Positions 1 through 60,007 of a stretch of 60,007 nucleotides of DNA are shown one piece after another. The position numbers were made by a program, and so were the translations under genes. Source of the DNA: an uncultured Alphaproteobacteria bacterium. GTDB taxonomy: Bacteria > Pseudomonadota > Alphaproteobacteria > Caulobacterales > Aquidulcibacteraceae. How positions within the stretch are numbered: position 1 is the first letter of the stretch; the number at the start of each line of letters is the position of its first letter. Below the pieces are notes generated by a model. The model was not told the DNA's origin. It made no database searches and was given only the letters and a program-made list of their open reading frames with translations. The DNA is taken from NCBI GenBank assembly GCA_902826035.1, contig CADEDG010000004.1, forward strand, positions 1-60,007, read 5' to 3'.

Positions 1-4
1 CCTC

Positions 5-484
5 TTAGCCCTTGCGTTCGATCCCGTTTAAATCAGCGATGGCGCTCAGAAGCACACGGTGCGCCGCCGGATAATCGCCGGGCTCGATGAACTCAGCGAC
101 GATGCTGAGCTTAGCAACGGCGCCGGCGATGGTGCGGGCGGGCACGGCGCGCAGCCGACGCATCACACGGACGCACTGGCCCATGCAAGCATCGAACTCG
201 TCATCAATGGCATCAAGCAATCTCCCCTCGGGGATGGCGCGCTGATTCGCGCGGCTCAGCTTGAACCAGTCTCGATTATCAGCGAGCCAGGCTTCGTGGT
301 CTCCCCAAGCGCACATCAGCGCCTCGCGGCGGCGCAACAGATCGCCGTAATGGGCGCAAAGGACAAGGGCCGGATCAGCGAGAGCGGCTTTGGTGAAGTC
401 GCCTTGCGCCATGAGGGGCGCTACGCTGATTGCGGCGATCACGTTGCGGCGGGACGCGCGGGCCATGGCCTCACGCGTCCCCAT
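5..484 (-). CDS. Hypothetical protein, paralogue of its upstream neighbour
   Basis: This 159-residue protein has no function I recognise. Its N-terminus contains SRRNVI followed by a hydrophobic run, which resembles a twin-arginine (Tat) signal, so export is possible. The central segment (NRDWFKLSRANQR, then an acidic DAIDDEFD) closely matches RNWMKLSRAQRRR and DLDDR in the protein encoded just upstream (471-953), so the two are tandem paralogues. The start at 484 overlaps the upstream stop by 14 bases, which suggests coupled translation. An ATG at 466 preceded by GAGG is an alternative start. It lies at the window edge beside the conjugation genes and is probably element cargo. Confidence 0.6.
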   Translation of the reverse strand: MGTREAMARASRRNVIAAISVAPLMAQGDFTKAALADPALVLCAHYGDLLRRREALMCAWGDHEAWLADNRDWFKLSRANQRAIPEGRLLDAIDDEFDACMGQCVRVMRRLRAVPARTIAGAVAKLSIVAEFIEPGDYPAAHRVLLSAIADLNGIERKG

Positions 485-953
485 GCAGTGCGCGATAATC
501 CCGCAGGATGCTCACGATCAGACGGTGCACATCCTCACCGTCGTTCTTCGTCTCAAGGACGGCGATAGTGAGCTTGCCGCAGATTCCCAGCGGTGACGCA
601 GCCACGATGGCAGGAAGCGCCTTGAGCAAGGCCCCGTTGTCGTCGCTAATGACCTCAATGCGATCGTCGAGATCGTCCAACTCACGGCTCTCAGGAAAAC
701 GTCGACGCTGAGCGCGCGATAGCTTCATCCAGTTGCGCTCGCGATGCAGGCGGGCCTCCAACCTACTCCATTGCGCCGCAAGACGCTCATGTTCAGTGTT
801 GCGCGCAAGCCAAACTTGGCATGCCGCTGCAGCAGGATCGGCGGTGAACGCGGCGGGAATGAGCGGCGTGGCGGCGGCGCCTAAAATTAGTCGGCGGGTG
901 GGTTCGTTTCGGCACGCACTCGCGTTCGCCGCCGGTGGCGGGCGTCGGGTCAT
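471..953 (-). CDS. Hypothetical protein with Tat-like N-terminus (tandem paralogue)
   Basis: This 160-residue protein begins with an arginine-rich segment, then TRRLIL and an alanine-rich hydrophobic stretch, which looks like a Tat-type signal. The body is charged and probably helical and shares the KLSRAxxR core with the gene downstream. I recognise no catalytic motif. It is the first gene of a two-gene unit reading left and is divergent from the XRE regulator at 1045, with operator-like repeats between them. The ATG at 953 has no clear ribosome binding site. Confidence 0.6.
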   Translation of the reverse strand: MTRRPPPAANASACRNEPTRRLILGAAATPLIPAAFTADPAAAACQVWLARNTEHERLAAQWSRLEARLHRERNWMKLSRAQRRRFPESRELDDLDDRIEVISDDNGALLKALPAIVAASPLGICGKLTIAVLETKNDGEDVHRLIVSILRDYRALHGDA

Positions 954-977
954 TTGAGGTAACCTTCAGCTACAGGA

Positions 978-1042
978 GTCGCCTTTTAGTCCTTCTGGCT
1001 CTTTTCGTCAAACTAAAAGTGACTTGTGGCGCTAAAGGTGAC
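978..1042. promoter_or_regulatory. Operator-like repeats upstream of the XRE regulator
   Basis: ACTAAAAGTGAC at 1012-1023 and GCTAAAGGTGAC at 1031-1042 are near-identical direct repeats, 19 bases start to start. An inverted copy with one extra base, GTCGCCTTTTAGT, lies at 978-990. The right-hand copy contains the AAAGGTGA ribosome binding site of the HTH gene at 1045. Binding of that small XRE protein here would repress its own translation or transcription and perhaps the divergent unit ending at 953. The role is inferred; the repeats are seen. Confidence 0.5.
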
Positions 1043-1044
1043 AT

Positions 1045-1287
1045 TTGCTGACGGCCGGACAAATCAGGGCAGCGCGCGGGCTTCTCAATTGGAGCCAACA
1101 GCAGCTTGCCGAGGCAACAAAGCTTTCTGTGCAGACCATCAAGCGGATGGAGGGCGCGCGCGGCCCGTCCGGTAGTACGGAGGCGAATGTGGACGCCGTT
1201 CGCCGAGCGCTGGAAGGTGCGGGCGTTATTTTTCTTGAGGCGAAGTCGAACAAAGACGGTGGCGCAGGTGTACGTTTGAAGCGCTAG
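1045..1287 (+). CDS. Small XRE-family helix-turn-helix regulator
   Basis: This 80-residue protein is almost entirely one HTH_3 domain: QIRAARGLLNWSQQQLAEAT, then LSVQTIKRMEG as the recognition helix region. The C-terminal tail (GVIFLEAKSNK) is typical of short regulators found on alphaproteobacterial mobile elements and prophages. Translation starts at a TTG with AAAGGTGA 4-5 bases upstream. Directly repeated operator-like sites overlap that ribosome binding site, so autoregulation is likely. The target is probably the element's own genes. Confidence 0.8.
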   Translation: MLTAGQIRAARGLLNWSQQQLAEATKLSVQTIKRMEGARGPSGSTEANVDAVRRALEGAGVIFLEAKSNKDGGAGVRLKR

Positions 1288-1453
1288 ACGGCTGCTCGCG
1301 AAGAAGCGGCTGGTGCTTGAGCCATTGCTTCAATGTGAAGGAATTAGTCGCTGCACCGCTGCTGGCCAGATCTTCGAGCGACATGTGAGGGCGGCGGTGT
1401 GAGTTAGCCGCGCGCGCCTCCTTTGAAGAGCAAGGCCAAGTGGAACGCGTTGG

Positions 1454-1813
1454 CTATTTAGCGCTGTCCCCGGAGAGGAAAGCAGCAAGTTCATCGACCC
1501 GACCCAGAGGATAGGATGATATCTCATTTGAAAGGTGTGGCTGGTCTTCCGCCGTGTAGACCAGAGCCGCGCCGTTGAAGTCCCCTTGGATGAGCATCGT
1601 CCACAGAGCGCGATAATCGGCGGGTTCAATCCGCACGACGCAGCGTACAACGGTTAGAACACCCCCAGCGGTCGAACTGAGCGCTAGGTCCATAGCTCGA
1701 TCTGACTCCCGCACCCGGGCGAAGATATTTAGGCCGTGTGTTCTGAAATGCTCCTCGCAGAGGCGCGCCACATCACCGAGCGGATCAGATCCAGACTGTG
1801 TTGCGTGTTTCAT
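1454..1813 (-). CDS. Hypothetical protein, possible nuclease-fold domain
   Basis: The ATG at 1813 gives 119 residues. The open frame extends upstream to 1969, but that extension is arginine-rich and less protein-like. The sequence DRAMDLAL...VLTVVRCVV...ALVYTAEDQPHLS resembles the order of a small restriction-endonuclease-like fold (an acidic residue, then a beta strand), but I cannot see a convincing PD-(D/E)xK motif because the expected Lys is missing. It lies immediately left of and divergent from the coupling-protein gene. Function is not assigned. Confidence 0.5.
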   Translation of the reverse strand: MKHATQSGSDPLGDVARLCEEHFRTHGLNIFARVRESDRAMDLALSSTAGGVLTVVRCVVRIEPADYRALWTMLIQGDFNGAALVYTAEDQPHLSNEISSYPLGRVDELAAFLSGDSAK

Positions 1814-1952
1814 CGGGTCGAAGCCTATTTGCTCACGCCGCAGCATCAAACTGAAAGATGCGAATACGCTTCCCGCCGAAAGTCTGCTCGTTAGCGGAAG
1901 ATGATCAAGCGTTCGCGCAATTCCCGTAGCTAGGGAAAGAACCCTTTGGCAA

Positions 1953-1968
1953 TGGGCCCTTCGGCCCA
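1953..1968. other. Short perfect hairpin upstream of traG
   Basis: TGGGCC, a CTTC loop and GGCCCA form a perfect six-base-pair stem in the gap between the divergent gene starting at 1813 and the coupling-protein start at 2025. No T-run follows on either side, so it is not a clear terminator. It may act in the traG leader or as a protein-binding site. Confidence 0.3.
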
Positions 1969-2024
1969 AAGACGCCGTGCGCCCGACGGCTCACAGTGCC
2001 CGGCGACGCCAAACGCGAGCGGAC

Positions 2025-4010
2025 ATGCGCAGCGCAATCATCATTGCGGTTTCACTTTTGATCGCGCTGATCGGCGCAGGGGCCGCCACGCAATATCTGG
2101 CGCAGGTTTTCGCGTATCAGCCGGCGCTGGGTGGACCGTGGATGAGAACGGAAGCGGGCGCTCTCTATGCACCTTGGGCGGTGTTCGAATGGACCGAGCG
2201 CTGGTCAGATCGTTTTCCGAAGCCATTCGCGGTCGCACGTCTTGTCGTGCTTGCCGGCTTCGCGGCGAGTATTCTTGGCGCGGCTCTCGGGTTACGACAA
2301 CGGTTTCAGCTCAAACCGTTCGGCAAGGACGCATGGGCAAACTTCGCCGACATAGAGTCAGCCGGGCTCTTTGCAGAGCAAGGCGCCATCCTCGGCAGGT
2401 TCCAGGGTGAAATCCTGGCTTATGACGGGCCGGGCCACCAGATTCTGATCGGCGCTTCGCGTTCGGGTAAAGGCCGCGGGCACATCGTGCCGACGCTTCT
2501 GTCATGGAGCGGATCGGCAATCGTGCTCGACGTCAAAGGAGAACTCGACCACGGCGACCCCCGGCACGGGTTTCCGGGCGCGTCTGGGTATCGCGCGCTG
2601 TTGGGACCAGTCTTGCGCTTTGCCCCGACCCAGAGCTCATCCAATTGCTTCAATCCGCTCCTCGAAATTCGCAAAGACGAAAACGAAGTCCGCGATGTCC
2701 AGAATGTGGTCGACATAATCATCGATCCACACGGGCAAACCCGTGGCGGCGAGCGGTTTTGGAACGACAGCGCCAAGAACATTCTAACCGGCGTCATTCT
2801 GCACGTGCTCTACACTGAACCGGTGGAGCGCAAGACGCTTGCGGTCGTGCGGGAAAAGCTGGCCGACCTCGACCGCGCCGCCGACGAGATGCGCTTGACG
2901 CTTCATCGCCTCAATCCGCGCACCAACATGCCAGAGGTGCATCCTGAAGTTCTGCACGCCTCCACCTCCTATTTAACCGGCGAGGAGCGTCTCCGCTCGG
3001 GCATCAAAGCAACTGCGGAATCCTTCTTTGGCATCTTCGCCGATCCCGTTGTGGTCGAGAAGACCAGCCGCTCCGACTTCCGCATCGGCGATCTCATGTG
3101 CGCAGAGCGGCCGGCAACGCTCTACCTCCAGCCGCCCCCGTCAGATGGCCCACGCCTCATGCCGCTGATGCGTCTTTTCATCGGTCAGGTCGCGCGCACT
3201 TTGATGGAAGATCAGACCCGGGACGGCCACGGCCGCGAGAAGCGTCACCGCTTGCTTCTGATGCTCGACGAGTTTCCCCAACTCGGCCGTCTCGACTTCT
3301 TCGAGAAGATGATGGGCGCCATGGCCGGTTATGGCCTCAAAGCGTTCCTCGTGTGTCAGTCGCTCAATCACGTCATCAAGGCCTACGGTCGCGACAACGT
3401 CATCCTCGACAACTGCCATTGTGTGACCTCATTCGCTGCCGCCGATCCAGAGACCGCAAAACACATTGCCGAAATGGGCGGCGAAGTCTGGGAGATGCGT
3501 CCGCAGGAGAGTGAACATCGGCCCCGCTCAATCCTGGGTCCGCAGAAAGGCGCCATCACCTATCGGGAAGAGCGCCGGCCGTTGCTGCTGCCTGGAGACG
3601 TGCGTGGTCTTCCCCAAGACCAACAGCTCATTTTCGTTTCTGGCTGCAAGCCCATCCGCGCGAAGAAACTCCGATTCGATCAGGAGCCGATCTTTGCAGA
3701 GCGCCTGCGCCCGGCCGCGCCCAGCGTGGTCGCGCTCGCAGAAGACAATGAGTGGCGCGACGTGCGCGCTCTCGGCCGCCTGGTGAAGGAGAAAAAGCCG
3801 GTGACGCCAGCGAAGCGGCCGGAGCCGTCAACGCCGCGCCGCGCGCAAACCGACTTGTTCGATACGAATGAAGCCAAGGTCGCGCCGCCGACGCCGACGC
3901 CGCCGGCCTCCGCCGAAGCGGGGCCGAAGATCTCCGACCTCGCGCTCGCCAGCTTTCGCAATCCCGATGGCTCTCGGATAACCGAGCCGCCGCGCTCGAA
4001 AGGGATTTGA
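2025..4010 (+). CDS. traG: Type IV coupling protein TraG/VirD4
   Basis: This 661-residue inner-membrane ATPase would link the relaxosome to the secretion channel during conjugation. Two N-terminal membrane segments (about residues 3-22 and 65-85) precede the VirD4 ATPase domain. The Walker A variant GASRSGKG is at about residue 142, and Walker B is LLLMLDEFPQLG at about residue 410. The C-terminal tail is proline-rich and ends in charged sequence. A GTG at 1977 in the same frame would add 16 arginine-rich residues; the ATG at 2025 better fits the usual membrane-anchored start. The ribbon-helix-helix gene and trb operon follow directly. Confidence 0.93.
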   Translation: MRSAIIIAVSLLIALIGAGAATQYLAQVFAYQPALGGPWMRTEAGALYAPWAVFEWTERWSDRFPKPFAVARLVVLAGFAASILGAALGLRQRFQLKPFGKDAWANFADIESAGLFAEQGAILGRFQGEILAYDGPGHQILIGASRSGKGRGHIVPTLLSWSGSAIVLDVKGELDHGDPRHGFPGASGYRALLGPVLRFAPTQSSSNCFNPLLEIRKDENEVRDVQNVVDIIIDPHGQTRGGERFWNDSAKNILTGVILHVLYTEPVERKTLAVVREKLADLDRAADEMRLTLHRLNPRTNMPEVHPEVLHASTSYLTGEERLRSGIKATAESFFGIFADPVVVEKTSRSDFRIGDLMCAERPATLYLQPPPSDGPRLMPLMRLFIGQVARTLMEDQTRDGHGREKRHRLLLMLDEFPQLGRLDFFEKMMGAMAGYGLKAFLVCQSLNHVIKAYGRDNVILDNCHCVTSFAAADPETAKHIAEMGGEVWEMRPQESEHRPRSILGPQKGAITYREERRPLLLPGDVRGLPQDQQLIFVSGCKPIRAKKLRFDQEPIFAERLRPAAPSVVALAEDNEWRDVRALGRLVKEKKPVTPAKRPEPSTPRRAQTDLFDTNEAKVAPPTPTPPASAEAGPKISDLALASFRNPDGSRITEPPRSKGI

Positions 4011-4015
4011 GCCCC

Positions 4016-4465
4016 ATGCCGCGTAAGGGCATCACCGTCTATCTGACGCGCGATCTCGAAGTCAAAATCGAGAAGATTGCCCGCGATCAGCACCGCTCGG
4101 AATCGTCAGTCATCGCCGAGGCGGTGCGCGCACGTTATGCTGGCCGAGATGGCGACCCGCTGCCGCCGGTCAGCGACCAGCGGCAGGCAAGCCGTCTCGA
4201 CGCGCGCCTCGATAAGGTCATCGGCGAGGGGCTCATCGTCAAAGAAGTGTTGCTGCTCTTCATCCGCGTGTGGCTGGAACACAATCCTCCGATAGACGAA
4301 GCGCTGGAAGACAGCGCTGCCGCGAGTGCGGAGGCTCGGTTCGAGCGGTTCCTTCAAATGGTCGCCAATGCTCTGCGAGGCGGGCGCTCGATCAGCGGCG
4401 GCAGTGTGCCGAATGGCGAGGATGCGACTAGCGCCGGCGGAGACTTCGGAGCAACGGCGCCATGA
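4016..4465 (+). CDS. Ribbon-helix-helix (CopG-type) conjugation accessory protein
   Basis: This 149-residue protein has an N-terminal ribbon-helix-helix fold: GITVYLTRDLEVKIEKIA as strand and first helix, then SESSVIAEAVRARYAG as the second helix. Proteins of this type between traG and trbB commonly regulate the transfer operon or bind oriT. The rest has one hydrophobic helix (VKEVLLLFIRVWLE) and an acidic tail. The ATG at 4016 with AAGGGA upstream is preferred over a TTG at 4007 that overlaps the traG stop. Its stop overlaps the trbB start by four bases. Confidence 0.8.
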   Translation: MPRKGITVYLTRDLEVKIEKIARDQHRSESSVIAEAVRARYAGRDGDPLPPVSDQRQASRLDARLDKVIGEGLIVKEVLLLFIRVWLEHNPPIDEALEDSAAASAEARFERFLQMVANALRGGRSISGGSVPNGEDATSAGGDFGATAP

Positions 4466-5385
4466 GCGGCGATGGATATGCGCTCGTCTCGGCCCGTCGA
4501 CGCTCTGCCTTGGTGCGCGCGCTGGGCCCGGCCGTCGCGCATGCCTTAGGCGAAGCCGACGTTGTCGAGGCGCTGGTGAACGCGGACGGTAGATTGTGGC
4601 TCGATCGATTAGGACGGGGCCTTGAACCGACTGCGCACACACTCTCGATCGCGGAGCGCGAAACCGCCATTCGTTTGCTGGCGCACGAGGCAGGCGAAAC
4701 GGTGGGCGCCGAACGCCCGGCGCTCTCGACCATTCTACCGGATAGCGCGGCCAGGGTGCAGGCGCTCCTGCCGCCGCTCGTCGAGGCGCCGGTGATCGCC
4801 ATCCGTAAACGTCCGTCGCGTATTTTTGAACTCGACGACTATGTGACAGCTGGCATCGCAACAAGGGCTCAAGCCGATGTCTTGCGCGCAGCCGTGGCGC
4901 ACCGGCGAAACATTGTTGTCGCAGGCGGCACAGGATCCGGAAAGACGACCCTGCTAAATGCCTTACTTGCCGAAACACCTTTCCTCACAGCACGCGTCAT
5001 CATTTTAGAAGACACTTGCGAACTTCATTGCGCCAGCCCCAACAGCGTGCAGATGCTGACCAAGAGAACCGAGCCGCAAACGTCGATGCGCGATCTGGTG
5101 AAGATGACGCTCCGGCTGCGCCCCGATCGGATCGTGGTTGGGGAGGTTCGCGACGGCGCGGCCCTTGAGGTTCTCAAAGCGTGGAACACCGGACACCCAG
5201 GCGGGCTGCTCACTCTGCACGCCAACTCAGCCGCAGATGCGCTGCCGCGGCTAGAGGATTTGGCGATGGAGGCAAGTGCTGCGCCGCCCACACGCCTCAT
5301 CAACGCGGCCGTGGATATGGTTGTGTTCATCGCCCGCACCGAGACCGGCCGTAGCATCACCGAGATTGTGCAGCACCGGCTCTGA
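4462..5385 (+). CDS. trbB: Conjugal transfer ATPase TrbB (VirB11 family)
   Basis: This 307-residue protein is a hexameric traffic ATPase at the cytoplasmic base of the Trb secretion channel. Walker A is AGGTGSGKTT at about residues 153-162. The Asp box (ILEDTCEL), Walker B region (RPDRIVVGEVRDGAALE) and His box (HPGGLLTLHANS) appear in the order expected for VirB11/PilT-type ATPases. Length matches TrbB. The start overlaps the preceding stop as ATGA, indicating translational coupling. About 235 bases of non-coding DNA follow before trbC. Confidence 0.95.
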   Translation: MSGDGYALVSARRRSALVRALGPAVAHALGEADVVEALVNADGRLWLDRLGRGLEPTAHTLSIAERETAIRLLAHEAGETVGAERPALSTILPDSAARVQALLPPLVEAPVIAIRKRPSRIFELDDYVTAGIATRAQADVLRAAVAHRRNIVVAGGTGSGKTTLLNALLAETPFLTARVIILEDTCELHCASPNSVQMLTKRTEPQTSMRDLVKMTLRLRPDRIVVGEVRDGAALEVLKAWNTGHPGGLLTLHANSAADALPRLEDLAMEASAAPPTRLINAAVDMVVFIARTETGRSITEIVQHRL

Positions 5386-5620
5386 CCTCGAACCCCACAC
5401 TCTAAGCACTACGACATTGCAGCAACACGCAGCGCCTTCATGCGCGCCGCGGGATGCAGGCTGCATTCTTGAAGCGCAACTCGGCGAGGTGCGACGAGGT
5501 GTTTGCGCGCGCTGTGAGAGCACGCGTCTGCGGCTGCGCGCAGGGCTTGAAAGCCATTTCGTCGAGCGCGTCTTCGTGGAAACTGTCCTCCACAGGCCTC
5601 TACGAGGCGGGGATATCACG

Positions 5621-5932
5621 ATGCGTAAGGTCAGCGCACGAGCAGCAGCTCTCACGATCACAATCATTGCGATTGCAGGACCAGCTTACGCGTCCGGCTC
5701 CGGCATGCCGTGGGAAGGGCCGCTCGAACAGATTGTTGATTCGATCACAGGACCTGTGGCGCGCGCCGCCGCGGTCGTCGCCATCGTCATCGCCGGTGTC
5801 ACGATCATCTTCTCCGAAGGCGGAGGCGGCGTGCGCAAACTCGCCTTCGTGGGCCTCGGCATCGCCATCATGTTCGCGGCGGTTTCGTTTTTCTTGGATT
5901 TCTTCGGCTTCGCCGGCGGGGCGCTGATCTGA
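5621..5932 (+). CDS. trbC: Conjugal transfer pilin TrbC (VirB2 family)
   Basis: This 103-residue pro-pilin has an N-terminal signal ending near PAYAS and two hydrophobic segments (ARAAAVVAIVIAGVTIIF and LAFVGLGIAIMFAAVSFFL) around a glycine-rich charged turn, the arrangement of TrbC/VirB2 pilins. The open frame extends far upstream, but the ATG at 5621 with a GAGGCGGGG purine run upstream gives the family-typical length. It would form the transfer pilus subunit. Confidence 0.9.
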   Translation: MRKVSARAAALTITIIAIAGPAYASGSGMPWEGPLEQIVDSITGPVARAAAVVAIVIAGVTIIFSEGGGGVRKLAFVGLGIAIMFAAVSFFLDFFGFAGGALI

Positions 5933-5984
5933 CAGCGCACTGCTGAAGCCGCTTTGAGTGAGTGACAACGACAGGGAGGTCTTC

Positions 5985-6251
5985 GTGAACGACGAAGAGT
6001 CAAACGGATACGCCATGCCTTTGCGCACCAGCTTGACCCGCCCCATTCTGCTGGGCGGCGTCCCGCGCGCCTTCGCAATCCTCAACGCCACCATCGGCGC
6101 CGCGATTGGCTTTGGCCTGCAGCAGCCGTTCATCGGCTTTCCACTCTGGGCCGTGCTGCAAGGCGCCGCGGCATGGGCCGCCGCGCGCGATCCCTGGTTT
6201 CTAGAGACTTGGCCTCGGCACCTGGCCAAGCCCGTCTATCTCTCGGCGTGA
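5985..6251 (+). CDS. trbD: Conjugal transfer protein TrbD (VirB3 family)
   Basis: This 88-residue inner-membrane protein works with TrbE in pilus and channel assembly. It contains LTRPILLGGVPRAFAILNATI and a second hydrophobic segment, the TrbD/VirB3 pattern. The GTG at 5985 is chosen because AGGGAGG lies five bases upstream; an in-frame GTG at 5958 has no such site. The stop at 6249-6251 nearly abuts trbE. Confidence 0.9.
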   Translation: MNDEESNGYAMPLRTSLTRPILLGGVPRAFAILNATIGAAIGFGLQQPFIGFPLWAVLQGAAAWAAARDPWFLETWPRHLAKPVYLSA

Positions 6252-6256
6252 CGCGT

Positions 6257-8722
6257 ATGCTTGATCTTCGCCCTTACGCTTCGACCGGCGCCAAGCTCGC
6301 CGACTTCTTGCCGTGGGCCGCGCTGATTGCCCCCGGCGTGGTCTTGAACAAGGACGGCGCCTTTCAGCGAACGCTCGCATTCCGCGGCCCTGATCTAGAT
6401 TCCGCCGTGGCCGCCGAACTCATGGGTGCGAGCGGCCGATTGAACAACGCTTTCCGCCGCTTCGGTTCGGGCTGGTGCTTTCACGTCGAAGCGCGCCGAT
6501 CGCCGGCGCCTGGCTATCCCGATAGCGAGTGGCCAGACGCGGTGTCGTGGCTGATCGACGAAGAACGTCGCGCTGTATTCGAGACGGCCGGCGCGCGTTT
6601 CGAGAGCCGTTATTTCCTGACGCTCGCGTGGCTACCGCCAGCCGAACGGCAAGGAAAACTTGAAAGCCTCGTCTTTGAAGGCGGCGCAGAGACCGCGGCC
6701 ATCATCGACTATCGGCGTCATCTCGAACGCTTTCAGCAGGAATCCGACCAATTCATCGCGTTGCTTGAAACCGCCATGCCGGAGGCGCGCTGGCTTTCGG
6801 ACGAAGAGACGCTGACGTACCTCCATGATTGCGTCTCAGATCGCCCGCACCGCGTCGCCGTGCCTGAGACGCCATTTCATCTCGACCAGTTGCTGACGGA
6901 TGCCCCGCTCATCGGCGGGCTCGCGCCCACACTTGGCGCCAGGCATCTGAAAGTCATTTCGGTTCGAAGCTTCATCACCGAAACCGAGCCGGGGCTGCTT
7001 GACCAGCTCAACCGCCTGCCGATCTCGTATCGCTGGGTCACGCGTTTCCTGCCGCTCGACCGCGAAGAGGCGCGGCGCGAATTGGAAAAGATCCGCAAGC
7101 GCTGGTTCTCCAAGCGCAAGGGTTTGCTCACGCTATTGCGCGAGGCGCTCTTCCGCGAAGAGGCGGCCCTCCTCGACAATGACGCGGCGAACCAAACGGA
7201 AGACGCTGATGTCGCGCTGCAAGAACTCGGCGCAGATGCCGTCTCAGCAGGATACGCCACTCTAACGATCACGGTCGCTGAGGCCGACGAAGAGCAGGCG
7301 AATGAAGCTGTCCGGCAGATTCAGCAGGTCGCCGACGCATTGGGCTTCGTCACGCAAGTCGAAAGCGTCAATGCTGTCGAGGCCTGGCTGGGCAGCTTGC
7401 CAGGCCAAGCCTATGCCGACGTACGCCGGCCAATCCTCCTGTCGCCCAGCCTTGCGCATCTTCTTCCTACCAGCGCCGTGTGGGCGGGACCGGAGCACAA
7501 CATCCATCTCAACGCACCGCCGATCATGCTCACCGCGACCGATGGCGCGACGCCGTTCCGGCTCGACCTTCATGTCGGCGATGTCGGCCATACGATGATT
7601 GTAGGGCCAACGGGCGCCGGCAAATCGGTGCTGCTCGCGACACTCGCCGCGCAATGGCTCCGTTACGCTGATGCGCAGGTATTCCTCTTCGACAAGGACC
7701 GGTCCTCTCGCGCGACCATCCTCGGTCTGGGCGGCGATTTCTTCGATCTTGGCGAGGAGGACGCTTTAGGTCTCCAGCCGCTTGCGACGATCGATGACGC
7801 CGCCGAACGCAGCTGGGCGCTCGACTGGATCGCGAGCCTCATCGCCAGCGCCAATGTCGCAGTGACGCCTGAACTACGCGCCGAACTCTGGCGCGCTTTG
7901 GAAGTCCTCGCTCAGCGTCCGCTCGAAGACCGGACGTTGACCCTTTTTACGGCACTGGCCCAGGACGCGACCGTTCGCGCTGCGCTGGAGCCGTTCACGC
8001 GCGCGGGACCGTACGGGCGCTTGCTCGACCACGATCAGTCGACCTTGGGCTATGGCCGCGTCCAGGCGTTCGAGATGGGCGATCTGATGCGTCGTCCGCA
8101 TGCGGCGAGCGCGGTTCTCTCCGTGCTCTTCCATGCGCTGGAGCGCCGCTTCGACGGCAAGCCCACTTTGCTTGTTCTCGACGAAGCGTGGCTCTTCCTT
8201 AAGGACGCGGCGTTCGCTTCCCAAATTCAGGATTGGCTGAAGACGCTCCGCAAGAAGAACGTCGCTGTTATCTTCGCTAGCCAGGAACTCGCCGACGTTG
8301 AAGCGAGCCCGATCGCCTCGACCATCATCGAAGCGTGCCTCACCCGCATCTTTCTGCCCAACGACCGCGCCCGCGAGCCACGTTCGGCCGCGTTCTACGA
8401 ATCGTTAGGGCTCAATGCTCGCCAGATCGCGCTCATCGCCACGGCGACGCCGAAGCGCGACTACTATCTAGCCTCACGCGCAGGCTGCCGGTTGTTCGAG
8501 CTGGGACTCGGCCCCGCCGCGCTTGCCTTCGTTGCTGCCTCGCGCCCCGAAGACCACGCGTGGATGGATCGCGTGATCGCGGAGAGGGGCGCGCAAAACT
8601 TCGCGCTCGCCTGGCTTGAAGCACGCGGCCTACGCCACGCTGCCGATGCGGTGCGGCGCTTCAAGCAAAAGGCCGGATCGCCAGCTACGTCGGCCGAACA
8701 ATCCTTGATCGCCGCGGAATAG
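6257..8722 (+). CDS. trbE: Conjugal transfer ATPase TrbE (VirB4 family)
   Basis: This 821-residue protein is the large AAA-type ATPase that powers pilus assembly and substrate transfer. The N-terminus (MLDLRPYASTGAKLADFLPW) matches the TrbE start pattern. Walker A is GPTGAGKSVLLATLA at about residue 449 and Walker B is LLVLDEAWLFL at about residue 638, followed by a FASQELADVE segment typical of VirB4. A GTG at 6248 overlapping the trbD stop is an alternative start; the ATG at 6257 fits the family better. Confidence 0.95.
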   Translation: MLDLRPYASTGAKLADFLPWAALIAPGVVLNKDGAFQRTLAFRGPDLDSAVAAELMGASGRLNNAFRRFGSGWCFHVEARRSPAPGYPDSEWPDAVSWLIDEERRAVFETAGARFESRYFLTLAWLPPAERQGKLESLVFEGGAETAAIIDYRRHLERFQQESDQFIALLETAMPEARWLSDEETLTYLHDCVSDRPHRVAVPETPFHLDQLLTDAPLIGGLAPTLGARHLKVISVRSFITETEPGLLDQLNRLPISYRWVTRFLPLDREEARRELEKIRKRWFSKRKGLLTLLREALFREEAALLDNDAANQTEDADVALQELGADAVSAGYATLTITVAEADEEQANEAVRQIQQVADALGFVTQVESVNAVEAWLGSLPGQAYADVRRPILLSPSLAHLLPTSAVWAGPEHNIHLNAPPIMLTATDGATPFRLDLHVGDVGHTMIVGPTGAGKSVLLATLAAQWLRYADAQVFLFDKDRSSRATILGLGGDFFDLGEEDALGLQPLATIDDAAERSWALDWIASLIASANVAVTPELRAELWRALEVLAQRPLEDRTLTLFTALAQDATVRAALEPFTRAGPYGRLLDHDQSTLGYGRVQAFEMGDLMRRPHAASAVLSVLFHALERRFDGKPTLLVLDEAWLFLKDAAFASQIQDWLKTLRKKNVAVIFASQELADVEASPIASTIIEACLTRIFLPNDRAREPRSAAFYESLGLNARQIALIATATPKRDYYLASRAGCRLFELGLGPAALAFVAASRPEDHAWMDRVIAERGAQNFALAWLEARGLRHAADAVRRFKQKAGSPATSAEQSLIAAE

Positions 8723-8732
8723 GAGAGGGACC

Positions 8733-9449
8733 ATGCAGAAAGCACTCAGATCTCTCGTGATGTTCGGCTTTGCCGCGATCGTCGCGGCGACGCCAATGGC
8801 GCCGGCACGCGCGCAGATGACCGTCATTGATCCCACCAACCTGGCGCAGAACCTGCTGCAAGCCACACGCGCGCTCGAGCAGATCAACAACCAGATCCGC
8901 CAGATCGAGCAGGCGACGCAAATGCTGCGGCAGAACCCGCTGCAGCTCTCGCCCGAGCTAACCCAATCCATCTCTGAAGCGCGCGAACTCTTCAACACCG
9001 CCCAAGGCATCGCCTTCGAGGTCAATCAGGTCGGCGAAAACCTGCGCACGCTCTATCCCGAAACCTGGGAGGACTTCGATCTTGCAGGCGTGCTGCAGCA
9101 ATCCGAGCGCTGGGAGCAAGAGAGCCGCGAGAGCCTCCAGCGCGCCATGGAAGCGGAAGCGCGCGCCGCGCGTTCGATAGAAGGTTCACGTAATCGCATC
9201 GACCGCGCCTTGCAATCGTCATCAAGCGCCGAAGGCCAGACCGGCGCCATCCAGGCCAGCAACCAATTGCTCGGCGTCACCGCAAGCCAGCTTGCTGAAA
9301 TCCACGCGCTGCTGATTGCACAAGGGCGGGCGCTTGAAACCGAGCGAATGGAACGTCTCGCGCGCGAAGAACGCGCCCGTGAAATCCAGCGCCGCGCCTT
9401 TCCGACCGAAACCACGCGTTCAACCGAACCGGCGCGCACGGCGTTCTGA
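8733..9449 (+). CDS. trbJ: Conjugal transfer protein TrbJ (VirB5-like)
   Basis: This 238-residue periplasmic protein has a signal peptide ending ARAQ at about residue 28, then VIDPTNLAQNLLQATRALEQ and a long heptad-rich helix (QINNQIRQIEQATQMLRQ), the TrbJ signature. VirB5-like proteins sit at the pilus tip and help recipient contact. The start follows a GGAGAGGGACC ribosome binding site. trbL begins two bases after the stop, so the usual entry-exclusion gene trbK is absent. Confidence 0.9.
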   Translation: MQKALRSLVMFGFAAIVAATPMAPARAQMTVIDPTNLAQNLLQATRALEQINNQIRQIEQATQMLRQNPLQLSPELTQSISEARELFNTAQGIAFEVNQVGENLRTLYPETWEDFDLAGVLQQSERWEQESRESLQRAMEAEARAARSIEGSRNRIDRALQSSSSAEGQTGAIQASNQLLGVTASQLAEIHALLIAQGRALETERMERLAREERAREIQRRAFPTETTRSTEPARTAF

Positions 9450-9450
9450 C

Positions 9451-10479
9451 ATGGATCCGGCTTCCCTCAATTCGTTTCTCGACCAGTTCCTGGCGCTGGC
9501 GGATTCAGGCTTCGGCCTGATCCAAGGCGACGTCACCTATGTCCTGAATGCCTTGATCGTCATTTCGATTACGCTCGCTGGCGCGCAATGGGCGCTAGCC
9601 GGTGAAGCGCCGATGGCGCCGTTCTTCCGTAAAGTTCTGTTCGTCGGTCTCTTCGCCTTCCTCGTGAACAATTGGGCGAGCCTTTCCACCATCATCGTCC
9701 GATCCGGCGCGCAGCTTGGCCTCAACGCCGGCGGCAACGGCATGAGCATGGCCGACTTGCACAACCCGGGACGCGTCGGCCAGATCGGCGTCGAACTCTT
9801 CGGCCGCACCGCGGCGATGGCCGAAGGCATGAACATCTTCACCGATGCATTTGCGATGGCCACGATCTGGGTCTCGGCGGTGTTGGTGATGCTCGGCTTC
9901 TTCGTCCTCGCGATGCAGCTCTTCGTGTCGCTGATCGCATTCAAGCTCGGAAGTTTAGCTGCGTTCGTCGCGCTCCCTTGGGGCGTTTTCAACGGCACGT
10001 CCTGGGTCGCGGAGCGTCCGCTTGGCTGGGTCGCCGGCTGCGCAATCAGATTATTCGTTCTCGCCTTCATAGCTTCCATCGCCATCACTTTCGTCAACAC
10101 GCTGCCAGCAACGTTCACACTCAATGCCGGCGGCGTGCTCAATATCTTCCTGTTCGGCCTCACGGTGCTGGCGCTCGCGTGGTTCGCGCCCATGCTTGCG
10201 AGCGAAGTGGTGCAAGGCCAGCCGCATCTCTCTGGCTCTGACGCTATCCGCACCGGTGTTGGCGCAACCTTCGCCACCGCCGGCGGCGTCTACATGGCTC
10301 ACGCCGTCTACAAGGCCGTCAAAGGCGGCATGGTCGGCACATCGCGCCGCTTGAGCGGCCCCGGTCACAGCACTGGCGGAGGCGGGGGGCGAGGCGGTGG
10401 AAGCGGCGGCGCAGCACGCGCGCCCATCAATTACGGGGCCATGCAGCCCAAGCCCAGATCGTCCGGAGCCGGTCCATGA
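9451..10479 (+). CDS. trbL: Conjugal transfer protein TrbL (VirB6 family)
   Basis: This 342-residue polytopic inner-membrane channel component has six to seven hydrophobic segments between residues 25 and 265. The cytoplasmic tail is rich in Gly and Ser and ends with proline and lysine residues, as usual for TrbL. The ATG at 9451 lies directly after the trbJ stop; the same frame runs further upstream inside trbJ but is not TrbL-like there. Its stop overlaps trbF by ATGA. Confidence 0.92.
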   Translation: MDPASLNSFLDQFLALADSGFGLIQGDVTYVLNALIVISITLAGAQWALAGEAPMAPFFRKVLFVGLFAFLVNNWASLSTIIVRSGAQLGLNAGGNGMSMADLHNPGRVGQIGVELFGRTAAMAEGMNIFTDAFAMATIWVSAVLVMLGFFVLAMQLFVSLIAFKLGSLAAFVALPWGVFNGTSWVAERPLGWVAGCAIRLFVLAFIASIAITFVNTLPATFTLNAGGVLNIFLFGLTVLALAWFAPMLASEVVQGQPHLSGSDAIRTGVGATFATAGGVYMAHAVYKAVKGGMVGTSRRLSGPGHSTGGGGGRGGGSGGAARAPINYGAMQPKPRSSGAGP

Positions 10480-11159
10480 ACTTTTCCTTTCGCTCACCGG
10501 CCCGCTCGTACGCGGCCGCGCCCGCAGACACGCCTTACAAACGCGCGCAACAAGAGTGGGACGCGCGCATGGGTTCCGCGGTGCTGTCGGCACGTTCGTG
10601 GCGCTCCATCGCGTTTGGCGCTTTGGGGCTACTCGGCGTCAGTGTCATCTCACTCGTCGCCGTTGCGATGCAGCAACGCACCTTTGTACATGTTGTCGAA
10701 GTCAGCCCCGAAGGGCAGGTGATGAACGTGCGCGCCGCCGACGGCCGCTGGAACGCCACGGAGGCGCAAAAGGCCTATCATCTTGGTCAGTTCGTGAGGC
10801 TGGTTCGCTCCCTGCCGACCGATGGCGTGGTTCTCCGCGAAAACTGGCTGCAGGCTTACCGCTTTCTGACGCCGCAAGCGGCTGCGCAGCTCACCGAGAT
10901 CGCGCGTCAGGATGATCCGTTCCTCTCTCTCGGCCGGGTCGGCCGCACCGTGCACATTCGCTCCATCATCGCCCGCTCGAACAACGCCTGGGAGGTGACG
11001 TGGGTTGAGCGCGCCACGAACGCCACGGGGACGACCGATCCAGAGGTTTACTCGGGGGTCTTCACCCTGACGACGCGCGCGCCGCGCAACGCCGACGAGA
11101 TCGCCAACAACCCGCTGGGCCTCTTGATCTCTGATTTCTCCTGGAGCCGTGAACGATGA
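10476..11159 (+). CDS. trbF: Conjugal transfer protein TrbF (VirB8 family)
   Basis: This 227-residue bitopic inner-membrane protein has a short cytoplasmic N-terminus (PYKRAQQEWDARMGS), one membrane helix at about residues 44-66 and a periplasmic NTF2-like domain ending in NPLGLLISDFSWSRE, all typical of TrbF. It bridges the inner-membrane complex to the TrbG-TrbI core. Four-base ATGA overlaps at both ends show tight operon packing. Confidence 0.93.
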   Translation: MNFSFRSPARSYAAAPADTPYKRAQQEWDARMGSAVLSARSWRSIAFGALGLLGVSVISLVAVAMQQRTFVHVVEVSPEGQVMNVRAADGRWNATEAQKAYHLGQFVRLVRSLPTDGVVLRENWLQAYRFLTPQAAAQLTEIARQDDPFLSLGRVGRTVHIRSIIARSNNAWEVTWVERATNATGTTDPEVYSGVFTLTTRAPRNADEIANNPLGLLISDFSWSRER

Positions 11160-12010
11160 TCGCGCGCTGTTCTGCTTTCGCGCTCGTTGCCGCCAGCCTT
11201 GTGCTGGTCGCGGCCTCACCCGCCGATGCACAATCGCGACGCGCTCGCGCAGTAACGCCGGTCGAGACTTTGGCGGCCGCAAACTCTGCTGCGCGCCAAA
11301 GCCCAACGCGCGATGGTTTCGTGCAAGCGCGCCATGTGTACGCCTATCAAGCGGGCGCCATATACGAAGTGTACGCGCATCCAAATTACGTTTCGACGAT
11401 CCTCCTTGAGCCCGGTGAGGCTCTCACCGACATCGCCGCCGGCGACACTTCGCGCTGGATGGTGACGCAGGCCGAGAGCGAGACGGCGGAAAATCCGCGC
11501 ACAGTCGTGCTGGTGAAGCCGAATGCCAGCGGGCTTCGGACCAACATTGTGCTTATTACCGACCGGCGCACCTATCTCATCGAGGCGATAGCGCAGTCCG
11601 GGTCTGCTTATTCCGCCCAGATCGCGTGGTCATATCCTCCATCAGAAGCGACAGCGCCGGCTGCGCTGCTCGACAGCATCAATCTCAACTACAGGATACG
11701 CACCACGCGTGGCGCACGCCCCGCATGGCTGCCTGCGCGGGTGTTCGACGACGGGAGCCGCACTTGGATAGAGTTCGCGCCCGATGTCGAGGCGGGCGAT
11801 CTGCCGCCACTCTTTGCGGTGACAGGCGAGGGCGCCGAACTCGTCAACTACCGAACGCTGCAGGGGCCGTCCGGCCAGCGCTACATGATAGACCGCATCT
11901 TCGACGTCGCCGAACTTCGCTTAGGCACGCGCTCGCCAACGATCGTACGCATCGAGCGCAATCCGGTCGATCGCGTCCGCACGCGTTCACGGCACGGAGC
12001 GCGGCCATGA
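11156..12010 (+). CDS. trbG: Conjugal transfer protein TrbG (VirB9 family)
   Basis: This 284-residue periplasmic protein carries a signal peptide (ALVAASLVLVAASPADAQ) and the two-part VirB9/CagX fold: an N-terminal region with VYAYQAGAIYEVYAHP and LLEPGEALTDIAAGD, and a C-terminal region with RPAWLPARVFDDGSRTWIEF. With TrbI it forms the outer-membrane core ring. It is translationally coupled to trbF upstream and trbI downstream through ATGA overlaps. Confidence 0.94.
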   Translation: MIARCSAFALVAASLVLVAASPADAQSRRARAVTPVETLAAANSAARQSPTRDGFVQARHVYAYQAGAIYEVYAHPNYVSTILLEPGEALTDIAAGDTSRWMVTQAESETAENPRTVVLVKPNASGLRTNIVLITDRRTYLIEAIAQSGSAYSAQIAWSYPPSEATAPAALLDSINLNYRIRTTRGARPAWLPARVFDDGSRTWIEFAPDVEAGDLPPLFAVTGEGAELVNYRTLQGPSGQRYMIDRIFDVAELRLGTRSPTIVRIERNPVDRVRTRSRHGARP

Positions 12011-13107
12011 GCGCTACCGCTCACATCACGCCCCCAACTGAAGGGCCGCCCAACCTGGCAATCCGTGCGAAGCCGCCTTCACCGCGACGGCTATCGCGCA
12101 AGGTGCTGGTCGCGGGCATGTTGCTCGCCGGCGCTGTCGTAGCCTTCGCGCTGGTCAACGGGTTGTCTGAACGTCCCGATCGCCGCGCGGCGGAAGCCCA
12201 GCAGGTCGCTGCTGCGGGCGGCCCGCCGGAATCCATCCAGGGCGCCAGCGACCAGTACGGTGCCCACGATCTCGCGGGCGCCGACCTTGAATTGGCCGAC
12301 CCCGACCTGGAATTAACTTCCGAAGACACCACGGAGCTCCAGCCGCCGCGCGATCCTGCCTGGGCGAACCGCTCCAATGGAGGCGCAGGCGCCACTACCG
12401 CCGCGCCAGCGCCTGACCCTCAAGCCGTAGCGCGGACATCCCCGATCCTTTTCACTCGTGCTGATGGAGATAACGCCAGCGAAGACTCGGACGCGCGGTT
12501 GAATGCGCGTCTCACGCCACCTGGCTCACGCTATGAGATCAAGGCTGGCGATGTCATCCCAGCGGCGCTGGTCACCGCACTCAATTCTGATCTGCCAGGG
12601 CGCATCATCGCGCAAGTCACCGCACCGGTGTACGACACGGTGACAGGCCAGCATCTCCTCATCCCGCAGGGGTCCCGGCTGATCGGCACGTATGCGAACG
12701 GCACGCGTTATGGCGATCGTCGTCTGCTGCTGGTTTGGAATCGGCTCATCTTGCCGAATGGCTGGTCCATCAATCTTCAGGAAATGAACGCCACCGATCC
12801 CGGGGGCGCCTCCGGCCTTGCTGATCGCACGGACAACCATCTCGGCCGGCTTGGAATCGCTATCGGTCTCTCTGCCATCATCGGCGTCGTGGCCAACGAA
12901 GCCGAGGATGACGACGAAAACAATAACTCGCTGTCGCAAAGCGTTGGCGACGCCGCTGCGCAGCAAGCCGCCCAGACCGGCGCTCGCATCGTCGACCGTG
13001 AACTCGAAGTGCGTCCGACCTTGCGCGTGCGCGCCGGCGCGCCGGTGCGTGTCTTGGTGACGCGTGACATTGAACTTAGACCCTATCTCCCGCCGCGCAC
13101 GCCGTGA
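12007..13107 (+). CDS. trbI: Conjugal transfer protein TrbI (VirB10 family)
   Basis: This 366-residue protein spans the envelope: a proline-rich cytoplasmic start, a membrane helix near residues 37-57, an acidic and proline-rich periplasmic linker, then the VirB10 beta-barrel with YEIKAGDVIPAALVTALNSD, IPQGSRLIGTY and VLVTRDIELRPY. The start at 12007 overlaps the trbG stop; the frame is open further upstream inside trbG. It is the last recognisable secretion gene, and an HTH gene overlaps its stop. Confidence 0.95.
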   Translation: MSATAHITPPTEGPPNLAIRAKPPSPRRLSRKVLVAGMLLAGAVVAFALVNGLSERPDRRAAEAQQVAAAGGPPESIQGASDQYGAHDLAGADLELADPDLELTSEDTTELQPPRDPAWANRSNGGAGATTAAPAPDPQAVARTSPILFTRADGDNASEDSDARLNARLTPPGSRYEIKAGDVIPAALVTALNSDLPGRIIAQVTAPVYDTVTGQHLLIPQGSRLIGTYANGTRYGDRRLLLVWNRLILPNGWSINLQEMNATDPGGASGLADRTDNHLGRLGIAIGLSAIIGVVANEAEDDDENNNSLSQSVGDAAAQQAAQTGARIVDRELEVRPTLRVRAGAPVRVLVTRDIELRPYLPPRTP

Positions 13108-13325
13108 GGCGAAAGGATCTCCTTCCGCAGAAGGCTGTCGCCGACGAACTCTGTGTCAGCATCACCACGCTCTGGCGTGCACGCTCGAGTAAGCTTGAAG
13201 GCTTCCCGCCGCCGGTGATCGTTCAAGGCGCGGTGTTCTGGAAGAAGGCCGACCTCGACCAGCTGGAGGAGGCGCTCCTCAAGTTCAAAGGCCGCGGCGT
13301 CTTCGAACGCAATCGCGAGGCGTAA
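13104..13325 (+). CDS. Small HTH (AlpA/MerR-like) protein, possibly cut short by a stop codon
   Basis: This 73-residue protein has a winged-helix-like DNA-binding core: LLPQKAVADELCVSITTLWR followed by a basic segment and PPPVIVQGAVFWKKADLDQLEEAL. It resembles AlpA-type regulators that choose between excision and transfer functions. The GTG start overlaps the trbI stop as GTGA. The frame continues after the TAA at 13323-13325 for 29 more codons (basic, then proline-rich, ending QRDLFD) to a TAA at 13413-13415. That extension looks coding and suggests a nonsense mutation or read-through in an originally 102-residue protein. Confidence 0.7.
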   Translation: MRRKDLLPQKAVADELCVSITTLWRARSSKLEGFPPPVIVQGAVFWKKADLDQLEEALLKFKGRGVFERNREA

Positions 13326-13551
13326 CGGAAGCTCAAACGTCTGAAGGCTGCCAAACCTACCACGGGAAGCGCCAAGCCGCCGCCGCGTCCGCCGCAGCGC
13401 GATCTGTTCGACTAACGCTTTCCCGCGACTGAGCTGCTGGGGTGAAGGGTGGAATAGCCGTCTATGAAATCCGAGGCGCAGGTGGCCGGACTTTTGTTCT
13501 GGGGCTAACGGGGCTTTTCGCGCGGTTTGCGTCTCACCTCGGCTGCTCCGT

Positions 13552-13782
13552 GTTCGACCTCTGCCCGAGTAGGGCAAGGTCGAACATCATAGAGAGGGAC
13601 GCTCCGCGTCCCGACGCCAACTGGTCGGCCATCGCGCGCACCGCGGGTCAAGCGCTTGCCGCTTGATGCGCGGGAGCACGATGGCACTCGCACGTTCTGC
13701 GTCAGCGATGGAAGCCCAAGGGCGGAGACGCGCAAAAGCGCGGCTCCGTGCGCAGCACGACAGCGCGGCCCGCGAAGCGGGC
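13552..13782. other. Non-coding region with five or more inverted repeats (candidate oriT or structured RNA)
   Basis: No convincing gene lies between 13416 and 13792. Within it are several hairpin-forming repeats: 13552-13585 (arms GTTCGACCT and AGGTCGAAC with an inner GCCC/GGGC stem), 13596-13612 (GGGACGC and GCGTCCC), 13641-13673 (CCGCG, TCAAGCG and their complements), 13714-13723 (GCCC AA GGGC), 13724-13747 (GGAG..GCGC aaaa GCGC..CTCC) and 13768-13782 (GCCCGC GAA GCGGGC). The position between the transfer operon and the leftward cargo genes would suit an origin of transfer, a regulatory RNA or a transcription-termination zone. None has a strong T-run. The function is inference. Confidence 0.4.
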
Positions 13783-13792
13783 GACGCCCAAA

Positions 13793-14020
13793 TCAACGCC
13801 TTGGATCAGCCTCTGCGATCTCGCCCTCGATCAGTGCCATCAGCGCCATCCGATGATGCGCCGGCATTGCCGCGAAATCCTCCGTCGTCAGCATTGGGCC
13901 GCCTCTGCGCCGCAGCCGGCAGGCCGGCGTCTGGCCGAACGTCACGCCCTCAAGCTCAAATTCATCGCCGCCGATCTTCACGATCACCTTCGCCTCCCAC
14001 TCAATCAATCCACGGACCAT
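13793..14020 (-). CDS. Small hypothetical protein
   Basis: This 75-residue protein is not recognised. It contains a beta-rich start (VKIGGDEFELEGVTF), a basic segment and a helical end (HRMALMALIEGEIAEAD). It is the last gene of a tightly overlapping leftward unit (14814 to 13793), overlapping the membrane-protein gene by 20 bases, which supports it being real. It ends just before the structured non-coding region. Confidence 0.5.
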   Translation of the reverse strand: MVRGLIEWEAKVIVKIGGDEFELEGVTFGQTPACRLRRRGGPMLTTEDFAAMPAHHRMALMALIEGEIAEADPRR

Positions 14021-14249
14021 TGTAGAAACCTGCGTCGCGCCGCTGGGCCATCAGCCCACGATGGGCGCTCTCGGCAACGCACAGCAGAGCGAAGGCGAGG
14101 AGCGCCCACGCATACTGACCGAGACAGAAGAGAACGACCGCGCCGACGCGCAGCACGAAGCGATCGACCGCAAACCAGAGGCGAAGGGTCGCCCACATGG
14201 CGACCAGCACCAGCGCGTGCTGAAGGAGCGAGAGAGCGTCGTTCATCAT
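14001..14249 (-). CDS. Small membrane protein, hypothetical
   Basis: The ATG at 14249 gives 82 residues with two hydrophobic segments (LLQHALVLVAMWATLRLWFAV and VGAVVLFCLGQYAWALLAF), so it should be a two-helix inner-membrane protein. The frame is open upstream to 14429, but that extension is the antisense of the HNH gene. The start overlaps the HNH stop as ATGA, showing coupling. The role is unknown. Confidence 0.55.
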   Translation of the reverse strand: MMNDALSLLQHALVLVAMWATLRLWFAVDRFVLRVGAVVLFCLGQYAWALLAFALLCVAESAHRGLMAQRRDAGFYNGPWID

Positions 14250-14554
14250 CCGCCGCCCCGATAGAAGCCGCGTCCCCGCAGTTGAGAGCCGAACTTCTTG
14301 CGCCTTTCGTACTGACTCATCACCTCGCCGTTGAGGCGCTTCACCTTCCAGATCGCTTGGATGTCCCTGCGGGTCTTGGGCTTGTGGTGCGCGGGGCACA
14401 TAAGCTGGTCGGGCTTTGCCCAGAGCCACACTTGCGGCGTCGAATGCTCGCCAACGAGCCCTTCAGACTCTGTGCAGCCCTCGACGCAGCATCTGCGCCC
14501 CTGCTTCTCGTAGAGTTCATCGTATTCGCGCTGGGTGAGATAGAGTCGCGCCAT
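14246..14554 (-). CDS. HNH-type zinc nuclease, small
   Basis: This 102-residue protein has the order of small HNH endonucleases: CCVEGC as the first cysteine knuckle, GEHSTP as the catalytic His region, then MCPAHHKPKT with the second cysteine and paired histidines and a KVKRLNG end. The start at 14554 overlaps the upstream stop as TGATG. Stand-alone HNH proteins of this size occur in prophages and conjugative elements, where they may nick DNA at entry. Specificity is unknown. Confidence 0.7.
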   Translation of the reverse strand: MARLYLTQREYDELYEKQGRRCCVEGCTESEGLVGEHSTPQVWLWAKPDQLMCPAHHKPKTRRDIQAIWKVKRLNGEVMSQYERRKKFGSQLRGRGFYRGGG

Positions 14555-14814
14555 CACGTCTCGCGCGGCTCGTCGTCGACTTCGGGATAGGGGCGGGCCG
14601 TGCCGCACTTTTCGGCGAGCGCATTCAGACGCCGCTTGCGCGCGCGGACTTCCTCAGGATTTGGTTTTCCCGCGAGCAGCCACGCTCTCACGCTTCCCGC
14701 TTCGGCGATGCGTTCGCGAATACGTTGACGCTCTTCGCGCGTCGGCCAGCGATCGCGCTTCACGACACACCACGCGCTTCGGCAGAAACGGAATAAGAAT
14801 AAAGAGAAGCGCAC
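14554..14814 (-). CDS. Small basic hypothetical protein
   Basis: This 86-residue frame is the first of the leftward four-gene unit. From residue 18 on (VKRDRWPTREERQRIRERI) it is charged, arginine-rich and predicted helical, with no motif I know. The start is uncertain: the first 17 residues are hydrophobic and cysteine-rich, and a GTG inside the frame could be the real start. Overlap with the HNH gene supports expression as one unit. Confidence 0.45.
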   Translation of the reverse strand: MRFSLFLFRFCRSAWCVVKRDRWPTREERQRIRERIAEAGSVRAWLLAGKPNPEEVRARKRRLNALAEKCGTARPYPEVDDEPRET

Positions 14815-15029
14815 ATGCGCGGCCCTTCGTTTGAAGAAACGAGAGGGCCCGGCATGACGGCGCCAGGAGAGACAAGCCGTCAGCCGCTAGAACCAACACC
14901 GCCGTTTGCAGACAGCGTTGAACACGTCGCGCGCTTTGCAGCCGTTACCCGCCGGCTTGCTCGGATTGCTCCAAGCGCATGCGCGCGTTGGCATTGACAC
15001 TACCAGAACAAACATGGAACGCAAGCGAA

Positions 15030-15443
15030 ATGACGCGCGCCGATTGGATAGCGGCCGAACGCGCCTTCGACCGGCGCGAACCGCTGCCGAAGGAATACGA
15101 GATGGGCCAAGGCCGCTGGAGCAAATGGAGCGTCGGTGGCGAAGAACGCCACACGCTCGAATTCGGATTCACATACCGCTTCGACGTTCGCGCCGGTCCC
15201 AAGTCCAACGGTTTCCAACCAGATTTTTGGTATGCGGGTTCACGCGTGGGCTCGCTCGGTGAATTCCCGACGTTCGAAGCGGCCGCTCAAGCGTGCGAAG
15301 ATGAAGCACGCCGTTTAATCGAGCCGGCGCTCAAGTGTGGCGTTGCTGCGTACGACATCAAGCTCATCGCCGAGCAATGGGCGTTGTACTTGGCGCTTCC
15401 GCATCGACTGCGGTCCCGCAAGACGCGGACACGGTACAAATGA
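15030..15443 (+). CDS. Hypothetical protein
   Basis: The ATG at 15030 gives 137 residues; the frame is open from 14979. It starts MTRADWIAAERAFDRREPLP and has a tryptophan- and glycine-rich middle (GRWSKWSVGGEE, FGFTYRFDV) suggesting a small beta domain, then a helical C-terminus with basic residues. I recognise no family. It stands alone on this strand about 100 bases before the HNH-like gene. Confidence 0.45.
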   Translation: MTRADWIAAERAFDRREPLPKEYEMGQGRWSKWSVGGEERHTLEFGFTYRFDVRAGPKSNGFQPDFWYAGSRVGSLGEFPTFEAAAQACEDEARRLIEPALKCGVAAYDIKLIAEQWALYLALPHRLRSRKTRTRYK

Positions 15444-15540
15444 ATCGCGACGCGCCCCGCCCGAGTCGTCAGTCGGAGAGACTCAACGCAAGATAGCGGA
15501 CAGCAGGCGCCGACGCCCTAAGTTGGCGGGCGAGGGGCGC

Positions 15541-16581
15541 ATGTCTGTTGCGATGATAGAAGACGTGCTTCGTCTCCGCGACATCGCAAAGAGTTGCCCA
15601 CTCTGCGGACGCTATTTCAGTCGCGTCGGCAAGGACCTCGAGCACGTGTTCCCGAGGTGGCTGCAAAAGCGGCATAATCTGTGGACGCGCAGGCTGACGC
15701 TGCCAAACTTCGTGGGACGCAAATACAAGAGCATCCGCGTCTTCATTTGTCCGCGCTGCAACAATCAACGCTTCGGTGAACTCGAACGACTGATTTCGGG
15801 GCTAACCGCCAACGGCGATGCATTCGACGCCATGGCGGAAGTCGATGACCATCTGGTCGCTGCATGGCTCGGCAAGATCTTCTGGCTGCTCTGCCGAAAA
15901 AGCCATGTATCCATTGATCCAAAGGCACGAGGCGCTCCAAAGCCGACGCACGTATTGGACGGCGAAATCATGCGGGGCGTCACATACCTTGGTGCGATTG
16001 AACGGGCGCACGCGATGTCGCGTAGTATGTATGCGTGCTATCGCGGCGACCCGCCAATTCCGGAATACTTCTATTCCGAGCCCTATTCGCTCTACCGTTT
16101 TCGCATCGATACAAGCGATCCAAAGACTGAGGCATTTGACTTCAAGGACAACCCGATTGTTCTCGGCGCGGCCATCCGGACCGGGTCGTTTGGCGTCGTG
16201 TGTCTCTACGACGGCGGATTGCACCGCTTTTTCCGCTCGCACTGGCTGATGCCACTTTGGGGCAATGCGCTTCATCCCCATCAGTTCAACGAAGTGGTGG
16301 GCCGCATCTTCTATGACCAACTCGTGCTCGACGACGCGGCTCAGCAGGTGCAGTACTTCTGGAACCGACCGCTCAAAGCGGTTGTGGCCATGAACGCCAC
16401 GCGGCGCAGCTACAATCCATACTTGCAGGAAAATCACGATCCGCTCGCGTGCGCGGAATTTGTCGGTCGCTATGTCGGAGCCAAAGCTGCCGACCTTCTT
16501 ACCGAGGGCGGGAGAGACCTCCGCACCGCCCTAGTCGACGATGCAGGCAAGTTCCGACCGTATCCGCGTCAGGAGGCTTGA
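15541..16581 (+). CDS. HNH endonuclease-like protein with helical C-terminal region
   Basis: This 346-residue protein has an N-terminal HNH-like zinc module: CPLCGRYF, then DLEHVFPRWL holding the catalytic-type His, then ICPRCNNQRFGELE. The remaining 270 residues are tryptophan- and aromatic-rich and unfamiliar. The ATG at 15541 follows GAGGGG; the frame is open upstream to 15337, but that part is antisense-like. It converges with the cyclase-like gene, overlapping its stop by 13 bases. The size and context suggest a defence effector or anti-mobile-element nuclease; that is inference. Confidence 0.65.
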   Translation: MSVAMIEDVLRLRDIAKSCPLCGRYFSRVGKDLEHVFPRWLQKRHNLWTRRLTLPNFVGRKYKSIRVFICPRCNNQRFGELERLISGLTANGDAFDAMAEVDDHLVAAWLGKIFWLLCRKSHVSIDPKARGAPKPTHVLDGEIMRGVTYLGAIERAHAMSRSMYACYRGDPPIPEYFYSEPYSLYRFRIDTSDPKTEAFDFKDNPIVLGAAIRTGSFGVVCLYDGGLHRFFRSHWLMPLWGNALHPHQFNEVVGRIFYDQLVLDDAAQQVQYFWNRPLKAVVAMNATRRSYNPYLQENHDPLACAEFVGRYVGAKAADLLTEGGRDLRTALVDDAGKFRPYPRQEA

Positions 16582-17429
16582 AGTGCAGCCTGCACTTTGG
16601 CTCCAGCGGTCGCCGCTAGGTTCGTGAAGGTCGGAAGGGTTTCGATGAGTTCGCACTCCTCGGGGCTTTCGAGGCGGTACGGGTGGTCTTGCGGCAGCGC
16701 CTTCACGACATCGATGGCGGCGAGATATTGGCGATGCAGCCACAGATACTTGGCAAGCACGTCGGGTTCGGCGTGCTTAAGGCCAGCGTGAACCAATTCG
16801 CCGACTTGATGCAGATAGGCGGGGTAGCCGTCATTGTCGCCGCCCATGATGGCAACAACTGAGCGCCACGACACATAGTCGAAATAGTGTTTCCCGTCGG
16901 CGTCTTCGGTCATGAAGTCGCGGACGAAACGCTCTTCGTGCTCCTCATCGTGATCTTCAGAATGCGCTGCCTTCGCAACCCCAATGATCTTTTCGTCGAT
17001 GATCACGCGCGGATACTTCGCGACCTTGGACTCCAGGCGATAAGCTTCGACGAGGGCGGGACCGACAACATGCTTCCTGGAGTGATGCAGCGGCCCGACG
17101 GTGAGCGCGCCTCGGAGCAAGAAGCCGGCTTCCACCAGACCGACAACGCAGAATGCAATCTCCATTAGCAGCCAAAACACGGCGGACTCTTCATCGACGC
17201 GATAGGAGACGACGATGCAGTCGGAAAAATGCGTGATGCGCTGCGACTTGTGAAATTCCTTGTCGTCCTTGGCGATCGCGGCCACTTGATCCATTGCGGC
17301 GAGCAGCTTCGTTAGGAATGGAGGATCCTGAACCGTCTTTTCGACGTGCTCTTTGAAGCCCAGGAAATCGATGAAGAGGACGATACGCTCCTCATACTTC
17401 TTTGGTTTGGCTTTTGCCTTCTTCGCCAT
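16569..17429 (-). CDS. Class III nucleotide cyclase-like protein
   Basis: This 286-residue protein follows the landmark order of class III cyclase homology domains. LFIDFLGFK has Asp21 at the first metal-binding position, THFSDCIVV has Asp70 at the second, and VVGPALVEAYRLES corresponds to the GxxVNxAxRL helix, with the Arg (131) kept but the usual Asn replaced by Glu. YPRVIIDE resembles the following strand. Pycsar-type pyrimidine cyclases of bacterial defence belong to this superfamily. No obvious cyclic-nucleotide effector (TIR or membrane type) is adjacent; the convergent neighbour is an HNH protein. A catalytically altered or non-cyclase role is possible. Confidence 0.5.
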   Translation of the reverse strand: MAKKAKAKPKKYEERIVLFIDFLGFKEHVEKTVQDPPFLTKLLAAMDQVAAIAKDDKEFHKSQRITHFSDCIVVSYRVDEESAVFWLLMEIAFCVVGLVEAGFLLRGALTVGPLHHSRKHVVGPALVEAYRLESKVAKYPRVIIDEKIIGVAKAAHSEDHDEEHEERFVRDFMTEDADGKHYFDYVSWRSVVAIMGGDNDGYPAYLHQVGELVHAGLKHAEPDVLAKYLWLHRQYLAAIDVVKALPQDHPYRLESPEECELIETLPTFTNLAATAGAKVQAALQAS

Positions 17430-17490
17430 AGTCCGCCCAGCCCATCTTCCTGTTCTAGAAGCAGCCGAGATTACGTCTTAGATTGCTCCT

Positions 17491-18174
17491 ATGTGCAACC
17501 GATACGCCTCCGACATCCGCAAGGCCGGCAAGGAGCGCGACTACTATGGCTTCGACGAATGGTCCGAGACCCGCATCGATCCCGTGCTCGGCAATGCTGT
17601 CCTTGAGGTCTTTCCCAAGAGTTTCGCGCCAGTCCTCAAGCTCGGCGAAAGCGGCGAACTCGAATGGACCAAGATGCGCTGGGGTCTGCCGGGCCCACCA
17701 CGAACCGGCAACGCCGCCGTCACCAACATCCGCAACACCAAGAGCCCGCATTGGCGTCCGCTCCTGAAGCAACAATTCCGTTGTCTCGTCCCGTTCACCG
17801 CCTTCAGCGAATACGAAGACGCTTCACCGAAAGGGAAGAAACAAATCCGCTGGTTCGCACCACCGGGTCGCGGGATGCTCTTCTTCGCCGGGATCTGCGG
17901 TGAATGGTGGGGTGATTACGGGACCAAGAAAGAGCCCAATGAAGGCAACCACAAACTCTTCAGCTTCCTGACGACCGAAGCCAATGATCTGGTGCGCCCA
18001 GTGCACGCCAAGGCGATGCCGGTGATCTTGACCAACCAGTTCGCGTGCAAAGAATGGCTAAACGCATCGCACGAGCAAATTGAAGCGATTCAAAACCGTG
18101 TGCTTCCCACAGACGCTCTCGGGATTCTCGGAGATGAGGAAGCGGCGCAGTACACTGGCGGCTATCTCAAGTAG
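17491..18174 (+). CDS. SRAP domain protein (HMCES/YedK family)
   Basis: This 227-residue protein begins MCNRY, placing the catalytic Cys at position 2, as SRAP proteins require to crosslink abasic sites in single-stranded DNA. Other family landmarks are NIRNTKSPHWRPL (the conserved Asn-Arg region), CLVPFTAFSEYE (the catalytic Glu region) and VHAKAMPVIL (the active-site His, where HDRMP is usual). It would protect or process abasic sites, perhaps during single-stranded transfer or after base excision. It stands between the cyclase-like and PHP-SMC genes on the plus strand. Confidence 0.9.
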   Translation: MCNRYASDIRKAGKERDYYGFDEWSETRIDPVLGNAVLEVFPKSFAPVLKLGESGELEWTKMRWGLPGPPRTGNAAVTNIRNTKSPHWRPLLKQQFRCLVPFTAFSEYEDASPKGKKQIRWFAPPGRGMLFFAGICGEWWGDYGTKKEPNEGNHKLFSFLTTEANDLVRPVHAKAMPVILTNQFACKEWLNASHEQIEAIQNRVLPTDALGILGDEEAAQYTGGYLK

Positions 18175-18301
18175 TTAGCTGTTCCCAATCAATTCGCTAT
18201 GCCCGCGCGGTGCGCGTCGTGATCACCACGCCCGCGCCTGGCGTACCGATGCGTGCTAAGGAGGCGCGGCTCGTAAGCGAGTCGAAGGAGCGGACGCCGT
18301 C

Positions 18302-21268
18302 ATGGCTGGCAAATCTCGGGGCGCGACTTGGAAACGGTGGGACCCCCATATCCACGCGCCTGGCACTTTGTTTTCGGACAAGTTCAAGGGGGCTAGTGCT
18401 TGGGAGGATTATCTCACGGCGATCGAAACTTCCGAGCCTCGGGTGCGTGCGCTTGGCGTCACCGACTACTATCGGCTCGATCTCTACGAAGCCGTGCGCG
18501 CGCACAAGCAGAAGGGCCGCTTGGCCGATGTCGAGCTCATCTTTGCCAATGTGGAGCTACGGCTCGACGTAGGCCTGCCAAAAGGCAACGCCATCAACAT
18601 CCATTTGCTGATCTCGCCGGAGGACGCTGATCACGTCGAGCGCGCGCACGAATTCCTGCAGGGGTTGAGCTTCGGAGCGCACCGATGTGACAAGGCGGGC
18701 TTGATCCGTTTGGGCAAGGAGCACCAACGTGGCCTCTCCGACGAGAAGGCTTATGAAGAAGGCGCCAAGCAATTCAAAGTGAGCTTTGGCGATCTTGAGC
18801 AGCGTTGGTCTGAAAGCTCATGGGCGCGCCAACACATCGTGATTGCTGTGCCGGGGAGCAACCAGGATGGCACTGCTGGGCTTCAGGGCGATGACGGGTT
18901 TGCGGCGCTGCGGGTGCGGATCGAACGTTTCGCGCAAGTGATCTTCGCGAGCCAGTCGGCGCAGCGCGCGTTTTGGCTGGGCCAGAGCGGCAAGGCTTCA
19001 CTCGACGAAATTCGCGAAAAGTGGAACGGTCCAAAGCCTTGCCTGCACGGGTCAGATGCGCATGAACAGGAGCGGGTCGTAGCGCCTGCGCTCGACCGTT
19101 TCTGCTGGCTGAAGGGCGACGTCATCTTCGACACGCTGCGCCAGGCTTGCATCGAGCCCGAGCTTCGCGCCGTTGTAGGGACGGCGCCGCCCTCGGGCGC
19201 ATTCGTCAATCAGACTATCGAGGAACTCTCGATGGGCGCCGCGCCATGGTTCAAATCGGGAGACCAACCGATCAACTCCGGCCTCGTCGCCGTCATTGGC
19301 GCACGTGGCTCGGGGAAAACCGCGCTGGCCGATCTGATTGCCGCGGGCGCACAAGCGCAGAGTAAAGACCCCGACAACCGTTCGTTCATCGCCCGGGCGC
19401 AAAAAAACAAGCTGCTCAAGGGCGCCAAAGTCACCCTGAAATGGGCCAACCAGGAAAAGAGTGAACAGCCGATCGATAACCTCGATACCGATGCTTTGTT
19501 CGAACCAAGCCGTGTGCAGTACCTCTCACAACACTTTGTCGATCAGCTCTGTTCGTCGGAGGGTGAGAATGACGCCCTCATCGCCGAGATCGAGCGTGTG
19601 GTGTATCAGGCCCATCCGAGCGGCGACCGGCTTGGGACGACAAATTTTGGTGAACTTCGCGACCATCGCATCGAGGACGCCCGCCGGAAGCGTGAACGCG
19701 CCGAGGACCTGATAGGTGATCTTTCTGAGCAGATTGAAGAGGAGCTTGCCAAGCGCGCGGGGCTAGCGGGTCTCACCAAGCAGGGCGATGACCGAAAGAC
19801 GCAGCACAAGCGGGAGATCGGTGAACGCGCCGCGGTTCTAAAGCGCGGCAAGGCAAGCGACGCCGCACGCCTCGGTGAAGTTCAGAGCGCCATCGATCGC
19901 GCGCAAGGGCGGGTCGAAGCTGCGGAGCGGCGTCAGCGCGCGTTGCGCTCAATCGGGGCCGAGGTACAGAATTCCAAACGTGTGCTCATCCCGGAAGCGC
20001 GCGAACGCGTGCGCCGCCATAGCGTCGCCGCCGGCCTAAACGCCGCAAAAATTAAAGAGTTCGACCTTGCTTTCGAAGGCGATGTCGACGCCATCCTTAA
20101 GGCGGCTGGCGATGCGGCTTCGGCGGCGTTGAAGGCCGTGACCGGCGAGGCCGTGGCGCCCATTGACGAAGCTCAGCCGGTTCCGTCTCCGTACTTTACG
20201 GCAAACGCCGACCTCGACCAGCAACCTCGCAGCATCTTGAACGCAGAAGCCGAGCGCTTGCGTCGTCTCGCGGGGATCGACCAAGATAACGCCAAGCAAC
20301 TGGAGCGCATCAACACACGCATCCAGCAGAGCGAGGCCGCAATCGCGCAATTGGAGCGCCGCGCCAAGGATGCCGAAGGCGCAATCGATCGGGCCAAGAC
20401 GCTGCGTGAGCGCCGGCGCCTCGCCTATACCGAGGTGTTTGAGGCCATTGCTGAAGAGGAGGCTGAGCTCACCGCGCTGTATGCGCCGCTGGACAAGATC
20501 TTGAAGGCCAAAAGCGGCACGTTGAGACGCCTGCGGTTGGCGGTCGAACGCCGCGTCGATGTGGCCCAGTGGGCCAAGGCCGGCGAGGATTTGATCGACC
20601 TCCGCAAAAGCGGCGATCTCAAGGGAAAGGATGCTGTGTCCCAGGCGGCGCGCACGGATTTGCTGGATATCTGGCGCACAGGCAAACCGGCCGATGTGGC
20701 CGCGGCGATGTCTGCCTTTCGAGAGAAATATCAAGAGACACTGGTGAACCAGGCCACGGCCGATCGCTCGGACCCCAGTGCGTGGCGAGATTGGATCAAG
20801 AACCTATCGACGTGGCTGTACCGCACCGATCACATCCGCGTCGTCTATGGGATCGAGTACGACGGTGTGCGGATTGAGCAGCTATCATCGGGCACGCGCG
20901 GCATTGTCTTGTTGTTGCTCTATCTGGCGCTCGATACCGACGACGATCGTCCCCTCATCATCGATCAGCCGGAAGAGAACCTCGATCCAAAGTCGATCTA
21001 CGAAGAACTGGTGCCGCTGTTCCGTGAGGCCAAAAATCGTCGGCAGATCATCATCGTCACCCACAATGCCAACCTCGTGGTCAACACTGACGCTGATCAG
21101 GTGATTGTCGCCGACTGCGGTCCTCACATGGCGGGCCGGCTGCCGGATATCAGCTATTTGAGCGGTGGCCTCGAACGGGCCGAAATACGAAAGCTCGCTT
21201 GTGCCATCTTGGAGGGCGGCGAGCGTGCCTTCACGGACCGAGCTAAGCGGCTGCGGTTCACCATGTGA
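18302..21268 (+). CDS. TrlF-type PHP and SMC-like ATPase
   Basis: This 988-residue protein has an N-terminal PHP-type metal hydrolase region (WDPHIHAPGTLF, then GVTDYYRLD) and an SMC/RecN-like ABC ATPase. Walker A is GARGSGKTALADL at about residue 333, a long coiled coil follows (about 460-800), and the signature/Walker B part RPLIIDQPEENLDPKS is at about residue 882, then IIIVTHNANLVVN. Proteins of this design occur in defence islands, and the PHP domain may cut nucleic acid or a nucleotide when the ATPase senses DNA. AAGGAG lies 11 bases before the ATG. Single-gene transcription seems likely. Confidence 0.8.
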   Translation: MAGKSRGATWKRWDPHIHAPGTLFSDKFKGASAWEDYLTAIETSEPRVRALGVTDYYRLDLYEAVRAHKQKGRLADVELIFANVELRLDVGLPKGNAINIHLLISPEDADHVERAHEFLQGLSFGAHRCDKAGLIRLGKEHQRGLSDEKAYEEGAKQFKVSFGDLEQRWSESSWARQHIVIAVPGSNQDGTAGLQGDDGFAALRVRIERFAQVIFASQSAQRAFWLGQSGKASLDEIREKWNGPKPCLHGSDAHEQERVVAPALDRFCWLKGDVIFDTLRQACIEPELRAVVGTAPPSGAFVNQTIEELSMGAAPWFKSGDQPINSGLVAVIGARGSGKTALADLIAAGAQAQSKDPDNRSFIARAQKNKLLKGAKVTLKWANQEKSEQPIDNLDTDALFEPSRVQYLSQHFVDQLCSSEGENDALIAEIERVVYQAHPSGDRLGTTNFGELRDHRIEDARRKRERAEDLIGDLSEQIEEELAKRAGLAGLTKQGDDRKTQHKREIGERAAVLKRGKASDAARLGEVQSAIDRAQGRVEAAERRQRALRSIGAEVQNSKRVLIPEARERVRRHSVAAGLNAAKIKEFDLAFEGDVDAILKAAGDAASAALKAVTGEAVAPIDEAQPVPSPYFTANADLDQQPRSILNAEAERLRRLAGIDQDNAKQLERINTRIQQSEAAIAQLERRAKDAEGAIDRAKTLRERRRLAYTEVFEAIAEEEAELTALYAPLDKILKAKSGTLRRLRLAVERRVDVAQWAKAGEDLIDLRKSGDLKGKDAVSQAARTDLLDIWRTGKPADVAAAMSAFREKYQETLVNQATADRSDPSAWRDWIKNLSTWLYRTDHIRVVYGIEYDGVRIEQLSSGTRGIVLLLLYLALDTDDDRPLIIDQPEENLDPKSIYEELVPLFREAKNRRQIIIVTHNANLVVNTDADQVIVADCGPHMAGRLPDISYLSGGLERAEIRKLACAILEGGERAFTDRAKRLRFTM

Positions 21269-21288
21269 CGGGCACCGCGACAGCCTCG

Positions 21289-21813
21289 TTACCAGCCGTG
21301 CTGCTGAAACAGCTGCTCCCACATGGCATGCACAGAATTGGCGATGTCGGTCATGCTGCGGTTAGCGCCTTCAAGTTCCACTTCGGTCCATCCGCCAAGC
21401 GGCCCAGCCCCAATCGGCGCGTCGTTGAAGCCGCCATAGGATCGCGCGACCGTGTTGGCGGCGTGTGTCGGCGTGTGCGGCGGAGTCGCTCTCGCTCTCT
21501 TGTGCGTAAGCTGCAAGTGCTTCGCCGAGTTGGCAATGCCGCGGATGAGAGCAAAATCTCCGTTGAGGTCGGAGAGCGCGTTGGCGAACCCCGCGCTGTC
21601 GCTGACGGGTATGACCTTAGCACCGTTCTTGTAGGTGAATGCGCCGTCAATCGCGGCCTTGTGGGCGTCATAGACCCAATCGCTTAGGTGGAAGAGCGAG
21701 ATGGCGCAGTGGAAGGCTCGCCGAATTTCGCCGCGGTGCTGGAGGAAGTCGAGCCGGTCGACATCGACGATGTCTCGCTTGAAGGCTTTGTAGTCCGCGA
21801 TCTGCGTCTTCAT
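21289..21813 (-). CDS. Hypothetical helical protein coupled to the exonuclease
   Basis: The ATG at 21813 gives 174 residues. The N-terminal half is helical (IRRAFHCAISLFHLSDWVYDAH) and is followed by DFALIRGIANSAKHLQL; an Arg, Asn and Lys-His cluster like this recalls HEPN-type helical RNases, but the spacing is not the standard RxxxxxxH, so I do not assign it. The start overlaps the exonuclease stop as ATGA, so the two are coupled. It may be a partner or regulator of that exonuclease. Confidence 0.55.
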   Translation of the reverse strand: MKTQIADYKAFKRDIVDVDRLDFLQHRGEIRRAFHCAISLFHLSDWVYDAHKAAIDGAFTYKNGAKVIPVSDSAGFANALSDLNGDFALIRGIANSAKHLQLTHKRARATPPHTPTHAANTVARSYGGFNDAPIGAGPLGGWTEVELEGANRSMTDIANSVHAMWEQLFQQHGW

Positions 21814-22709
21814 TCGCTCGCCCACATTCTTGACGAGTAGCGCTGGGTTGGCGGCACGTTGCTAACGGCGATACGGCCCTTATCTCGGTAGATTTCCTGG
21901 CGGAGCCAAGCTACCTCTGCGTCAGGGTCGCTTGTCATGATCCACCACGCCTTGGTACGCTTGGCTTCTCCATCGTCCCAGCGATACCCACGCCCCTTCA
22001 ACGCGGCGCGTTGTTCAAAAGCCGTGTCTTCGGCGCGCACAGCCCGCAACGGTGTCCGCGCGCAAGCAAGAAGGGCCGCAAGACCAAGCTGCTTCGATTG
22101 TGGCAGCTCGCGAGTCAGCAGGAAGAGCGTAGCTAACGCGTCCGACAGCGCTCGATGTCCATCGTGAAACCAGCCGTGCGCATGGAGCAGATAGTCGAGC
22201 TTGGCGGATCCGATACCTTCAGCCTTCCAATCTATGTCAACGAACGAGCACGCCCAGTGTTTTTCCTCGAAGATCGACCAATGCTTCTCGACCATTGGTC
22301 GATCGAAACCGGCGTTGTGCGCAATGACCAAATGCGCGGGCTCGATGATCGCACGCACACGCTCGGCATTGATCGCATGGCCTTTGACCATCTCGTTCGT
22401 GATTCCGTGGATATTGCTCGCCTCGGCCGGGATGGGACGAGTTGGTTCACGGAATTCCGAGATCGCATCTCGCTCATGAACTGCAACAATGCGCCCGCTC
22501 GCCCGTTCGTAGTCAAACGGCAACAGTGCAAGTTCGATGACTTCATCGCGATCCTGATCGAGGCCGGTCGTCTCCGTATCGACGACTACAGCGCGGCGAA
22601 TTTCACCGACGGCTGTTGGCAAGGTCCACGTGGCGACCGTCGGGACGCGGTGGAGTAGACGGTGATCCGGACTGGCTTCGATCAGACTTTCGGCTTCAGC
22701 CAGGACCAT
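21810..22709 (-). CDS. DEDDh 3'-5' exonuclease (DnaQ/epsilon-like)
   Basis: This 299-residue protein carries the DnaQ-type exonuclease signature: VVVDTETTGLD (Asp and Glu of Exo I), LVIAHNAGFDRP (Exo II) and HRALSDALAT (Exo III, DEDDh). IHGITNEMV is also characteristic. It would remove nucleotides from 3' ends of DNA or RNA. The C-terminal 100 residues have a tryptophan-rich part (RWDDGEAKRTKAWWIM) that may be a separate small domain. The ATG at 22709 is preferred over a TTG at 22721. It is divergent from the thymidylate-synthase-like gene and shares a 148-base intergenic region with it. Confidence 0.85.
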   Translation of the reverse strand: MVLAEAESLIEASPDHRLLHRVPTVATWTLPTAVGEIRRAVVVDTETTGLDQDRDEVIELALLPFDYERASGRIVAVHERDAISEFREPTRPIPAEASNIHGITNEMVKGHAINAERVRAIIEPAHLVIAHNAGFDRPMVEKHWSIFEEKHWACSFVDIDWKAEGIGSAKLDYLLHAHGWFHDGHRALSDALATLFLLTRELPQSKQLGLAALLACARTPLRAVRAEDTAFEQRAALKGRGYRWDDGEAKRTKAWWIMTSDPDAEVAWLRQEIYRDKGRIAVSNVPPTQRYSSRMWASE

Positions 22710-22857
22710 AGTGACTGCCAATCAGTAGGAGTTGACGTTGTTGCAGGCGCGATTCGATGCGCGGCGGTGACTAACTCCACGTATCACCGGTTGAGAGGTC
22801 AAGCGAATATCTCTACTGCGATTTGATGGTTTTTCGTTCGCTCACGCAGGATGCAGA

Positions 22858-23838
22858 ATGCGGATCACGGCGCGAACACTCGATGACTTGCTGAGAAAGC
22901 TCTATCCGAAGCTGCTAGCGAGCACGAACCGTCCGCAGCCCTCCAAAGGTGCTACCAGGGAATTGTTGGGTGTTTTGCTGGAGTTGACGAACCCGCTGGC
23001 GCGGTTGAGCCGCAGCGAGACGCGCGCAAAACCGTTCAGCTGCCTTGGCGAGTTCTTGTGGTACCTCTCGCGAGACTACCAACTCGATTTCATCCGTTAC
23101 TACCTTCCGAAATATCCGACTGACGATGCGGAGATCGTACCTGCAGGCTACGGTCCTCGGCTCTTTCATCATCGTGGAGTGGACCAAATAAAGGGTGTAA
23201 TTGAACTGCTGCGAGAGCGTCCGAGCAGCCGCCGTGCGGTGATCCAACTATTCGATGCAGAGGACCTGATCTCGGAACGCGAGGACGTGCCGTGTACATG
23301 TACGCTGCAGTTCGTCGTCCGCAGCAAACGGCTCCAGCTTGCGGTGAACATGAGGTCCAACGATGCCTATATCGGTCTTCCGCATGACGTATTCTGTTTC
23401 ACGATGCTTCAGGAGCTACTGGCTCGAACGCTCGGCGTCGGCGTAGGTCGATATTATCACTTTGCTATGAGCATGCATCTGTACGAAGGCGAGTCGATTG
23501 AACTCGCAAAGCAATATCTGTCCGAGGGAGTGCAGGCCAGCATCGCCATGCCGAAGATGCCATCGGGAAATCCTTGGCCGGCGCTGCGCAACCTGCAGGA
23601 CGCCGAAATGCGGCTGCGAGAGGGCCACGATCTGAAGGCCTCGCATCTCGAAACTGCACCGTACTGGGCCGATCTGGTGCGATTACTCGCGATCTTCGCG
23701 GCCACTGGCGAAGATGACAAGATCGACGACCTGAAGGAAGGGCTGGCGCATGACCAGTACCGAATCTTCGCGGACGCACGAAAAGGTCTCAAAGAGCGCA
23801 AGCCCGTTCTTCCGTTTCAACCCTCTTTTGATTTCTGA
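22858..23838 (+). CDS. Thymidylate synthase-family enzyme, dCMP-hydroxymethylase-like
   Basis: This 326-residue enzyme follows the ThyA fold: GEFLWYLS, then SRRAV (phosphate-binding Arg), VPCTCTLQF with catalytic Cys146, NMRSNDAYIGLPHDVF and MHLYEG. It would methylate or hydroxymethylate a pyrimidine deoxynucleotide with a folate donor. Position 177 is Asp, where thymidylate synthases have the Asn that selects dUMP; dCMP hydroxymethylases such as that of phage T4 have Asp here. The C-terminus lacks the usual ThyA ending and continues for about 100 unfamiliar residues. AGGA precedes the ATG. The next gene starts seven bases after the stop, so the two form an operon. Confidence 0.8.
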   Translation: MRITARTLDDLLRKLYPKLLASTNRPQPSKGATRELLGVLLELTNPLARLSRSETRAKPFSCLGEFLWYLSRDYQLDFIRYYLPKYPTDDAEIVPAGYGPRLFHHRGVDQIKGVIELLRERPSSRRAVIQLFDAEDLISEREDVPCTCTLQFVVRSKRLQLAVNMRSNDAYIGLPHDVFCFTMLQELLARTLGVGVGRYYHFAMSMHLYEGESIELAKQYLSEGVQASIAMPKMPSGNPWPALRNLQDAEMRLREGHDLKASHLETAPYWADLVRLLAIFAATGEDDKIDDLKEGLAHDQYRIFADARKGLKERKPVLPFQPSFDF

Positions 23839-23844
23839 GGACGC

Positions 23845-24759
23845 ATGTGGCCCTCCCGCCGAGCGATGGCGCAGCGCCTTTCGGAAGGCCTGCTTAAGTA
23901 TTCTGAACGTCGCGCACTATCCGGCGCTGCGTCCGAGGAGACGCGGAGTGTGTTAGCTTGGCAAATGGTCTCCAGCCTTCGGCGACTTGACTATACTCGT
24001 TTACGGATGGGGCGGAGCATCGATCCCGCTCGCGCCGATCCGAATGATTCAATGTTCGATCCGGAACTCGCCGCGGTCCTTCACGCCCGCGCTGGAAGGA
24101 TGGAGGAGGCGATGTGGCTCGTCTTCCTCGCAACGCATTTCGGCAATAGCGGAGTTACCGGTTGGCGGTTGCTCAAGGCGGTATATTCGGGCTTGGGAAA
24201 GGGCGCTTGGACGTGGGATCGAGTCAACGCTGATCCCGATGCGTTTGCGTCATGGCTAGAGTCCAACAGACACGAACTCACCGGGCGCTTCAGCAATCAC
24301 CGCAAGTACGAATCTCTGAAGCCAGGACCGAAGGGCACTGCGGCGGTGGTCCGCAGCTATCTAACTTGGGTTGGCAAGGATGGGACTCACGCGGCCTTGG
24401 TAAGCCGGTTGGTTAGAGAGGGCGGAAATGATCCTCACTCAATCTTCGATCGGTTCTACCGCGACATGATCGTACACCGGTTCGGCAGACTGGCGAAGTT
24501 CGACTACCTAACGCTCTTGGGGCGCCTTCATTTGGCGCCGATTGATCCGGGCTTGGCCTATATCCGCGAAGCCAGTGGGCCTCGAGCTGGATCACGTTTG
24601 TTATTCTTGGGCGACGAGGAAGATGGCTCGCACGATGCCGAACTCGATGCATGGGTAGTGGAACTCGGAGCTCAACTCGGGCTTGGCATGCAGGTGATGG
24701 AAGATTCAATCTGCAACTGGCAAAAAAGTCCTACGAGGTTTGTTCACTTTCGTGGCTAG
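23845..24759 (+). CDS. Alpha-glutamyl/putrescinyl-thymine pyrophosphorylase-like protein (clade 3 type)
   Basis: This 304-residue protein resembles a clade of predicted DNA base-hypermodification enzymes named for the thymine pyrophosphorylases. Recognisable blocks are MWLVFLATHFGNSG and WTWDRV (about 90-127), SNHRKYESLKPG (150-161), IFDRFYRDM (200-208) and HRFGRLAKFDYL (211-222), then ASGPRAGSRLLFLG. In this family such enzymes are thought to replace an activated hydroxymethyl pyrimidine with an amine or amino acid. The TS-family gene seven bases upstream could supply the hydroxymethyl base. The assignment is from recalled motifs, so moderate confidence. It ends convergent to and overlapping the ImmA-type gene by 29 bases. 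Confidence 0.6.
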   Translation: MWPSRRAMAQRLSEGLLKYSERRALSGAASEETRSVLAWQMVSSLRRLDYTRLRMGRSIDPARADPNDSMFDPELAAVLHARAGRMEEAMWLVFLATHFGNSGVTGWRLLKAVYSGLGKGAWTWDRVNADPDAFASWLESNRHELTGRFSNHRKYESLKPGPKGTAAVVRSYLTWVGKDGTHAALVSRLVREGGNDPHSIFDRFYRDMIVHRFGRLAKFDYLTLLGRLHLAPIDPGLAYIREASGPRAGSRLLFLGDEEDGSHDAELDAWVVELGAQLGLGMQVMEDSICNWQKSPTRFVHFRG

Positions 24760-25852
24760 CTGCCGTGACTTGGTCCCAGCTGAATCGTCGTTTGAGACCA
24801 TTCATCTGGTGTGGACCGATAACTTCGTAGTGCTGCATTTGTCCAACGACTATGCCCGGTGACACGCCGACGCGCTGAGCAAAGCGCACAATATCTTCGA
24901 CGCGGGCTCGAAGGGAAAGCAGTTCATCAAGGCGGTCACGAGGTATCAGAACGCCGCCGGCAAATGCATTGGCCTCCTCTTCCTCACGTGTGTGGGCTGC
25001 AATATCACCATCGACAAAAGTTTTGTCTTGTCCGTGGAGGACTAGATGGCCCGCTTCGTGAAAGAACGAGAACCAGAAGTGATCGTCGCTTAAGTAACGA
25101 AAACTCAGAATCATCATTGCGCGATCGCGGGAGGCAAAACGGCTGGCGCCGCTTGCCCGACAACCTGGCGGCGTACGTACAAAGAGTATCGCCACACCGC
25201 ATTGTGCGCAGAGATCTCGAAGCCTCGGTATGAACGAAGCTGGATTTTTGGTTCGGGTCAGGTGCCGTGCTTCCATAATTGCACGACGAAACGCGATTTG
25301 GTCCCAAGGCTCCGCGTAGGCGAACTTGGCCTGCAATTCGCCTTGCCTTAGCCAGGCGGCGAGGGCTCCAATTGTGGATTCAAATGTCTCCGAAGATCGG
25401 TACCGAAACTCGCTAGCGAACTGACCGTAACGGCTTTTCCATTCATCGGGGTTGGAGACGTCGAAGTACGACAGTGACGCCTGAAGCAAACGCCGTCTGT
25501 CGTTGGTATCTTCAATCCAGCCGGTATTTCGCATCTGTTTTATCGGCAGCAAGCGCAGCCATGTATCTGCATCTGTCGGATCAATTGCCTCAGACACAGT
25601 TTCCAGATCGCGTTCGTACTGAGCTTGGCGTGCTCTCCAAAATGCGCGCGAACCGCCGATGTGCGTCGAAAGTTTCGCGGCGATGTCGTCATCGAGCGCG
25701 GCCGAACCGTCAAGTAAGCCTTGGATCGCGCCGCGCGCTAAACCCGTTCGCTCAGCCAGAGCGGCGGGTGACAGACCGCGTTTCTTCATAAGCGTTAGTA
25801 CGGTGTCTCCTGGTCGGGAGAACCATTGTGGGGCAAACGAAGGGCCGGTCAT
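24731..25852 (-). CDS. XRE regulator with ImmA/IrrE metallopeptidase domain (antitoxin-like)
   Basis: This 373-residue protein joins an N-terminal helix-turn-helix (ALAERTGLARGAIQGLLDG) to a C-terminal zinc protease domain with FHEAGHLVLHG as the HExxH site and an EEEANAFAGGVLIPR helix. The design is that of HigA- or ImmA-type regulators, which repress their operon and may cleave a repressor or be cleaved. Its start overlaps the stop of the small RelE-like gene at 25849, so it is the second gene of that pair. Confidence 0.85.
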   Translation of the reverse strand: MTGPSFAPQWFSRPGDTVLTLMKKRGLSPAALAERTGLARGAIQGLLDGSAALDDDIAAKLSTHIGGSRAFWRARQAQYERDLETVSEAIDPTDADTWLRLLPIKQMRNTGWIEDTNDRRRLLQASLSYFDVSNPDEWKSRYGQFASEFRYRSSETFESTIGALAAWLRQGELQAKFAYAEPWDQIAFRRAIMEARHLTRTKNPASFIPRLRDLCAQCGVAILFVRTPPGCRASGASRFASRDRAMMILSFRYLSDDHFWFSFFHEAGHLVLHGQDKTFVDGDIAAHTREEEEANAFAGGVLIPRDRLDELLSLRARVEDIVRFAQRVGVSPGIVVGQMQHYEVIGPHQMNGLKRRFSWDQVTAASHESEQTS

Positions 25853-26175
25853 GTTCGCTGCTCCACGGAGACAATTTTCACCCGGCTAACGCGCGTCCAA
25901 TCCAGATCACCTGACGCGCCAAGCGGTGGGCTGAGATGTGCGCAGCGGAAGTTAATGCTCCAGCCGCTTGGGAGGACTACCGACATCGTTTCGGCACCTG
26001 GCGGCGAAAGGTCGTCGGCGAATAGTTCGAAGAACTCGGCCGCGGTCTCGGCAGCGCGCAGATCGGCAAGTCTCTGGCTGAGGGAAAGCGCCGCCTCGTA
26101 GCCCATGAGCTGCGTGGCCTTTTTGCGATTTTCGCAAATGGCTCGAAGCTCCGTGGTTTCGAACGTGAGTTCCAA
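25849..26175 (-). CDS. RelE/HigB-like toxin, probable
   Basis: This 108-residue protein begins MELTFETTELRAICENRKKATQLMG, the start pattern of small RelE/ParE-type killer proteins, and ends with a basic strand (WTRVSRVKIVSVEQRT). It is followed with a four-base overlap by an XRE-ImmA protein, the toxin-then-antitoxin order of HigBA systems. A translation-blocking mRNA interferase is the usual activity of the family, not shown here. The ATG at 26175 opens a frame with no rival start nearby. Confidence 0.65.
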   Translation of the reverse strand: MELTFETTELRAICENRKKATQLMGYEAALSLSQRLADLRAAETAAEFFELFADDLSPPGAETMSVVLPSGWSINFRCAHLSPPLGASGDLDWTRVSRVKIVSVEQRT

Positions 26176-26260
26176 TTGTCACCGAGGGACCAAAGCGAGG
26201 GCCGCATGTTGGCTGACTCCTCGCCGACGGGCCAGAGGGTGGGTTTCCTTTTGGATGGTC

Positions 26261-26956
26261 TCAACCTGGTTCAGAGTTTGCCGCCGCGAGCTTGGCCTCC
26301 ATTTCGACGATCAACGCGTCTGCGTGGCGCGCCGCATCCCGTGGGCTAGCGAAGGAGCGAGGAACGTCAGGGTGGGCGCACGCGAAGAGGCTCTCGATTT
26401 CGAATGGGTAGATGCCGCGCAACGCCCGCATTAACACGTCTTTGCAGTGTTCGATGATGTTGGCAGCTGAATATCCAACGGTGCCAACCTGCGGTCGGAG
26501 CCCATGCGAAATCCGTGTTGATTTGGCGAGGCTCCAGTACGCCTTGCTGCAGGCTTCGAGCCGGTCGAACAACTCTCTGAGGCGCATTGAGAGGATGTCC
26601 GCCTCTGCAGTAACAGAAAGCGCGGCGAGCGATGTCAATTTTACGTTTGTCAGGTTTGCGGCTTCGAGCGCGCCGTTTTGAAAGCCCGATTCCGCCAACA
26701 GGATGCCGCGGTCAGCGCCGACGTCGGTGACGATTTCTCTCAGCGCGAGCACATGAAGTTTGGAGATGGCAGTCGTCCAGAGCTTGCATTCGACGATCCA
26801 TGTCACGTCAAACCCCGCGTGATGCGAAATCACCAGGACATCCACATCGTGCATGGTCCGGACGCCCTTGATTCGCGCGTCGGTCTGAGCGTCGAGACCC
26901 AAAGACCGGAAGAAGGCCGCGGCTTCGTCCTGGTACTGCTTCCAACCAATGGTCAT
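26261..26956 (-). CDS. Mrr-like restriction endonuclease domain protein
   Basis: This 231-residue protein starts YQDEAAAFFRSLGLDA and has the PD-(D/E)xK core of the Mrr nuclease family: DVDVLVISH, then VTWIVECKLW as the ExK motif. The helical second half (about 120-231) is not recognised. Mrr-type enzymes cut DNA, often modified or foreign DNA. No methyltransferase is adjacent, so it could act alone. It is separate from the flanking toxin-antitoxin genes by 33 and 85 bases. Confidence 0.7.
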   Translation of the reverse strand: MTIGWKQYQDEAAAFFRSLGLDAQTDARIKGVRTMHDVDVLVISHHAGFDVTWIVECKLWTTAISKLHVLALREIVTDVGADRGILLAESGFQNGALEAANLTNVKLTSLAALSVTAEADILSMRLRELFDRLEACSKAYWSLAKSTRISHGLRPQVGTVGYSAANIIEHCKDVLMRALRGIYPFEIESLFACAHPDVPRSFASPRDAARHADALIVEMEAKLAAANSEPG

Positions 26957-26989
26957 TTCGCGTTGGTCTGTTGAGAGGACCGCCCTGAA

Positions 26990-27319
26990 TTACGCCGCAA
27001 CGCGCGAGTGGACGGGCACCACGGCCAAGCGCACGCCAAGCGCCTTCAGGACGCCCTGCATTGTCTCAAGTGTTGGATTGCCGTCCGCGCTGAGCGCTCG
27101 ATAAAGCGTCTCTCGGTTAAGGCCTGTTTCTTCCGCGATTGCGGCCATGCCTTTAGATCGCGCGATGTCGCCGAGTGCAGCAGCGATCAGGCTTGGATTG
27201 TCATCCTCGAATGCGCCTTCAAACGCGGCCTCGAGAAAGAGCGCAACATCCTTCGGCGTCTCGATGTAGTCGGCCGCATCGAACGGACGAACCTTAATCT
27301 TCTTCGTCTTCGCTTTCAT
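26990..27319 (-). CDS. Addiction-module antidote protein (HTH)
   Basis: This 109-residue protein is the antitoxin of a type II pair. It has FDAADYIETPKDVALFLEAAFE, the usual start of the 'probable addiction module antidote' family, and an HTH (MAAIAEETGLNRETLYRALS). It should bind and neutralise the toxin encoded just upstream and repress the operon. The start overlaps the toxin stop by 26 bases. Confidence 0.85.
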   Translation of the reverse strand: MKAKTKKIKVRPFDAADYIETPKDVALFLEAAFEGAFEDDNPSLIAAALGDIARSKGMAAIAEETGLNRETLYRALSADGNPTLETMQGVLKALGVRLAVVPVHSRVAA

Positions 27320-27620
27320 CGATCGACGCCTTGTATGCGGCCCACAATTCTTGGGCCTGCTTGATGTCCTTATCCTGTGTGCTCTTGTCGCCGCCGGCGA
27401 GGATCAGGATAAGCTCCTCGCCACGGGTCCCGTAATAGACCCGGTAGCCTGGGCCCTCAGGAATACGCATCTCACTCAGACCGCTGCCAACCGGCTTCAC
27501 GTCGCCGGGATTGCCGGCGGCTAACCGCTTGATGCGGACGAGTATCTTCGCCCTGGCGCGGCCGTCTTTGAGGCCTTTTAACCATGTCACGAAGACCTCG
27601 GTCTCGAGGATCTGCGTCAT
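27294..27620 (-). CDS. RelE/ParE-family toxin (addiction module killer)
   Basis: This 108-residue protein matches the HigB/RelE-type killer family: FVTWLKGLKDGRARAKILVRI, MRIPEGPGYRVYYG and LILILAGGDKSTQDKDI. It would cleave mRNA at the ribosome unless held by the antidote encoded downstream. Stabilisation of the conjugative element is the likely role. The promoter region is only 27 bases before the divergent small HTH gene and holds a palindrome. Confidence 0.85.
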   Translation of the reverse strand: MTQILETEVFVTWLKGLKDGRARAKILVRIKRLAAGNPGDVKPVGSGLSEMRIPEGPGYRVYYGTRGEELILILAGGDKSTQDKDIKQAQELWAAYKASIDESEDEED

Positions 27621-27631
27621 AACGATATGTA

Positions 27632-27641
27632 GCTTATAAGC
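27632..27641. promoter_or_regulatory. Palindrome between the divergent toxin and HTH genes
   Basis: GCTTATAAGC is a perfect ten-base palindrome in the 27-base gap between the toxin start (27620) and the HTH gene start (27648). Its place suits an operator bound by the antidote or by the small HTH protein. The base pattern is seen; the regulatory role is inferred. Confidence 0.35.
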
Positions 27642-27647
27642 GACGAG

Positions 27648-27884
27648 ATGTCAATCCGGTTCCGAGATAAATGCGGGCCGCGTGGGAGAAGGTCGATTAA
27701 CGCGCCCAGAGATTGGATCACCGGCACCGAAGTTCGCGAGCGAACCGGTTGGAATGCGCAACAGTTGCGTCGACGGATCGCTGCGGGAAAATTCCCCGCC
27801 AAAGTCGACGTTGATCGTTGGAATCGGGCTGAGGTCGAAGCGCGGTTGGCCGGCAAGTGGCCATTGGATAGGCAAGCGGTATAA
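27648..27884 (+). CDS. Small excisionase-like HTH protein, possibly cut short by a stop codon
   Basis: This 78-residue frame contains WITGTEVRERTGWNAQQLRR and FPAKVDVDRWNRAEVEARL, the layout of small winged-helix excisionase-like proteins found beside tyrosine integrases. The frame ends at a TAA (27882-27884) but continues without a break for 37 further codons (GSWTVDPEAIRKAHAEI, then a basic end) to a TGA at 27996-27998. That tail looks coding, so the TAA is probably a nonsense mutation or a read-through stop. The same pattern is seen at 13323. Confidence 0.55.
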   Translation: MSIRFRDKCGPRGRRSINAPRDWITGTEVRERTGWNAQQLRRRIAAGKFPAKVDVDRWNRAEVEARLAGKWPLDRQAV

Positions 27885-28010
27885 GACGAGGGCAGCTGGA
27901 CCGTCGATCCAGAGGCAATCCGGAAGGCCCATGCGGAGATCACGCGTCGCGCGAAGGAGGCGGCGGCGGAAGAGAGACGTCGCCGTCGGAAGGGATGACG
28001 CCGCACGTAG

Positions 28011-29279
28011 TCAGCTCCCAGCACGTTGAAGGCGAACGACGTTGTCGCCGCCCGTCGGCGATAGATGCAGCAACCCCCGAACAAATCGATCCCAGACCTC
28101 CACCGCGGCGCGCTTCTCAGGCATGTAGCTCCAACGATCGTAGCTCTTCGAACTTACGTCCTGCAGCGTGTGGTTCTGAAGACGATCTCTCAGCTCCTTT
28201 GAGATGCCTGCTTGTCCGGCAAGCGTCTTCCAAGTTCGGCGGAGATCGCGGTTCGTCACGTACGGGATCACGCCGGTTTCGCGTGTCCGCCACATGAAGG
28301 CGTAGAGCGTTCCGTGAGTAACAGGCCTCGATGGGTCCATCGCCGATGGGAAAAACCAGCCGTGCTCGTTCGGTTCGATCTCTTCGAGCAGCTCGATTGC
28401 CAGACTAGGAAGGGGAATGGTGTGCGGCTTGCGGTTCTTCGTCGTTGACCAATCCAAGAGCTTTTCACCTCGGTCGTACTGATCGCGGTGCAGTGACGCG
28501 ATCTCTTCAACGCGTTGGCCGGTGAGCATCAAAATACGGACGGCGCGTGCGTAGGGCGGATGGATCGGGCTGCTCGGGTTTTCGAGCCAACGGTAGAGTT
28601 GGACAAATTCATCGTCGCGTAGCCATCGGGTGCCCACGATCTTCGGCTCGGTCGGAATGCCGGCCGCTGGGTTTCTTGCAATGCCGAAACGACGAGGCGA
28701 GGTGCTCCGGTAGTCGTGCTCGGATTTCATCGCCCAGGAATAGGCCGAGCGGACGTAGCTCCGGACGTGGTCGGCCATGGACCGTTTCCCGCGCAAATAT
28801 ATCGGCCGCAGAATGTCTGTGATCTCGTCGGGCTCGATGTCTCGGGCCAGCCGATCGCGACCCAGAGTGTCCGCGATCTTGTCCAGACCCTTCTTGGCCT
28901 CCTTCCAGGAGCATTTGTTCGAGATGCGGAGATACTCCGCGTAGCCGTCGAAAAGGTCGCCCACGGTCCCCGTACGTGTGTCGCGGGCCACCCGGATGTG
29001 CCGGCCCTTCTGGATAAGGTTGGCGTAGTCGCGCTGAAACGTCTCGCGGGCCTCGGCCAGGCCCATCGAAGGATAGTCCCCGATCTTGATCTGGACCTTG
29101 CGCCCCTCGCGGTACTGGGCCGCCGACCAATACGTCGTGACGCGTTTCGTGCGCGGCCGAAGCACCAATAAGAGTCGCCCGACGCCTCGTCCTTCGCCAT
29201 CCCTTAGGATTTCCGAGCGGCCCGTGAACTCAACCCGCTTGATCGCCGAACGGATCGTTCCATCGCTCAAACTCGCCAT
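28011..29279 (-). CDS. Tyrosine recombinase (P4-type integrase)
   Basis: This 422-residue integrase should insert and excise the element. It has an N-terminal arm-type domain (TTYWSAAQYREG, IKIGDYPSMGLAEARE), a core-binding domain and a catalytic domain. The first catalytic Arg is in LTGQRVEE, the second box is NRDLRRT and the third is LQNHTLQD, with Tyr in SKSYDRWSY. The usual His of the HxLRRT box is replaced by Arg. The gene is the last of the element, 138 bases from the truncated radC gene, matching insertion there. Confidence 0.92.
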   Translation of the reverse strand: MASLSDGTIRSAIKRVEFTGRSEILRDGEGRGVGRLLLVLRPRTKRVTTYWSAAQYREGRKVQIKIGDYPSMGLAEARETFQRDYANLIQKGRHIRVARDTRTGTVGDLFDGYAEYLRISNKCSWKEAKKGLDKIADTLGRDRLARDIEPDEITDILRPIYLRGKRSMADHVRSYVRSAYSWAMKSEHDYRSTSPRRFGIARNPAAGIPTEPKIVGTRWLRDDEFVQLYRWLENPSSPIHPPYARAVRILMLTGQRVEEIASLHRDQYDRGEKLLDWSTTKNRKPHTIPLPSLAIELLEEIEPNEHGWFFPSAMDPSRPVTHGTLYAFMWRTRETGVIPYVTNRDLRRTWKTLAGQAGISKELRDRLQNHTLQDVSSKSYDRWSYMPEKRAAVEVWDRFVRGLLHLSPTGGDNVVRLQRAGS

Positions 29280-29417
29280 CTTTCCGGTCTCCGTAGTGGG
29301 GATCGGTAGGAGCGTTTTCGACCCGAAATTCGGAATCTAACGGCGCCATTACCGATACCGGGTCCCGCTTTCGTCGGCGGGCGTCGGAGCATCAAGACCG
29401 AAAAAATTCTCGGTGTT

Positions 29418-30125
29418 TCAGTGGGAAAGAGCGTGATCAACCGTGACTGAATGTTGGTCAGTCGGATGATTGTGCACGAGGATCACGGCGGCGGCGGAAA
29501 GCTCCAATGCACGCCGCGCGATTTCGCGTGGGTAGACGGGCGCGTGATCGACAGTCCCCTCGTTCATAATCTCGTCGGCGATCAATTGGTTCTTCGCGTC
29601 GAGAAAGAGGACGCGGAATTGCTCGCGCGCGGCATTGGCCATCGCCAGTGAGCAATATTTCACCAATTGGGCCCAGGAGGAAATTATAGGCCGCTGCATC
29701 AAGCTCGCACGTGAGGCGCGCTCCAGCATGGCTTGTACAATTTTGAGATCCTGCGCCACGGCGGGGCCCGCCCCATCCACCTCCGCAATGCGTTGAGCGG
29801 GCGCGCCGAGTACGGCGGCGAGATCGCCGAAAGTGCTCAGGAGCGCCTTCGCAAGGGGCTTGGTATCGCGACGGGGAATGGTTCGGAATAGCAACAATTC
29901 CAGCACCTCATAGTCGGCCAACGCGCCGGCGCCTGCCTCTCCGAAGCGTTGGCGCAAACGCGCGCGATGGTCATGATAGTGGGGTTTGTCGGCGGCGCTT
30001 GGTTTGGGCGTGGCGCGGCGGGGTATCGCGACCGGTGCAACATCGAGGCGAAATTCGAAAACCTCAGAATCCTCAACTCCTGGCTTAGTTGAGCCGTCGC
30101 GCGTGGGCTTGCCGGTTCCGGCCAT
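29418..30125 (-). pseudogene. radC: RadC-family protein, C-terminus lost at the element boundary
   Basis: This 235-residue frame has the RadC plan: an HhH-like N-terminal part ([36 protein letters not shown]) and a JAMM/MPN domain ([43 protein letters not shown]). After HNHP the normal continuation (SGDP, a Ser and Asp metal ligand, then about 45 residues) is missing and is replaced by 14 unrelated residues to a TGA. The native 3' end should lie at the far end of the element. Any MPN activity is probably lost. The real function of RadC is unsettled. Confidence 0.75.
29450..29485. other. Probable element-chromosome junction (att) in radC
   Basis: On the minus strand the radC frame reads HNHP at about 29464-29475 and then loses similarity to RadC. 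The junction should lie just after this point. Tyrosine integrases normally leave a direct copy of the core sequence at the other end, which is outside the window, so the exact core cannot be read here. Confidence 0.45.
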
Positions 30126-30128
30126 CGG

Positions 30129-30965
30129 TTAAGCCGTGGCGCGATGGGGTGTGTCGAGTCCCGCGGGCGAGGCGGTAAACACTTCGACCCCCGTTTCGGT
30201 TACGCCAACCGAATGCTCGTATTGCGCCGAGAGCGATTTGTCCTTGGTCACGGCGGTCCAGCCATCACCCAGAATTTTCACGGCAGGCGAGCCCGCATTG
30301 AGCATCGGTTCGACCGTGAACATCATGCCGGGCTTCAGTTCATCGCCTTGGCCGCGCTTGCCGTAATGTAGAATGTTTGGTGCATCATGGAAGATGCGCC
30401 CCACGCCATGACCGCAGAACTCGCGCACAACGGTGCAACGCTCGCTCTCGGCGTAGGATTGGATGGCGTAGCCCAAATCGCCGAGTGTGGCGCCCGGCTT
30501 GATCGCCGCGATCCCGCGCAGCAACGCTTCGTAGGTTACATCCATGAGCCGCGCGGCCTTGCGCGGGACTTCGCCCACTGCGTACATGCGGCTGGTGTCG
30601 CCATGCCAGCCGTCGACGATGACGGTCACGTCGATATTCATCATGTCGCCGTCCTTGAGCACGCGCTCGCCGGGAATGCCGTGGCACACCACATGGTTGA
30701 GCGAAATGCACAAGGTGTTGCGGTAGCCGCGATAGCCGAGGCAGGCCGGCAACGCGCCGTGATCGTAAACGAATTGACGCGCCAAATCGTCAAGCCGGCC
30801 GGTGCTAACGCCTTCGCGCACTTCGCCGGCTAACATATCTAGACACGACGCCGCCAGCTTGCCCGCCTTGGCCATGCCGGGAAAGGCGGCGGCGGGGTCG
30901 TAGAGTTTGATCTGGCCGTTGCGCCCGTCAGGGGCTTCAACGGCGCGGACGTAAGTCATGTTCAT
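30129..30965 (-). CDS. map: Methionine aminopeptidase, type I
   Basis: This 278-residue enzyme removes the initiator methionine from new proteins. The metal-ligand pattern is complete: NHVVCHGIP (His), NIDVTVIVDGWHGDTS (two Asp), FCGHGVGRIFHDAP (His), MFTVEPMLN (Glu) and YEHSVGVTETG (Glu). The frame is open upstream to 31265, but that stretch overlaps pleD and is unlike MetAP. The ATG at 30965 (or 30959, six bases inward) is used. radC follows four bases after its stop, as is common in alphaproteobacteria. Confidence 0.95.
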   Translation of the reverse strand: MNMTYVRAVEAPDGRNGQIKLYDPAAAFPGMAKAGKLAASCLDMLAGEVREGVSTGRLDDLARQFVYDHGALPACLGYRGYRNTLCISLNHVVCHGIPGERVLKDGDMMNIDVTVIVDGWHGDTSRMYAVGEVPRKAARLMDVTYEALLRGIAAIKPGATLGDLGYAIQSYAESERCTVVREFCGHGVGRIFHDAPNILHYGKRGQGDELKPGMMFTVEPMLNAGSPAVKILGDGWTAVTKDKSLSAQYEHSVGVTETGVEVFTASPAGLDTPHRATA

Positions 30966-31026
30966 GGCCCGGTATATCGGGGATTTGCGTGGGGAGCGCA
31001 ATGTGGGCGGTGGTGCGTTTCGCGCC

Positions 31027-32400
31027 CTAAGCCGCGCTTCGCGCTGCTTTCCCCACCACGCGGTTGCGGCCGCTGCGTTTAGCTTCGTAAAGCGCCTCGT
31101 CGGCGCGCTTGAGCAGGGTGTCGGCTGTGTCCTCGGCGTGCTCGGTGCAGGCGACGCCGATCGACACCGTGATGTCCAGCGGGTGCGGGGGGCCTGGAAC
31201 GTTGAACGGCTCGGCGCAGATGGAGCGTCGAAGCCGCTCGGCGGCGTGGCAGGCGAGATCGCCATTGGCGCGCGGCATGATCACCACGAATTCCTCCCCG
31301 CCCATGCGGCAGGCGAAGTCCGAGGGGCGCACGTTGGAGGCAAGACGTGCGGCGAATTCCTGCAGCACCGCATCGCCGACGTCGTGGCCGAACGTGTCGT
31401 TGCAGCGCTTGAAATGGTCGATATCGAGCGTCATCGCCGAGACTGTGTCGCCGCCGCATTGCGAGCGCTGGACCAGCGGACCCAATTGCGAGAAAAGAAA
31501 GCGGCGATTGTACAATCCGGTAAGCTGATCGGTGATGGCGAGTTCAAGGCTCTGGTCCAGGCGCGAGCGCAGAGCATCCATATAGCGTTTGCGGCGCATG
31601 AGCGTGCGCGCGCGAGCGAGCAATTCGTCCTCGTCGAGCGGGCGGGCGATGATATCGTGGGCGCCGAGTTCGAGCGCACGCACGGCGCGGGTGCGGTCGT
31701 CGCTATCGACGATGGCGAGGATCGGCAAATGCCGGGTAGCCGCTCCTGAACGCATGCGCGCGATAATGCGGAAGCCGTCGAAGGCCTTGGCGTTGACCGA
31801 CACCACCGCAAGATCGGGAGGGCCGGCGTCGGCGTCTCCGCCAAGGACCGCGACGCGATGCTCGACGCCGAGTGCAGTTCTCGCGCGCTTGATCTGGGTC
31901 GGGTTATCGTCAATCAGCAGCACATTGCCGGCGATCAGGCGATGTTTTTCGAGCGGATCGGGCGCATCTTCGATGACGCCCAAGCGCTTGCCGCTGGCTT
32001 CGCGGGCGCGCAACTCGTCGATCACGACTTTCAGTCCCACGAGGCTCTTGACCCGCGCCATGAGTTGAACTTCGTCGATTGGCTTGGTGAGGAAATCCTC
32101 AGCGCCGGCCTGCAGACCTCGCAGCCGGCTCTCGCGATCGTCCAGGGTGGTGAGGATGATTACCGGGATGTGGCGCGTCTCGGGTGCGGCCTTGATGCGC
32201 CGGCACGCTTCGAAGCCGTCAATGCCACCGGGCATCATCACGTCCATTAGCACGATGTCGGGGTGTTCGCGTTTGGCGCGCTGCACCGCTTCTTCGCCGC
32301 GCTGGGCGGTCAACACCTCGTAATAGGCCGCACCCAATTTGGCCTGCAGCAGGCGCCGGTTGGCTTCGAGATCGTCGACGACAAGGATGCGCGCGCTCAA
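31027..32400 (-). CDS. pleD: Response regulator diguanylate cyclase PleD
   Basis: This 457-residue protein has the PleD order REC-REC-GGDEF. The first receiver holds the phosphorylated Asp53 (DIVLMDVMMPG). The second is a degenerate adaptor receiver with no acceptor Asp. The C-terminal cyclase has MGGEEF and an RPSD inhibitory site five residues before it, so it makes cyclic-di-GMP under product feedback. In Caulobacter this protein drives the motile-to-sessile change. It is the second gene of an operon with divK, 10 bases downstream. Confidence 0.96.
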   Translation of the reverse strand: MSARILVVDDLEANRRLLQAKLGAAYYEVLTAQRGEEAVQRAKREHPDIVLMDVMMPGGIDGFEACRRIKAAPETRHIPVIILTTLDDRESRLRGLQAGAEDFLTKPIDEVQLMARVKSLVGLKVVIDELRAREASGKRLGVIEDAPDPLEKHRLIAGNVLLIDDNPTQIKRARTALGVEHRVAVLGGDADAGPPDLAVVSVNAKAFDGFRIIARMRSGAATRHLPILAIVDSDDRTRAVRALELGAHDIIARPLDEDELLARARTLMRRKRYMDALRSRLDQSLELAITDQLTGLYNRRFLFSQLGPLVQRSQCGGDTVSAMTLDIDHFKRCNDTFGHDVGDAVLQEFAARLASNVRPSDFACRMGGEEFVVIMPRANGDLACHAAERLRRSICAEPFNVPGPPHPLDITVSIGVACTEHAEDTADTLLKRADEALYEAKRSGRNRVVGKAARSAA

Positions 32401-32410
32401 GCGGGGCCCC

Positions 32411-32776
32411 TTATCCGATGAAGCGGCGAATGGTTTCGAGGAAGGTGGTGACCGAGATCGGTTTGGAGAGGTAGGCGTCGCAGCCGGCGGCTAGGATTTT
32501 TTGCTCGTCGCCGCGCATAGCGAAAGCGGTAACTGCGACCACCGGGATGGATTTGAGCAGCGGATCCTTCTTCAGCCGTTCGGTAAGATCGAGGCCGGAA
32601 ATTTCCGGTAGCTGGATGTCCATAACGATGAGGTCGGGTTTGTGTTCACGCGCGAGCGGCAACGCTTGGCGACCGTCACGGGTCTTCACTGTCCGGTAGC
32701 CAAAGGCCTCCAGGAGATCGTTAAACAGCCTCATATTGAGTTCGCTGTCTTCGACAATGAGAACGGTCTTAGCCAT
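32411..32776 (-). CDS. divK: Single-domain response regulator DivK
   Basis: This 121-residue receiver closely matches Caulobacter Div[21 protein letters not shown], the phosphoacceptor Asp53 in [12 protein letters not shown], and [11 protein letters not shown] and [16 protein letters not shown]. It would control CtrA activity through the DivJ/PleC kinases and polar development. The ATG at 32776 is chosen; the frame opens further upstream without sequence of this family. pleD follows in the same operon, the order known from Caulobacter. Confidence 0.96.
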
Positions 32777-32890
32777 GCACCCACTTCGTTTCTCGAAGGC
32801 CCCCCGCGCCTTCGGTAGGGCCGCTCGTGCCGCACCATAGCCGATAGGCCTTAACAACCCGTCGTAAACACAGCAATCTCGCGCCTAGCG

Positions 32891-32905
32891 TTAGCGAGCG
32901 ATTAA
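32891..32905. promoter_or_regulatory. Candidate CtrA site upstream of divK
   Basis: TTAG, seven bases and TTAA match the CtrA consensus TTAA-N7-TTAA at seven of eight positions. The site lies 115 bases upstream of divK and 10 bases before the divergent ROK kinase start. divK is a CtrA target in Caulobacter. One near-match in AT-poor DNA is weak evidence. Confidence 0.25.
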
Positions 32906-32914
32906 GGGTTTTCC

Positions 32915-33799
32915 ATGCGCCTCGGCGTAGATTTCGGCGGCACCAAAATCGAAGCGGCGCTGCTTGATTCCCAAGGCGAAATCGTGGCGCGCGAGCGTGT
33001 GCCCAACCCTGGGGATTATCGCGCGGCCGTCGCGGCTGTCGCTGACCTGGCTCGGCGGATCGAGGCCAATGCGGGGGCGCCGCCGCTTCCGCTTGGCTTG
33101 GCCATGCCGGGTTCGCTCTCTCCGCTCACCGGGCTGGTACGTAACGCCAACTCAGTGTGGCTCAACGGCAAGCCGTTCCTGGAAGACTTGAAAGCGGCGC
33201 TCTCGCGACCGGTAAGGGCAGAAAATGACGCCAATTGCTTTGCGCTCTCGGAGGCGACCGACGGCGCCGCGGCGGGAGCGTGCGTGGTGTTTGGCGTCAT
33301 CCTGGGCACCGGCTGCGGCGGGGGCGTGATCGTCGATGGCAAGTTGATCACCGGCGCAAGCGCCATTGGCGGGGAATGGGGGCATACGCCGCTGCCATGG
33401 GCGCGCGCTGACGAGGTTCCGGTACGCGATTGGTGCGGGCGGTGGAGCTGCCTCGAACAATGGATATCAGGGACTGGATTCAGGCGCTGGGCGGGCATGG
33501 GCGCGCGCGACGCCGACAAGCTGGCGCAAGCAGGCGATGCAAATGCAATCGCGCTGCTCGATCTGCTCGCCGACCGCATCGCGCGTGGACTGGCGGTGAT
33601 GATGAACATCCTCGATCCGGACGTGATCGTGCTGGGCGGCGGCGTCTCCAATATTGAGAGCCTCTATCCCAGCATCCAAGGCAAACTGATCGCCCACGTG
33701 TTCTCTGATTTCGTCGCAGCGAAGGTGGTGAAGAACACGCACGGCGACAGCTCCGGCGTTCGCGGCGCGGCCTGGCTCTGGCGCGAGGGCGAGGCGTGA
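32915..33799 (+). CDS. ROK-family sugar kinase (fructokinase-like)
   Basis: This 294-residue kinase has the ROK nucleotide fold: LGVDFGGTKIEAALLD (phosphate 1), AENDANCFALSEATDG (catalytic region), LGTGCGGGVIVDG (phosphate 2) and a Cys-rich zinc segment (GGEWGHTPLPW then CGRWSCLEQWISG). Such enzymes phosphorylate fructose or N-acetylated hexosamines. The exact sugar cannot be read from sequence. It is divergent from divK and followed by a palindromic repeat. Confidence 0.9.
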   Translation: MRLGVDFGGTKIEAALLDSQGEIVARERVPNPGDYRAAVAAVADLARRIEANAGAPPLPLGLAMPGSLSPLTGLVRNANSVWLNGKPFLEDLKAALSRPVRAENDANCFALSEATDGAAAGACVVFGVILGTGCGGGVIVDGKLITGASAIGGEWGHTPLPWARADEVPVRDWCGRWSCLEQWISGTGFRRWAGMGARDADKLAQAGDANAIALLDLLADRIARGLAVMMNILDPDVIVLGGGVSNIESLYPSIQGKLIAHVFSDFVAAKVVKNTHGDSSGVRGAAWLWREGEA

Positions 33800-33810
33800 T
33801 CGGGCGTGTA

Positions 33811-33911
33811 ACATGGACCGCCGGCGCCCTCGCCGGCACGGTGGTTGCTACCGCCCAAGCAGAGATGTGCTCGCAACACCGTATGCCGGCGAGGGCGCCG
33901 GCGGTCCATGT
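33811..33911. repeat. Long perfect palindrome, REP-like, family 1
   Basis: Two 28-base arms (33811-33838 and 33884-33911) are perfect reverse complements and flank a 45-base centre. The arms begin ACATGGACCGCCGGCGCCCT. A degenerate relative is at 50691-50744, so this is a dispersed family. It fills the gap between the ROK kinase and dinB and ends three bases before the chosen dinB start. Confidence 0.75.
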
Positions 33912-33914
33912 CAC

Positions 33915-35174
33915 GTGATCCTCTGCCGCGCTTGCGCCTGCGAGAACTCATCGCCGCGCTGCGCATCCTGCGGCGAAGAGCGGGGCATTGAGCATCAGGA
34001 ACTCGCCGCGCTCGCCATTGCCCATCTCGATTGCGACGCGTTCTACGCCAGCATCGAAAAGCGCGACGATCCTAGCTTGCAACCGCATCCGGTTATAGTC
34101 GGCGGCGGCAAGCGCGGCGTGGTCTCCACCTGCTGCTACCTTGCTCGCGCCTACGGCGTGCGCTCGGCGATGCCGATGTTCAAGGCGCTGAAGCTTTGCC
34201 CGCAGGCCAAAGTGGTCCGCGGCGATATGCGCAAATATGCCGAGGAAGGACGCATTATCCGCGCCATGATGGAAACGCTGACCCCGCAAGTGGAGCCGCT
34301 CTCGATCGACGAGGCGTTCATGGATCTGAGCGGCACCGAAGCGCTGCATGGCGGGACGCCGGCGCAGTCCTTGATCAAGCTGCAGAACCGCATCTGGGAG
34401 GAGCGCCAACTCACGGTCTCTATCGGGCTCAGCTTCAACAAATTCCTGGCCAAGACCGCCTCCGATCTCGACAAGCCGCTCGGGTTCTCGGTGATCGGGC
34501 GCGCAGAAGCGCTGGCGTTTCTGGAGCCGCGCGCGGTGGCGACTTTGCCGGGCGTCGGCCCTGCGAACGCCGCCGCGCTCGAACGCAACGGCTTGAAGCG
34601 CATCGGTGACATCCGTGTAGCTGGCCCGCAACGTATGCGCGCGCTCTACGGCGATTGGGGCGCGCACCTGTTTCATCTCTCGATGGGGGAGGATTCCCGC
34701 CGTGTCGATCCGGACGGTGAGCGTAAGAGTATCTCAGCGGAAACCACGTTCTTCGAGGATGTCAGCGAGATCGAAACGCTGGAAGATATTCTCTGGCCAT
34801 TATGCGAAAAAGTAGCCGCCCGCTGTCGCGCTGGCGATGCGGCGGGACGCACGCTGACGCTGAAGCTGAAAGATGCGCGCTTCAAAATTATAACACGCCG
34901 GCGGCAATTGCCTGAACCGACGCTGTTAGCGCACCGCATCTTCGAGACCGCGCGCGAATTGCTGGCGTGCGATGCAGATGGACGTACAAAGTTCCGTCTG
35001 ATTGGCGTAGGCTTATCCGATTTCAGCGCCGCGGCGGAAGCCGACAAAGGCGACATGCTTGACACCGAAACCCCCAAGCGCGCCGCCGCCGAGGCGGCGA
35101 TTGCAAAAGCTCGTCACAGGTTTGGCAGAGACGCGGTGCAAACCGGGCGGGCGTTGAAAGGGGAGGAGAAATGA
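33915..35174 (+). CDS. dinB: DNA polymerase IV (Y family)
   Basis: This 419-residue translesion polymerase has IAHLDCDAFYASIEKRDDP, VSTCCYLARAYGVRSAMP, SIDEAFMDLSG (catalytic Asp-Glu) and SFNKFLAKTASDLDKP. The N-terminus carries CxxCxC then CxxCG (C-R-A-C-A-C and C-A-S-C), a zinc-knuckle-like extension common in some alphaproteobacterial DinB. The GTG at 33915 keeps this extension; the upstream open frame belongs to the palindrome. No SOS box was recognised upstream. Confidence 0.92.
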   Translation: MILCRACACENSSPRCASCGEERGIEHQELAALAIAHLDCDAFYASIEKRDDPSLQPHPVIVGGGKRGVVSTCCYLARAYGVRSAMPMFKALKLCPQAKVVRGDMRKYAEEGRIIRAMMETLTPQVEPLSIDEAFMDLSGTEALHGGTPAQSLIKLQNRIWEERQLTVSIGLSFNKFLAKTASDLDKPLGFSVIGRAEALAFLEPRAVATLPGVGPANAAALERNGLKRIGDIRVAGPQRMRALYGDWGAHLFHLSMGEDSRRVDPDGERKSISAETTFFEDVSEIETLEDILWPLCEKVAARCRAGDAAGRTLTLKLKDARFKIITRRRQLPEPTLLAHRIFETARELLACDADGRTKFRLIGVGLSDFSAAAEADKGDMLDTETPKRAAAEAAIAKARHRFGRDAVQTGRALKGEEK

Positions 35175-35231
35175 ATCCCCCGTGACGCCGCACCCTCCGG
35201 CCGCTAAGACTGCCCAGATGGGAGCTGGGTC

Positions 35232-35693
35232 ATGAGCAAGATAGAAGCACGCCTGCAGGAACTCGCCATTGCGTTACCGACGCCGCCGGCGCCGGTCGCG
35301 TCCTACGTGCCGTACGTGATCGTTGGCAAACTTGTGTTCGTGTCTGGGCAGGTGTCGGTTGATGCGTCTGGCGGCATAAAAGGCAAATTGGGCGACGAGA
35401 TTGAGGTGGAGCAGGGCCAAGCTGCCGCGCGGCTCTGTGCGCTCAATTTGCTCGCGCAGGTGAAGGCTGCGTGCGGCGGCGATCTCGATCGCGTAAAACG
35501 TGTGGTGAAGCTTGGCGGCTTCGTCAACGTCACGCCCGATTTCGATCCTATACCGCAGGTGATGAATGGTTGCTCCGACGTCATGGTGGCGGTTTTCGGC
35601 GATGCCGGCCGTCACGCCCGCTCTGCGGTGGGGCAGGCCAATCTGCCGCTGAATTTTGCGGTCGAGGTCGATGGCGTGTTTGAGATTGAGTGA
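35232..35693 (+). CDS. RidA/YjgF-family protein
   Basis: This 153-residue protein has the YjgF fold of imine/enamine deaminases: PYVIVGKLVFVSGQVSVD, LCALNLLAQVKAACGGDLDRV and HARSAVGQANLPLNFAVEVD, with the conserved Arg in ARSAVG. It is slightly longer than classical RidA and belongs to the subgroup with an 'LPTPPAPVASYVP' start. It would destroy reactive enamines from amino acid metabolism. Its stop overlaps the acyltransferase start. Confidence 0.88.
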   Translation: MSKIEARLQELAIALPTPPAPVASYVPYVIVGKLVFVSGQVSVDASGGIKGKLGDEIEVEQGQAAARLCALNLLAQVKAACGGDLDRVKRVVKLGGFVNVTPDFDPIPQVMNGCSDVMVAVFGDAGRHARSAVGQANLPLNFAVEVDGVFEIE

Positions 35694-36862
35694 CGCGCTA
35701 CAGATCTCTCATGGACGGTGGTGATTCCCTTTCGATCCAGCTGTTCGGCGATCTCGCGAGCATTGCGCGCGAGGAATGGGATAGCTGCGCAAATCCGAGT
35801 GATGCGCCCTACGATCCGTTCGTCTCTTGGGATTTTCTACGAGCGTTGGAGGAAAGCGACTGCGTCGGCGGGCGAAGCGGTTGGCGGCCCGCACACCTCG
35901 TCGCGCGCGAAGCGGGGACGGCGGTTGGCGTCATGCCTCTCTACGTCAAGGATCATTCCTATGGCGAATACGTGTTCGATCATGCCTGGGCGGATGCTTT
36001 CCACCGCGCCGGCGGGCGTTATTACCCGAAGCTGCAATGCGCCGTTCCTTTCACGCCGGTGCCGGGACGGCGCATCCTGGCGCGCGACGGGGAGGTCGAG
36101 CGCGCTTTAGCACAAGCGGCAATTAGTCTCGCCAGAAGTTCTGGCGTTTCCTCCACGCACGTGACGTTTGCCGACCGCGAGGCTTGCGTACGCCTCGCGC
36201 CGCTCGGGTTCCAGACGCGAACTGGACTGCAATACCATTGGTTCAATAGCGGATATTCCGACTTCGACGATTTTCTCGCGGACCTTTCGTCGCAGAAGCG
36301 GAAGTCCATCCGTCGCGAGCGCATCCGAGCGCGCGACGGGTTGAGCATCAAGCGTCTTCGCGGCGACGACATCAAAGTCAGCGATTGGGATTTCTTCTTC
36401 CGATGCTACGTGGACACCGGTTCGCGCAAATGGGGCTCGCCATATTTGAACCGCGATTTCTTCGCGCTGTTGGGCGAGCGTTTGGGGGATGCGTGCGTGT
36501 TGTTCGTGGCGGAAGCGGAAAGCATGCCGATCGCCTCGGCGCTAAACCTGGTTGGCGGCGAGGCGCTCTACGGCCGCTATTGGGGGCGCGTCGCCGACGT
36601 GCCGTTCCTGCATTTTGAGCTCTGCTATTACCAAGCGATCGAACTTGCCATAGAACTGGGTTTGCCGCGCGTGGAGGCGGGCGCGCAGGGCGAGCACAAA
36701 TTGGCGCGCGGCTACACGCCTGTGCCCACCTATTCGGCCCATTGGATCGCAGAGGCGGCTTTGCGTTACGCGGTGGCGCGATACCTGGAGGCGGAGACAC
36801 CTGTTGTTGTCCAGGAAGCGGAAATGCTTAGCGAGCACACGCCGTTCAAACGGGGCGAATAA
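35690..36862 (+). CDS. FemAB-like/GNAT N-acyltransferase
   Basis: This 390-residue protein matches the peptidogalycan biosynthesis/recognition family (PF04339): SDAPYDPFVSWDFLRALE, WRPAHLVAREAG, AWADAFHRAGGRYYPKLQ, RKSIRRERIRA and YYQAIELAIELGLPRVEAGAQGEHK. The fold is a double GNAT domain; substrate is not established. The GTG at 35690 overlaps the RidA stop; an ATG at 35711 is an alternative. It ends two bases before the convergent permease. Confidence 0.85.
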   Translation: MTRYRSLMDGGDSLSIQLFGDLASIAREEWDSCANPSDAPYDPFVSWDFLRALEESDCVGGRSGWRPAHLVAREAGTAVGVMPLYVKDHSYGEYVFDHAWADAFHRAGGRYYPKLQCAVPFTPVPGRRILARDGEVERALAQAAISLARSSGVSSTHVTFADREACVRLAPLGFQTRTGLQYHWFNSGYSDFDDFLADLSSQKRKSIRRERIRARDGLSIKRLRGDDIKVSDWDFFFRCYVDTGSRKWGSPYLNRDFFALLGERLGDACVLFVAEAESMPIASALNLVGGEALYGRYWGRVADVPFLHFELCYYQAIELAIELGLPRVEAGAQGEHKLARGYTPVPTYSAHWIAEAALRYAVARYLEAETPVVVQEAEMLSEHTPFKRGE

Positions 36863-36863
36863 G

Positions 36864-38144
36864 TTACCGCAGCTTCCGTCCCAATATGTACACCGGTACG
36901 CCGAGCGCCATCAGCACGCCGCCCCAGGCAATCACTTCAGCGCCCGAGCCCAGGATGGCGAACAGGACGTAATATCCTGCCAAAAGCGCTGCCAGCGCCC
37001 ATGATTTGGACCGGTTCCAGGAATGACGCAGTTCCGCCAATGCGCTGACCAGGTAGGGCAGTAGAATGGTCAGCGTGCTCATCATCACCAAAAACTCGAA
37101 CGCTTTGATGGTTCCGCGCGAATAATTCAGCAACAGCAGCAGAGAACCGAGCACGGACGAGATAAGCAACGCCACATAGGGCGCTCCGCCGCGATTGGTG
37201 CGGGCCAACGCAGGTGGCGCCAGCTTGTCGAGCGCCACCGCCATCGGCATCTGCCCGCACACGAAGATGATGCCGTTGAGCGCGCCTGCGGTGGCGATGA
37301 GTGCGCCCGCGGAGACAATACGCGGACCCCATGCTCCAAACGCGCGCGCGGCGTCAGCGAACGGCGCGGTCGATTGCGCCAGAGTCTCGGCTGGCACCAG
37401 CAGCATCACTGCGGCTGTGGCGCTGAGATAGATCAGCGTGACCGTGACCATGCCGATGATAATTGCACGCGGGATCACCCGCTCGGGGTTTTTCACGTTA
37501 GCTGCCGGCATCGCGCCGGCCTCAAATCCGGTAAACGCCCATAAGGTGAGTAGCGCTGTGGCGGATAGCGCCGTGAGGACGGAAGAATGGTTCGGATTCA
37601 ATGCCGGCAGATTGGCGGGATCGCCCGCGGCGATGCCAAGCCCAGCAATCGCCACGAGCGGCACGATTTTCAGCGCCGTCATCAGGATTTGAATGAAGCC
37701 CGCTTCGCGCAGCCCGCGTATGTTGATGAGCGTGAGCGTCCAGATCAGCGCCAGCGCCGACAGCGCTTGGCCCTGTGGGTTGTCCTTCAGGGCTGGAAAG
37801 AATTCCGGCAGATAACCGGCGAACGCGATGGCGATAGCTGGGATCGCGATCCAATAGGAGCACCAATAGCCCCAGGCGATGGCGAAGCCGGTGAATTCGC
37901 CGAAGGCTTCGTGCGCGTAGGTGTAGGGGCCGCCGCTGCGTGCGGTGCGCGACGCGAGTTGACCGAACACCAGCGCCAGCATGATCGAGCCGGCGCCCGC
38001 GATCAGCCAGCCGCCGAAACTCATCAGCCCGTACGGCGCGAGCACTGCCGGCAGCGTGAACACGCCCGAGCCGATCAGACAGCCCACAGTGAGCGCCCAG
38101 CAGGACCAGAAGCCGAGGGGTTTAGGGGCGGGAGTTGCGTTCAT
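36864..38144 (-). CDS. APC-family amino acid permease
   Basis: This 426-residue inner-membrane transporter has about 12 hydrophobic helices and the APC start (FWSCWALTVGCLIGSGVFTLP), then SGGPYTYAHEAFGEFTGF and LWAFTGFEAGAMPAANVKNPERVIPRA. It is most like arginine/agmatine or generic amino acid antiporters (AdiC/YjeH-type). The substrate is not readable. rnr ends 38 bases away on the same strand, upstream. Confidence 0.88.
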   Translation of the reverse strand: MNATPAPKPLGFWSCWALTVGCLIGSGVFTLPAVLAPYGLMSFGGWLIAGAGSIMLALVFGQLASRTARSGGPYTYAHEAFGEFTGFAIAWGYWCSYWIAIPAIAIAFAGYLPEFFPALKDNPQGQALSALALIWTLTLINIRGLREAGFIQILMTALKIVPLVAIAGLGIAAGDPANLPALNPNHSSVLTALSATALLTLWAFTGFEAGAMPAANVKNPERVIPRAIIIGMVTVTLIYLSATAAVMLLVPAETLAQSTAPFADAARAFGAWGPRIVSAGALIATAGALNGIIFVCGQMPMAVALDKLAPPALARTNRGGAPYVALLISSVLGSLLLLLNYSRGTIKAFEFLVMMSTLTILLPYLVSALAELRHSWNRSKSWALAALLAGYYVLFAILGSGAEVIAWGGVLMALGVPVYILGRKLR

Positions 38145-38182
38145 GTGGAGAGGCTGGCGCGATGCGCGCGCTATGGCAAGCG

Positions 38183-40456
38183 CTAGCGCCGCCGCTTGCC
38201 GCGATGGCTGCTGAAATCACGCCCGCCGCCGCGACCCTTGTTCTTGCGCCATCCCGGCGCGGGCGGTTCGGCGCCGGTGAGCACGGAGAACAATAGCCCG
38301 CCAGAAATCGGCGTTGCTTCCTCCAATCGTACAACAACGCGCATGCCGAGCGGAAAGCGCACGCCGCTAGCCTCGCCCACCAGCGCGTGGGCCGCTTCAT
38401 CGTGATGCCAGCGTTCGTCGCCGAGCGAACGGATCGGCGCCAAGCCATCCGCTTGGGTTTCGTCGAGACGAATGAACAGGCCAAAGCGGGTGACGCCGGT
38501 GACGCGGCCTTCGAACTCGGCGCCAATGCGGTCTGCCAGGAACGAGGCTATGTATCGCGAAGTGGCGTCCCGTTCGGCGGCCATACTCTTGCGCTCGGTT
38601 TCGCTGACGTGCTTGGCGGTTTCGTCGTAACGCGCTTCGTCTTTGTCCGTGGCGCCGTCCTCGCCCAGCTTCAGTGCGCGGATCAAGGCGCGGTGGATAG
38701 TGACGTCGGCGTAGCGGCGGATCGGCGACGTGAAGTGCGAATAGCGCGCCAGGTTCAAGCCGAAATGGCCGATATTTTCCGGCGAATACACCGCCTGCGA
38801 TTGCGTGCGCAGCACCACTTCGTTGACGATGTCCTTGTTGGCGGATTTCTCCGCCAGATGCAGGATGCGGTTGAAGCGCGCTGCGGTGACGCTCTGGCCC
38901 TTGGCCCACGACATATCGACGGTCGGCAGAAAATCGGAGAGCGCGGCGATCTTTTCGTCGCTCGGCCGGTCGTGGGCGCGGAAAATCTGCGGCCGGCCTT
39001 TCAGCTCCAGCGTTTCCGCGGCGCAGACATTGGCCTGAATCATGAATTCTTCAATGAGCTTATGCGCATCGAAACGCTCGCGCCGCTTCACGCCGGCGAC
39101 TTTGCCGTCCTTGAAGACGATCTTGTGTTCGGGCGCGTCGATATCGAGCGGTTGGCGTTGTTCCCGCCCCTTCCACACGCACGCATACGCCGCCCACAGC
39201 GGTTTCAGGATCGGCTCCAGCAGCGGCGCGGTTTTCTCGTTCGGCTCGCCATCGATGGCGGCTTGCGCGGCTTCATACGAAAGCTTCGCCGCCGAGCGCA
39301 TCAGTCCGCGCACGAATTGGTGGCGACGCTTCTTGCCGTCGGCGCCGAACACCATCTCAACCGCAAGGCACGTGCGCTCCTCCCCCTCGCGCAAGCTGCA
39401 GAGATCGGCCGAGAGCGTCTCCGGCAGCATCGGCGCGACGCGGTCTGGGAAATAGGTGGAATTGCCGCGCCGCCACGCGCCGCGATCGAGCGCAGAGCCG
39501 GGCGTTACGTAGTGGGAGACGTCCGCGATCGCCACCCATACGCGCCAGCCGCCGGGATTTTTGGAATCGCCATCGGGCTGCGCGAACACCGCGTCGTCAT
39601 GATCGCGCGCATCCTCGGGGTCGATGGTGATCAGCGGCACTTGCCGCAGATCTACGCGGCCCCTGAGCGGCGCGGGCTTGGCCGCTTTGGCTTGCGCTTC
39701 TTCCTCTGGGGTAAAGCCCGGCATGATGCCGTGGGTGTGCATGGCCAGGATCGAAGCGGCGCGCGGGTCGTTCTCGTTACCGACGATTTCCTTGATCAGC
39801 CCACGTTTGGGCCCGTGCGCGCGCTCGGCTTGGCGCGCATCTATTTCCACCAGCACCAGATCGCCGTGCTTGGCTTCGCCGACATTGTGCGCCTCGATGA
39901 CGATATCGAAGCGCGCCTTGCGGTCGGCGGGCTCGACGCGTCCGCCGCCGAAATTGCGTCCACGTTCGTCCTTCATGGCTCGGAACACGCCGAGAATGCG
40001 GTGCGCGCTCTGGCCGAGCCGCTTGACCACGCGCGCTTCCAGCCCATCGTCAGTGCGCGCGATGCGCGCCAGCACGCGGTCGCCGACGCCGATGGCCGCT
40101 TCGCCTTTCTGGCCACGCGCCTCGCCGGGCGCGAGCCGCACGCCGGGGCCGAACAAGCCGTCCGGCCCACGCATGCGCGCGATCAGTTCGCCGTCAGCAT
40201 CGCGGTCGACAATGTCCATGACGCCCGACGCCGGCAGCGCGTGCGTGTCGGCATAACGCTTGCGCCCCGTGCGCCCCAGCGCGCCTTCTTCCTCCAGCGC
40301 GCGCAGGATGTGGCGCAGCTCCTTCTTCTGGTCAGGACCAATGCCAAGCTCGCGCGCGATGTCGCCCTTCTGCGCGCTGCCGCCGGCTTTTTCGATGGCG
40401 GAAAGGACGAGTTCGCGGGTGAGGGCGGCGGGGGCAGGTGTTGTACGTTTTGGCAT
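38183..40456 (-). CDS. rnr: Ribonuclease R
   Basis: This 757-residue 3'-5' exoribonuclease degrades structured RNA. An N-terminal winged-helix part (SAQKGDIARELGI) and cold-shock domains precede the RNB domain with DPEDARDHDDAVFA (catalytic Asps), then an S1 domain (GAEFEGRVTGVTRFGLFIRL) and a basic Gly/Arg tail. Length fits RNase R rather than RNase II. It lies downstream of topA in a conserved block, separated by a palindromic repeat. Confidence 0.96.
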   Translation of the reverse strand: MPKRTTPAPAALTRELVLSAIEKAGGSAQKGDIARELGIGPDQKKELRHILRALEEEGALGRTGRKRYADTHALPASGVMDIVDRDADGELIARMRGPDGLFGPGVRLAPGEARGQKGEAAIGVGDRVLARIARTDDGLEARVVKRLGQSAHRILGVFRAMKDERGRNFGGGRVEPADRKARFDIVIEAHNVGEAKHGDLVLVEIDARQAERAHGPKRGLIKEIVGNENDPRAASILAMHTHGIMPGFTPEEEAQAKAAKPAPLRGRVDLRQVPLITIDPEDARDHDDAVFAQPDGDSKNPGGWRVWVAIADVSHYVTPGSALDRGAWRRGNSTYFPDRVAPMLPETLSADLCSLREGEERTCLAVEMVFGADGKKRRHQFVRGLMRSAAKLSYEAAQAAIDGEPNEKTAPLLEPILKPLWAAYACVWKGREQRQPLDIDAPEHKIVFKDGKVAGVKRRERFDAHKLIEEFMIQANVCAAETLELKGRPQIFRAHDRPSDEKIAALSDFLPTVDMSWAKGQSVTAARFNRILHLAEKSANKDIVNEVVLRTQSQAVYSPENIGHFGLNLARYSHFTSPIRRYADVTIHRALIRALKLGEDGATDKDEARYDETAKHVSETERKSMAAERDATSRYIASFLADRIGAEFEGRVTGVTRFGLFIRLDETQADGLAPIRSLGDERWHHDEAAHALVGEASGVRFPLGMRVVVRLEEATPISGGLLFSVLTGAEPPAPGWRKNKGRGGGRDFSSHRGKRRR

Positions 40457-40462
40457 TAGCTT

Positions 40463-40588
40463 ACCCTCTCCCCTTGAGGGGAGAGGGTGTCGCGAAGCGA
40501 CGGGTGAGGGGAACGCGCTCTAACCGGAGACACCGCAAACCCCTCATCCGGCCCTCCGGGCCACCTTCTCCCCTCAAGCGGAGAAGGG
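40463..40588. repeat. Dispersed palindromic repeat, family 2, copy A
   Basis: This contains two hairpins: CCTCTCCCCTTGAGGGGAGAGG at the left and CTTCTCCCCTCAAGCGGAGAAGG at the right, with GTCGCGAAGCGACGGGTGAGGGG and CTCATCCGGCCCTCCGGGCC between. A second copy in the opposite orientation is at 51561-51687. Such units are common between genes in alphaproteobacteria. It separates topA from rnr. Confidence 0.75.
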
Positions 40589-40625
40589 TTGCTCAGCGCG
40601 CTCTGTAGAGCGGGGCCGGACACCT

Positions 40626-43238
40626 CTAGCCCGCCGCTTTCTTCGCGGCCTTCTTGGCGGGCGCCTTTTTTGCCGCGGCTTTTCTCGGTGCCGGTGCTTT
40701 CTTCGGGGCCGCTTCCTTCTTCACCGCCTTCTTCCCCTTCTTCTTCCCCCCGCCAGCCTCCAGCCGCGCCGCGAGCAGCGACAGCGCTTCATCCAGCGTC
40801 ACATCCTCCGGTTTCTTGTCGCGCGGCACGTTCGCGTTGATCTCGCCGTCATTGATATACGGCCCGTAGCGGCCCGAGAGCACGCGCACGGGCTTGCCGG
40901 TTACCGGGCTTTCGCCGAGTTCCTTCAGCGCCGCGGGGGCTGCGCGGCCGAAGCGGCCCTTGCCGCCGCCGGTTTTCTTTTCGTCGATCACCGCCACCGC
41001 GCGGTTCATCTGGATTTCGAGCACGTCTTCGATGCTCGGCAAATTCGCGTACATCTTGCCCATCTGCAGATACGGCCCGTAGCGGCCGAGCCCGGCTAGG
41101 ATCATCTCGTTCTCGCTCGGATGCATGCCGACCTGGCGCGGCAGCGAGAGCAGAGACAGCGCGCGTTCCAGCGTGATGCTGTCCGGGGCCCAATTCTTCG
41201 GCAAGCTCGCGCGCTTGGGTTTGTCTTCGCCGTTGGGCATTTCGACGTAAATGCCGAAGCGGCCGCTTTTCAGCGTCACAGGCCCGGTGGGGCCGTCGCC
41301 GAGCGGCTGGCCTTCGGCGGGCACGCCGCCGTTGGGAAGTTCCTCCGCGCCCGCGAGCGGGCGCGTGAATTTGCATGGCGGTTCGGCGTTATAGTTCGAG
41401 CAGGCGACGAAGGCGCCGTACTTGCCGAGCCGCAGCGAAAGCCGCCCCGTGCCGCACGACGAGCAGGTGCGCGGATCGCCGCCATCCTCGCGCGCCGGGA
41501 AGATGTGGTCGCCCATCACTTCGTTGAGTTTCTCGATCACATCGCCAATGCGCAGCTCGGCGATGCCGCCGATGGCGCCGTTAAAGTCGCTCCAGAATTC
41601 GCGCATCAGCGCCTTCCATTGCAGATTGCCGGCGGAGACTTCGTCGAGCTTTTCTTCGAGGTCGGCGGTGAAATCGTACTCTACGTACTTGGCGAAGAAA
41701 TTCTCCATGAATGCGGTGAGGATGCGGCCGCGGTCATCGGCGATGAAGCGGTTCTTGTCCATGCGCACATAATTGCGCTCGCGCAGCTTCTCCAAGATCG
41801 CAGCATAGGTCGAGGGGCGGCCAATGCCGAGTTCTTCGAGCTTTTTCACCAGGCTCGCTTCGGAGAAGCGCGGCGGCGGTTCGGTGAAGTGCTGGTCGGC
41901 CTTCACGTCCTCGACCTTCACCGCTTCGCCTTGCTTCATCTGCGGCAGGCGGCGATTTTCTTCGTCTTCTTCGTCGTCGCGGCCTTCCTGATAGAGTTTC
42001 AAAAAGCCGTCGAACAGGATCACTTGCCCATTGGCGCGCAGCTCCACTTTGCCGGTGGGTTCGGTGAGATCGACTGTGGTGCGTTCGAGCGAGGCTGCTT
42101 CCATTTGCGACGCCACCGCGCGCTTCCAAACCAGTTCGTAAAGCCGGGCCTGGTCGCCTTCGACATTCAAATCCTTGGCGGCGCGCGTGGGATCGGTGGG
42201 GCGAATGGCCTCGTGGGCCTCCTGCGCGTTCTTGATCTTGGAGGCGTAGCGGCGCGGCTCGGCTGGCGTGTATTGCTTGCCGAATTGGTCGTCGATTGTG
42301 CGGCGTAGCTCTCGGATGGCGCCTTCGTCCATGGAGACGCCGTCTGTGCGCATGTAGGTGATGTGGCCGGCTTCGTACAGACGCTGCGCGGTTTGCATGG
42401 TGCGCGAGGCGTTGAAGCCGAGCTTGCGCGCGGCTTCCTGTTGCAGCGTCGAAGTCGTGAACGGCGGGGGCGGATTGCGCTTGGTGGGTTTCGCTTCCAC
42501 CGCGCTCACCTTGAAGCCGCCACGCTTGATCGCATCGCGTGCGGAAAACGCCATCGCCTGGTTCGGAATATCGAGGCGCTTGAGTTTCTTGCCCTCGAAC
42601 GCCGAGATGCGCGCGGTGAAAGCTTCCCCACGGGGCGTCGTCATCTGGGCATCGACCGACCAATATTCCTGCGGCTTGAAGCGTTCGATCTCGACTTCGC
42701 GGTCAACAATGATACGCAGCGCCACCGATTGCACCCGCCCCGCCGAGCGCGCGCCCGGCAATTTGCGCCAGAGTACGGGTGAGAGCGTGAAGCCAACGAG
42801 ATAGTCTAGCGCGCGGCGCGCCATGTAGGCATCGACCAGCTCCATGTCGATCTCGCGTGGCGCGGCCATCGCCGCCTGTACGCTCGATTTGGTGATGGCG
42901 TTGAAGGTGACGCGCTGGACGTTCTTGCCCTTAAGCGCTTTGCGGCTCTTCAACGTCTCCAGCACGTGCCAGGAAATTGCTTCTCCCTCGCGGTCGGGGT
43001 CTGTGGCGAGGATGAGATTGTCAGCGTCCTTGAGCGCATCCGCGATGGCCTTCACATGCTTGGAAGACTTCGCATCCAGCTCCCAATCCATGGCGAAGTC
43101 GTCATCGGGCTTGACCGAGCCGTCCTTCGCGGGGAGATCGCGAATGTGGCCGTAGGACGCCAGGACCGTGTAGTCCGCGCCCAGATACTTGTTGATGGTC
43201 TTGGCCTTAGCCGGTGATTCAACGACGACGACGTGCAT
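40626..43238 (-). CDS. topA: DNA topoisomerase I
   Basis: This 870-residue type IA topoisomerase relaxes negative supercoils. The Toprim domain starts VVVESPAKAKTINKYLG, the active Tyr is in TYMRTDGVSM, and AGRVQSVALRIIVDRE is characteristic. Zinc-ribbon-like C-terminal repeats follow (CSSCGTGRLSLRLGKYGAFV, then GRYGPYLQMG). The tail is a 40-residue Lys/Ala/Pro-rich stretch, typical of alphaproteobacterial and actinobacterial TopA and likely to bind DNA. It lies downstream of dprA. Confidence 0.97.
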   Translation of the reverse strand: MHVVVVESPAKAKTINKYLGADYTVLASYGHIRDLPAKDGSVKPDDDFAMDWELDAKSSKHVKAIADALKDADNLILATDPDREGEAISWHVLETLKSRKALKGKNVQRVTFNAITKSSVQAAMAAPREIDMELVDAYMARRALDYLVGFTLSPVLWRKLPGARSAGRVQSVALRIIVDREVEIERFKPQEYWSVDAQMTTPRGEAFTARISAFEGKKLKRLDIPNQAMAFSARDAIKRGGFKVSAVEAKPTKRNPPPPFTTSTLQQEAARKLGFNASRTMQTAQRLYEAGHITYMRTDGVSMDEGAIRELRRTIDDQFGKQYTPAEPRRYASKIKNAQEAHEAIRPTDPTRAAKDLNVEGDQARLYELVWKRAVASQMEAASLERTTVDLTEPTGKVELRANGQVILFDGFLKLYQEGRDDEEDEENRRLPQMKQGEAVKVEDVKADQHFTEPPPRFSEASLVKKLEELGIGRPSTYAAILEKLRERNYVRMDKNRFIADDRGRILTAFMENFFAKYVEYDFTADLEEKLDEVSAGNLQWKALMREFWSDFNGAIGGIAELRIGDVIEKLNEVMGDHIFPAREDGGDPRTCSSCGTGRLSLRLGKYGAFVACSNYNAEPPCKFTRPLAGAEELPNGGVPAEGQPLGDGPTGPVTLKSGRFGIYVEMPNGEDKPKRASLPKNWAPDSITLERALSLLSLPRQVGMHPSENEMILAGLGRYGPYLQMGKMYANLPSIEDVLEIQMNRAVAVIDEKKTGGGKGRFGRAAPAALKELGESPVTGKPVRVLSGRYGPYINDGEINANVPRDKKPEDVTLDEALSLLAARLEAGGGKKKGKKAVKKEAAPKKAPAPRKAAAKKAPAKKAAKKAAG

Positions 43239-43428
43239 GTTGGGGGGCGATCCTCAATCGGGCCCGGGCCCGAAGCGCGCGGAAACTGGGGGCCGCACCT
43301 GGGGCTGTCAACGCGCTGCGTGGGCCAGGCGATCAGGCTAGGTTGCGCCAAGTTCAAGAAAATAGTGTGAAAACATAAATTAACGGGGAAATTTACCGGC
43401 CTTGGCGAAAGCAACCATAGGATGCTAT

Positions 43429-43680
43429 ATGCAACCCATGCGCGATAATAAAACCAGCGTGCCCGCGACCGAAGGTGATGACAACACCCAGATCGGCGCG
43501 TTTGACGCCTTGACCTACATCTTCGAAGTCAGCCGCGAAATGGCGGCTTTGGCGGAGCACCATAAATTATCGCGTTTGGCTGCGGGGTTGGAACTCACGC
43601 GCTCACTGGCGGCTGAGGCCTTGGCGTTATCGGCTATTCAGTCGCGCTCGGGAAAAGCGGCGCCAGACGAAGCAACGTAG
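43429..43680 (+). CDS. Small conserved hypothetical protein
   Basis: The ATG at 43429 gives 83 residues; a second ATG nine bases on is equally possible. Most of the protein is one helix pair (DALTYIFEVSREMAALAEHHKLSRLAAGLELTRSLAAEAL). Similar small proteins occur beside dprA/topA in related bacteria but have no known role. AGGA lies 8 bases upstream. It is convergent to dprA and overlaps its stop end by 43 bases. Confidence 0.6.
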   Translation: MQPMRDNKTSVPATEGDDNTQIGAFDALTYIFEVSREMAALAEHHKLSRLAAGLELTRSLAAEALALSAIQSRSGKAAPDEAT

Positions 43681-44738
43681 CCGCCGGGTAACGAGGCGGC
43701 TTGGCCGTTGAACTCCAATTCAGTCAGAGCGGCGGCGACTGCCCCGAGCGGGGCTTTTGTCAGGCGCGCCAGGTCGTTGACATGCACCGGCGTCGGCGAG
43801 AGCAGAGCGGCGATCCTCTTGGGCAGACCAGGGGGGGGCGGTTCTGGTTCGCGGTCGTCGAACAACGGCCCGTGCAGCATCGGCCTGGGTGCGCGTGTCT
43901 CGCCCAGGGCTTCGATGATGTCGGCGGCGCACTCGATCAGGGTTGCGCCTTGTTTAATCAGCGCATTGGAGCCGCGCGCGCGCTGGTCCATGGGTGACCC
44001 TGGGGCGGCCATCACTTCGCGTCCCTGGTCGGCGGCCGCGCGCGCGGTGATTAGCGAGCCCGAGCGCAAAGCCGCTTCGATCACCACCACTGCGCGCGAG
44101 AGCCCTGAGATAACGGAGTTACGCCTTGGAAAATCACGCTCGCGCGCCACTGAGCCCAAAGGGGCCTCGCTGATTACCACTCCCTTTGCGCAGATGGATT
44201 CGTGCAGCGCGAGATTCTGCGGCGGATAGGGATGATCGAGCCCGCCGGCGAGCACGGCGGCGGTTCCAGTTGCAAGCGATCCGCGGTGGGCCGCTGCATC
44301 GACGCCGCGCGCCATGCCAGAGACGACGACAAACCCAGCCTCGCCCAGTTCCGCCGCCAAGCGCTCGGTGAATAGTAACGCAGCCGCGGAACCTTCGCGC
44401 GAGCCGACGATGGCGATCGTGGGTTGCTTCAGCAGGTCAATGCTACCGCGTAGCGCAATGAGCGCCGGTGGCGCGTCGAGCTGCGCAAGCAAGGGCGGAT
44501 AGTCCGGTTCGCAGGACGCCAGCAGGCGCGCGCCCAGCGCCTCCACCGCCTCGATCTCAGCGATGACGCGCGCTTCGGGCGGCGGCGCGAGCTTGGAAAT
44601 GCGCGGCAATGCTTCAAGCGCGGCAGCAGGCGTTCGATAGCGTGCGATCAATCCCTGGAACGTCAGCGGACCTATGCGTGGCGTGCGTGCAAGCCGCGCC
44701 CACGCGATCCGTTCCGAACGCGCGAGCGTGCGCGCCAT
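43638..44738 (-). CDS. dprA: DNA processing protein DprA
   Basis: This 366-residue protein loads RecA on incoming single-stranded DNA. The Rossmann-like core has IAIVGSREGSAAALLFTERLA, VVSGMARGVDAAAHRGSL, ISEAPLGSVARERDFPRRNS and GSPMDQRARGSNALIKQGA, and a winged-helix C-terminus (HVNDLARLTKAPLGAVAAAL). It lies five bases downstream of plsY. Since incoming conjugative DNA is also single-stranded, it could matter to element capture. Confidence 0.96.
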   Translation of the reverse strand: MARTLARSERIAWARLARTPRIGPLTFQGLIARYRTPAAALEALPRISKLAPPPEARVIAEIEAVEALGARLLASCEPDYPPLLAQLDAPPALIALRGSIDLLKQPTIAIVGSREGSAAALLFTERLAAELGEAGFVVVSGMARGVDAAAHRGSLATGTAAVLAGGLDHPYPPQNLALHESICAKGVVISEAPLGSVARERDFPRRNSVISGLSRAVVVIEAALRSGSLITARAAADQGREVMAAPGSPMDQRARGSNALIKQGATLIECAADIIEALGETRAPRPMLHGPLFDDREPEPPPPGLPKRIAALLSPTPVHVNDLARLTKAPLGAVAAALTELEFNGQAASLPGGYVASSGAAFPERD

Positions 44739-44742
44739 TGCT

Positions 44743-45399
44743 TCAGGATTCCGCCGCCGCGGGCGGCTCTATTGTTGTGTCGGCCTCAGGCTTCTTGCCG
44801 CCGATGCGCGGTTCGGTTCCCGCGCGCAACCGTTCAATGTTGGCGCGGTGGCGCCAGAAGATCAGCGCCGCCAGCAACAGCGCAAAGACGATCTCCGGCC
44901 AGGAATACGCGGCGATCAGCGCAGCGATCGGCGCAATCGCTGCGGCGCACAATGCGGCCAGCGAGGAATAGCCGAACATGGTGGCGACCGCGAGCCAGGT
45001 CGCGCCCGCAAGCAATCCAAGCGGCCAGGCCCCGGCGAACAGCACGCCAAAAAACGTGGCCACGCCCTTGCCGCCCTTGAAGTTGAGCCACACCGGATAA
45101 CAATGGCCAAGAAAAGCTGCGCCCCCGGCCACCAGCCCGATCTCGATCTGCTGCGGGTGGCCAGCAGCCAACATGCGCGCCAGAATCAGCGCGAGGCCGG
45201 CCTTACCCGCGTCGAGCAATAACGTCGCCAACGCCAGATCCTTGCGGCCCGTGCGCAGCACGTTAGTTGCGCCGATATTGCCGGAGCCGACTGCGCGGAT
45301 GTCGCCCAGCCCGGCCCATTGCGTCAGCACCAGGCCGAACGGGATCGAGCCGAGCAAATACCCACCAATGGCGGCGAGAACGATGAAAAAGGCCAACAC
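44743..45399 (-). CDS. plsY: Glycerol-3-phosphate acyltransferase PlsY
   Basis: This 218-residue polytopic membrane enzyme makes lysophosphatidic acid from acyl-phosphate and glycerol-3-phosphate. Landmarks are GYLLGSIPFGLVLT, GSGNIGATNVLRTG (active-site motif) and GHCYPVWLNFKGGKGVAT. Five or more hydrophobic segments are visible. It heads the plsY-dprA-topA block on this strand. Confidence 0.95.
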   Translation of the reverse strand: MLAFFIVLAAIGGYLLGSIPFGLVLTQWAGLGDIRAVGSGNIGATNVLRTGRKDLALATLLLDAGKAGLALILARMLAAGHPQQIEIGLVAGGAAFLGHCYPVWLNFKGGKGVATFFGVLFAGAWPLGLLAGATWLAVATMFGYSSLAALCAAAIAPIAALIAAYSWPEIVFALLLAALIFWRHRANIERLRAGTEPRIGGKKPEADTTIEPPAAAES

Positions 45400-45499
45400 A
45401 GGGCGTCTCTATCAGGCCCGCACGCTTCTGGGGAGGGGCGAACTTTGCATTGGAGACAGAAAGTTGCGCGCACGAACAACGCGCTGGTAGGCAAAAAAC

Positions 45500-46237
45500 A
45501 TGACAGCCCCGATCTACGATTCTATCGGCGAAGGCTATGCGCGGCGGCGCAGGCCGGACCCCCGCATCGCCGCCGCGATCCACTCTGCGCTGGGCGATGC
45601 GCGTTCGGTAATCAATGTAGGCGCGGGGACGGGCTCTTACGAACCCATTGATCGCAGCGTCCTCGCGATGGAGCCCTCGGACTTGATGATCAGCCAACGC
45701 GCGTCGGGCGCGGCGCCCTGTGTGCGCGCATCGGCGGAAAAATTGCCGGTCGAAACAGGCGCTTTCGACGCCGCCATGGCGGTGTTGACTATCCATCATT
45801 GGCGCGACTGGCGCGCGGGCCTGCGCGAAATGCGGCGCGTCGCGCGCTCCCGGATGGTCCTGCTCACCTTTGATGCGAAGGCTTCGGATTTCTGGCTCAC
45901 GCGCGACTACCTGCCGGCGATCGCCGCGCTCGATCGCCAGACGATGCCGGCGCTCGATTTGTTGGCCGAGGAGCTGGGTGCGTTCGAAGCGAGCCCGGTG
46001 CTGGTTCCCCACGATTGCAGCGATGGATTTCTGGGCGCCTATTGGCGCAGGCCGGAAGTCTATCTCGACCCGCTCGCGCGCCAGTCGATCTCGGTGTTTG
46101 CGAAGGTCGATGCGGAGGCGGGTTTAAAGAGACTCGCCGACGATCTGGTCAGCGGCGTCTGGCGCGAGCGCAATGCCGACCTGCTCCAACGCGATGCGCT
46201 TGATATCGGTTATCGCTTGCTGCGGTGGGAGTTCTAG
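45500..46237 (+). CDS. Class I SAM-dependent methyltransferase
   Basis: This 245-residue protein shows the SAM-binding glycine motif (INVGAGTGSYE), the acidic strand end (LAMEPSDLM), and FDAAMAVLTIHHWRDWRAGLREMRRVARSR, a Methyltransf_11 pattern. The substrate is not known. It lies between plsY and pyrC' on the opposite strand, breaking the usual pyrB-pyrC-plsY-dprA order. Confidence 0.85.
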   Translation: MTAPIYDSIGEGYARRRRPDPRIAAAIHSALGDARSVINVGAGTGSYEPIDRSVLAMEPSDLMISQRASGAAPCVRASAEKLPVETGAFDAAMAVLTIHHWRDWRAGLREMRRVARSRMVLLTFDAKASDFWLTRDYLPAIAALDRQTMPALDLLAEELGAFEASPVLVPHDCSDGFLGAYWRRPEVYLDPLARQSISVFAKVDAEAGLKRLADDLVSGVWRERNADLLQRDALDIGYRLLRWEF

Positions 46238-46245
46238 TAGCGTCC

Positions 46246-46581
46246 TCAATTTCCCCGGCAGCCCACTGGCGCCGAACGTCCCACCGTCCAGTTGGCGTTA
46301 GCCGCACTGCCGCTGAGCGCGTAGCGGCCGTTGGAATAGGCGCCTTCGCCTGTTTGCGGCAGCACCATGGATGGGCCGCCCAGGATCGCGACGCGGGCCT
46401 CGTCGCCTGCATATTCCACCATAAGCTGCGCGCCATTGGCGCAATTGTAGGCGATGGCGCCGTGCGTGGGCAGGCGATCGGGCGGGGTTTGGCCTGGGGG
46501 ATAGGTTGCGCAGGCGGTGAGGGTGAGCGCGAGGAGCAGCGCCGCTGCGCGCCGCCCCGGAAATGGGTGAGAGTTGTGCAT
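46246..46581 (-). CDS. Lipoprotein with MliC-like lysozyme-inhibitor domain
   Basis: This 111-residue protein has a lipoprotein signal (ALLLALTLTAC, so Cys24 is lipidated) and a short MliC-type domain: AYNCANGAQLMVEYAGDEARV, then YSNGRYALSGS and WTVGRSAPVGC. The paired cysteines would form one disulfide. Family members bind C-type lysozyme and protect the cell wall. It follows pyrC' on the same strand by 11 bases. Confidence 0.78.
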   Translation of the reverse strand: MHNSHPFPGRRAAALLLALTLTACATYPPGQTPPDRLPTHGAIAYNCANGAQLMVEYAGDEARVAILGGPSMVLPQTGEGAYSNGRYALSGSAANANWTVGRSAPVGCRGN

Positions 46582-46592
46582 TGTTTACTCCC

Positions 46593-47870
46593 TCAAACCG
46601 GAAAAATCGTGCGCCCGCCGACGAAGGTGCGCTTCACGATGCCCTGCAGCGTCTTCTCGTCAAATGGCGAATTATTGGACTTCGAGCGCAGCTTGTCGGA
46701 ATCGAGCTTAAACGGCGCGCCGACATCCACCAGGATCAGATCGGCGGGCGCGCCCTTGGCGAGCCGGCCCTGCGGCAGATTGAGAATTTCCGCGGGCCTC
46801 ATCGTCATCGCGCGTATAAGTGCGGGCAGCGCGACGTCGCCCTTGTGATACAAGCTGAGCGCGCCGGGCAACAACGTCTCCAATCCCACCGCACCGAAAG
46901 CCGCTTCCGCGAACGGCAGGCGTTTATCCTCTGCCGGACGCGGATCGTGGCCCGAGACGATGACATCGATGACGCCTTCGCGAACAGCTTCGACTAGCGC
47001 GACACGATCTCCCTCCGAGCGCAGTGGCGGGGAGAGTTTGGCGAAGGTGCGATAGCCATCGACGTCGTTCTCGTTGAGCACCAGGTGATGCACGTTGACG
47101 CTGGCGACTGCTTTCACGCCGCGCGCCTTGGCGCGCACCAAAGGGCGCAGCGCCTCCGCGGTGGAAAGCATGTCCATCAGCAAGCGACCGCCAGTGAGTT
47201 CGGCGAGTTCGAGATCGCGGCGGGCCATGATGCCCTCCGCCGCCGAGGGTATGCCCGCGAGGCCAAGCCGCGCGGCGAGTTCGCCATGATGCATGACGCC
47301 GCCTTCAGCAAGGTAGGGGTCCTCGGGGCGATGGGCGATGAGCGCGCCGAACGCCGTGGCGTATTTGAGTGCGCGCAGCAGTACGCGCGTGTCGGCGATT
47401 GGGCGGTCGCCGTTTGAGAACATCACCGCGCCGGCTTCAGCGAGCAGCCCGATCTCGGTCATCAGCGCGCCGTCGAGATTCTTGGTGAGCGCAGCCGCGG
47501 GAAGAATGTGTACGCCTCCAGAGCGATCGCCGGCGCGGCGCAATACGAAATCGACCAGGCTCTGGTCGTCGATCACCGGCGTCGTGTTCGGCATCATCAC
47601 CAAAGTGGTGACCCCGCCCGCCGCCGCCGCACGTCCGGCTGATTTGAACGTCTCTTTGTGCTCGGCCCCTGGTTCGCCGATGACGACGCGCATGTCGATC
47701 AGGCCGGGCATGATATGGGCGCCCTCCGCGTCAACTACCTCTGCGCCATCGGGTCCACTGGCGATGTCGCCGATCGCGAGGATTTTGTCAGCGAAGAGGA
47801 CGGCGCCACGCTCGACTTTGTTTTTTGCCGGGTCAACCAGCGTTGCGTTGGTGATGAGAATGGGGCGCAT
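46593..47870 (-). CDS. Dihydroorotase-like protein, metal ligands missing (PyrC')
   Basis: This 425-residue protein has the amidohydrolase fold (NATLVDPAKN start, PGLIDMRVVIGEPG, GGVTTLVMMPNTTPV, GVIDVIVSGHDPRP). The metal-binding HxH of dihydroorotase is replaced by RVV after PGLID, and the TDHAP Asp region reads SGHDPR. The enzyme is probably inactive. Pseudomonas-type aspartate transcarbamylases use such a PyrC' as structural partner of PyrB. The ATG overlaps the pyrB stop as TGATG, fitting assembly with PyrB. Confidence 0.88.
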   Translation of the reverse strand: MRPILITNATLVDPAKNKVERGAVLFADKILAIGDIASGPDGAEVVDAEGAHIMPGLIDMRVVIGEPGAEHKETFKSAGRAAAAGGVTTLVMMPNTTPVIDDQSLVDFVLRRAGDRSGGVHILPAAALTKNLDGALMTEIGLLAEAGAVMFSNGDRPIADTRVLLRALKYATAFGALIAHRPEDPYLAEGGVMHHGELAARLGLAGIPSAAEGIMARRDLELAELTGGRLLMDMLSTAEALRPLVRAKARGVKAVASVNVHHLVLNENDVDGYRTFAKLSPPLRSEGDRVALVEAVREGVIDVIVSGHDPRPAEDKRLPFAEAAFGAVGLETLLPGALSLYHKGDVALPALIRAMTMRPAEILNLPQGRLAKGAPADLILVDVGAPFKLDSDKLRSKSNNSPFDEKTLQGIVKRTFVGGRTIFPV

Positions 47871-48856
47871 CAAACGCGCTCCCCGTTGGCGCCGCTCTCG
47901 GCCAGAGCCTCAAGCACCGCCATGCGCACCGCCACGCCCATGCGCACTTGCGTTTCGATCAGCGAAACATTCGGGTTGTCGGCGACGTTGGAATCGATTT
48001 CGACGCCGCGATTCATCGGTCCCGGGTGCATGACCAGCGCGCCGGGCTTTGCCAATTTCAATTTATCCTCGTCGAGGCCGTAGAACCAGAAATACTCGCG
48101 CGCGGACGGGAAGTAGCCGCCATCCATACGTTCGCGCTGCACCCGCAACATCATCACCACATCCGCGCCCTTCAACCCTTCGCGCATGTCATGGAACACG
48201 CGCGCGCCCCAGTGCTCGGCCCCCGCGGGCATCAAAGTCGGCGGGCCAATCAGATGCACGCGCGCGCCCAACATGTTGAGCAGCGCCACATTGGAGCGCG
48301 CCACGCGCGAGTGTTGGACGTCGCCGCAAATGGCGATCGTGAGCCCTTCGATCGCGCCAAGCCGGCGCCGGATGGTGAAAGCGTCCAGCAGTGCCTGGGT
48401 AGGGTGCTCGTGCTGCCCGTCGCCGGCATTGATCACCGCACAATCGACCTTGCGCGCCAACAATTCCGCTGCGCCCGACGCTCCGTGACGTACAACAAGA
48501 AGATCGGGGCGCATCGCGTTCAAGGTGGCGGCGGTGTCGATCAGCGTTTCACCTTTGGCGACGCTCGACGACTTCACCGACATATTGACCACGTCCGCTC
48601 CCATGCGCTTGCCGGCGAGTTCGAACGAGGATTGCGTACGCGTCGAATTCTCGAAGAAGAGATTGATCAACGTGCGCCCGTGCAGCGCGTTGAGCTTCTT
48701 CACCTTCTGTTCGAGTAGCGGCTCGAATGTTTCGGCGCGGTCGAGCAGCGCGGCGACCTCGAAGCGGTCGAGGTCGCCGATTGCCAATAGGTGCTTGTGA
48801 CGAAAACGAACCGGCCCGCTGTCGTTTTTCTTCGTGCCTGACGGTCGCTGAGCCAT
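47870..48856 (-). CDS. pyrB: Aspartate carbamoyltransferase catalytic subunit
   Basis: This 328-residue enzyme makes carbamoyl-aspartate, the first committed step of pyrimidine synthesis. Motifs are [18 protein letters not shown] (carbamoyl-phosphate binding), [20 protein letters not shown] and [12 protein letters not shown]. The ATG at 48856 is used; the upstream open frame is unrelated. It is coupled to the inactive pyrC' downstream. Confidence 0.95.
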
Positions 48857-48966
48857 GAGACGCTTGTTAAGCCCTGTGTCCGAACCGCCGCAAGCAGGGC
48901 GAAACAGAGGCGAACAAATTTGTTTCCGCCCTATTGCCGTCCTGGACTCAGTGCTGTACTCGCTTT

Positions 48967-49006
48967 GTTCCAATGGTGGTTAATTGGTAAACGCCGAATT
49001 TGGAAC
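48967..49006. promoter_or_regulatory. Inverted repeat in the pyrB upstream region
   Basis: GTTCCAA (48967-48973) and TTGGAAC (49000-49006) are perfect inverted arms separated by 26 bases. A 12-base palindrome (AACAAATTTGTT) lies nearby at 48913-48924. Both fall between pyrB and the small plus-strand gene at 49044. They could be regulator sites for either gene; no known factor is recognised. Confidence 0.3.
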
Positions 49007-49043
49007 AGCCGGGGCGGGCGCGGGTGGTGCGGAGTTTGAGACG

Positions 49044-49289
49044 ATGAGAAACGCCAAACGAGAAGAACTGCCCCTGCGTCCCGTGGGTTTTGCACTCGCG
49101 GCCGTTGTCGCCGGCTTGGGCGCCGGCAAGGCTCGAGCCGTGGAGGCGCCGGCGCGGGCGCCGCTCGAGCCGTCCAGCCAGGCCCACACTTTCTTCGTCG
49201 ATCCAACCAACCATCCGGGTTTCGAGGAAGACCCTGACATGGTGGTGGGTCGCAGCGAGCCTGTGGCGCCGCTCCGAAATGCGACTTGA
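49044..49289 (+). CDS. Small hypothetical protein, perhaps exported
   Basis: The ATG at 49044 gives 81 residues. The N-terminal half has a basic start and a moderately hydrophobic run (FALAAVVAGLGAG) that could be a weak signal or anchor, and the second half is polar (HTFFVDPTNHPGFEEDPDM). GGAG lies nine bases upstream. The frame's reverse strand is also open, so coding is uncertain. It ends four bases before the AEC transporter stop on the other strand. Confidence 0.45.
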   Translation: MRNAKREELPLRPVGFALAAVVAGLGAGKARAVEAPARAPLEPSSQAHTFFVDPTNHPGFEEDPDMVVGRSEPVAPLRNAT

Positions 49290-49293
49290 AGCT

Positions 49294-50214
49294 CTAAGGG
49301 GTCATCACCAGCGAAATGGCCAGGGGCATAGTCACGAACGATAAGATCGTGGTTGCGGTGATGATTGCCGCCATCAGGCGCGCGTCGCCGCCCATTTCGC
49401 GCGCCAGCGCGTAGCCGGCCGCGGCAGTCGGGGTGGCGCCAATGCCGACTGCGACCGCCGTCGCTGCTGGGGTGAGCCCCAGCCACAATGCGCTCAGCCA
49501 CAGTGCGAACGGCGCCGCGAGCAGCTTGAGCGCCGCCGCGGTCGTGACCCTGGCGCCGTCGGCGCGCAGCGCGGCGAGCTCGAGCCCGGCGCCAACCGTG
49601 ATCAGCGCCACGGGCATCGCCGCTTGCCCCAGAAGCCGCAACGCGTCGCTGACCGGGCCAAAATCTGTGATGCCAATCGCTTGCGCGAGCAATCCCGCGG
49701 CGCAAGCGAGCACCAGCGGGTTGGCGATAATCTGAGCGAGCACGGCGCGCCAGCTTGCCGCCCGGCTTGCGCCCCAGCGCGCGAGCACGATCACGCTCAC
49801 CACGTTCAAGATGAACACCAGCGGCCCGAACACGATGCCGATGAGTTCCAGGCCCGCCGGTCCGTAAAGCGTCGCCGCCGCCGCCAGCAGCGGAAAACCG
49901 TTCCAGCGAAGCACGCCCTGGAAAACGCTGGTGAAGGCGGGCCCGTCCGCTCGGAAAAGAAGCCGCATGGCAAGCGCCAGCACGGCCATTATTGCGAAAC
50001 CGCAAAGTACAGCAAGCACGAATGGCCCCGCATCCGCGCTGGCGAAGTCCGCGCCCGCCACAACAGTGAATAAGAAGGCTGGAGTGAGGATGAAATAGCC
50101 GAAGCGGTTGACGGCGGCGAAGCCCTCGGGCGCTATGATGCGGCGTTCGCGCGCAATCCACCCCAGCGCGATGAGGATGAATACTGGCGCCAGGGCCGTG
50201 TAGACCTCAGCCAT
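49294..50214 (-). CDS. AEC-family transporter (auxin efflux carrier type)
   Basis: This 306-residue inner-membrane protein has about ten hydrophobic segments and the PF03547 pattern: FILIALGWIARERRII, NRFGYFILTPAFLFT and GQAAMPVALITVGAGLELAAL. Bacterial AEC proteins move malate, malonate or related acids; the substrate here is unknown. The start overlaps the ruvX stop by eight bases. Confidence 0.88.
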   Translation of the reverse strand: MAEVYTALAPVFILIALGWIARERRIIAPEGFAAVNRFGYFILTPAFLFTVVAGADFASADAGPFVLAVLCGFAIMAVLALAMRLLFRADGPAFTSVFQGVLRWNGFPLLAAAATLYGPAGLELIGIVFGPLVFILNVVSVIVLARWGASRAASWRAVLAQIIANPLVLACAAGLLAQAIGITDFGPVSDALRLLGQAAMPVALITVGAGLELAALRADGARVTTAAALKLLAAPFALWLSALWLGLTPAATAVAVGIGATPTAAAGYALAREMGGDARLMAAIITATTILSFVTMPLAISLVMTP

Positions 50215-50683
50215 TGGCGATGCGCTCCTGCATCGCGTCGAGCGCGCCCTGCAGCATGTAGGCCGCTGCCATTTTATCGACCACTTCGCTGCGGCGTTTG
50301 CGCGAAGCGTCGCCCTCGATCAGCGTGCGGGTGACGGCCGACGTGGAAAGGCGCTCGTCCCAGAGCAGCAAAGGCGCGTTGCGCAGGGTGATCAAATTGC
50401 GCGCAAACGCCCGCGCCGATTGCGCCGAAGGCCCGGCGCTGCCGTCCATGTTGAGCGGCAAGCCGATGACGAAGCCCACACATTGGCGCTGGTCGTAGAA
50501 TTTCAGGATCGCCTCGGCGTCGGCGGCGAATTTGGTGCGCGTCACCGTGCCAAGCGAGGAGGCGATCATACGCCCCGTGTCGCTCACCGCCACGCCAATG
50601 CGCTTTTCGCCGGGGTCAAGGCCAAGGAGAGCGCCTTTCGGCGGTAAGGCGGCGGCGAATTGGGGAAGGTCGAGCAGGGCCAA
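50207..50683 (-). CDS. ruvX: Pre-16S rRNA nuclease/Holliday junction resolvase-like RuvX
   Basis: This 158-residue YqgF protein has the RNase H-like metal site (LLGLDPGEKRIGVAVSDTG), NMDGSAGPSAQSARAF, LLWDERLSTSAVTRTL and VVDKMAAAYMLQGALD. It completes 16S rRNA 5' processing. It is divergent from gatC across a short gap with a palindromic repeat. Confidence 0.93.
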   Translation of the reverse strand: MALLDLPQFAAALPPKGALLGLDPGEKRIGVAVSDTGRMIASSLGTVTRTKFAADAEAILKFYDQRQCVGFVIGLPLNMDGSAGPSAQSARAFARNLITLRNAPLLLWDERLSTSAVTRTLIEGDASRKRRSEVVDKMAAAYMLQGALDAMQERIANG

Positions 50684-50690
50684 GCGCCGC

Positions 50691-50744
50691 CTTATGGACC
50701 GCCGGCGTCCTGCCGGCCAGCGGTCGCCGCCGGTGGTTCATAAG
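50691..50744. repeat. Palindrome, REP-like family 1, degenerate copy
   Basis: Arms 50691-50707 and 50728-50744 are inverted with two mismatches. The left arm shares ATGGACCGCCGGCG, then CCT and GCCGGC, with the repeat at 33811. It lies between ruvX and gatC and may form a hairpin in either transcript leader. Confidence 0.6.
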
Positions 50745-50783
50745 CCTTGAACCTCCGGCAGCGCGCGGCTAAGCCCGCACCCC

Positions 50784-51074
50784 ATGTCCATCGACCAAAA
50801 AACCGTGCGCAAAGTCGCCAAGCTGGCGCGCCTGGCGCTGCCGGAGGAGCGCGTGGCGCCCATGGCCGCCGAACTCAACGGCATCATGGCCTGGATCGAG
50901 CAATTGAACGAAGTCGATATCGAGGGCGTCGAGCCGATGACCAGCGCGGTGGAGGGGCTCTCGCTGCCCATGCGCGCCGATGTCGTCACCGACGGCGACA
51001 ATCCCGCGCGCGTGCTCAAGAACGCGCCAAAGACGGAGGACGGCTTCTTCGTGGTGCCGAAGGTGGTGGAGTGA
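50784..51074 (+). CDS. gatC: Glutamyl/aspartyl-tRNA amidotransferase subunit C
   Basis: This 96-residue subunit stabilises GatA in the GatCAB amidotransferase, which makes Gln-tRNA and Asn-tRNA. It has KVAKLARLALPEERVA, LNGIMAWIEQLNEVDIEGVEP and ARVLKNAPKTEDGFFVVPKV. Unusually, the gatA gene is separated from it by a GNAT gene and a repeat. Confidence 0.95.
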   Translation: MSIDQKTVRKVAKLARLALPEERVAPMAAELNGIMAWIEQLNEVDIEGVEPMTSAVEGLSLPMRADVVTDGDNPARVLKNAPKTEDGFFVVPKVVE

Positions 51075-51544
51075 GCGCTTCGATCGCGATGGAATCGCCG
51101 CTCTCGGACGATGTGCGCGCGCTGGTGGCGGCACTCAACGAAACCACGCTCGCGCTCACACCCGCCGAACACACCCACCACATGAGCGTCGAACAAATGG
51201 CGCGGCCGGACACCACGTTGTTCGTCGCGCGCGAGGATGGCCGCGCGGTGGCCATGGGCGCGCTGCGTCGGCATGGGCATTACGTGGCGGAGGTCAAGCG
51301 CATGTACACGCTGCCCTCGCACCAAGGGCGCGGGCTGGGGCGCGCGATCCTGGCGCGGATCGAACACCTCGCGCGCGAAGAAGGGTTTGCGCGCCTGGTG
51401 CTAGAGACCGGCTCGAATTTTGACGCCGCATGCCATGTGTACGCAAGCGCTGGCTTTGCGCCGTGCGAACCGGTGCTGGAATATCCGCCAAGCGCGTGGA
51501 CGGCGTTTTATGCGAAAGATTTGGCGTCGGGAGCGAGCACATGA
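51071..51544 (+). CDS. GNAT-family acetyltransferase
   Basis: The GTG at 51071 overlaps the gatC stop as GTGA and gives 157 residues. The acetyl-CoA-binding motif is LPSHQGRGLGRAILARIEHLA, and the ending EYPPSAWTAFYAKDL is typical of small N-acetyltransferases. Substrate unknown. It sits inside the gatC-gatA transcript, so it is probably co-expressed with them. Confidence 0.85.
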   Translation: MSASIAMESPLSDDVRALVAALNETTLALTPAEHTHHMSVEQMARPDTTLFVAREDGRAVAMGALRRHGHYVAEVKRMYTLPSHQGRGLGRAILARIEHLAREEGFARLVLETGSNFDAACHVYASAGFAPCEPVLEYPPSAWTAFYAKDLASGAST

Positions 51545-51560
51545 CCCGCGTGACGAGCGT

Positions 51561-51687
51561 CCCTTCTCCCCGTGTGGGGAGAAGGTGGCCCGAAGGGCCG
51601 GATGAGGGGGTTGCGGCCTTTCCTGTTAGAGCGCCTTCCCCTCACCCGTCGCTTCGCGACACCCTCTCCCCCGCAGGGGGAGAGGGG
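51561..51687. repeat. Dispersed palindromic repeat, family 2, copy B
   Basis: This is the reverse-orientation copy of 40463-40588: CTTCTCCCCGTGTGGGGAGAAG at the left, GGATGAGGGG in the middle and CTCTCCCCCGCAGGGGGAGAG at the right. Its purine-rich right end runs into the gatA ribosome binding site (GGGGTGGAG, seven to nine bases before the ATG), so the repeat helps form that site. Confidence 0.75.
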
Positions 51688-51698
51688 TGGAGTGTGCG

Positions 51699-53177
51699 AT
51701 GACCGACCTCACATCCCTCACCCTCGCCTCCGCGCTCGACGGCATGGAGAAGAAGCAATTCTCCAGCGTTGAACTCACTGATGCGTTCCTCGCCGCGATC
51801 GAGAAAGCCAATCCGCATCTGAACGCCTATGTCGTCGTCACCGCCGAGCAGGCGCGCGTGGCGGCGAAGGCGAGCGATGCACGCCGCGCCAAGGGCGGCG
51901 CCGGTCCGCTCGAAGGCGCGCCCCTGGGGATCAAGGATTTATTCTGCACCGAAGGCGTGCGCACCACCGCAGGCTCGGCCATCCTTGGTGAGTTCGCGCC
52001 CACCTATGAATCCACGGTGACAAGCCAGCTTTTCCGCGATGGCGCGCTGATGCTGGGCAAGCTCAACATGGACGAGTTCGCCATGGGGTCGTCGAACGAA
52101 ACCAGCGCGTTCGGGCCGGTCGTGTCGCCATGGCGGCGCGGCAACGAAGATTCCAAGCTCACCCCAGGCGGCTCCTCAGGCGGCTCGGCTGCGGCTGTCG
52201 CCGCGGACTTGTGCTTGGGCGCCACCGCGACCGACACTGGCGGCTCGATCCGCCAACCGGCGGCTTTCACCGGGACGGTTGGCATCAAGCCGACCTACGG
52301 ACGCTGTTCGCGCTGGGGGATTGTCGCGTTCGCTTCATCGCTAGACCAAGCAGGCCCAATCGCCAAGACGGTTGAAGACGCAGCGGTGCTGTTGCAATCC
52401 ATGGCGGGTCACGATGCGAAGGATTCTACCTCGCTGCCTGACATGGTTCCTGATTTTCGCGCCGCTTGTTCGCGGTCGATCAGGGGCATGACCATCGGCG
52501 TACCCGAAGAATATCGCGTCGAGGGCATGCCCGAGGAAATCGAGAAATTGTGGGAGCAGGGCATCGAATGGGCCAAAGCCGCTGGCGCCAAGATCAAGAA
52601 GATCAGCCTCAAGCACACCAAATACGCGCTGCCAGCCTACTATATTGTCGCGCCAGCGGAAGCGTCCTCCAATCTCGCCCGCTATGACGGCATGCGCTAC
52701 GGCGCGCGAGCGGCGGGCAAGGATTTAAGCGCCACCTACGAACAGACCCGTGCGCGTGGTTTCGGCGCCGAGGTGCAGCGGCGGATCCTAATCGGCACTT
52801 ACGTGCTGAGCGCCGGCTATTACGACGCCTATTATTTGCGCGCTCAGAAAGTGCGTCAGCGTATCGCCGAGGATTTTCGTGACGCTTTTGCGGAGGTTGA
52901 CGCGATCCTAACTCCGGCTACGCCGTCGGCTGCGTTCGCGTTGGGGGAGAAATCAGGCGATCCGGTGGCGATGTACCTCAACGACATTTTCACGGTGACC
53001 GCCAATCTGGCAGGCCTACCAGCGCTTGCGCTTCCAGCAGCCTTGGATGCCCAAGGATTGCCCCTGGGGCTGCAAGTGATCGGCAAGGCGCTCGACGAGG
53101 AAAGCGTTTTTGCGGTATCGGCCGCCCTGGAGGAGGCCGCCGGTTTCGGCGTTCGTGCGCGTAAGTGGTGGTTGTGA
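51699..53177 (+). CDS. gatA: Glutamyl/aspartyl-tRNA amidotransferase subunit A
   Basis: This 492-residue amidase releases ammonia from glutamine for tRNA transamidation. The Ser-cisSer-Lys triad is visible: Lys in [22 protein letters not shown], and [34 protein letters not shown] is also typical. The ATG at 51699 is preferred over a TTG at 51687, since it begins [13 protein letters not shown] like other GatA. Confidence 0.96.
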
Positions 53178-53232
53178 TTGGCGCCGCCAATCGGCGAGGC
53201 TAGGGTGCGCCAGGACAAGAGGCGACTAAACC

Positions 53233-53619
53233 ATGCATGAATTGCTCGAACGTCTGGGCCGCGGCGACACGCGCATCATCGATATGTGCAGGGAAGCAAG
53301 CCGCACTTGGAGCAGCTTCTTGGATGAATTGCAGACCGCCGACACCGGCACGATCTCGGCGCGACTGGGGTTCTTCCAGAAGGATTTTCATCGCATCTTT
53401 GAAAGCGACCAGCTGGGCCAGACGATGATGCCTTGGACCGGTTTTGCCGTGCTTTATGACACCCAACAGGGATGGGGCCAGAATTTGCCGCGCGCACGTC
53501 AGCTCGCCGAAGCGTTTTCGCGCAGCAATTGCTCGAGCGAGGTGCGCTCGGAGGCGCGGAGCGCGGTCATTTCCTACGAACTCGAACCGGCGCCGGGTGC
53601 GTCGCCACCGAAACGATAG
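53233..53619 (+). CDS. Hypothetical protein
   Basis: This 128-residue protein is not recognised. The first half is helical (ELLERLGRGDTRIIDMCREASR, then WSSFLDELQTAD), the second half has MPWTGFAVLYDTQQGWG and helical sequence. It lies 55 bases downstream of gatA on the same strand. Codon use looks like its neighbours, so it is probably native. Confidence 0.6.
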   Translation: MHELLERLGRGDTRIIDMCREASRTWSSFLDELQTADTGTISARLGFFQKDFHRIFESDQLGQTMMPWTGFAVLYDTQQGWGQNLPRARQLAEAFSRSNCSSEVRSEARSAVISYELEPAPGASPPKR

Positions 53620-53658
53620 TCCGCAGCTAACCGCGGGCGCGAATCCCTGTAGCCTGCG

Positions 53659-53949
53659 ATGATGGCCAAACGCAAAGCAGAACCCTCCAAGGATCGCCCC
53701 GAACGCCGCCCGCGGGCGGAGATCGATAGGAACTTTCTGCTGGGCGACGTCTTCATTAAGACAGGGGCGGCGTGTGGCGTAGCGCTGCTGCTCATCGCGG
53801 CCTACACGCCGTTCACGCTGATGGGGGCGATCGAGAGCCGCATGTACGACTATCTCGCCGTAGTTGGCGGCTTTGCGGCGCTTGGCGCGTTGTCCTACCT
53901 GCTGGGCCGCCACTTGCGTCATGAGGCGACACACTGGGACTTTGACTAG
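53659..53949 (+). CDS. Small two-helix membrane protein
   Basis: This 96-residue protein has a basic, charged N-terminus and two hydrophobic segments (TGAACGVALLLIAAYTPFTL and YDYLAVVGGFAALGALSYLLG), so it should be an inner-membrane protein with both ends in the cytoplasm. No family is recognised. An internal ATG right after the first makes the exact start uncertain by one codon. Confidence 0.6.
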   Translation: MMAKRKAEPSKDRPERRPRAEIDRNFLLGDVFIKTGAACGVALLLIAAYTPFTLMGAIESRMYDYLAVVGGFAALGALSYLLGRHLRHEATHWDFD

Positions 53950-54018
53950 TAGACTGCCCCGTTCTTGGCTTGACCTCGCGCATTTGGCAGACGACTTTCG
54001 CGCAAAGGAGTTAGTCCA

Positions 54019-54438
54019 TTGAACGCAACGGAATGCACGCGCCTAGGCGCCTATTTGTCGAAGCTGCTGGGTTCGCCGACTGTGTCGGTCGTGGCTCGCG
54101 GAGCTGACGGGGGCGCTCTGCTGGTCGATGGCGCCGCCGTGGCGGAGCTGATCCGTGACGATGACGAGGGCGAACTAAGCTACGCCATCAGCCTCGCCGT
54201 TCCGCGCGCGCCAGGCGCCAAGAAAAATGCGCCGATCGATGACGCTGAGCGCGCGCGCCTGCAGGGCGTGCTACGCCAGAAGCTGCACGCGGCCGAACTC
54301 GATGTTCGTGCGCGTCCTCGCAAGACAGATTCTGCGGAAGTCTATGTGCACAACGAATTCGTCGGCACGATTTCAGCTGACGAGGATGAGGGCCAAGTGC
54401 TGACCATGAGCGTACTCGATATCGATCTCGAGGACTAA
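54019..54438 (+). CDS. DUF3126-family protein with two repeat units
   Basis: This 139-residue protein ends in a DUF3126-like unit (residues about 80-139: VRARPRKTDSAEVYVHNEFVGTI, then LTMSVLDIDLED). The first half (LGAYLSKLLGSPTVSVVARG, then DDDEGELSYAISLAV) looks like a diverged copy of the same unit, so the protein is about twice the usual length. Function unknown. The start is a TTG with AAAGGAG eight bases upstream. Confidence 0.65.
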   Translation: MNATECTRLGAYLSKLLGSPTVSVVARGADGGALLVDGAAVAELIRDDDEGELSYAISLAVPRAPGAKKNAPIDDAERARLQGVLRQKLHAAELDVRARPRKTDSAEVYVHNEFVGTISADEDEGQVLTMSVLDIDLED

Positions 54439-54557
54439 TGTGGAACTGAGCTGCCCGCAACGCATTGGCGCGCCGCGGCAGAGCGACGACGGTCCTTGGG
54501 ACTTTCGGTTGACGCCATGCTTTCCCATAGCAGGGAATGAGGTGGGCCAAAAGACAG

Positions 54558-54582
54558 CCCCGGCGCCAGGGCGGCGCCGGGG
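54558..54582. terminator. Bidirectional terminator-like hairpin
   Basis: CCCCGGCGCC, a five-base loop and GGCGCCGGGG form a perfect ten-base-pair stem between two convergent genes (DUF3126 ending 54438 and phoH ending 54642). On the minus strand it is followed by CTGTCTTTT, fitting termination of phoH transcripts; on the plus strand the T-richness is weaker (AAGTTTG). Confidence 0.6.
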
Positions 54583-54641
54583 TGAAGTTTGTATGCATCC
54601 AAAACTGTCCAACCCTCTCGCGAACGAGGGGCAACCGGCGC

Positions 54642-55418
54642 CTACAAGACACCCAACATGGACGCGACCAGCGGATGGCGGACGATGTCTGAGTCTGTGA
54701 GCCGGATCACAGCGATGTTGCCGACTGCTTCTAGCTTGTCGGCAACGGTGTGAAGGCCGGAGAGATCGGGCAGCAGATCGGTTTGCGCCGGATCGCCGGT
54801 GACCACCATGGTCGAGTGCCAGCCCAGGCGCGTCAGCAGCATCTTGATCTGGCCGTAGGTGCAGTTCTGCGCTTCGTCGATAACGACAAACGCATTGTTG
54901 AGTGTGCGCCCGCGCATGAAGCCAACGGGGGCGATCTCGATCAGGCCTTCGGCCATCAGTGCTTTTAGGCGCTTGGCGGAGAGGCGGTCGGTGAGTGCGT
55001 CGTAGAGCGGGCGAAGATACGGTGCGAGTTTGTCCTCCATGGCGCCTGGCAGGTAGCCGAGCGATTCGCCGGCCTCCACCGCCGGGCGAGAGAGCACGAT
55101 GCGCCCAACCTTGCCAGCCTCGAGCGCCTCCACCGCCTTGGCGATGGCGAGGTAGGTTTTGCCAGTGCCAGCGGGGCCGAGGGCGAGCGTCAGCGCGTGC
55201 GCGTCGATGGCCTCCATAAGGGCTGTCTGACCCTTCGATTTAGGACGCACGTGTTTGATGAAACTCTGTTCGCGCGGGCCGGCGGGAGTGCTGTCAGTGG
55301 TCGGCTGCCAACCGCCCTCGAGCACCTGGAGATTACGTTGGCGGCGGTCGTCGCGTTGGAATTCCTGGACATTGAGTGTGCCCTGCGCTTGCCGACGTTT
55401 CACGCTGCGTTTCGCCAT
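54642..55418 (-). CDS. PhoH-family ATPase
   Basis: This 258-residue protein has a Walker A motif (LGPAGTGKTYLA), GRIVLSRPAVEAGESLGYLPG and the Walker B motif NNAFVVIDEAQNCTYGQIKM, all typical of PhoH-like NTPases linked to RNA metabolism and phosphate response. The ATG at 55418 follows AAGGGGAC; the open frame upstream to 55664 is not PhoH-like. A basic N-terminus (RSVKRRQAQG) precedes the domain. Confidence 0.92.
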   Translation of the reverse strand: MAKRSVKRRQAQGTLNVQEFQRDDRRQRNLQVLEGGWQPTTDSTPAGPREQSFIKHVRPKSKGQTALMEAIDAHALTLALGPAGTGKTYLAIAKAVEALEAGKVGRIVLSRPAVEAGESLGYLPGAMEDKLAPYLRPLYDALTDRLSAKRLKALMAEGLIEIAPVGFMRGRTLNNAFVVIDEAQNCTYGQIKMLLTRLGWHSTMVVTGDPAQTDLLPDLSGLHTVADKLEAVGNIAVIRLTDSDIVRHPLVASMLGVL

Positions 55419-55729
55419 CGTGGTCCCCTTCTTAGGTGCGCCCGTTCTGGGCGCGACGAGAATGCCCCCGGCTTTGGGCCGGCGGCGGGTGGTCGAACTG
55501 GAACGAAGAGTCGAGAGAGTCGGCGCTGCGTGCGCCTGGAGGCGGTTCGAAAAATGCGCTGGTCTCGCGCGTTTCGCCCACAGTCTCCCCCACATGACGG
55601 CGCTCGATGAAAGCGCCTGCCGGAGATGGGTGGATCGAAAAGTCCGATCCATTGTTTCCATCAAGCGCCGAACCGGTTAACGACACATTGAAACCCAGTA
55701 ACGTCACGAAAATTTCGTCCGGGAACGCG
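55419..55729. other. 311-base gap between divergent phoH and gamma-carbonic anhydrase genes
   Basis: I see no gene in this stretch, although frames are open on both strands. It must hold the promoters of both divergent genes. GAACTGGAACGAAG and a TTGAAA near 55687 are the only promoter-like strings I noticed, and neither has a clear partner box. Confidence 0.4.
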
Positions 55730-56263
55730 ATGCCGATCTATGCCCTTGCCGACGCCGATCTTGAAGTTGAGGACGAACATGCCTTCTGGGTGGCGCCAAG
55801 CGCAGTCCTGATCGGCAAGGTTGTATTGAAGCGGAATGCGTCGGTCTGGTTCGGCGCGGTCCTGCGCGGCGACAACGAACCCATCATCGTCGGCGAGAAC
55901 TCAAACGTACAGGATTGCAGCGTGCTGCACACCGATATGGGCGCGCCGCTGACCATCGGGAGCGACGTAACCATCGGCCATCAAGCGATGCTGCATGGCT
56001 GCACGATCGGCGATTGCGCGCTGATTGGCGTCAAGGCAACTGTGCTGAACCATGCCCATGTCGCCGATTTCTGCTTGGTGGGCGCGCATGCGCTGGTTAC
56101 GGAACGCAAGACGTTTGAAACTGGCTCGCTGATTACCGGGGCGCCTGCCAGGGTTGCGCGAAAGCTGGACGAGAAGCAGCGCAGCCTCATCCAATTGTCG
56201 GCTGCACATTACGTGGAGAACTGGAAGCGTTACGCGCGCGATTTGCGACAGAGTGCGCGCTAG
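55730..56263 (+). CDS. Gamma-carbonic anhydrase-like hexapeptide-repeat protein
   Basis: This 177-residue left-handed beta-helix protein has the gamma-class landmarks: SVWFGAVLRGDNEPI, then VLHTD, GHQAMLHGCTIG (metal-binding His residues) and TGAPARVARKLDEKQ. Family members hydrate CO2 or act as scaffold proteins such as PaaY/YrdA. The ATG at 55730 gives family length; the frame is open from 55607. It ends convergent with the GYF_2 gene by a four-base overlap. Confidence 0.9.
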   Translation: MPIYALADADLEVEDEHAFWVAPSAVLIGKVVLKRNASVWFGAVLRGDNEPIIVGENSNVQDCSVLHTDMGAPLTIGSDVTIGHQAMLHGCTIGDCALIGVKATVLNHAHVADFCLVGAHALVTERKTFETGSLITGAPARVARKLDEKQRSLIQLSAAHYVENWKRYARDLRQSAR

Positions 56264-56820
56264 ACGATCGCCTCAGCCCGCAGCGGGCCGTTCCATACTT
56301 TAGCCACGCGAACGTCTATTTCAGGCCCGAGATTGAACCACGCGAAGCGGTCGCGGGTGGCGTCCACTACAACGAAACGATCGCCCTGCTGAAGCGTCTG
56401 AGAGAGCGCGTTGCGAATGATGCCTGCGGAGTGGCGCGTGCGCAGCAGCCACAGGCCCGTGGAAAGTTCGCAGATTGCTCCCATGCTTTCGAGCGCCGCC
56501 ATGAACCCATTCCATGCGCCCGAGCGAATTTCCGCATGGACGAACACATTGGCGCCGCCGTGAGAGGTATCATTGGCGGGGCGTTGAGTGTTCGAGTGCA
56601 TGAGGCCGATCACTTTGCGTGCTTCGACCCAGGCGCCGTCGGGGCGATCAGACACGCGCGTAGTTGGGCGCACGCGACCTTCGGTGACGAACTGGGAAAG
56701 CTGGGCTAGAGTGTACGGCCCGTAGGCTTTGCCGCGCACTTCCACCCACCATTGCCCTGGCGCGGCAGTTTTTTCGGAAGTAACCGCATCGCTCACAGGC
56801 AGCCTGCTCCAAATTGGCAC
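56260..56820 (-). CDS. GYF_2-domain hypothetical protein
   Basis: This 186-residue protein has an N-terminal GYF_2-type domain (WWVEVRGKAYGPYTLAQLSQFV, then GRVRPTTRVSDRPDGAW). The second half (VFVHAEIRSGAWNGFMAAL, then GDRFVVVDATRDRFAWFNL) is unknown. GYF_2 domains usually bind protein partners at the membrane. The ATG at 56820 is the first with a domain-compatible length. Confidence 0.75.
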   Translation of the reverse strand: MPIWSRLPVSDAVTSEKTAAPGQWWVEVRGKAYGPYTLAQLSQFVTEGRVRPTTRVSDRPDGAWVEARKVIGLMHSNTQRPANDTSHGGANVFVHAEIRSGAWNGFMAALESMGAICELSTGLWLLRTRHSAGIIRNALSQTLQQGDRFVVVDATRDRFAWFNLGPEIDVRVAKVWNGPLRAEAIV

Positions 56821-56882
56821 GCCCGGGCGAATTCTCGCGGGCGGTTCAAACTGGCGTACGCAACCCCTGTGCCGGGAACGAT

Positions 56883-57533
56883 TTAACCTGTTTGCGGGTT
56901 AGAACGCCCGCGCTGCTCGAAATCTACCGCGAAACCGTTCTCGATCAAGCGGGCCACACGCCCGTAAGTGCCGCCGACGCGGACCCAGGTTCCAATTGGC
57001 GGCGCGGGGCGAGCCGTACGCAGCGTGATCCCGGTGATCGAGAAGTCGAGCACCTCGCCTTCATAGGCCGCGCCGTTCTCAAGCTGTATGCGCGCGAGCG
57101 ACGCGGTTCCGGACTCAATTAGTCGCGGAACGGCGCGCGTTTCGGCCTCAATTTCGATATCTTTGTTGATGGCGATGGTTAATTGCTCGGCAAGCTTTTC
57201 GCGTTTGTGCGCCGAGAAATCGAAGATCACAGCCATGTCTTGCTCCCCGCGACGGACCACGTGACCCGACACGCGGCCGAACCCATCAAGGTACAGCACC
57301 ACGCGTTCGCCGACATTTGGCAGGATAGGGGCCGCTATGCGGGCGTCGCCGGGCGACATGTCGGCGGTGCGGCAATCATGTTCGCGCCCCAGCTGATCGA
57401 GCATGCGCCCTCCGACGACGAGGTTGAGGCGACGGAACCGGCGCCGCTCCTGGGGGCGGGTGCGGAGCGAACTCAGCCTGCTAGCGGCGACGGCGAGATC
57501 GAGCTTTTCTGCTGCAGCGTTTGACATCAACAC
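56883..57533 (-). CDS. PilZ-domain protein
   Basis: This 216-residue protein has an N-terminal PilZ domain: RRRFRRLNL as the Arg cluster, then DMSPGDARI in place of the DxSxxG motif, and VVLYLDGFGRVSGHVVR. A second, degenerate PilZ-like half follows (GEVLDFSITGITLRTARP). It could bind cyclic-di-GMP, the product of PleD. ATG codons at 57533 and 57527 both begin the protein. Confidence 0.82.
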   Translation of the reverse strand: MLMSNAAAEKLDLAVAASRLSSLRTRPQERRRFRRLNLVVGGRMLDQLGREHDCRTADMSPGDARIAAPILPNVGERVVLYLDGFGRVSGHVVRRGEQDMAVIFDFSAHKREKLAEQLTIAINKDIEIEAETRAVPRLIESGTASLARIQLENGAAYEGEVLDFSITGITLRTARPAPPIGTWVRVGGTYGRVARLIENGFAVDFEQRGRSNPQTG

Positions 57534-57592
57534 GATAAATGCGCCTTCACCGTAAACTTTTGCTTAAGCTTTGACGGTGCGGCAGGGCTTGC

Positions 57593-59308
57593 ATGAGCGG
57601 CGCCGCCGCGGGCAAGGTCCCGGAAAACCCAAGGGATGGAACCGTGCCCGAAACCAACTCCAGTTTCGACTATGTGATTGTGGGCGCAGGCAGCGCCGGC
57701 TGCGTGCTCGCGAACCGACTGAGCGAGGACCCCGAGGTCAAGGTCGCGCTGCTCGAAGCCGGGGGAAAGAACGAATCCCTGCTGGTAAAAATGCCCGCCG
57801 GCGTCGGCAATCTGATCGCAACCAAGGGCGCCACCAATTGGGGCTTCGAAACGACGCCGCAAGAATTTCTGGACGGGCGCAAACTCTATCAGCCGCGCGG
57901 ACGCGGTTGGGGCGGGTCTTCGGCGATCAACGGCATGATCTACATACGAGGCCATGCGCGCGATTACGATCATTGGCGTCAATTGGGCTTGAGCGGCTGG
58001 GGCTATGCCGACGTATTGCCCTATTTCAAGCGCGCCCAGCACCACGAAGACGGCGCCGACGCTTGGAACGGCGCTGGCGGCCCTCTATGGGTGTCGCGCG
58101 GCCCTCCCGGCGATCCCGTATACAAGGCGTTCATACAGGCGGCGGCGCAGGCCGGCTTTCCGGTGACGCGCGATTTCAACGGCCGCCAGCAAGAGGGCGC
58201 CGGCCCCTACCATCTCACCATCCGCGACGGCGAACGCTGGAGCGCATCGGCGGCCTATCTGCGCGCGATCGCCGGCGTTCGGCCGAACCTCACGATTGTC
58301 TCAGGCGCCTATGCAGGGCGCATCGTGATTGAGGGCGGCAAAGCAGTAGGCGTCGAATACTCGGCGGGCCGCGGCAAGCCGGTCTCGACCGCTCGAGCCG
58401 AGCGCGAAGTGCTCCTGTGCGGCGGCGCGTTTCAATCGCCACAAGTGCTGATGCTCTCGGGTGTTGGGCCGGCCGACCAGTTAAAGAAGCTCGGTGTGCC
58501 GGTGAAAGCGGATATTCCAGAGATTGGCCGCAATCTGCAGGACCATTTGGACGTTTGCGTCATCTACGGGATGAGCAAGCCGATCTCGATGTATTCCAAA
58601 ACCAGGGGCCTGAAGCAGCCCATGATCGGCCTGCAATATTTATTCACCAAGCAGGGCCACGGCCGCACCAATCATCTGCACGCCGGCGCATTCTTAAAAA
58701 CGCGCGCCGAACTCGATCGTCCCGACATCCAGATACACGCGGTGAACGCGGTGATGATCGATCACGCTCGGGTCAAGCCGGACCGTGACGGCTTCACCCT
58801 GCACGCTTGCCAGCTCCGGCCGGAGAGCCGCGGAACGGTTACGCTTGCATCAGCCGATCCGTTCGACGCGCCTTTGATCGATCCCCGTTACTTGGCCGAA
58901 GAAAACGACCGGCGCACCATGCGCGACAGCGTGCGCCTGGTGCGCGACATCGTTTCTCAGGACGCGCTAAGCTCGTTGCGCGGGCCGGAAATGCGTCCTG
59001 GCGAAAGTGTACGCACCGATAGCGAGATCGATTCCTGGATCCGCAAGAACGCCGAGACGATCTATCACCCCGTGGGCACGGTGCGCATGGGCGCGGATGC
59101 AAACGCGCCCCTGGACGAACAATTGCGGGTGCGCGGCGTGGAAGGCCTTCGTGTGGTCGACGCCAGCGTGATGCCGACCCTGGTTGGCGGCAACACCAAC
59201 GCGCCGACGATCATGATCGCGGAGAAGATTTCCGATGTCATCCGCGGCAAGCCGATGCTCGCTCCAGAGCATGCGCCGATCGCCGAGGACGAATTGGCGA
59301 GTGTTTGA
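57593..59308 (+). CDS. GMC-family oxidoreductase (choline dehydrogenase-like)
   Basis: This 571-residue flavoenzyme oxidises an alcohol with FAD. It has VIVGAGSAGCVLANRLSE (FAD-binding), the GMC signature GRGWGGSSAINGMIYIRGH, GGAFQSPQVLMLSGVGP, the active-site His in IYHPVGTVRMG and NTNAPTIMIAEK. The substrate cannot be told; choline and long-chain alcohols are the usual ones. The ATG at 57593 gives about 20 leader residues; a GTG further in (57644) is possible. Confidence 0.92.
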   Translation: MSGAAAGKVPENPRDGTVPETNSSFDYVIVGAGSAGCVLANRLSEDPEVKVALLEAGGKNESLLVKMPAGVGNLIATKGATNWGFETTPQEFLDGRKLYQPRGRGWGGSSAINGMIYIRGHARDYDHWRQLGLSGWGYADVLPYFKRAQHHEDGADAWNGAGGPLWVSRGPPGDPVYKAFIQAAAQAGFPVTRDFNGRQQEGAGPYHLTIRDGERWSASAAYLRAIAGVRPNLTIVSGAYAGRIVIEGGKAVGVEYSAGRGKPVSTARAEREVLLCGGAFQSPQVLMLSGVGPADQLKKLGVPVKADIPEIGRNLQDHLDVCVIYGMSKPISMYSKTRGLKQPMIGLQYLFTKQGHGRTNHLHAGAFLKTRAELDRPDIQIHAVNAVMIDHARVKPDRDGFTLHACQLRPESRGTVTLASADPFDAPLIDPRYLAEENDRRTMRDSVRLVRDIVSQDALSSLRGPEMRPGESVRTDSEIDSWIRKNAETIYHPVGTVRMGADANAPLDEQLRVRGVEGLRVVDASVMPTLVGGNTNAPTIMIAEKISDVIRGKPMLAPEHAPIAEDELASV

Positions 59309-59309
59309 C

Positions 59310-59846
59310 TTAGTCGTTGGTCACGACGAGGCGGGGGCGTGTTGGAACCTTCGCAGTCGGAGGGTGGATCGCACCTAGCTTCAACCACCGGATCGGGCGC
59401 TCCAACAAGAACGCCTCCCCGCCGAGCGCCTGGAACATGCCCAGGAACCGATTGCCGAGTGTGAGATCGACTTTCAGCGGCGTGATCAGGATCTCGCCGC
59501 CAAAACTGCGCCCGTCCGCGGCCTCGGCGACGACGCGCGCCACACCCGGTTCGTTGGCGGCCTCGCAGGCTTCGATCATCGCCCGCAGCATGGCGAGGTC
59601 GGGCGCGAGGAAGAAGCGGGCGAAGTCGTGGTCGCGCAGGTCGCGGCCGAAAAGCCCGATCAGTTCCGCCCCGAAGGTGCGAACCGGCAGACGCCCGTCT
59701 GGCATGCGTTCGATGACGAACAGGCGCTCCAACACATGGTCGGCGCCGCCCTTCCTCGGCGACGGACCTGCGCCCGCTAACGCGCGCCCATACGCGAGCA
59801 AGGCTCGCGTGTCGGGGTGAAACGTCTCTTCGCCAGTCATCTTCAT
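59310..59846 (-). CDS. PAS_5-type (PAS) domain protein
   Basis: The ATG at 59846 gives 178 residues (59840 is a second option). The sequence FHPDTRALLAYGRALAG, LPVRTFGAELIGLFGRDLRDHDFARFFL, then SFGGEILITPLKVD and FLGMFQAL follows the PAS_5 pattern, a common stand-alone domain in Caulobacterales and Rhodospirillales with no assigned ligand. The upstream open frame to 59993 is less conserved in character. It overlaps no other gene and ends next to the GMC gene. Confidence 0.82.
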   Translation of the reverse strand: MKMTGEETFHPDTRALLAYGRALAGAGPSPRKGGADHVLERLFVIERMPDGRLPVRTFGAELIGLFGRDLRDHDFARFFLAPDLAMLRAMIEACEAANEPGVARVVAEAADGRSFGGEILITPLKVDLTLGNRFLGMFQALGGEAFLLERPIRWLKLGAIHPPTAKVPTRPRLVVTND

Positions 59847-60007
59847 TAACAAACCGCGTCTGGAAATCCACGGCTCGCCACGCAAGGCCTGCGCCGCGCA
59901 AGTAGCGGCGATTACGGACGCGTTTCCCGCCGAGCGCGAAGCGTGGCCTTCGGCTTGCACGATGGCTGGCGAGATTAAGGAGATGGGAACCATGCGCGTC
60001 CCAGCAC

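Follow-up and report, generated by a model that had tools for sequence, protein, structure and literature searches.

The window, the 60,007-nt stretch of DNA analysed here, carries a module of four genes in two convergent operons, which is probably a candidate anti-phage defence system. We consider it somewhat likely that the module is coupled to phage defence, and our confidence is evenly balanced on the fuller explanation that it is a mobile module, directed against phages or protecting its element, in which pyrimidine-modification enzymes are coupled to a PD-lambda-2-like toxin–antitoxin (TA) pair. The first operon, on the forward strand, encodes a thymidylate synthase (TS)-superfamily enzyme (positions 22858–23838, 326 aa), predicted from its Pfam match, its best PDB match (MilA) and its residues to be a pyrimidine-nucleotide 5-hydroxymethylase acting on dCMP and, after a 6-nt gap, an aGPT-Pplase3/ADDT-family protein (23845–24759, 304 aa), assigned from Pfam, an AlphaFold2 model, a fold search and a C-terminal motif. 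The second operon, on the reverse strand, encodes a small HigB-fold protein (25849–26175, 108 aa, TTG start), recognised by its AlphaFold2 fold and conserved position, followed by a HigA-like HTH domain fused to an M78/ImmA-IrrE metalloprotease (24731–25852, 373 aa; Pfam, HigA-type HTH and PADLOC). The small gene overlaps the HTH-M78 gene by 4 nt, and the latter converges on the aGPT-Pplase3 gene with a 29-nt overlap, giving the layout TS, aGPT-Pplase3 in one direction and small protein, HTH-M78 in the other. A sequence-only reading had described a two-gene operon; both of its open reading frames are present and form a co-directional pair, but the unit comprises four genes, and the convergent HTH-M78/HigB-like pair had been overlooked. 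Elsewhere in the host genome, a different contig carries the only other TS gene, which encodes a canonical ThyA, and no second aGPT-Pplase3 gene was found.

The co-occurrence expected of the two enzymes recurs on a broad scale. Across three bacterial phyla, gene-neighbourhood comparison finds the arrangement kept in essentially every recovered locus, from alpha- and gammaproteobacteria, Leptospira and Arthrobacter to proviral contigs. Carriers include plasmids of Agrobacterium, Roseomonas, Neorhizobium, Rhizobium, Pantoea, Arthrobacter and Leptospira interrogans (the Pantoea plasmid record also has genes for phage heads and lysis), proviral contigs, an ICE-like region and Escherichia coli chromosomes. 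Contigs of Bradyrhizobium and Hyphomicrobiaceae have the module as well, as do other genomes from the host's order and class. A single-sequence scan of viral contigs gave no module match; an alignment-based scan then gave 25 contig stretches that carry it. In the viral scans, TS relatives scoring at least 398 bits all lie within the module and those below 240 bits all lie outside it, apart from one 65-aa piece of a TS gene that belongs to the module. Altogether, 41 of 42 aGPT-Pplase3 loci are of the module type, a count that includes near-duplicates and a few module-type loci that lack genes where the contig ends; one divergent aGPT-Pplase3 relative (L162, 1651–2559) stands by itself, with no TS or M78 neighbours. 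The tail-to-tail distance between the 3′ ends of the aGPT-Pplase3 and M78 genes is −46 to +46 nt at 39 of the 40 loci measured, the sole exception being L009, whose aGPT-Pplase3 gene is split. In that Leptospira plasmid record the gene occupies two open reading frames (6980–7913); other records have intact copies. No small gene was recognised in L010 and those of L011 and L013 are doubtful, so the gene may be dispensable.

The module was present in 4 of 398 genomes of the host's phylum, 2 of 299 of its order and 1 of 385 of its class, each count including the host's own genome. The three large genes descended jointly. Distance matrices for 29 loci correlate at r = 0.86 for TS and aGPT-Pplase3, 0.88 for TS and M78, and 0.93 for aGPT-Pplase3 and M78 (permutation p = 0.001 each, n = 29), such that aGPT-Pplase3 is tracked no less closely by the convergent M78 gene than by the co-directional TS gene. 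The fixed layout and these congruent distances led us to reject a chance neighbourhood. In a midpoint-rooted tree with long branches, the TS enzymes of the module group together (support 99/98).

The TS-like enzyme belongs to the family named in the earlier reading, matching the Pfam Thymidylat_synt profile (3.1e-24; residues 62–223, profile positions 55–224 of 266). Its closest solved relative is MilA, a CMP 5-hydroxymethylase (5b6d, 158 bits), and the best TS scores 61 bits. Key residues are Glu65, Tyr98, Arg125, Asp143, Cys146, Ser167, Asp169 and Asp177. The catalytic Cys146 and Asp169, together with Asp177, had been noticed in this one enzyme; they are invariant in 30 module enzymes, so the pattern is not a product of chance. 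The ThyA-type Asn at position 177, found in the host ThyA and in gp51 of phage PaMx11, is replaced by Asp in all 30 enzymes. Position 167 is Ser in every one of them; at position 125, 27 have Arg and three have Lys, the MilA-like state. The window enzyme has Ser167 and Arg125, which correspond to MilA positions 176 and 133. Asp or Glu occupies position 143 in 29 of 30, where ThyA has no acid; this residue corresponds to T4 Asp145, and Asp177 to T4 position 179 and MilA position 186. In MilA, Asp186 sets the preference for cytosine, and Ser and Arg in place of Ala176 and Lys133 give a preference for deoxyribose (PMC5175136). In T4 gp42, Asp179 and the water-activating Asp145, the latter for hydroxylation, are both required, and the enzyme functions without the TS C-terminal tail (PMC6400193). 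Because Asp177 points to cytosine, Ser167 with Arg125 to deoxyribose and the acid at 143 to water activation, dCMP is quite likely to be the substrate, as the earlier reading had suspected, with 5-hydroxymethylation as the predicted reaction.

The module enzymes therefore resemble MilA and T4 gp42 in having Asp at the ThyA Asn177 position and an acidic residue shortly before the catalytic Cys. They differ from MilA in Ser167 and, mostly, Arg125, hence the prediction of dCMP rather than CMP, and from both enzymes in belonging to a four-gene module. Asp177 as such is not unique to the module: it is present in MilA, in T4 gp42 and in 58 of 58 phage relatives, a set partly selected by pattern. Could gene 1 instead be an ordinary auxiliary thymidylate synthase, accompanied by a hitch-hiking TA pair and making no modified base? 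Membership in the TS superfamily fits this idea, and TS genes are common on mobile elements. Nevertheless, it is highly improbable given the uniform Asp177, the near-uniform acid at 143, a host that already has ThyA and a four-gene layout fixed over three phyla. In addition, the Pfam search left the C-terminal part of the TS profile unmatched.

Gene 2 is firmly assigned from its sequence to the aGPT-Pplase3/ADDT group, consistent with the earlier family prediction, with Pfam scores of 345 bits for aGPT-Pplase3 (3.9e-103; cut-off 25 bits) and 233 bits for ADDT (5e-69; gathering cut-off 26.2). Sequence searches of solved structures with the protein and its profile found no relative, and NCBIfam and PHROGs hold no model for aGPT-Pplase3. 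The AlphaFold2 model (pLDDT 92.2) has a DNA-glycosylase-like helical fold. Its best VIA-align match is PUGT, the 5-PmdU glycinyltransferase of phage PaMx11 (Z 10.3, 218 residues, 4.2 Å), followed by the queuosine-phosphate enzyme DUF2419 (Z 9.0) and HhH DNA glycosylases (Z 8.9), although these Z scores differ little and a common fold does not show function. In a fold search of viral models an amino acid:DNA transferase came first (2.3e-5), and PUGT itself matches Pfam ADDT at 97 bits. A profile comparison aligned the C-terminal VETILCKW of PUGT with MEDSICNW, at E 0.0022 and low probability, and this alignment places an E..C.W.K motif in both gene 2 and PUGT. A modified pyrimidine is a plausible product of gene 2, a claim on which we lean neither way.

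These resemblances recall thymine hypermodification in PaMx11, which also joins a TS-superfamily enzyme to a transferase of the ADDT-family fold. Phages with base-hypermodification systems use them to resist restriction, and by analogy the writer pair might produce, in the DNA of the element or the host, a 5-methylene-cytosine decorated with an amine that protects from restriction, the protease and HigB-like protein serving only to maintain the element. We regard this reading as unlikely. In phage pathways, PUGT and the amino acid:DNA transferases do have hydroxymethylpyrimidine-derived bases as substrates, and PaMx11 has PUGT (gp46), a TS-like enzyme (gp51) and, in the neighbouring gene 50, a 5-hmdU DNA kinase. 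However, no dNMP kinase or 5-hmdU DNA kinase was seen in any module locus examined, which extends the earlier remark that no kinase lies next to the pair, and phage-style hypermodification is thus not established. A search of the host genome for the kinase family PF18723 was also without a match, but as the control genomes gave none either, this result does not prove absence. The module further departs from the phage pathway in having Asp177 rather than Asn, in its attached TA pair and in residing on bacterial mobile elements rather than in lytic phages; no relative turned up in annotated phages searched with the window and Pantoea proteins. Finally, the HTH-M78/HigB-like pair is as conserved as the two enzymes, which likely moves the biology from plain DNA hypermodification to TA-coupled defence.

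The missing DNA kinase would also suit a nucleotide antimetabolite, in which hydroxymethyl-dCMP is made and the glycosylase-fold protein then cleaves or alters the free nucleotide, upsetting phage pools or signalling, much as MilA is followed by MilB in the mildiomycin pathway. MilA is indeed the closest solved enzyme to gene 1, the second-best fold group for gene 2 (DUF2419) binds queuosine 5′-monophosphate, a free nucleotide, and MazG-like genes recur beside the module. Against this, gene 2 is a Pfam ADDT/aGPT member and comes closest in fold to a transferase that acts on DNA, MilB is from another family, and the MazG assignment of the recurring neighbours is weak. We judge the antimetabolite quite unlikely. 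The MazG-like genes are of two kinds: one of 120–190 aa lies just upstream of the small gene in nine loci (L007, L014, L015, L018, L019, L020, L023, L028 and L037), and a different one occurs in four gammaproteobacterial-type loci (L034, L036, L038 and L040). Their products could provide dCMP by acting on dCTP, or remove modified dCTP.

The convergent operon resembles PD-lambda-2, in which component A is HigB-like and component B is a HigA-M78 protein (Vassallo 2022, PMC9519451). In that system B alone is toxic, A neutralises it and defence proceeds by abortive infection (PMC9519451). The module has the same order, a HigB-like protein followed by a fusion of a HigA-type HTH to an M78-type peptidase. 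The HTH-M78 protein retains an intact HExxH motif, and its best PADLOC match is PD-Lambda-2_B (1.3e-21). The small protein (AlphaFold2, pLDDT 92.5) adopts a HigB fold, and the top rows of its fold search are nearly all HigB (Z 9.1 to 7.9). Unlike PD-lambda-2, its C terminus lacks the HigB DYH motif, and related small proteins beside M78 genes that have no TS or aGPT-Pplase3 neighbours mostly retain the YH tail. The third PD-lambda-2 component is related to a P4 antitoxin, and its profile, PD-Lambda-2_C, matched none of ten window proteins scanned with PADLOC; in its place, the module has the convergent TS-like/ADDT pair. A toxin–antitoxin role for the HTH-M78/HigB-like pair is likely. Because the PD-lambda-2 HTH-peptidase is toxic alone and the HigB-like protein neutralises it, we assign toxicity by inference to the protease of the module, and its inhibition to the degenerate HigB-like protein.

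The surroundings are those of a mobile element, as had been proposed. T4SS genes (a coupling protein and VirB11-like and VirB4-like ATPases) and a tyrosine integrase flank the module in the window, a context that fits an integrative conjugative element carrying a defence island. Upstream lie genes for an SRAP (SOS response associated peptidase) protein (17491–18174, forward strand), a 988-aa SMC/AAA_21-type ATPase (18302–21268, forward) and a DEDDh-type exonuclease (RNase_T; 21810–22721, reverse). The SMC-like ATPase, which is similar to PADLOC Ppl (2.6e-29), is likely a second defence gene near the module. Just past the module, an Mrr_cat restriction endonuclease (26261–26956, reverse) is followed by a separate TA pair, a dnstrm_HI1420 antidote with a Gp49/DUF891 toxin (26990–27620, reverse), which adjoins the integrase. 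Mrr-type genes also lie near the module in L012 and L032. In some loci a gene of ~270 aa stands between the TS and aGPT-Pplase3 genes (L009, 6193–6996; L021, 5136–5996; L022, 5180–5977; and L025/L026, 5171–5998 in L025). It has weak similarity to a DNA-deoxyinosine glycosylase family and belongs to no firm family. We did not retain a uracil-DNA glycosylase assignment, as the NCBIfam TIGR04274 match (E 8e-4) falls below the cut-off and solved structures gave none; the upstream gene of L010 and L011 proved to be of a different family from this insert.

How might the two operons work together? In the explanation we prefer, the TS-like enzyme would use methylene-tetrahydrofolate to convert dCMP to 5-hydroxymethyl-dCMP. 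The aGPT-Pplase3/ADDT protein would then act on the 5-hydroxymethylated pyrimidine, whether as a nucleotide or within DNA. This writer operon would be guarded by a PD-lambda-2-like TA pair, in which the degenerate HigB-like protein restrains the HTH-M78 protease, the likely toxic component. Infection, or loss of the writer product, would free the protease and stop the cell. More specifically, and rather doubtfully, a modified deoxycytidine nucleotide or base may be made continuously, such that the product or the intact writer keeps the protease toxin inactive until phage interference with dCMP metabolism or DNA provokes abortive infection. Several observations count against the TA-coupled module: without a kinase the activation of the hydroxymethyl group is unexplained, three enzymes have Lys125, the small gene is elusive in the three loci named above, and the L162 relative stands alone.

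DefensePredictor lists an aGPT-Pplase system among its predicted, unvalidated defence systems, with the aGPT-Pplase in a predicted operon, and the abbreviations of the figure concerned include HTH and UDG (PMC13092281, Fig. 6F). The systems validated in that work are others, including one with a thymidylate synthase domain (PMC13092281). Of the E. coli form of the present module, in which the TS-like protein is WP_000174035.1, at least 80% is present in 226 of 5,426 complete E. coli genomes (about 4%), nearly all copies having at least 99% identity and all being chromosomal. At both E. coli loci that were read, type I restriction–modification genes and IS remnants adjoin the module, and the small gene is unannotated. 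The TOE17 and STEC383 records hold interrupted copies, the damage being a TS gene truncated next to an integrase and an IS3 element lying within the module.

A 2013 study reportedly gave the aGPT-Pplases their name and may have noted their association with TS in bacteria. With intact copies in ~4% of complete E. coli genomes, the question of bacterial defence by 5-hydroxymethyl-dCMP or modified cytosine is open to direct laboratory testing. TS-like dCMP hydroxymethylase and ADDT chemistry have so far been known mainly from phages, and the fixed linkage of such enzymes to a PD-lambda-2-like protease/HigB pair on mobile elements of bacteria suggests that base-modification chemistry may take part in immunity or element maintenance.
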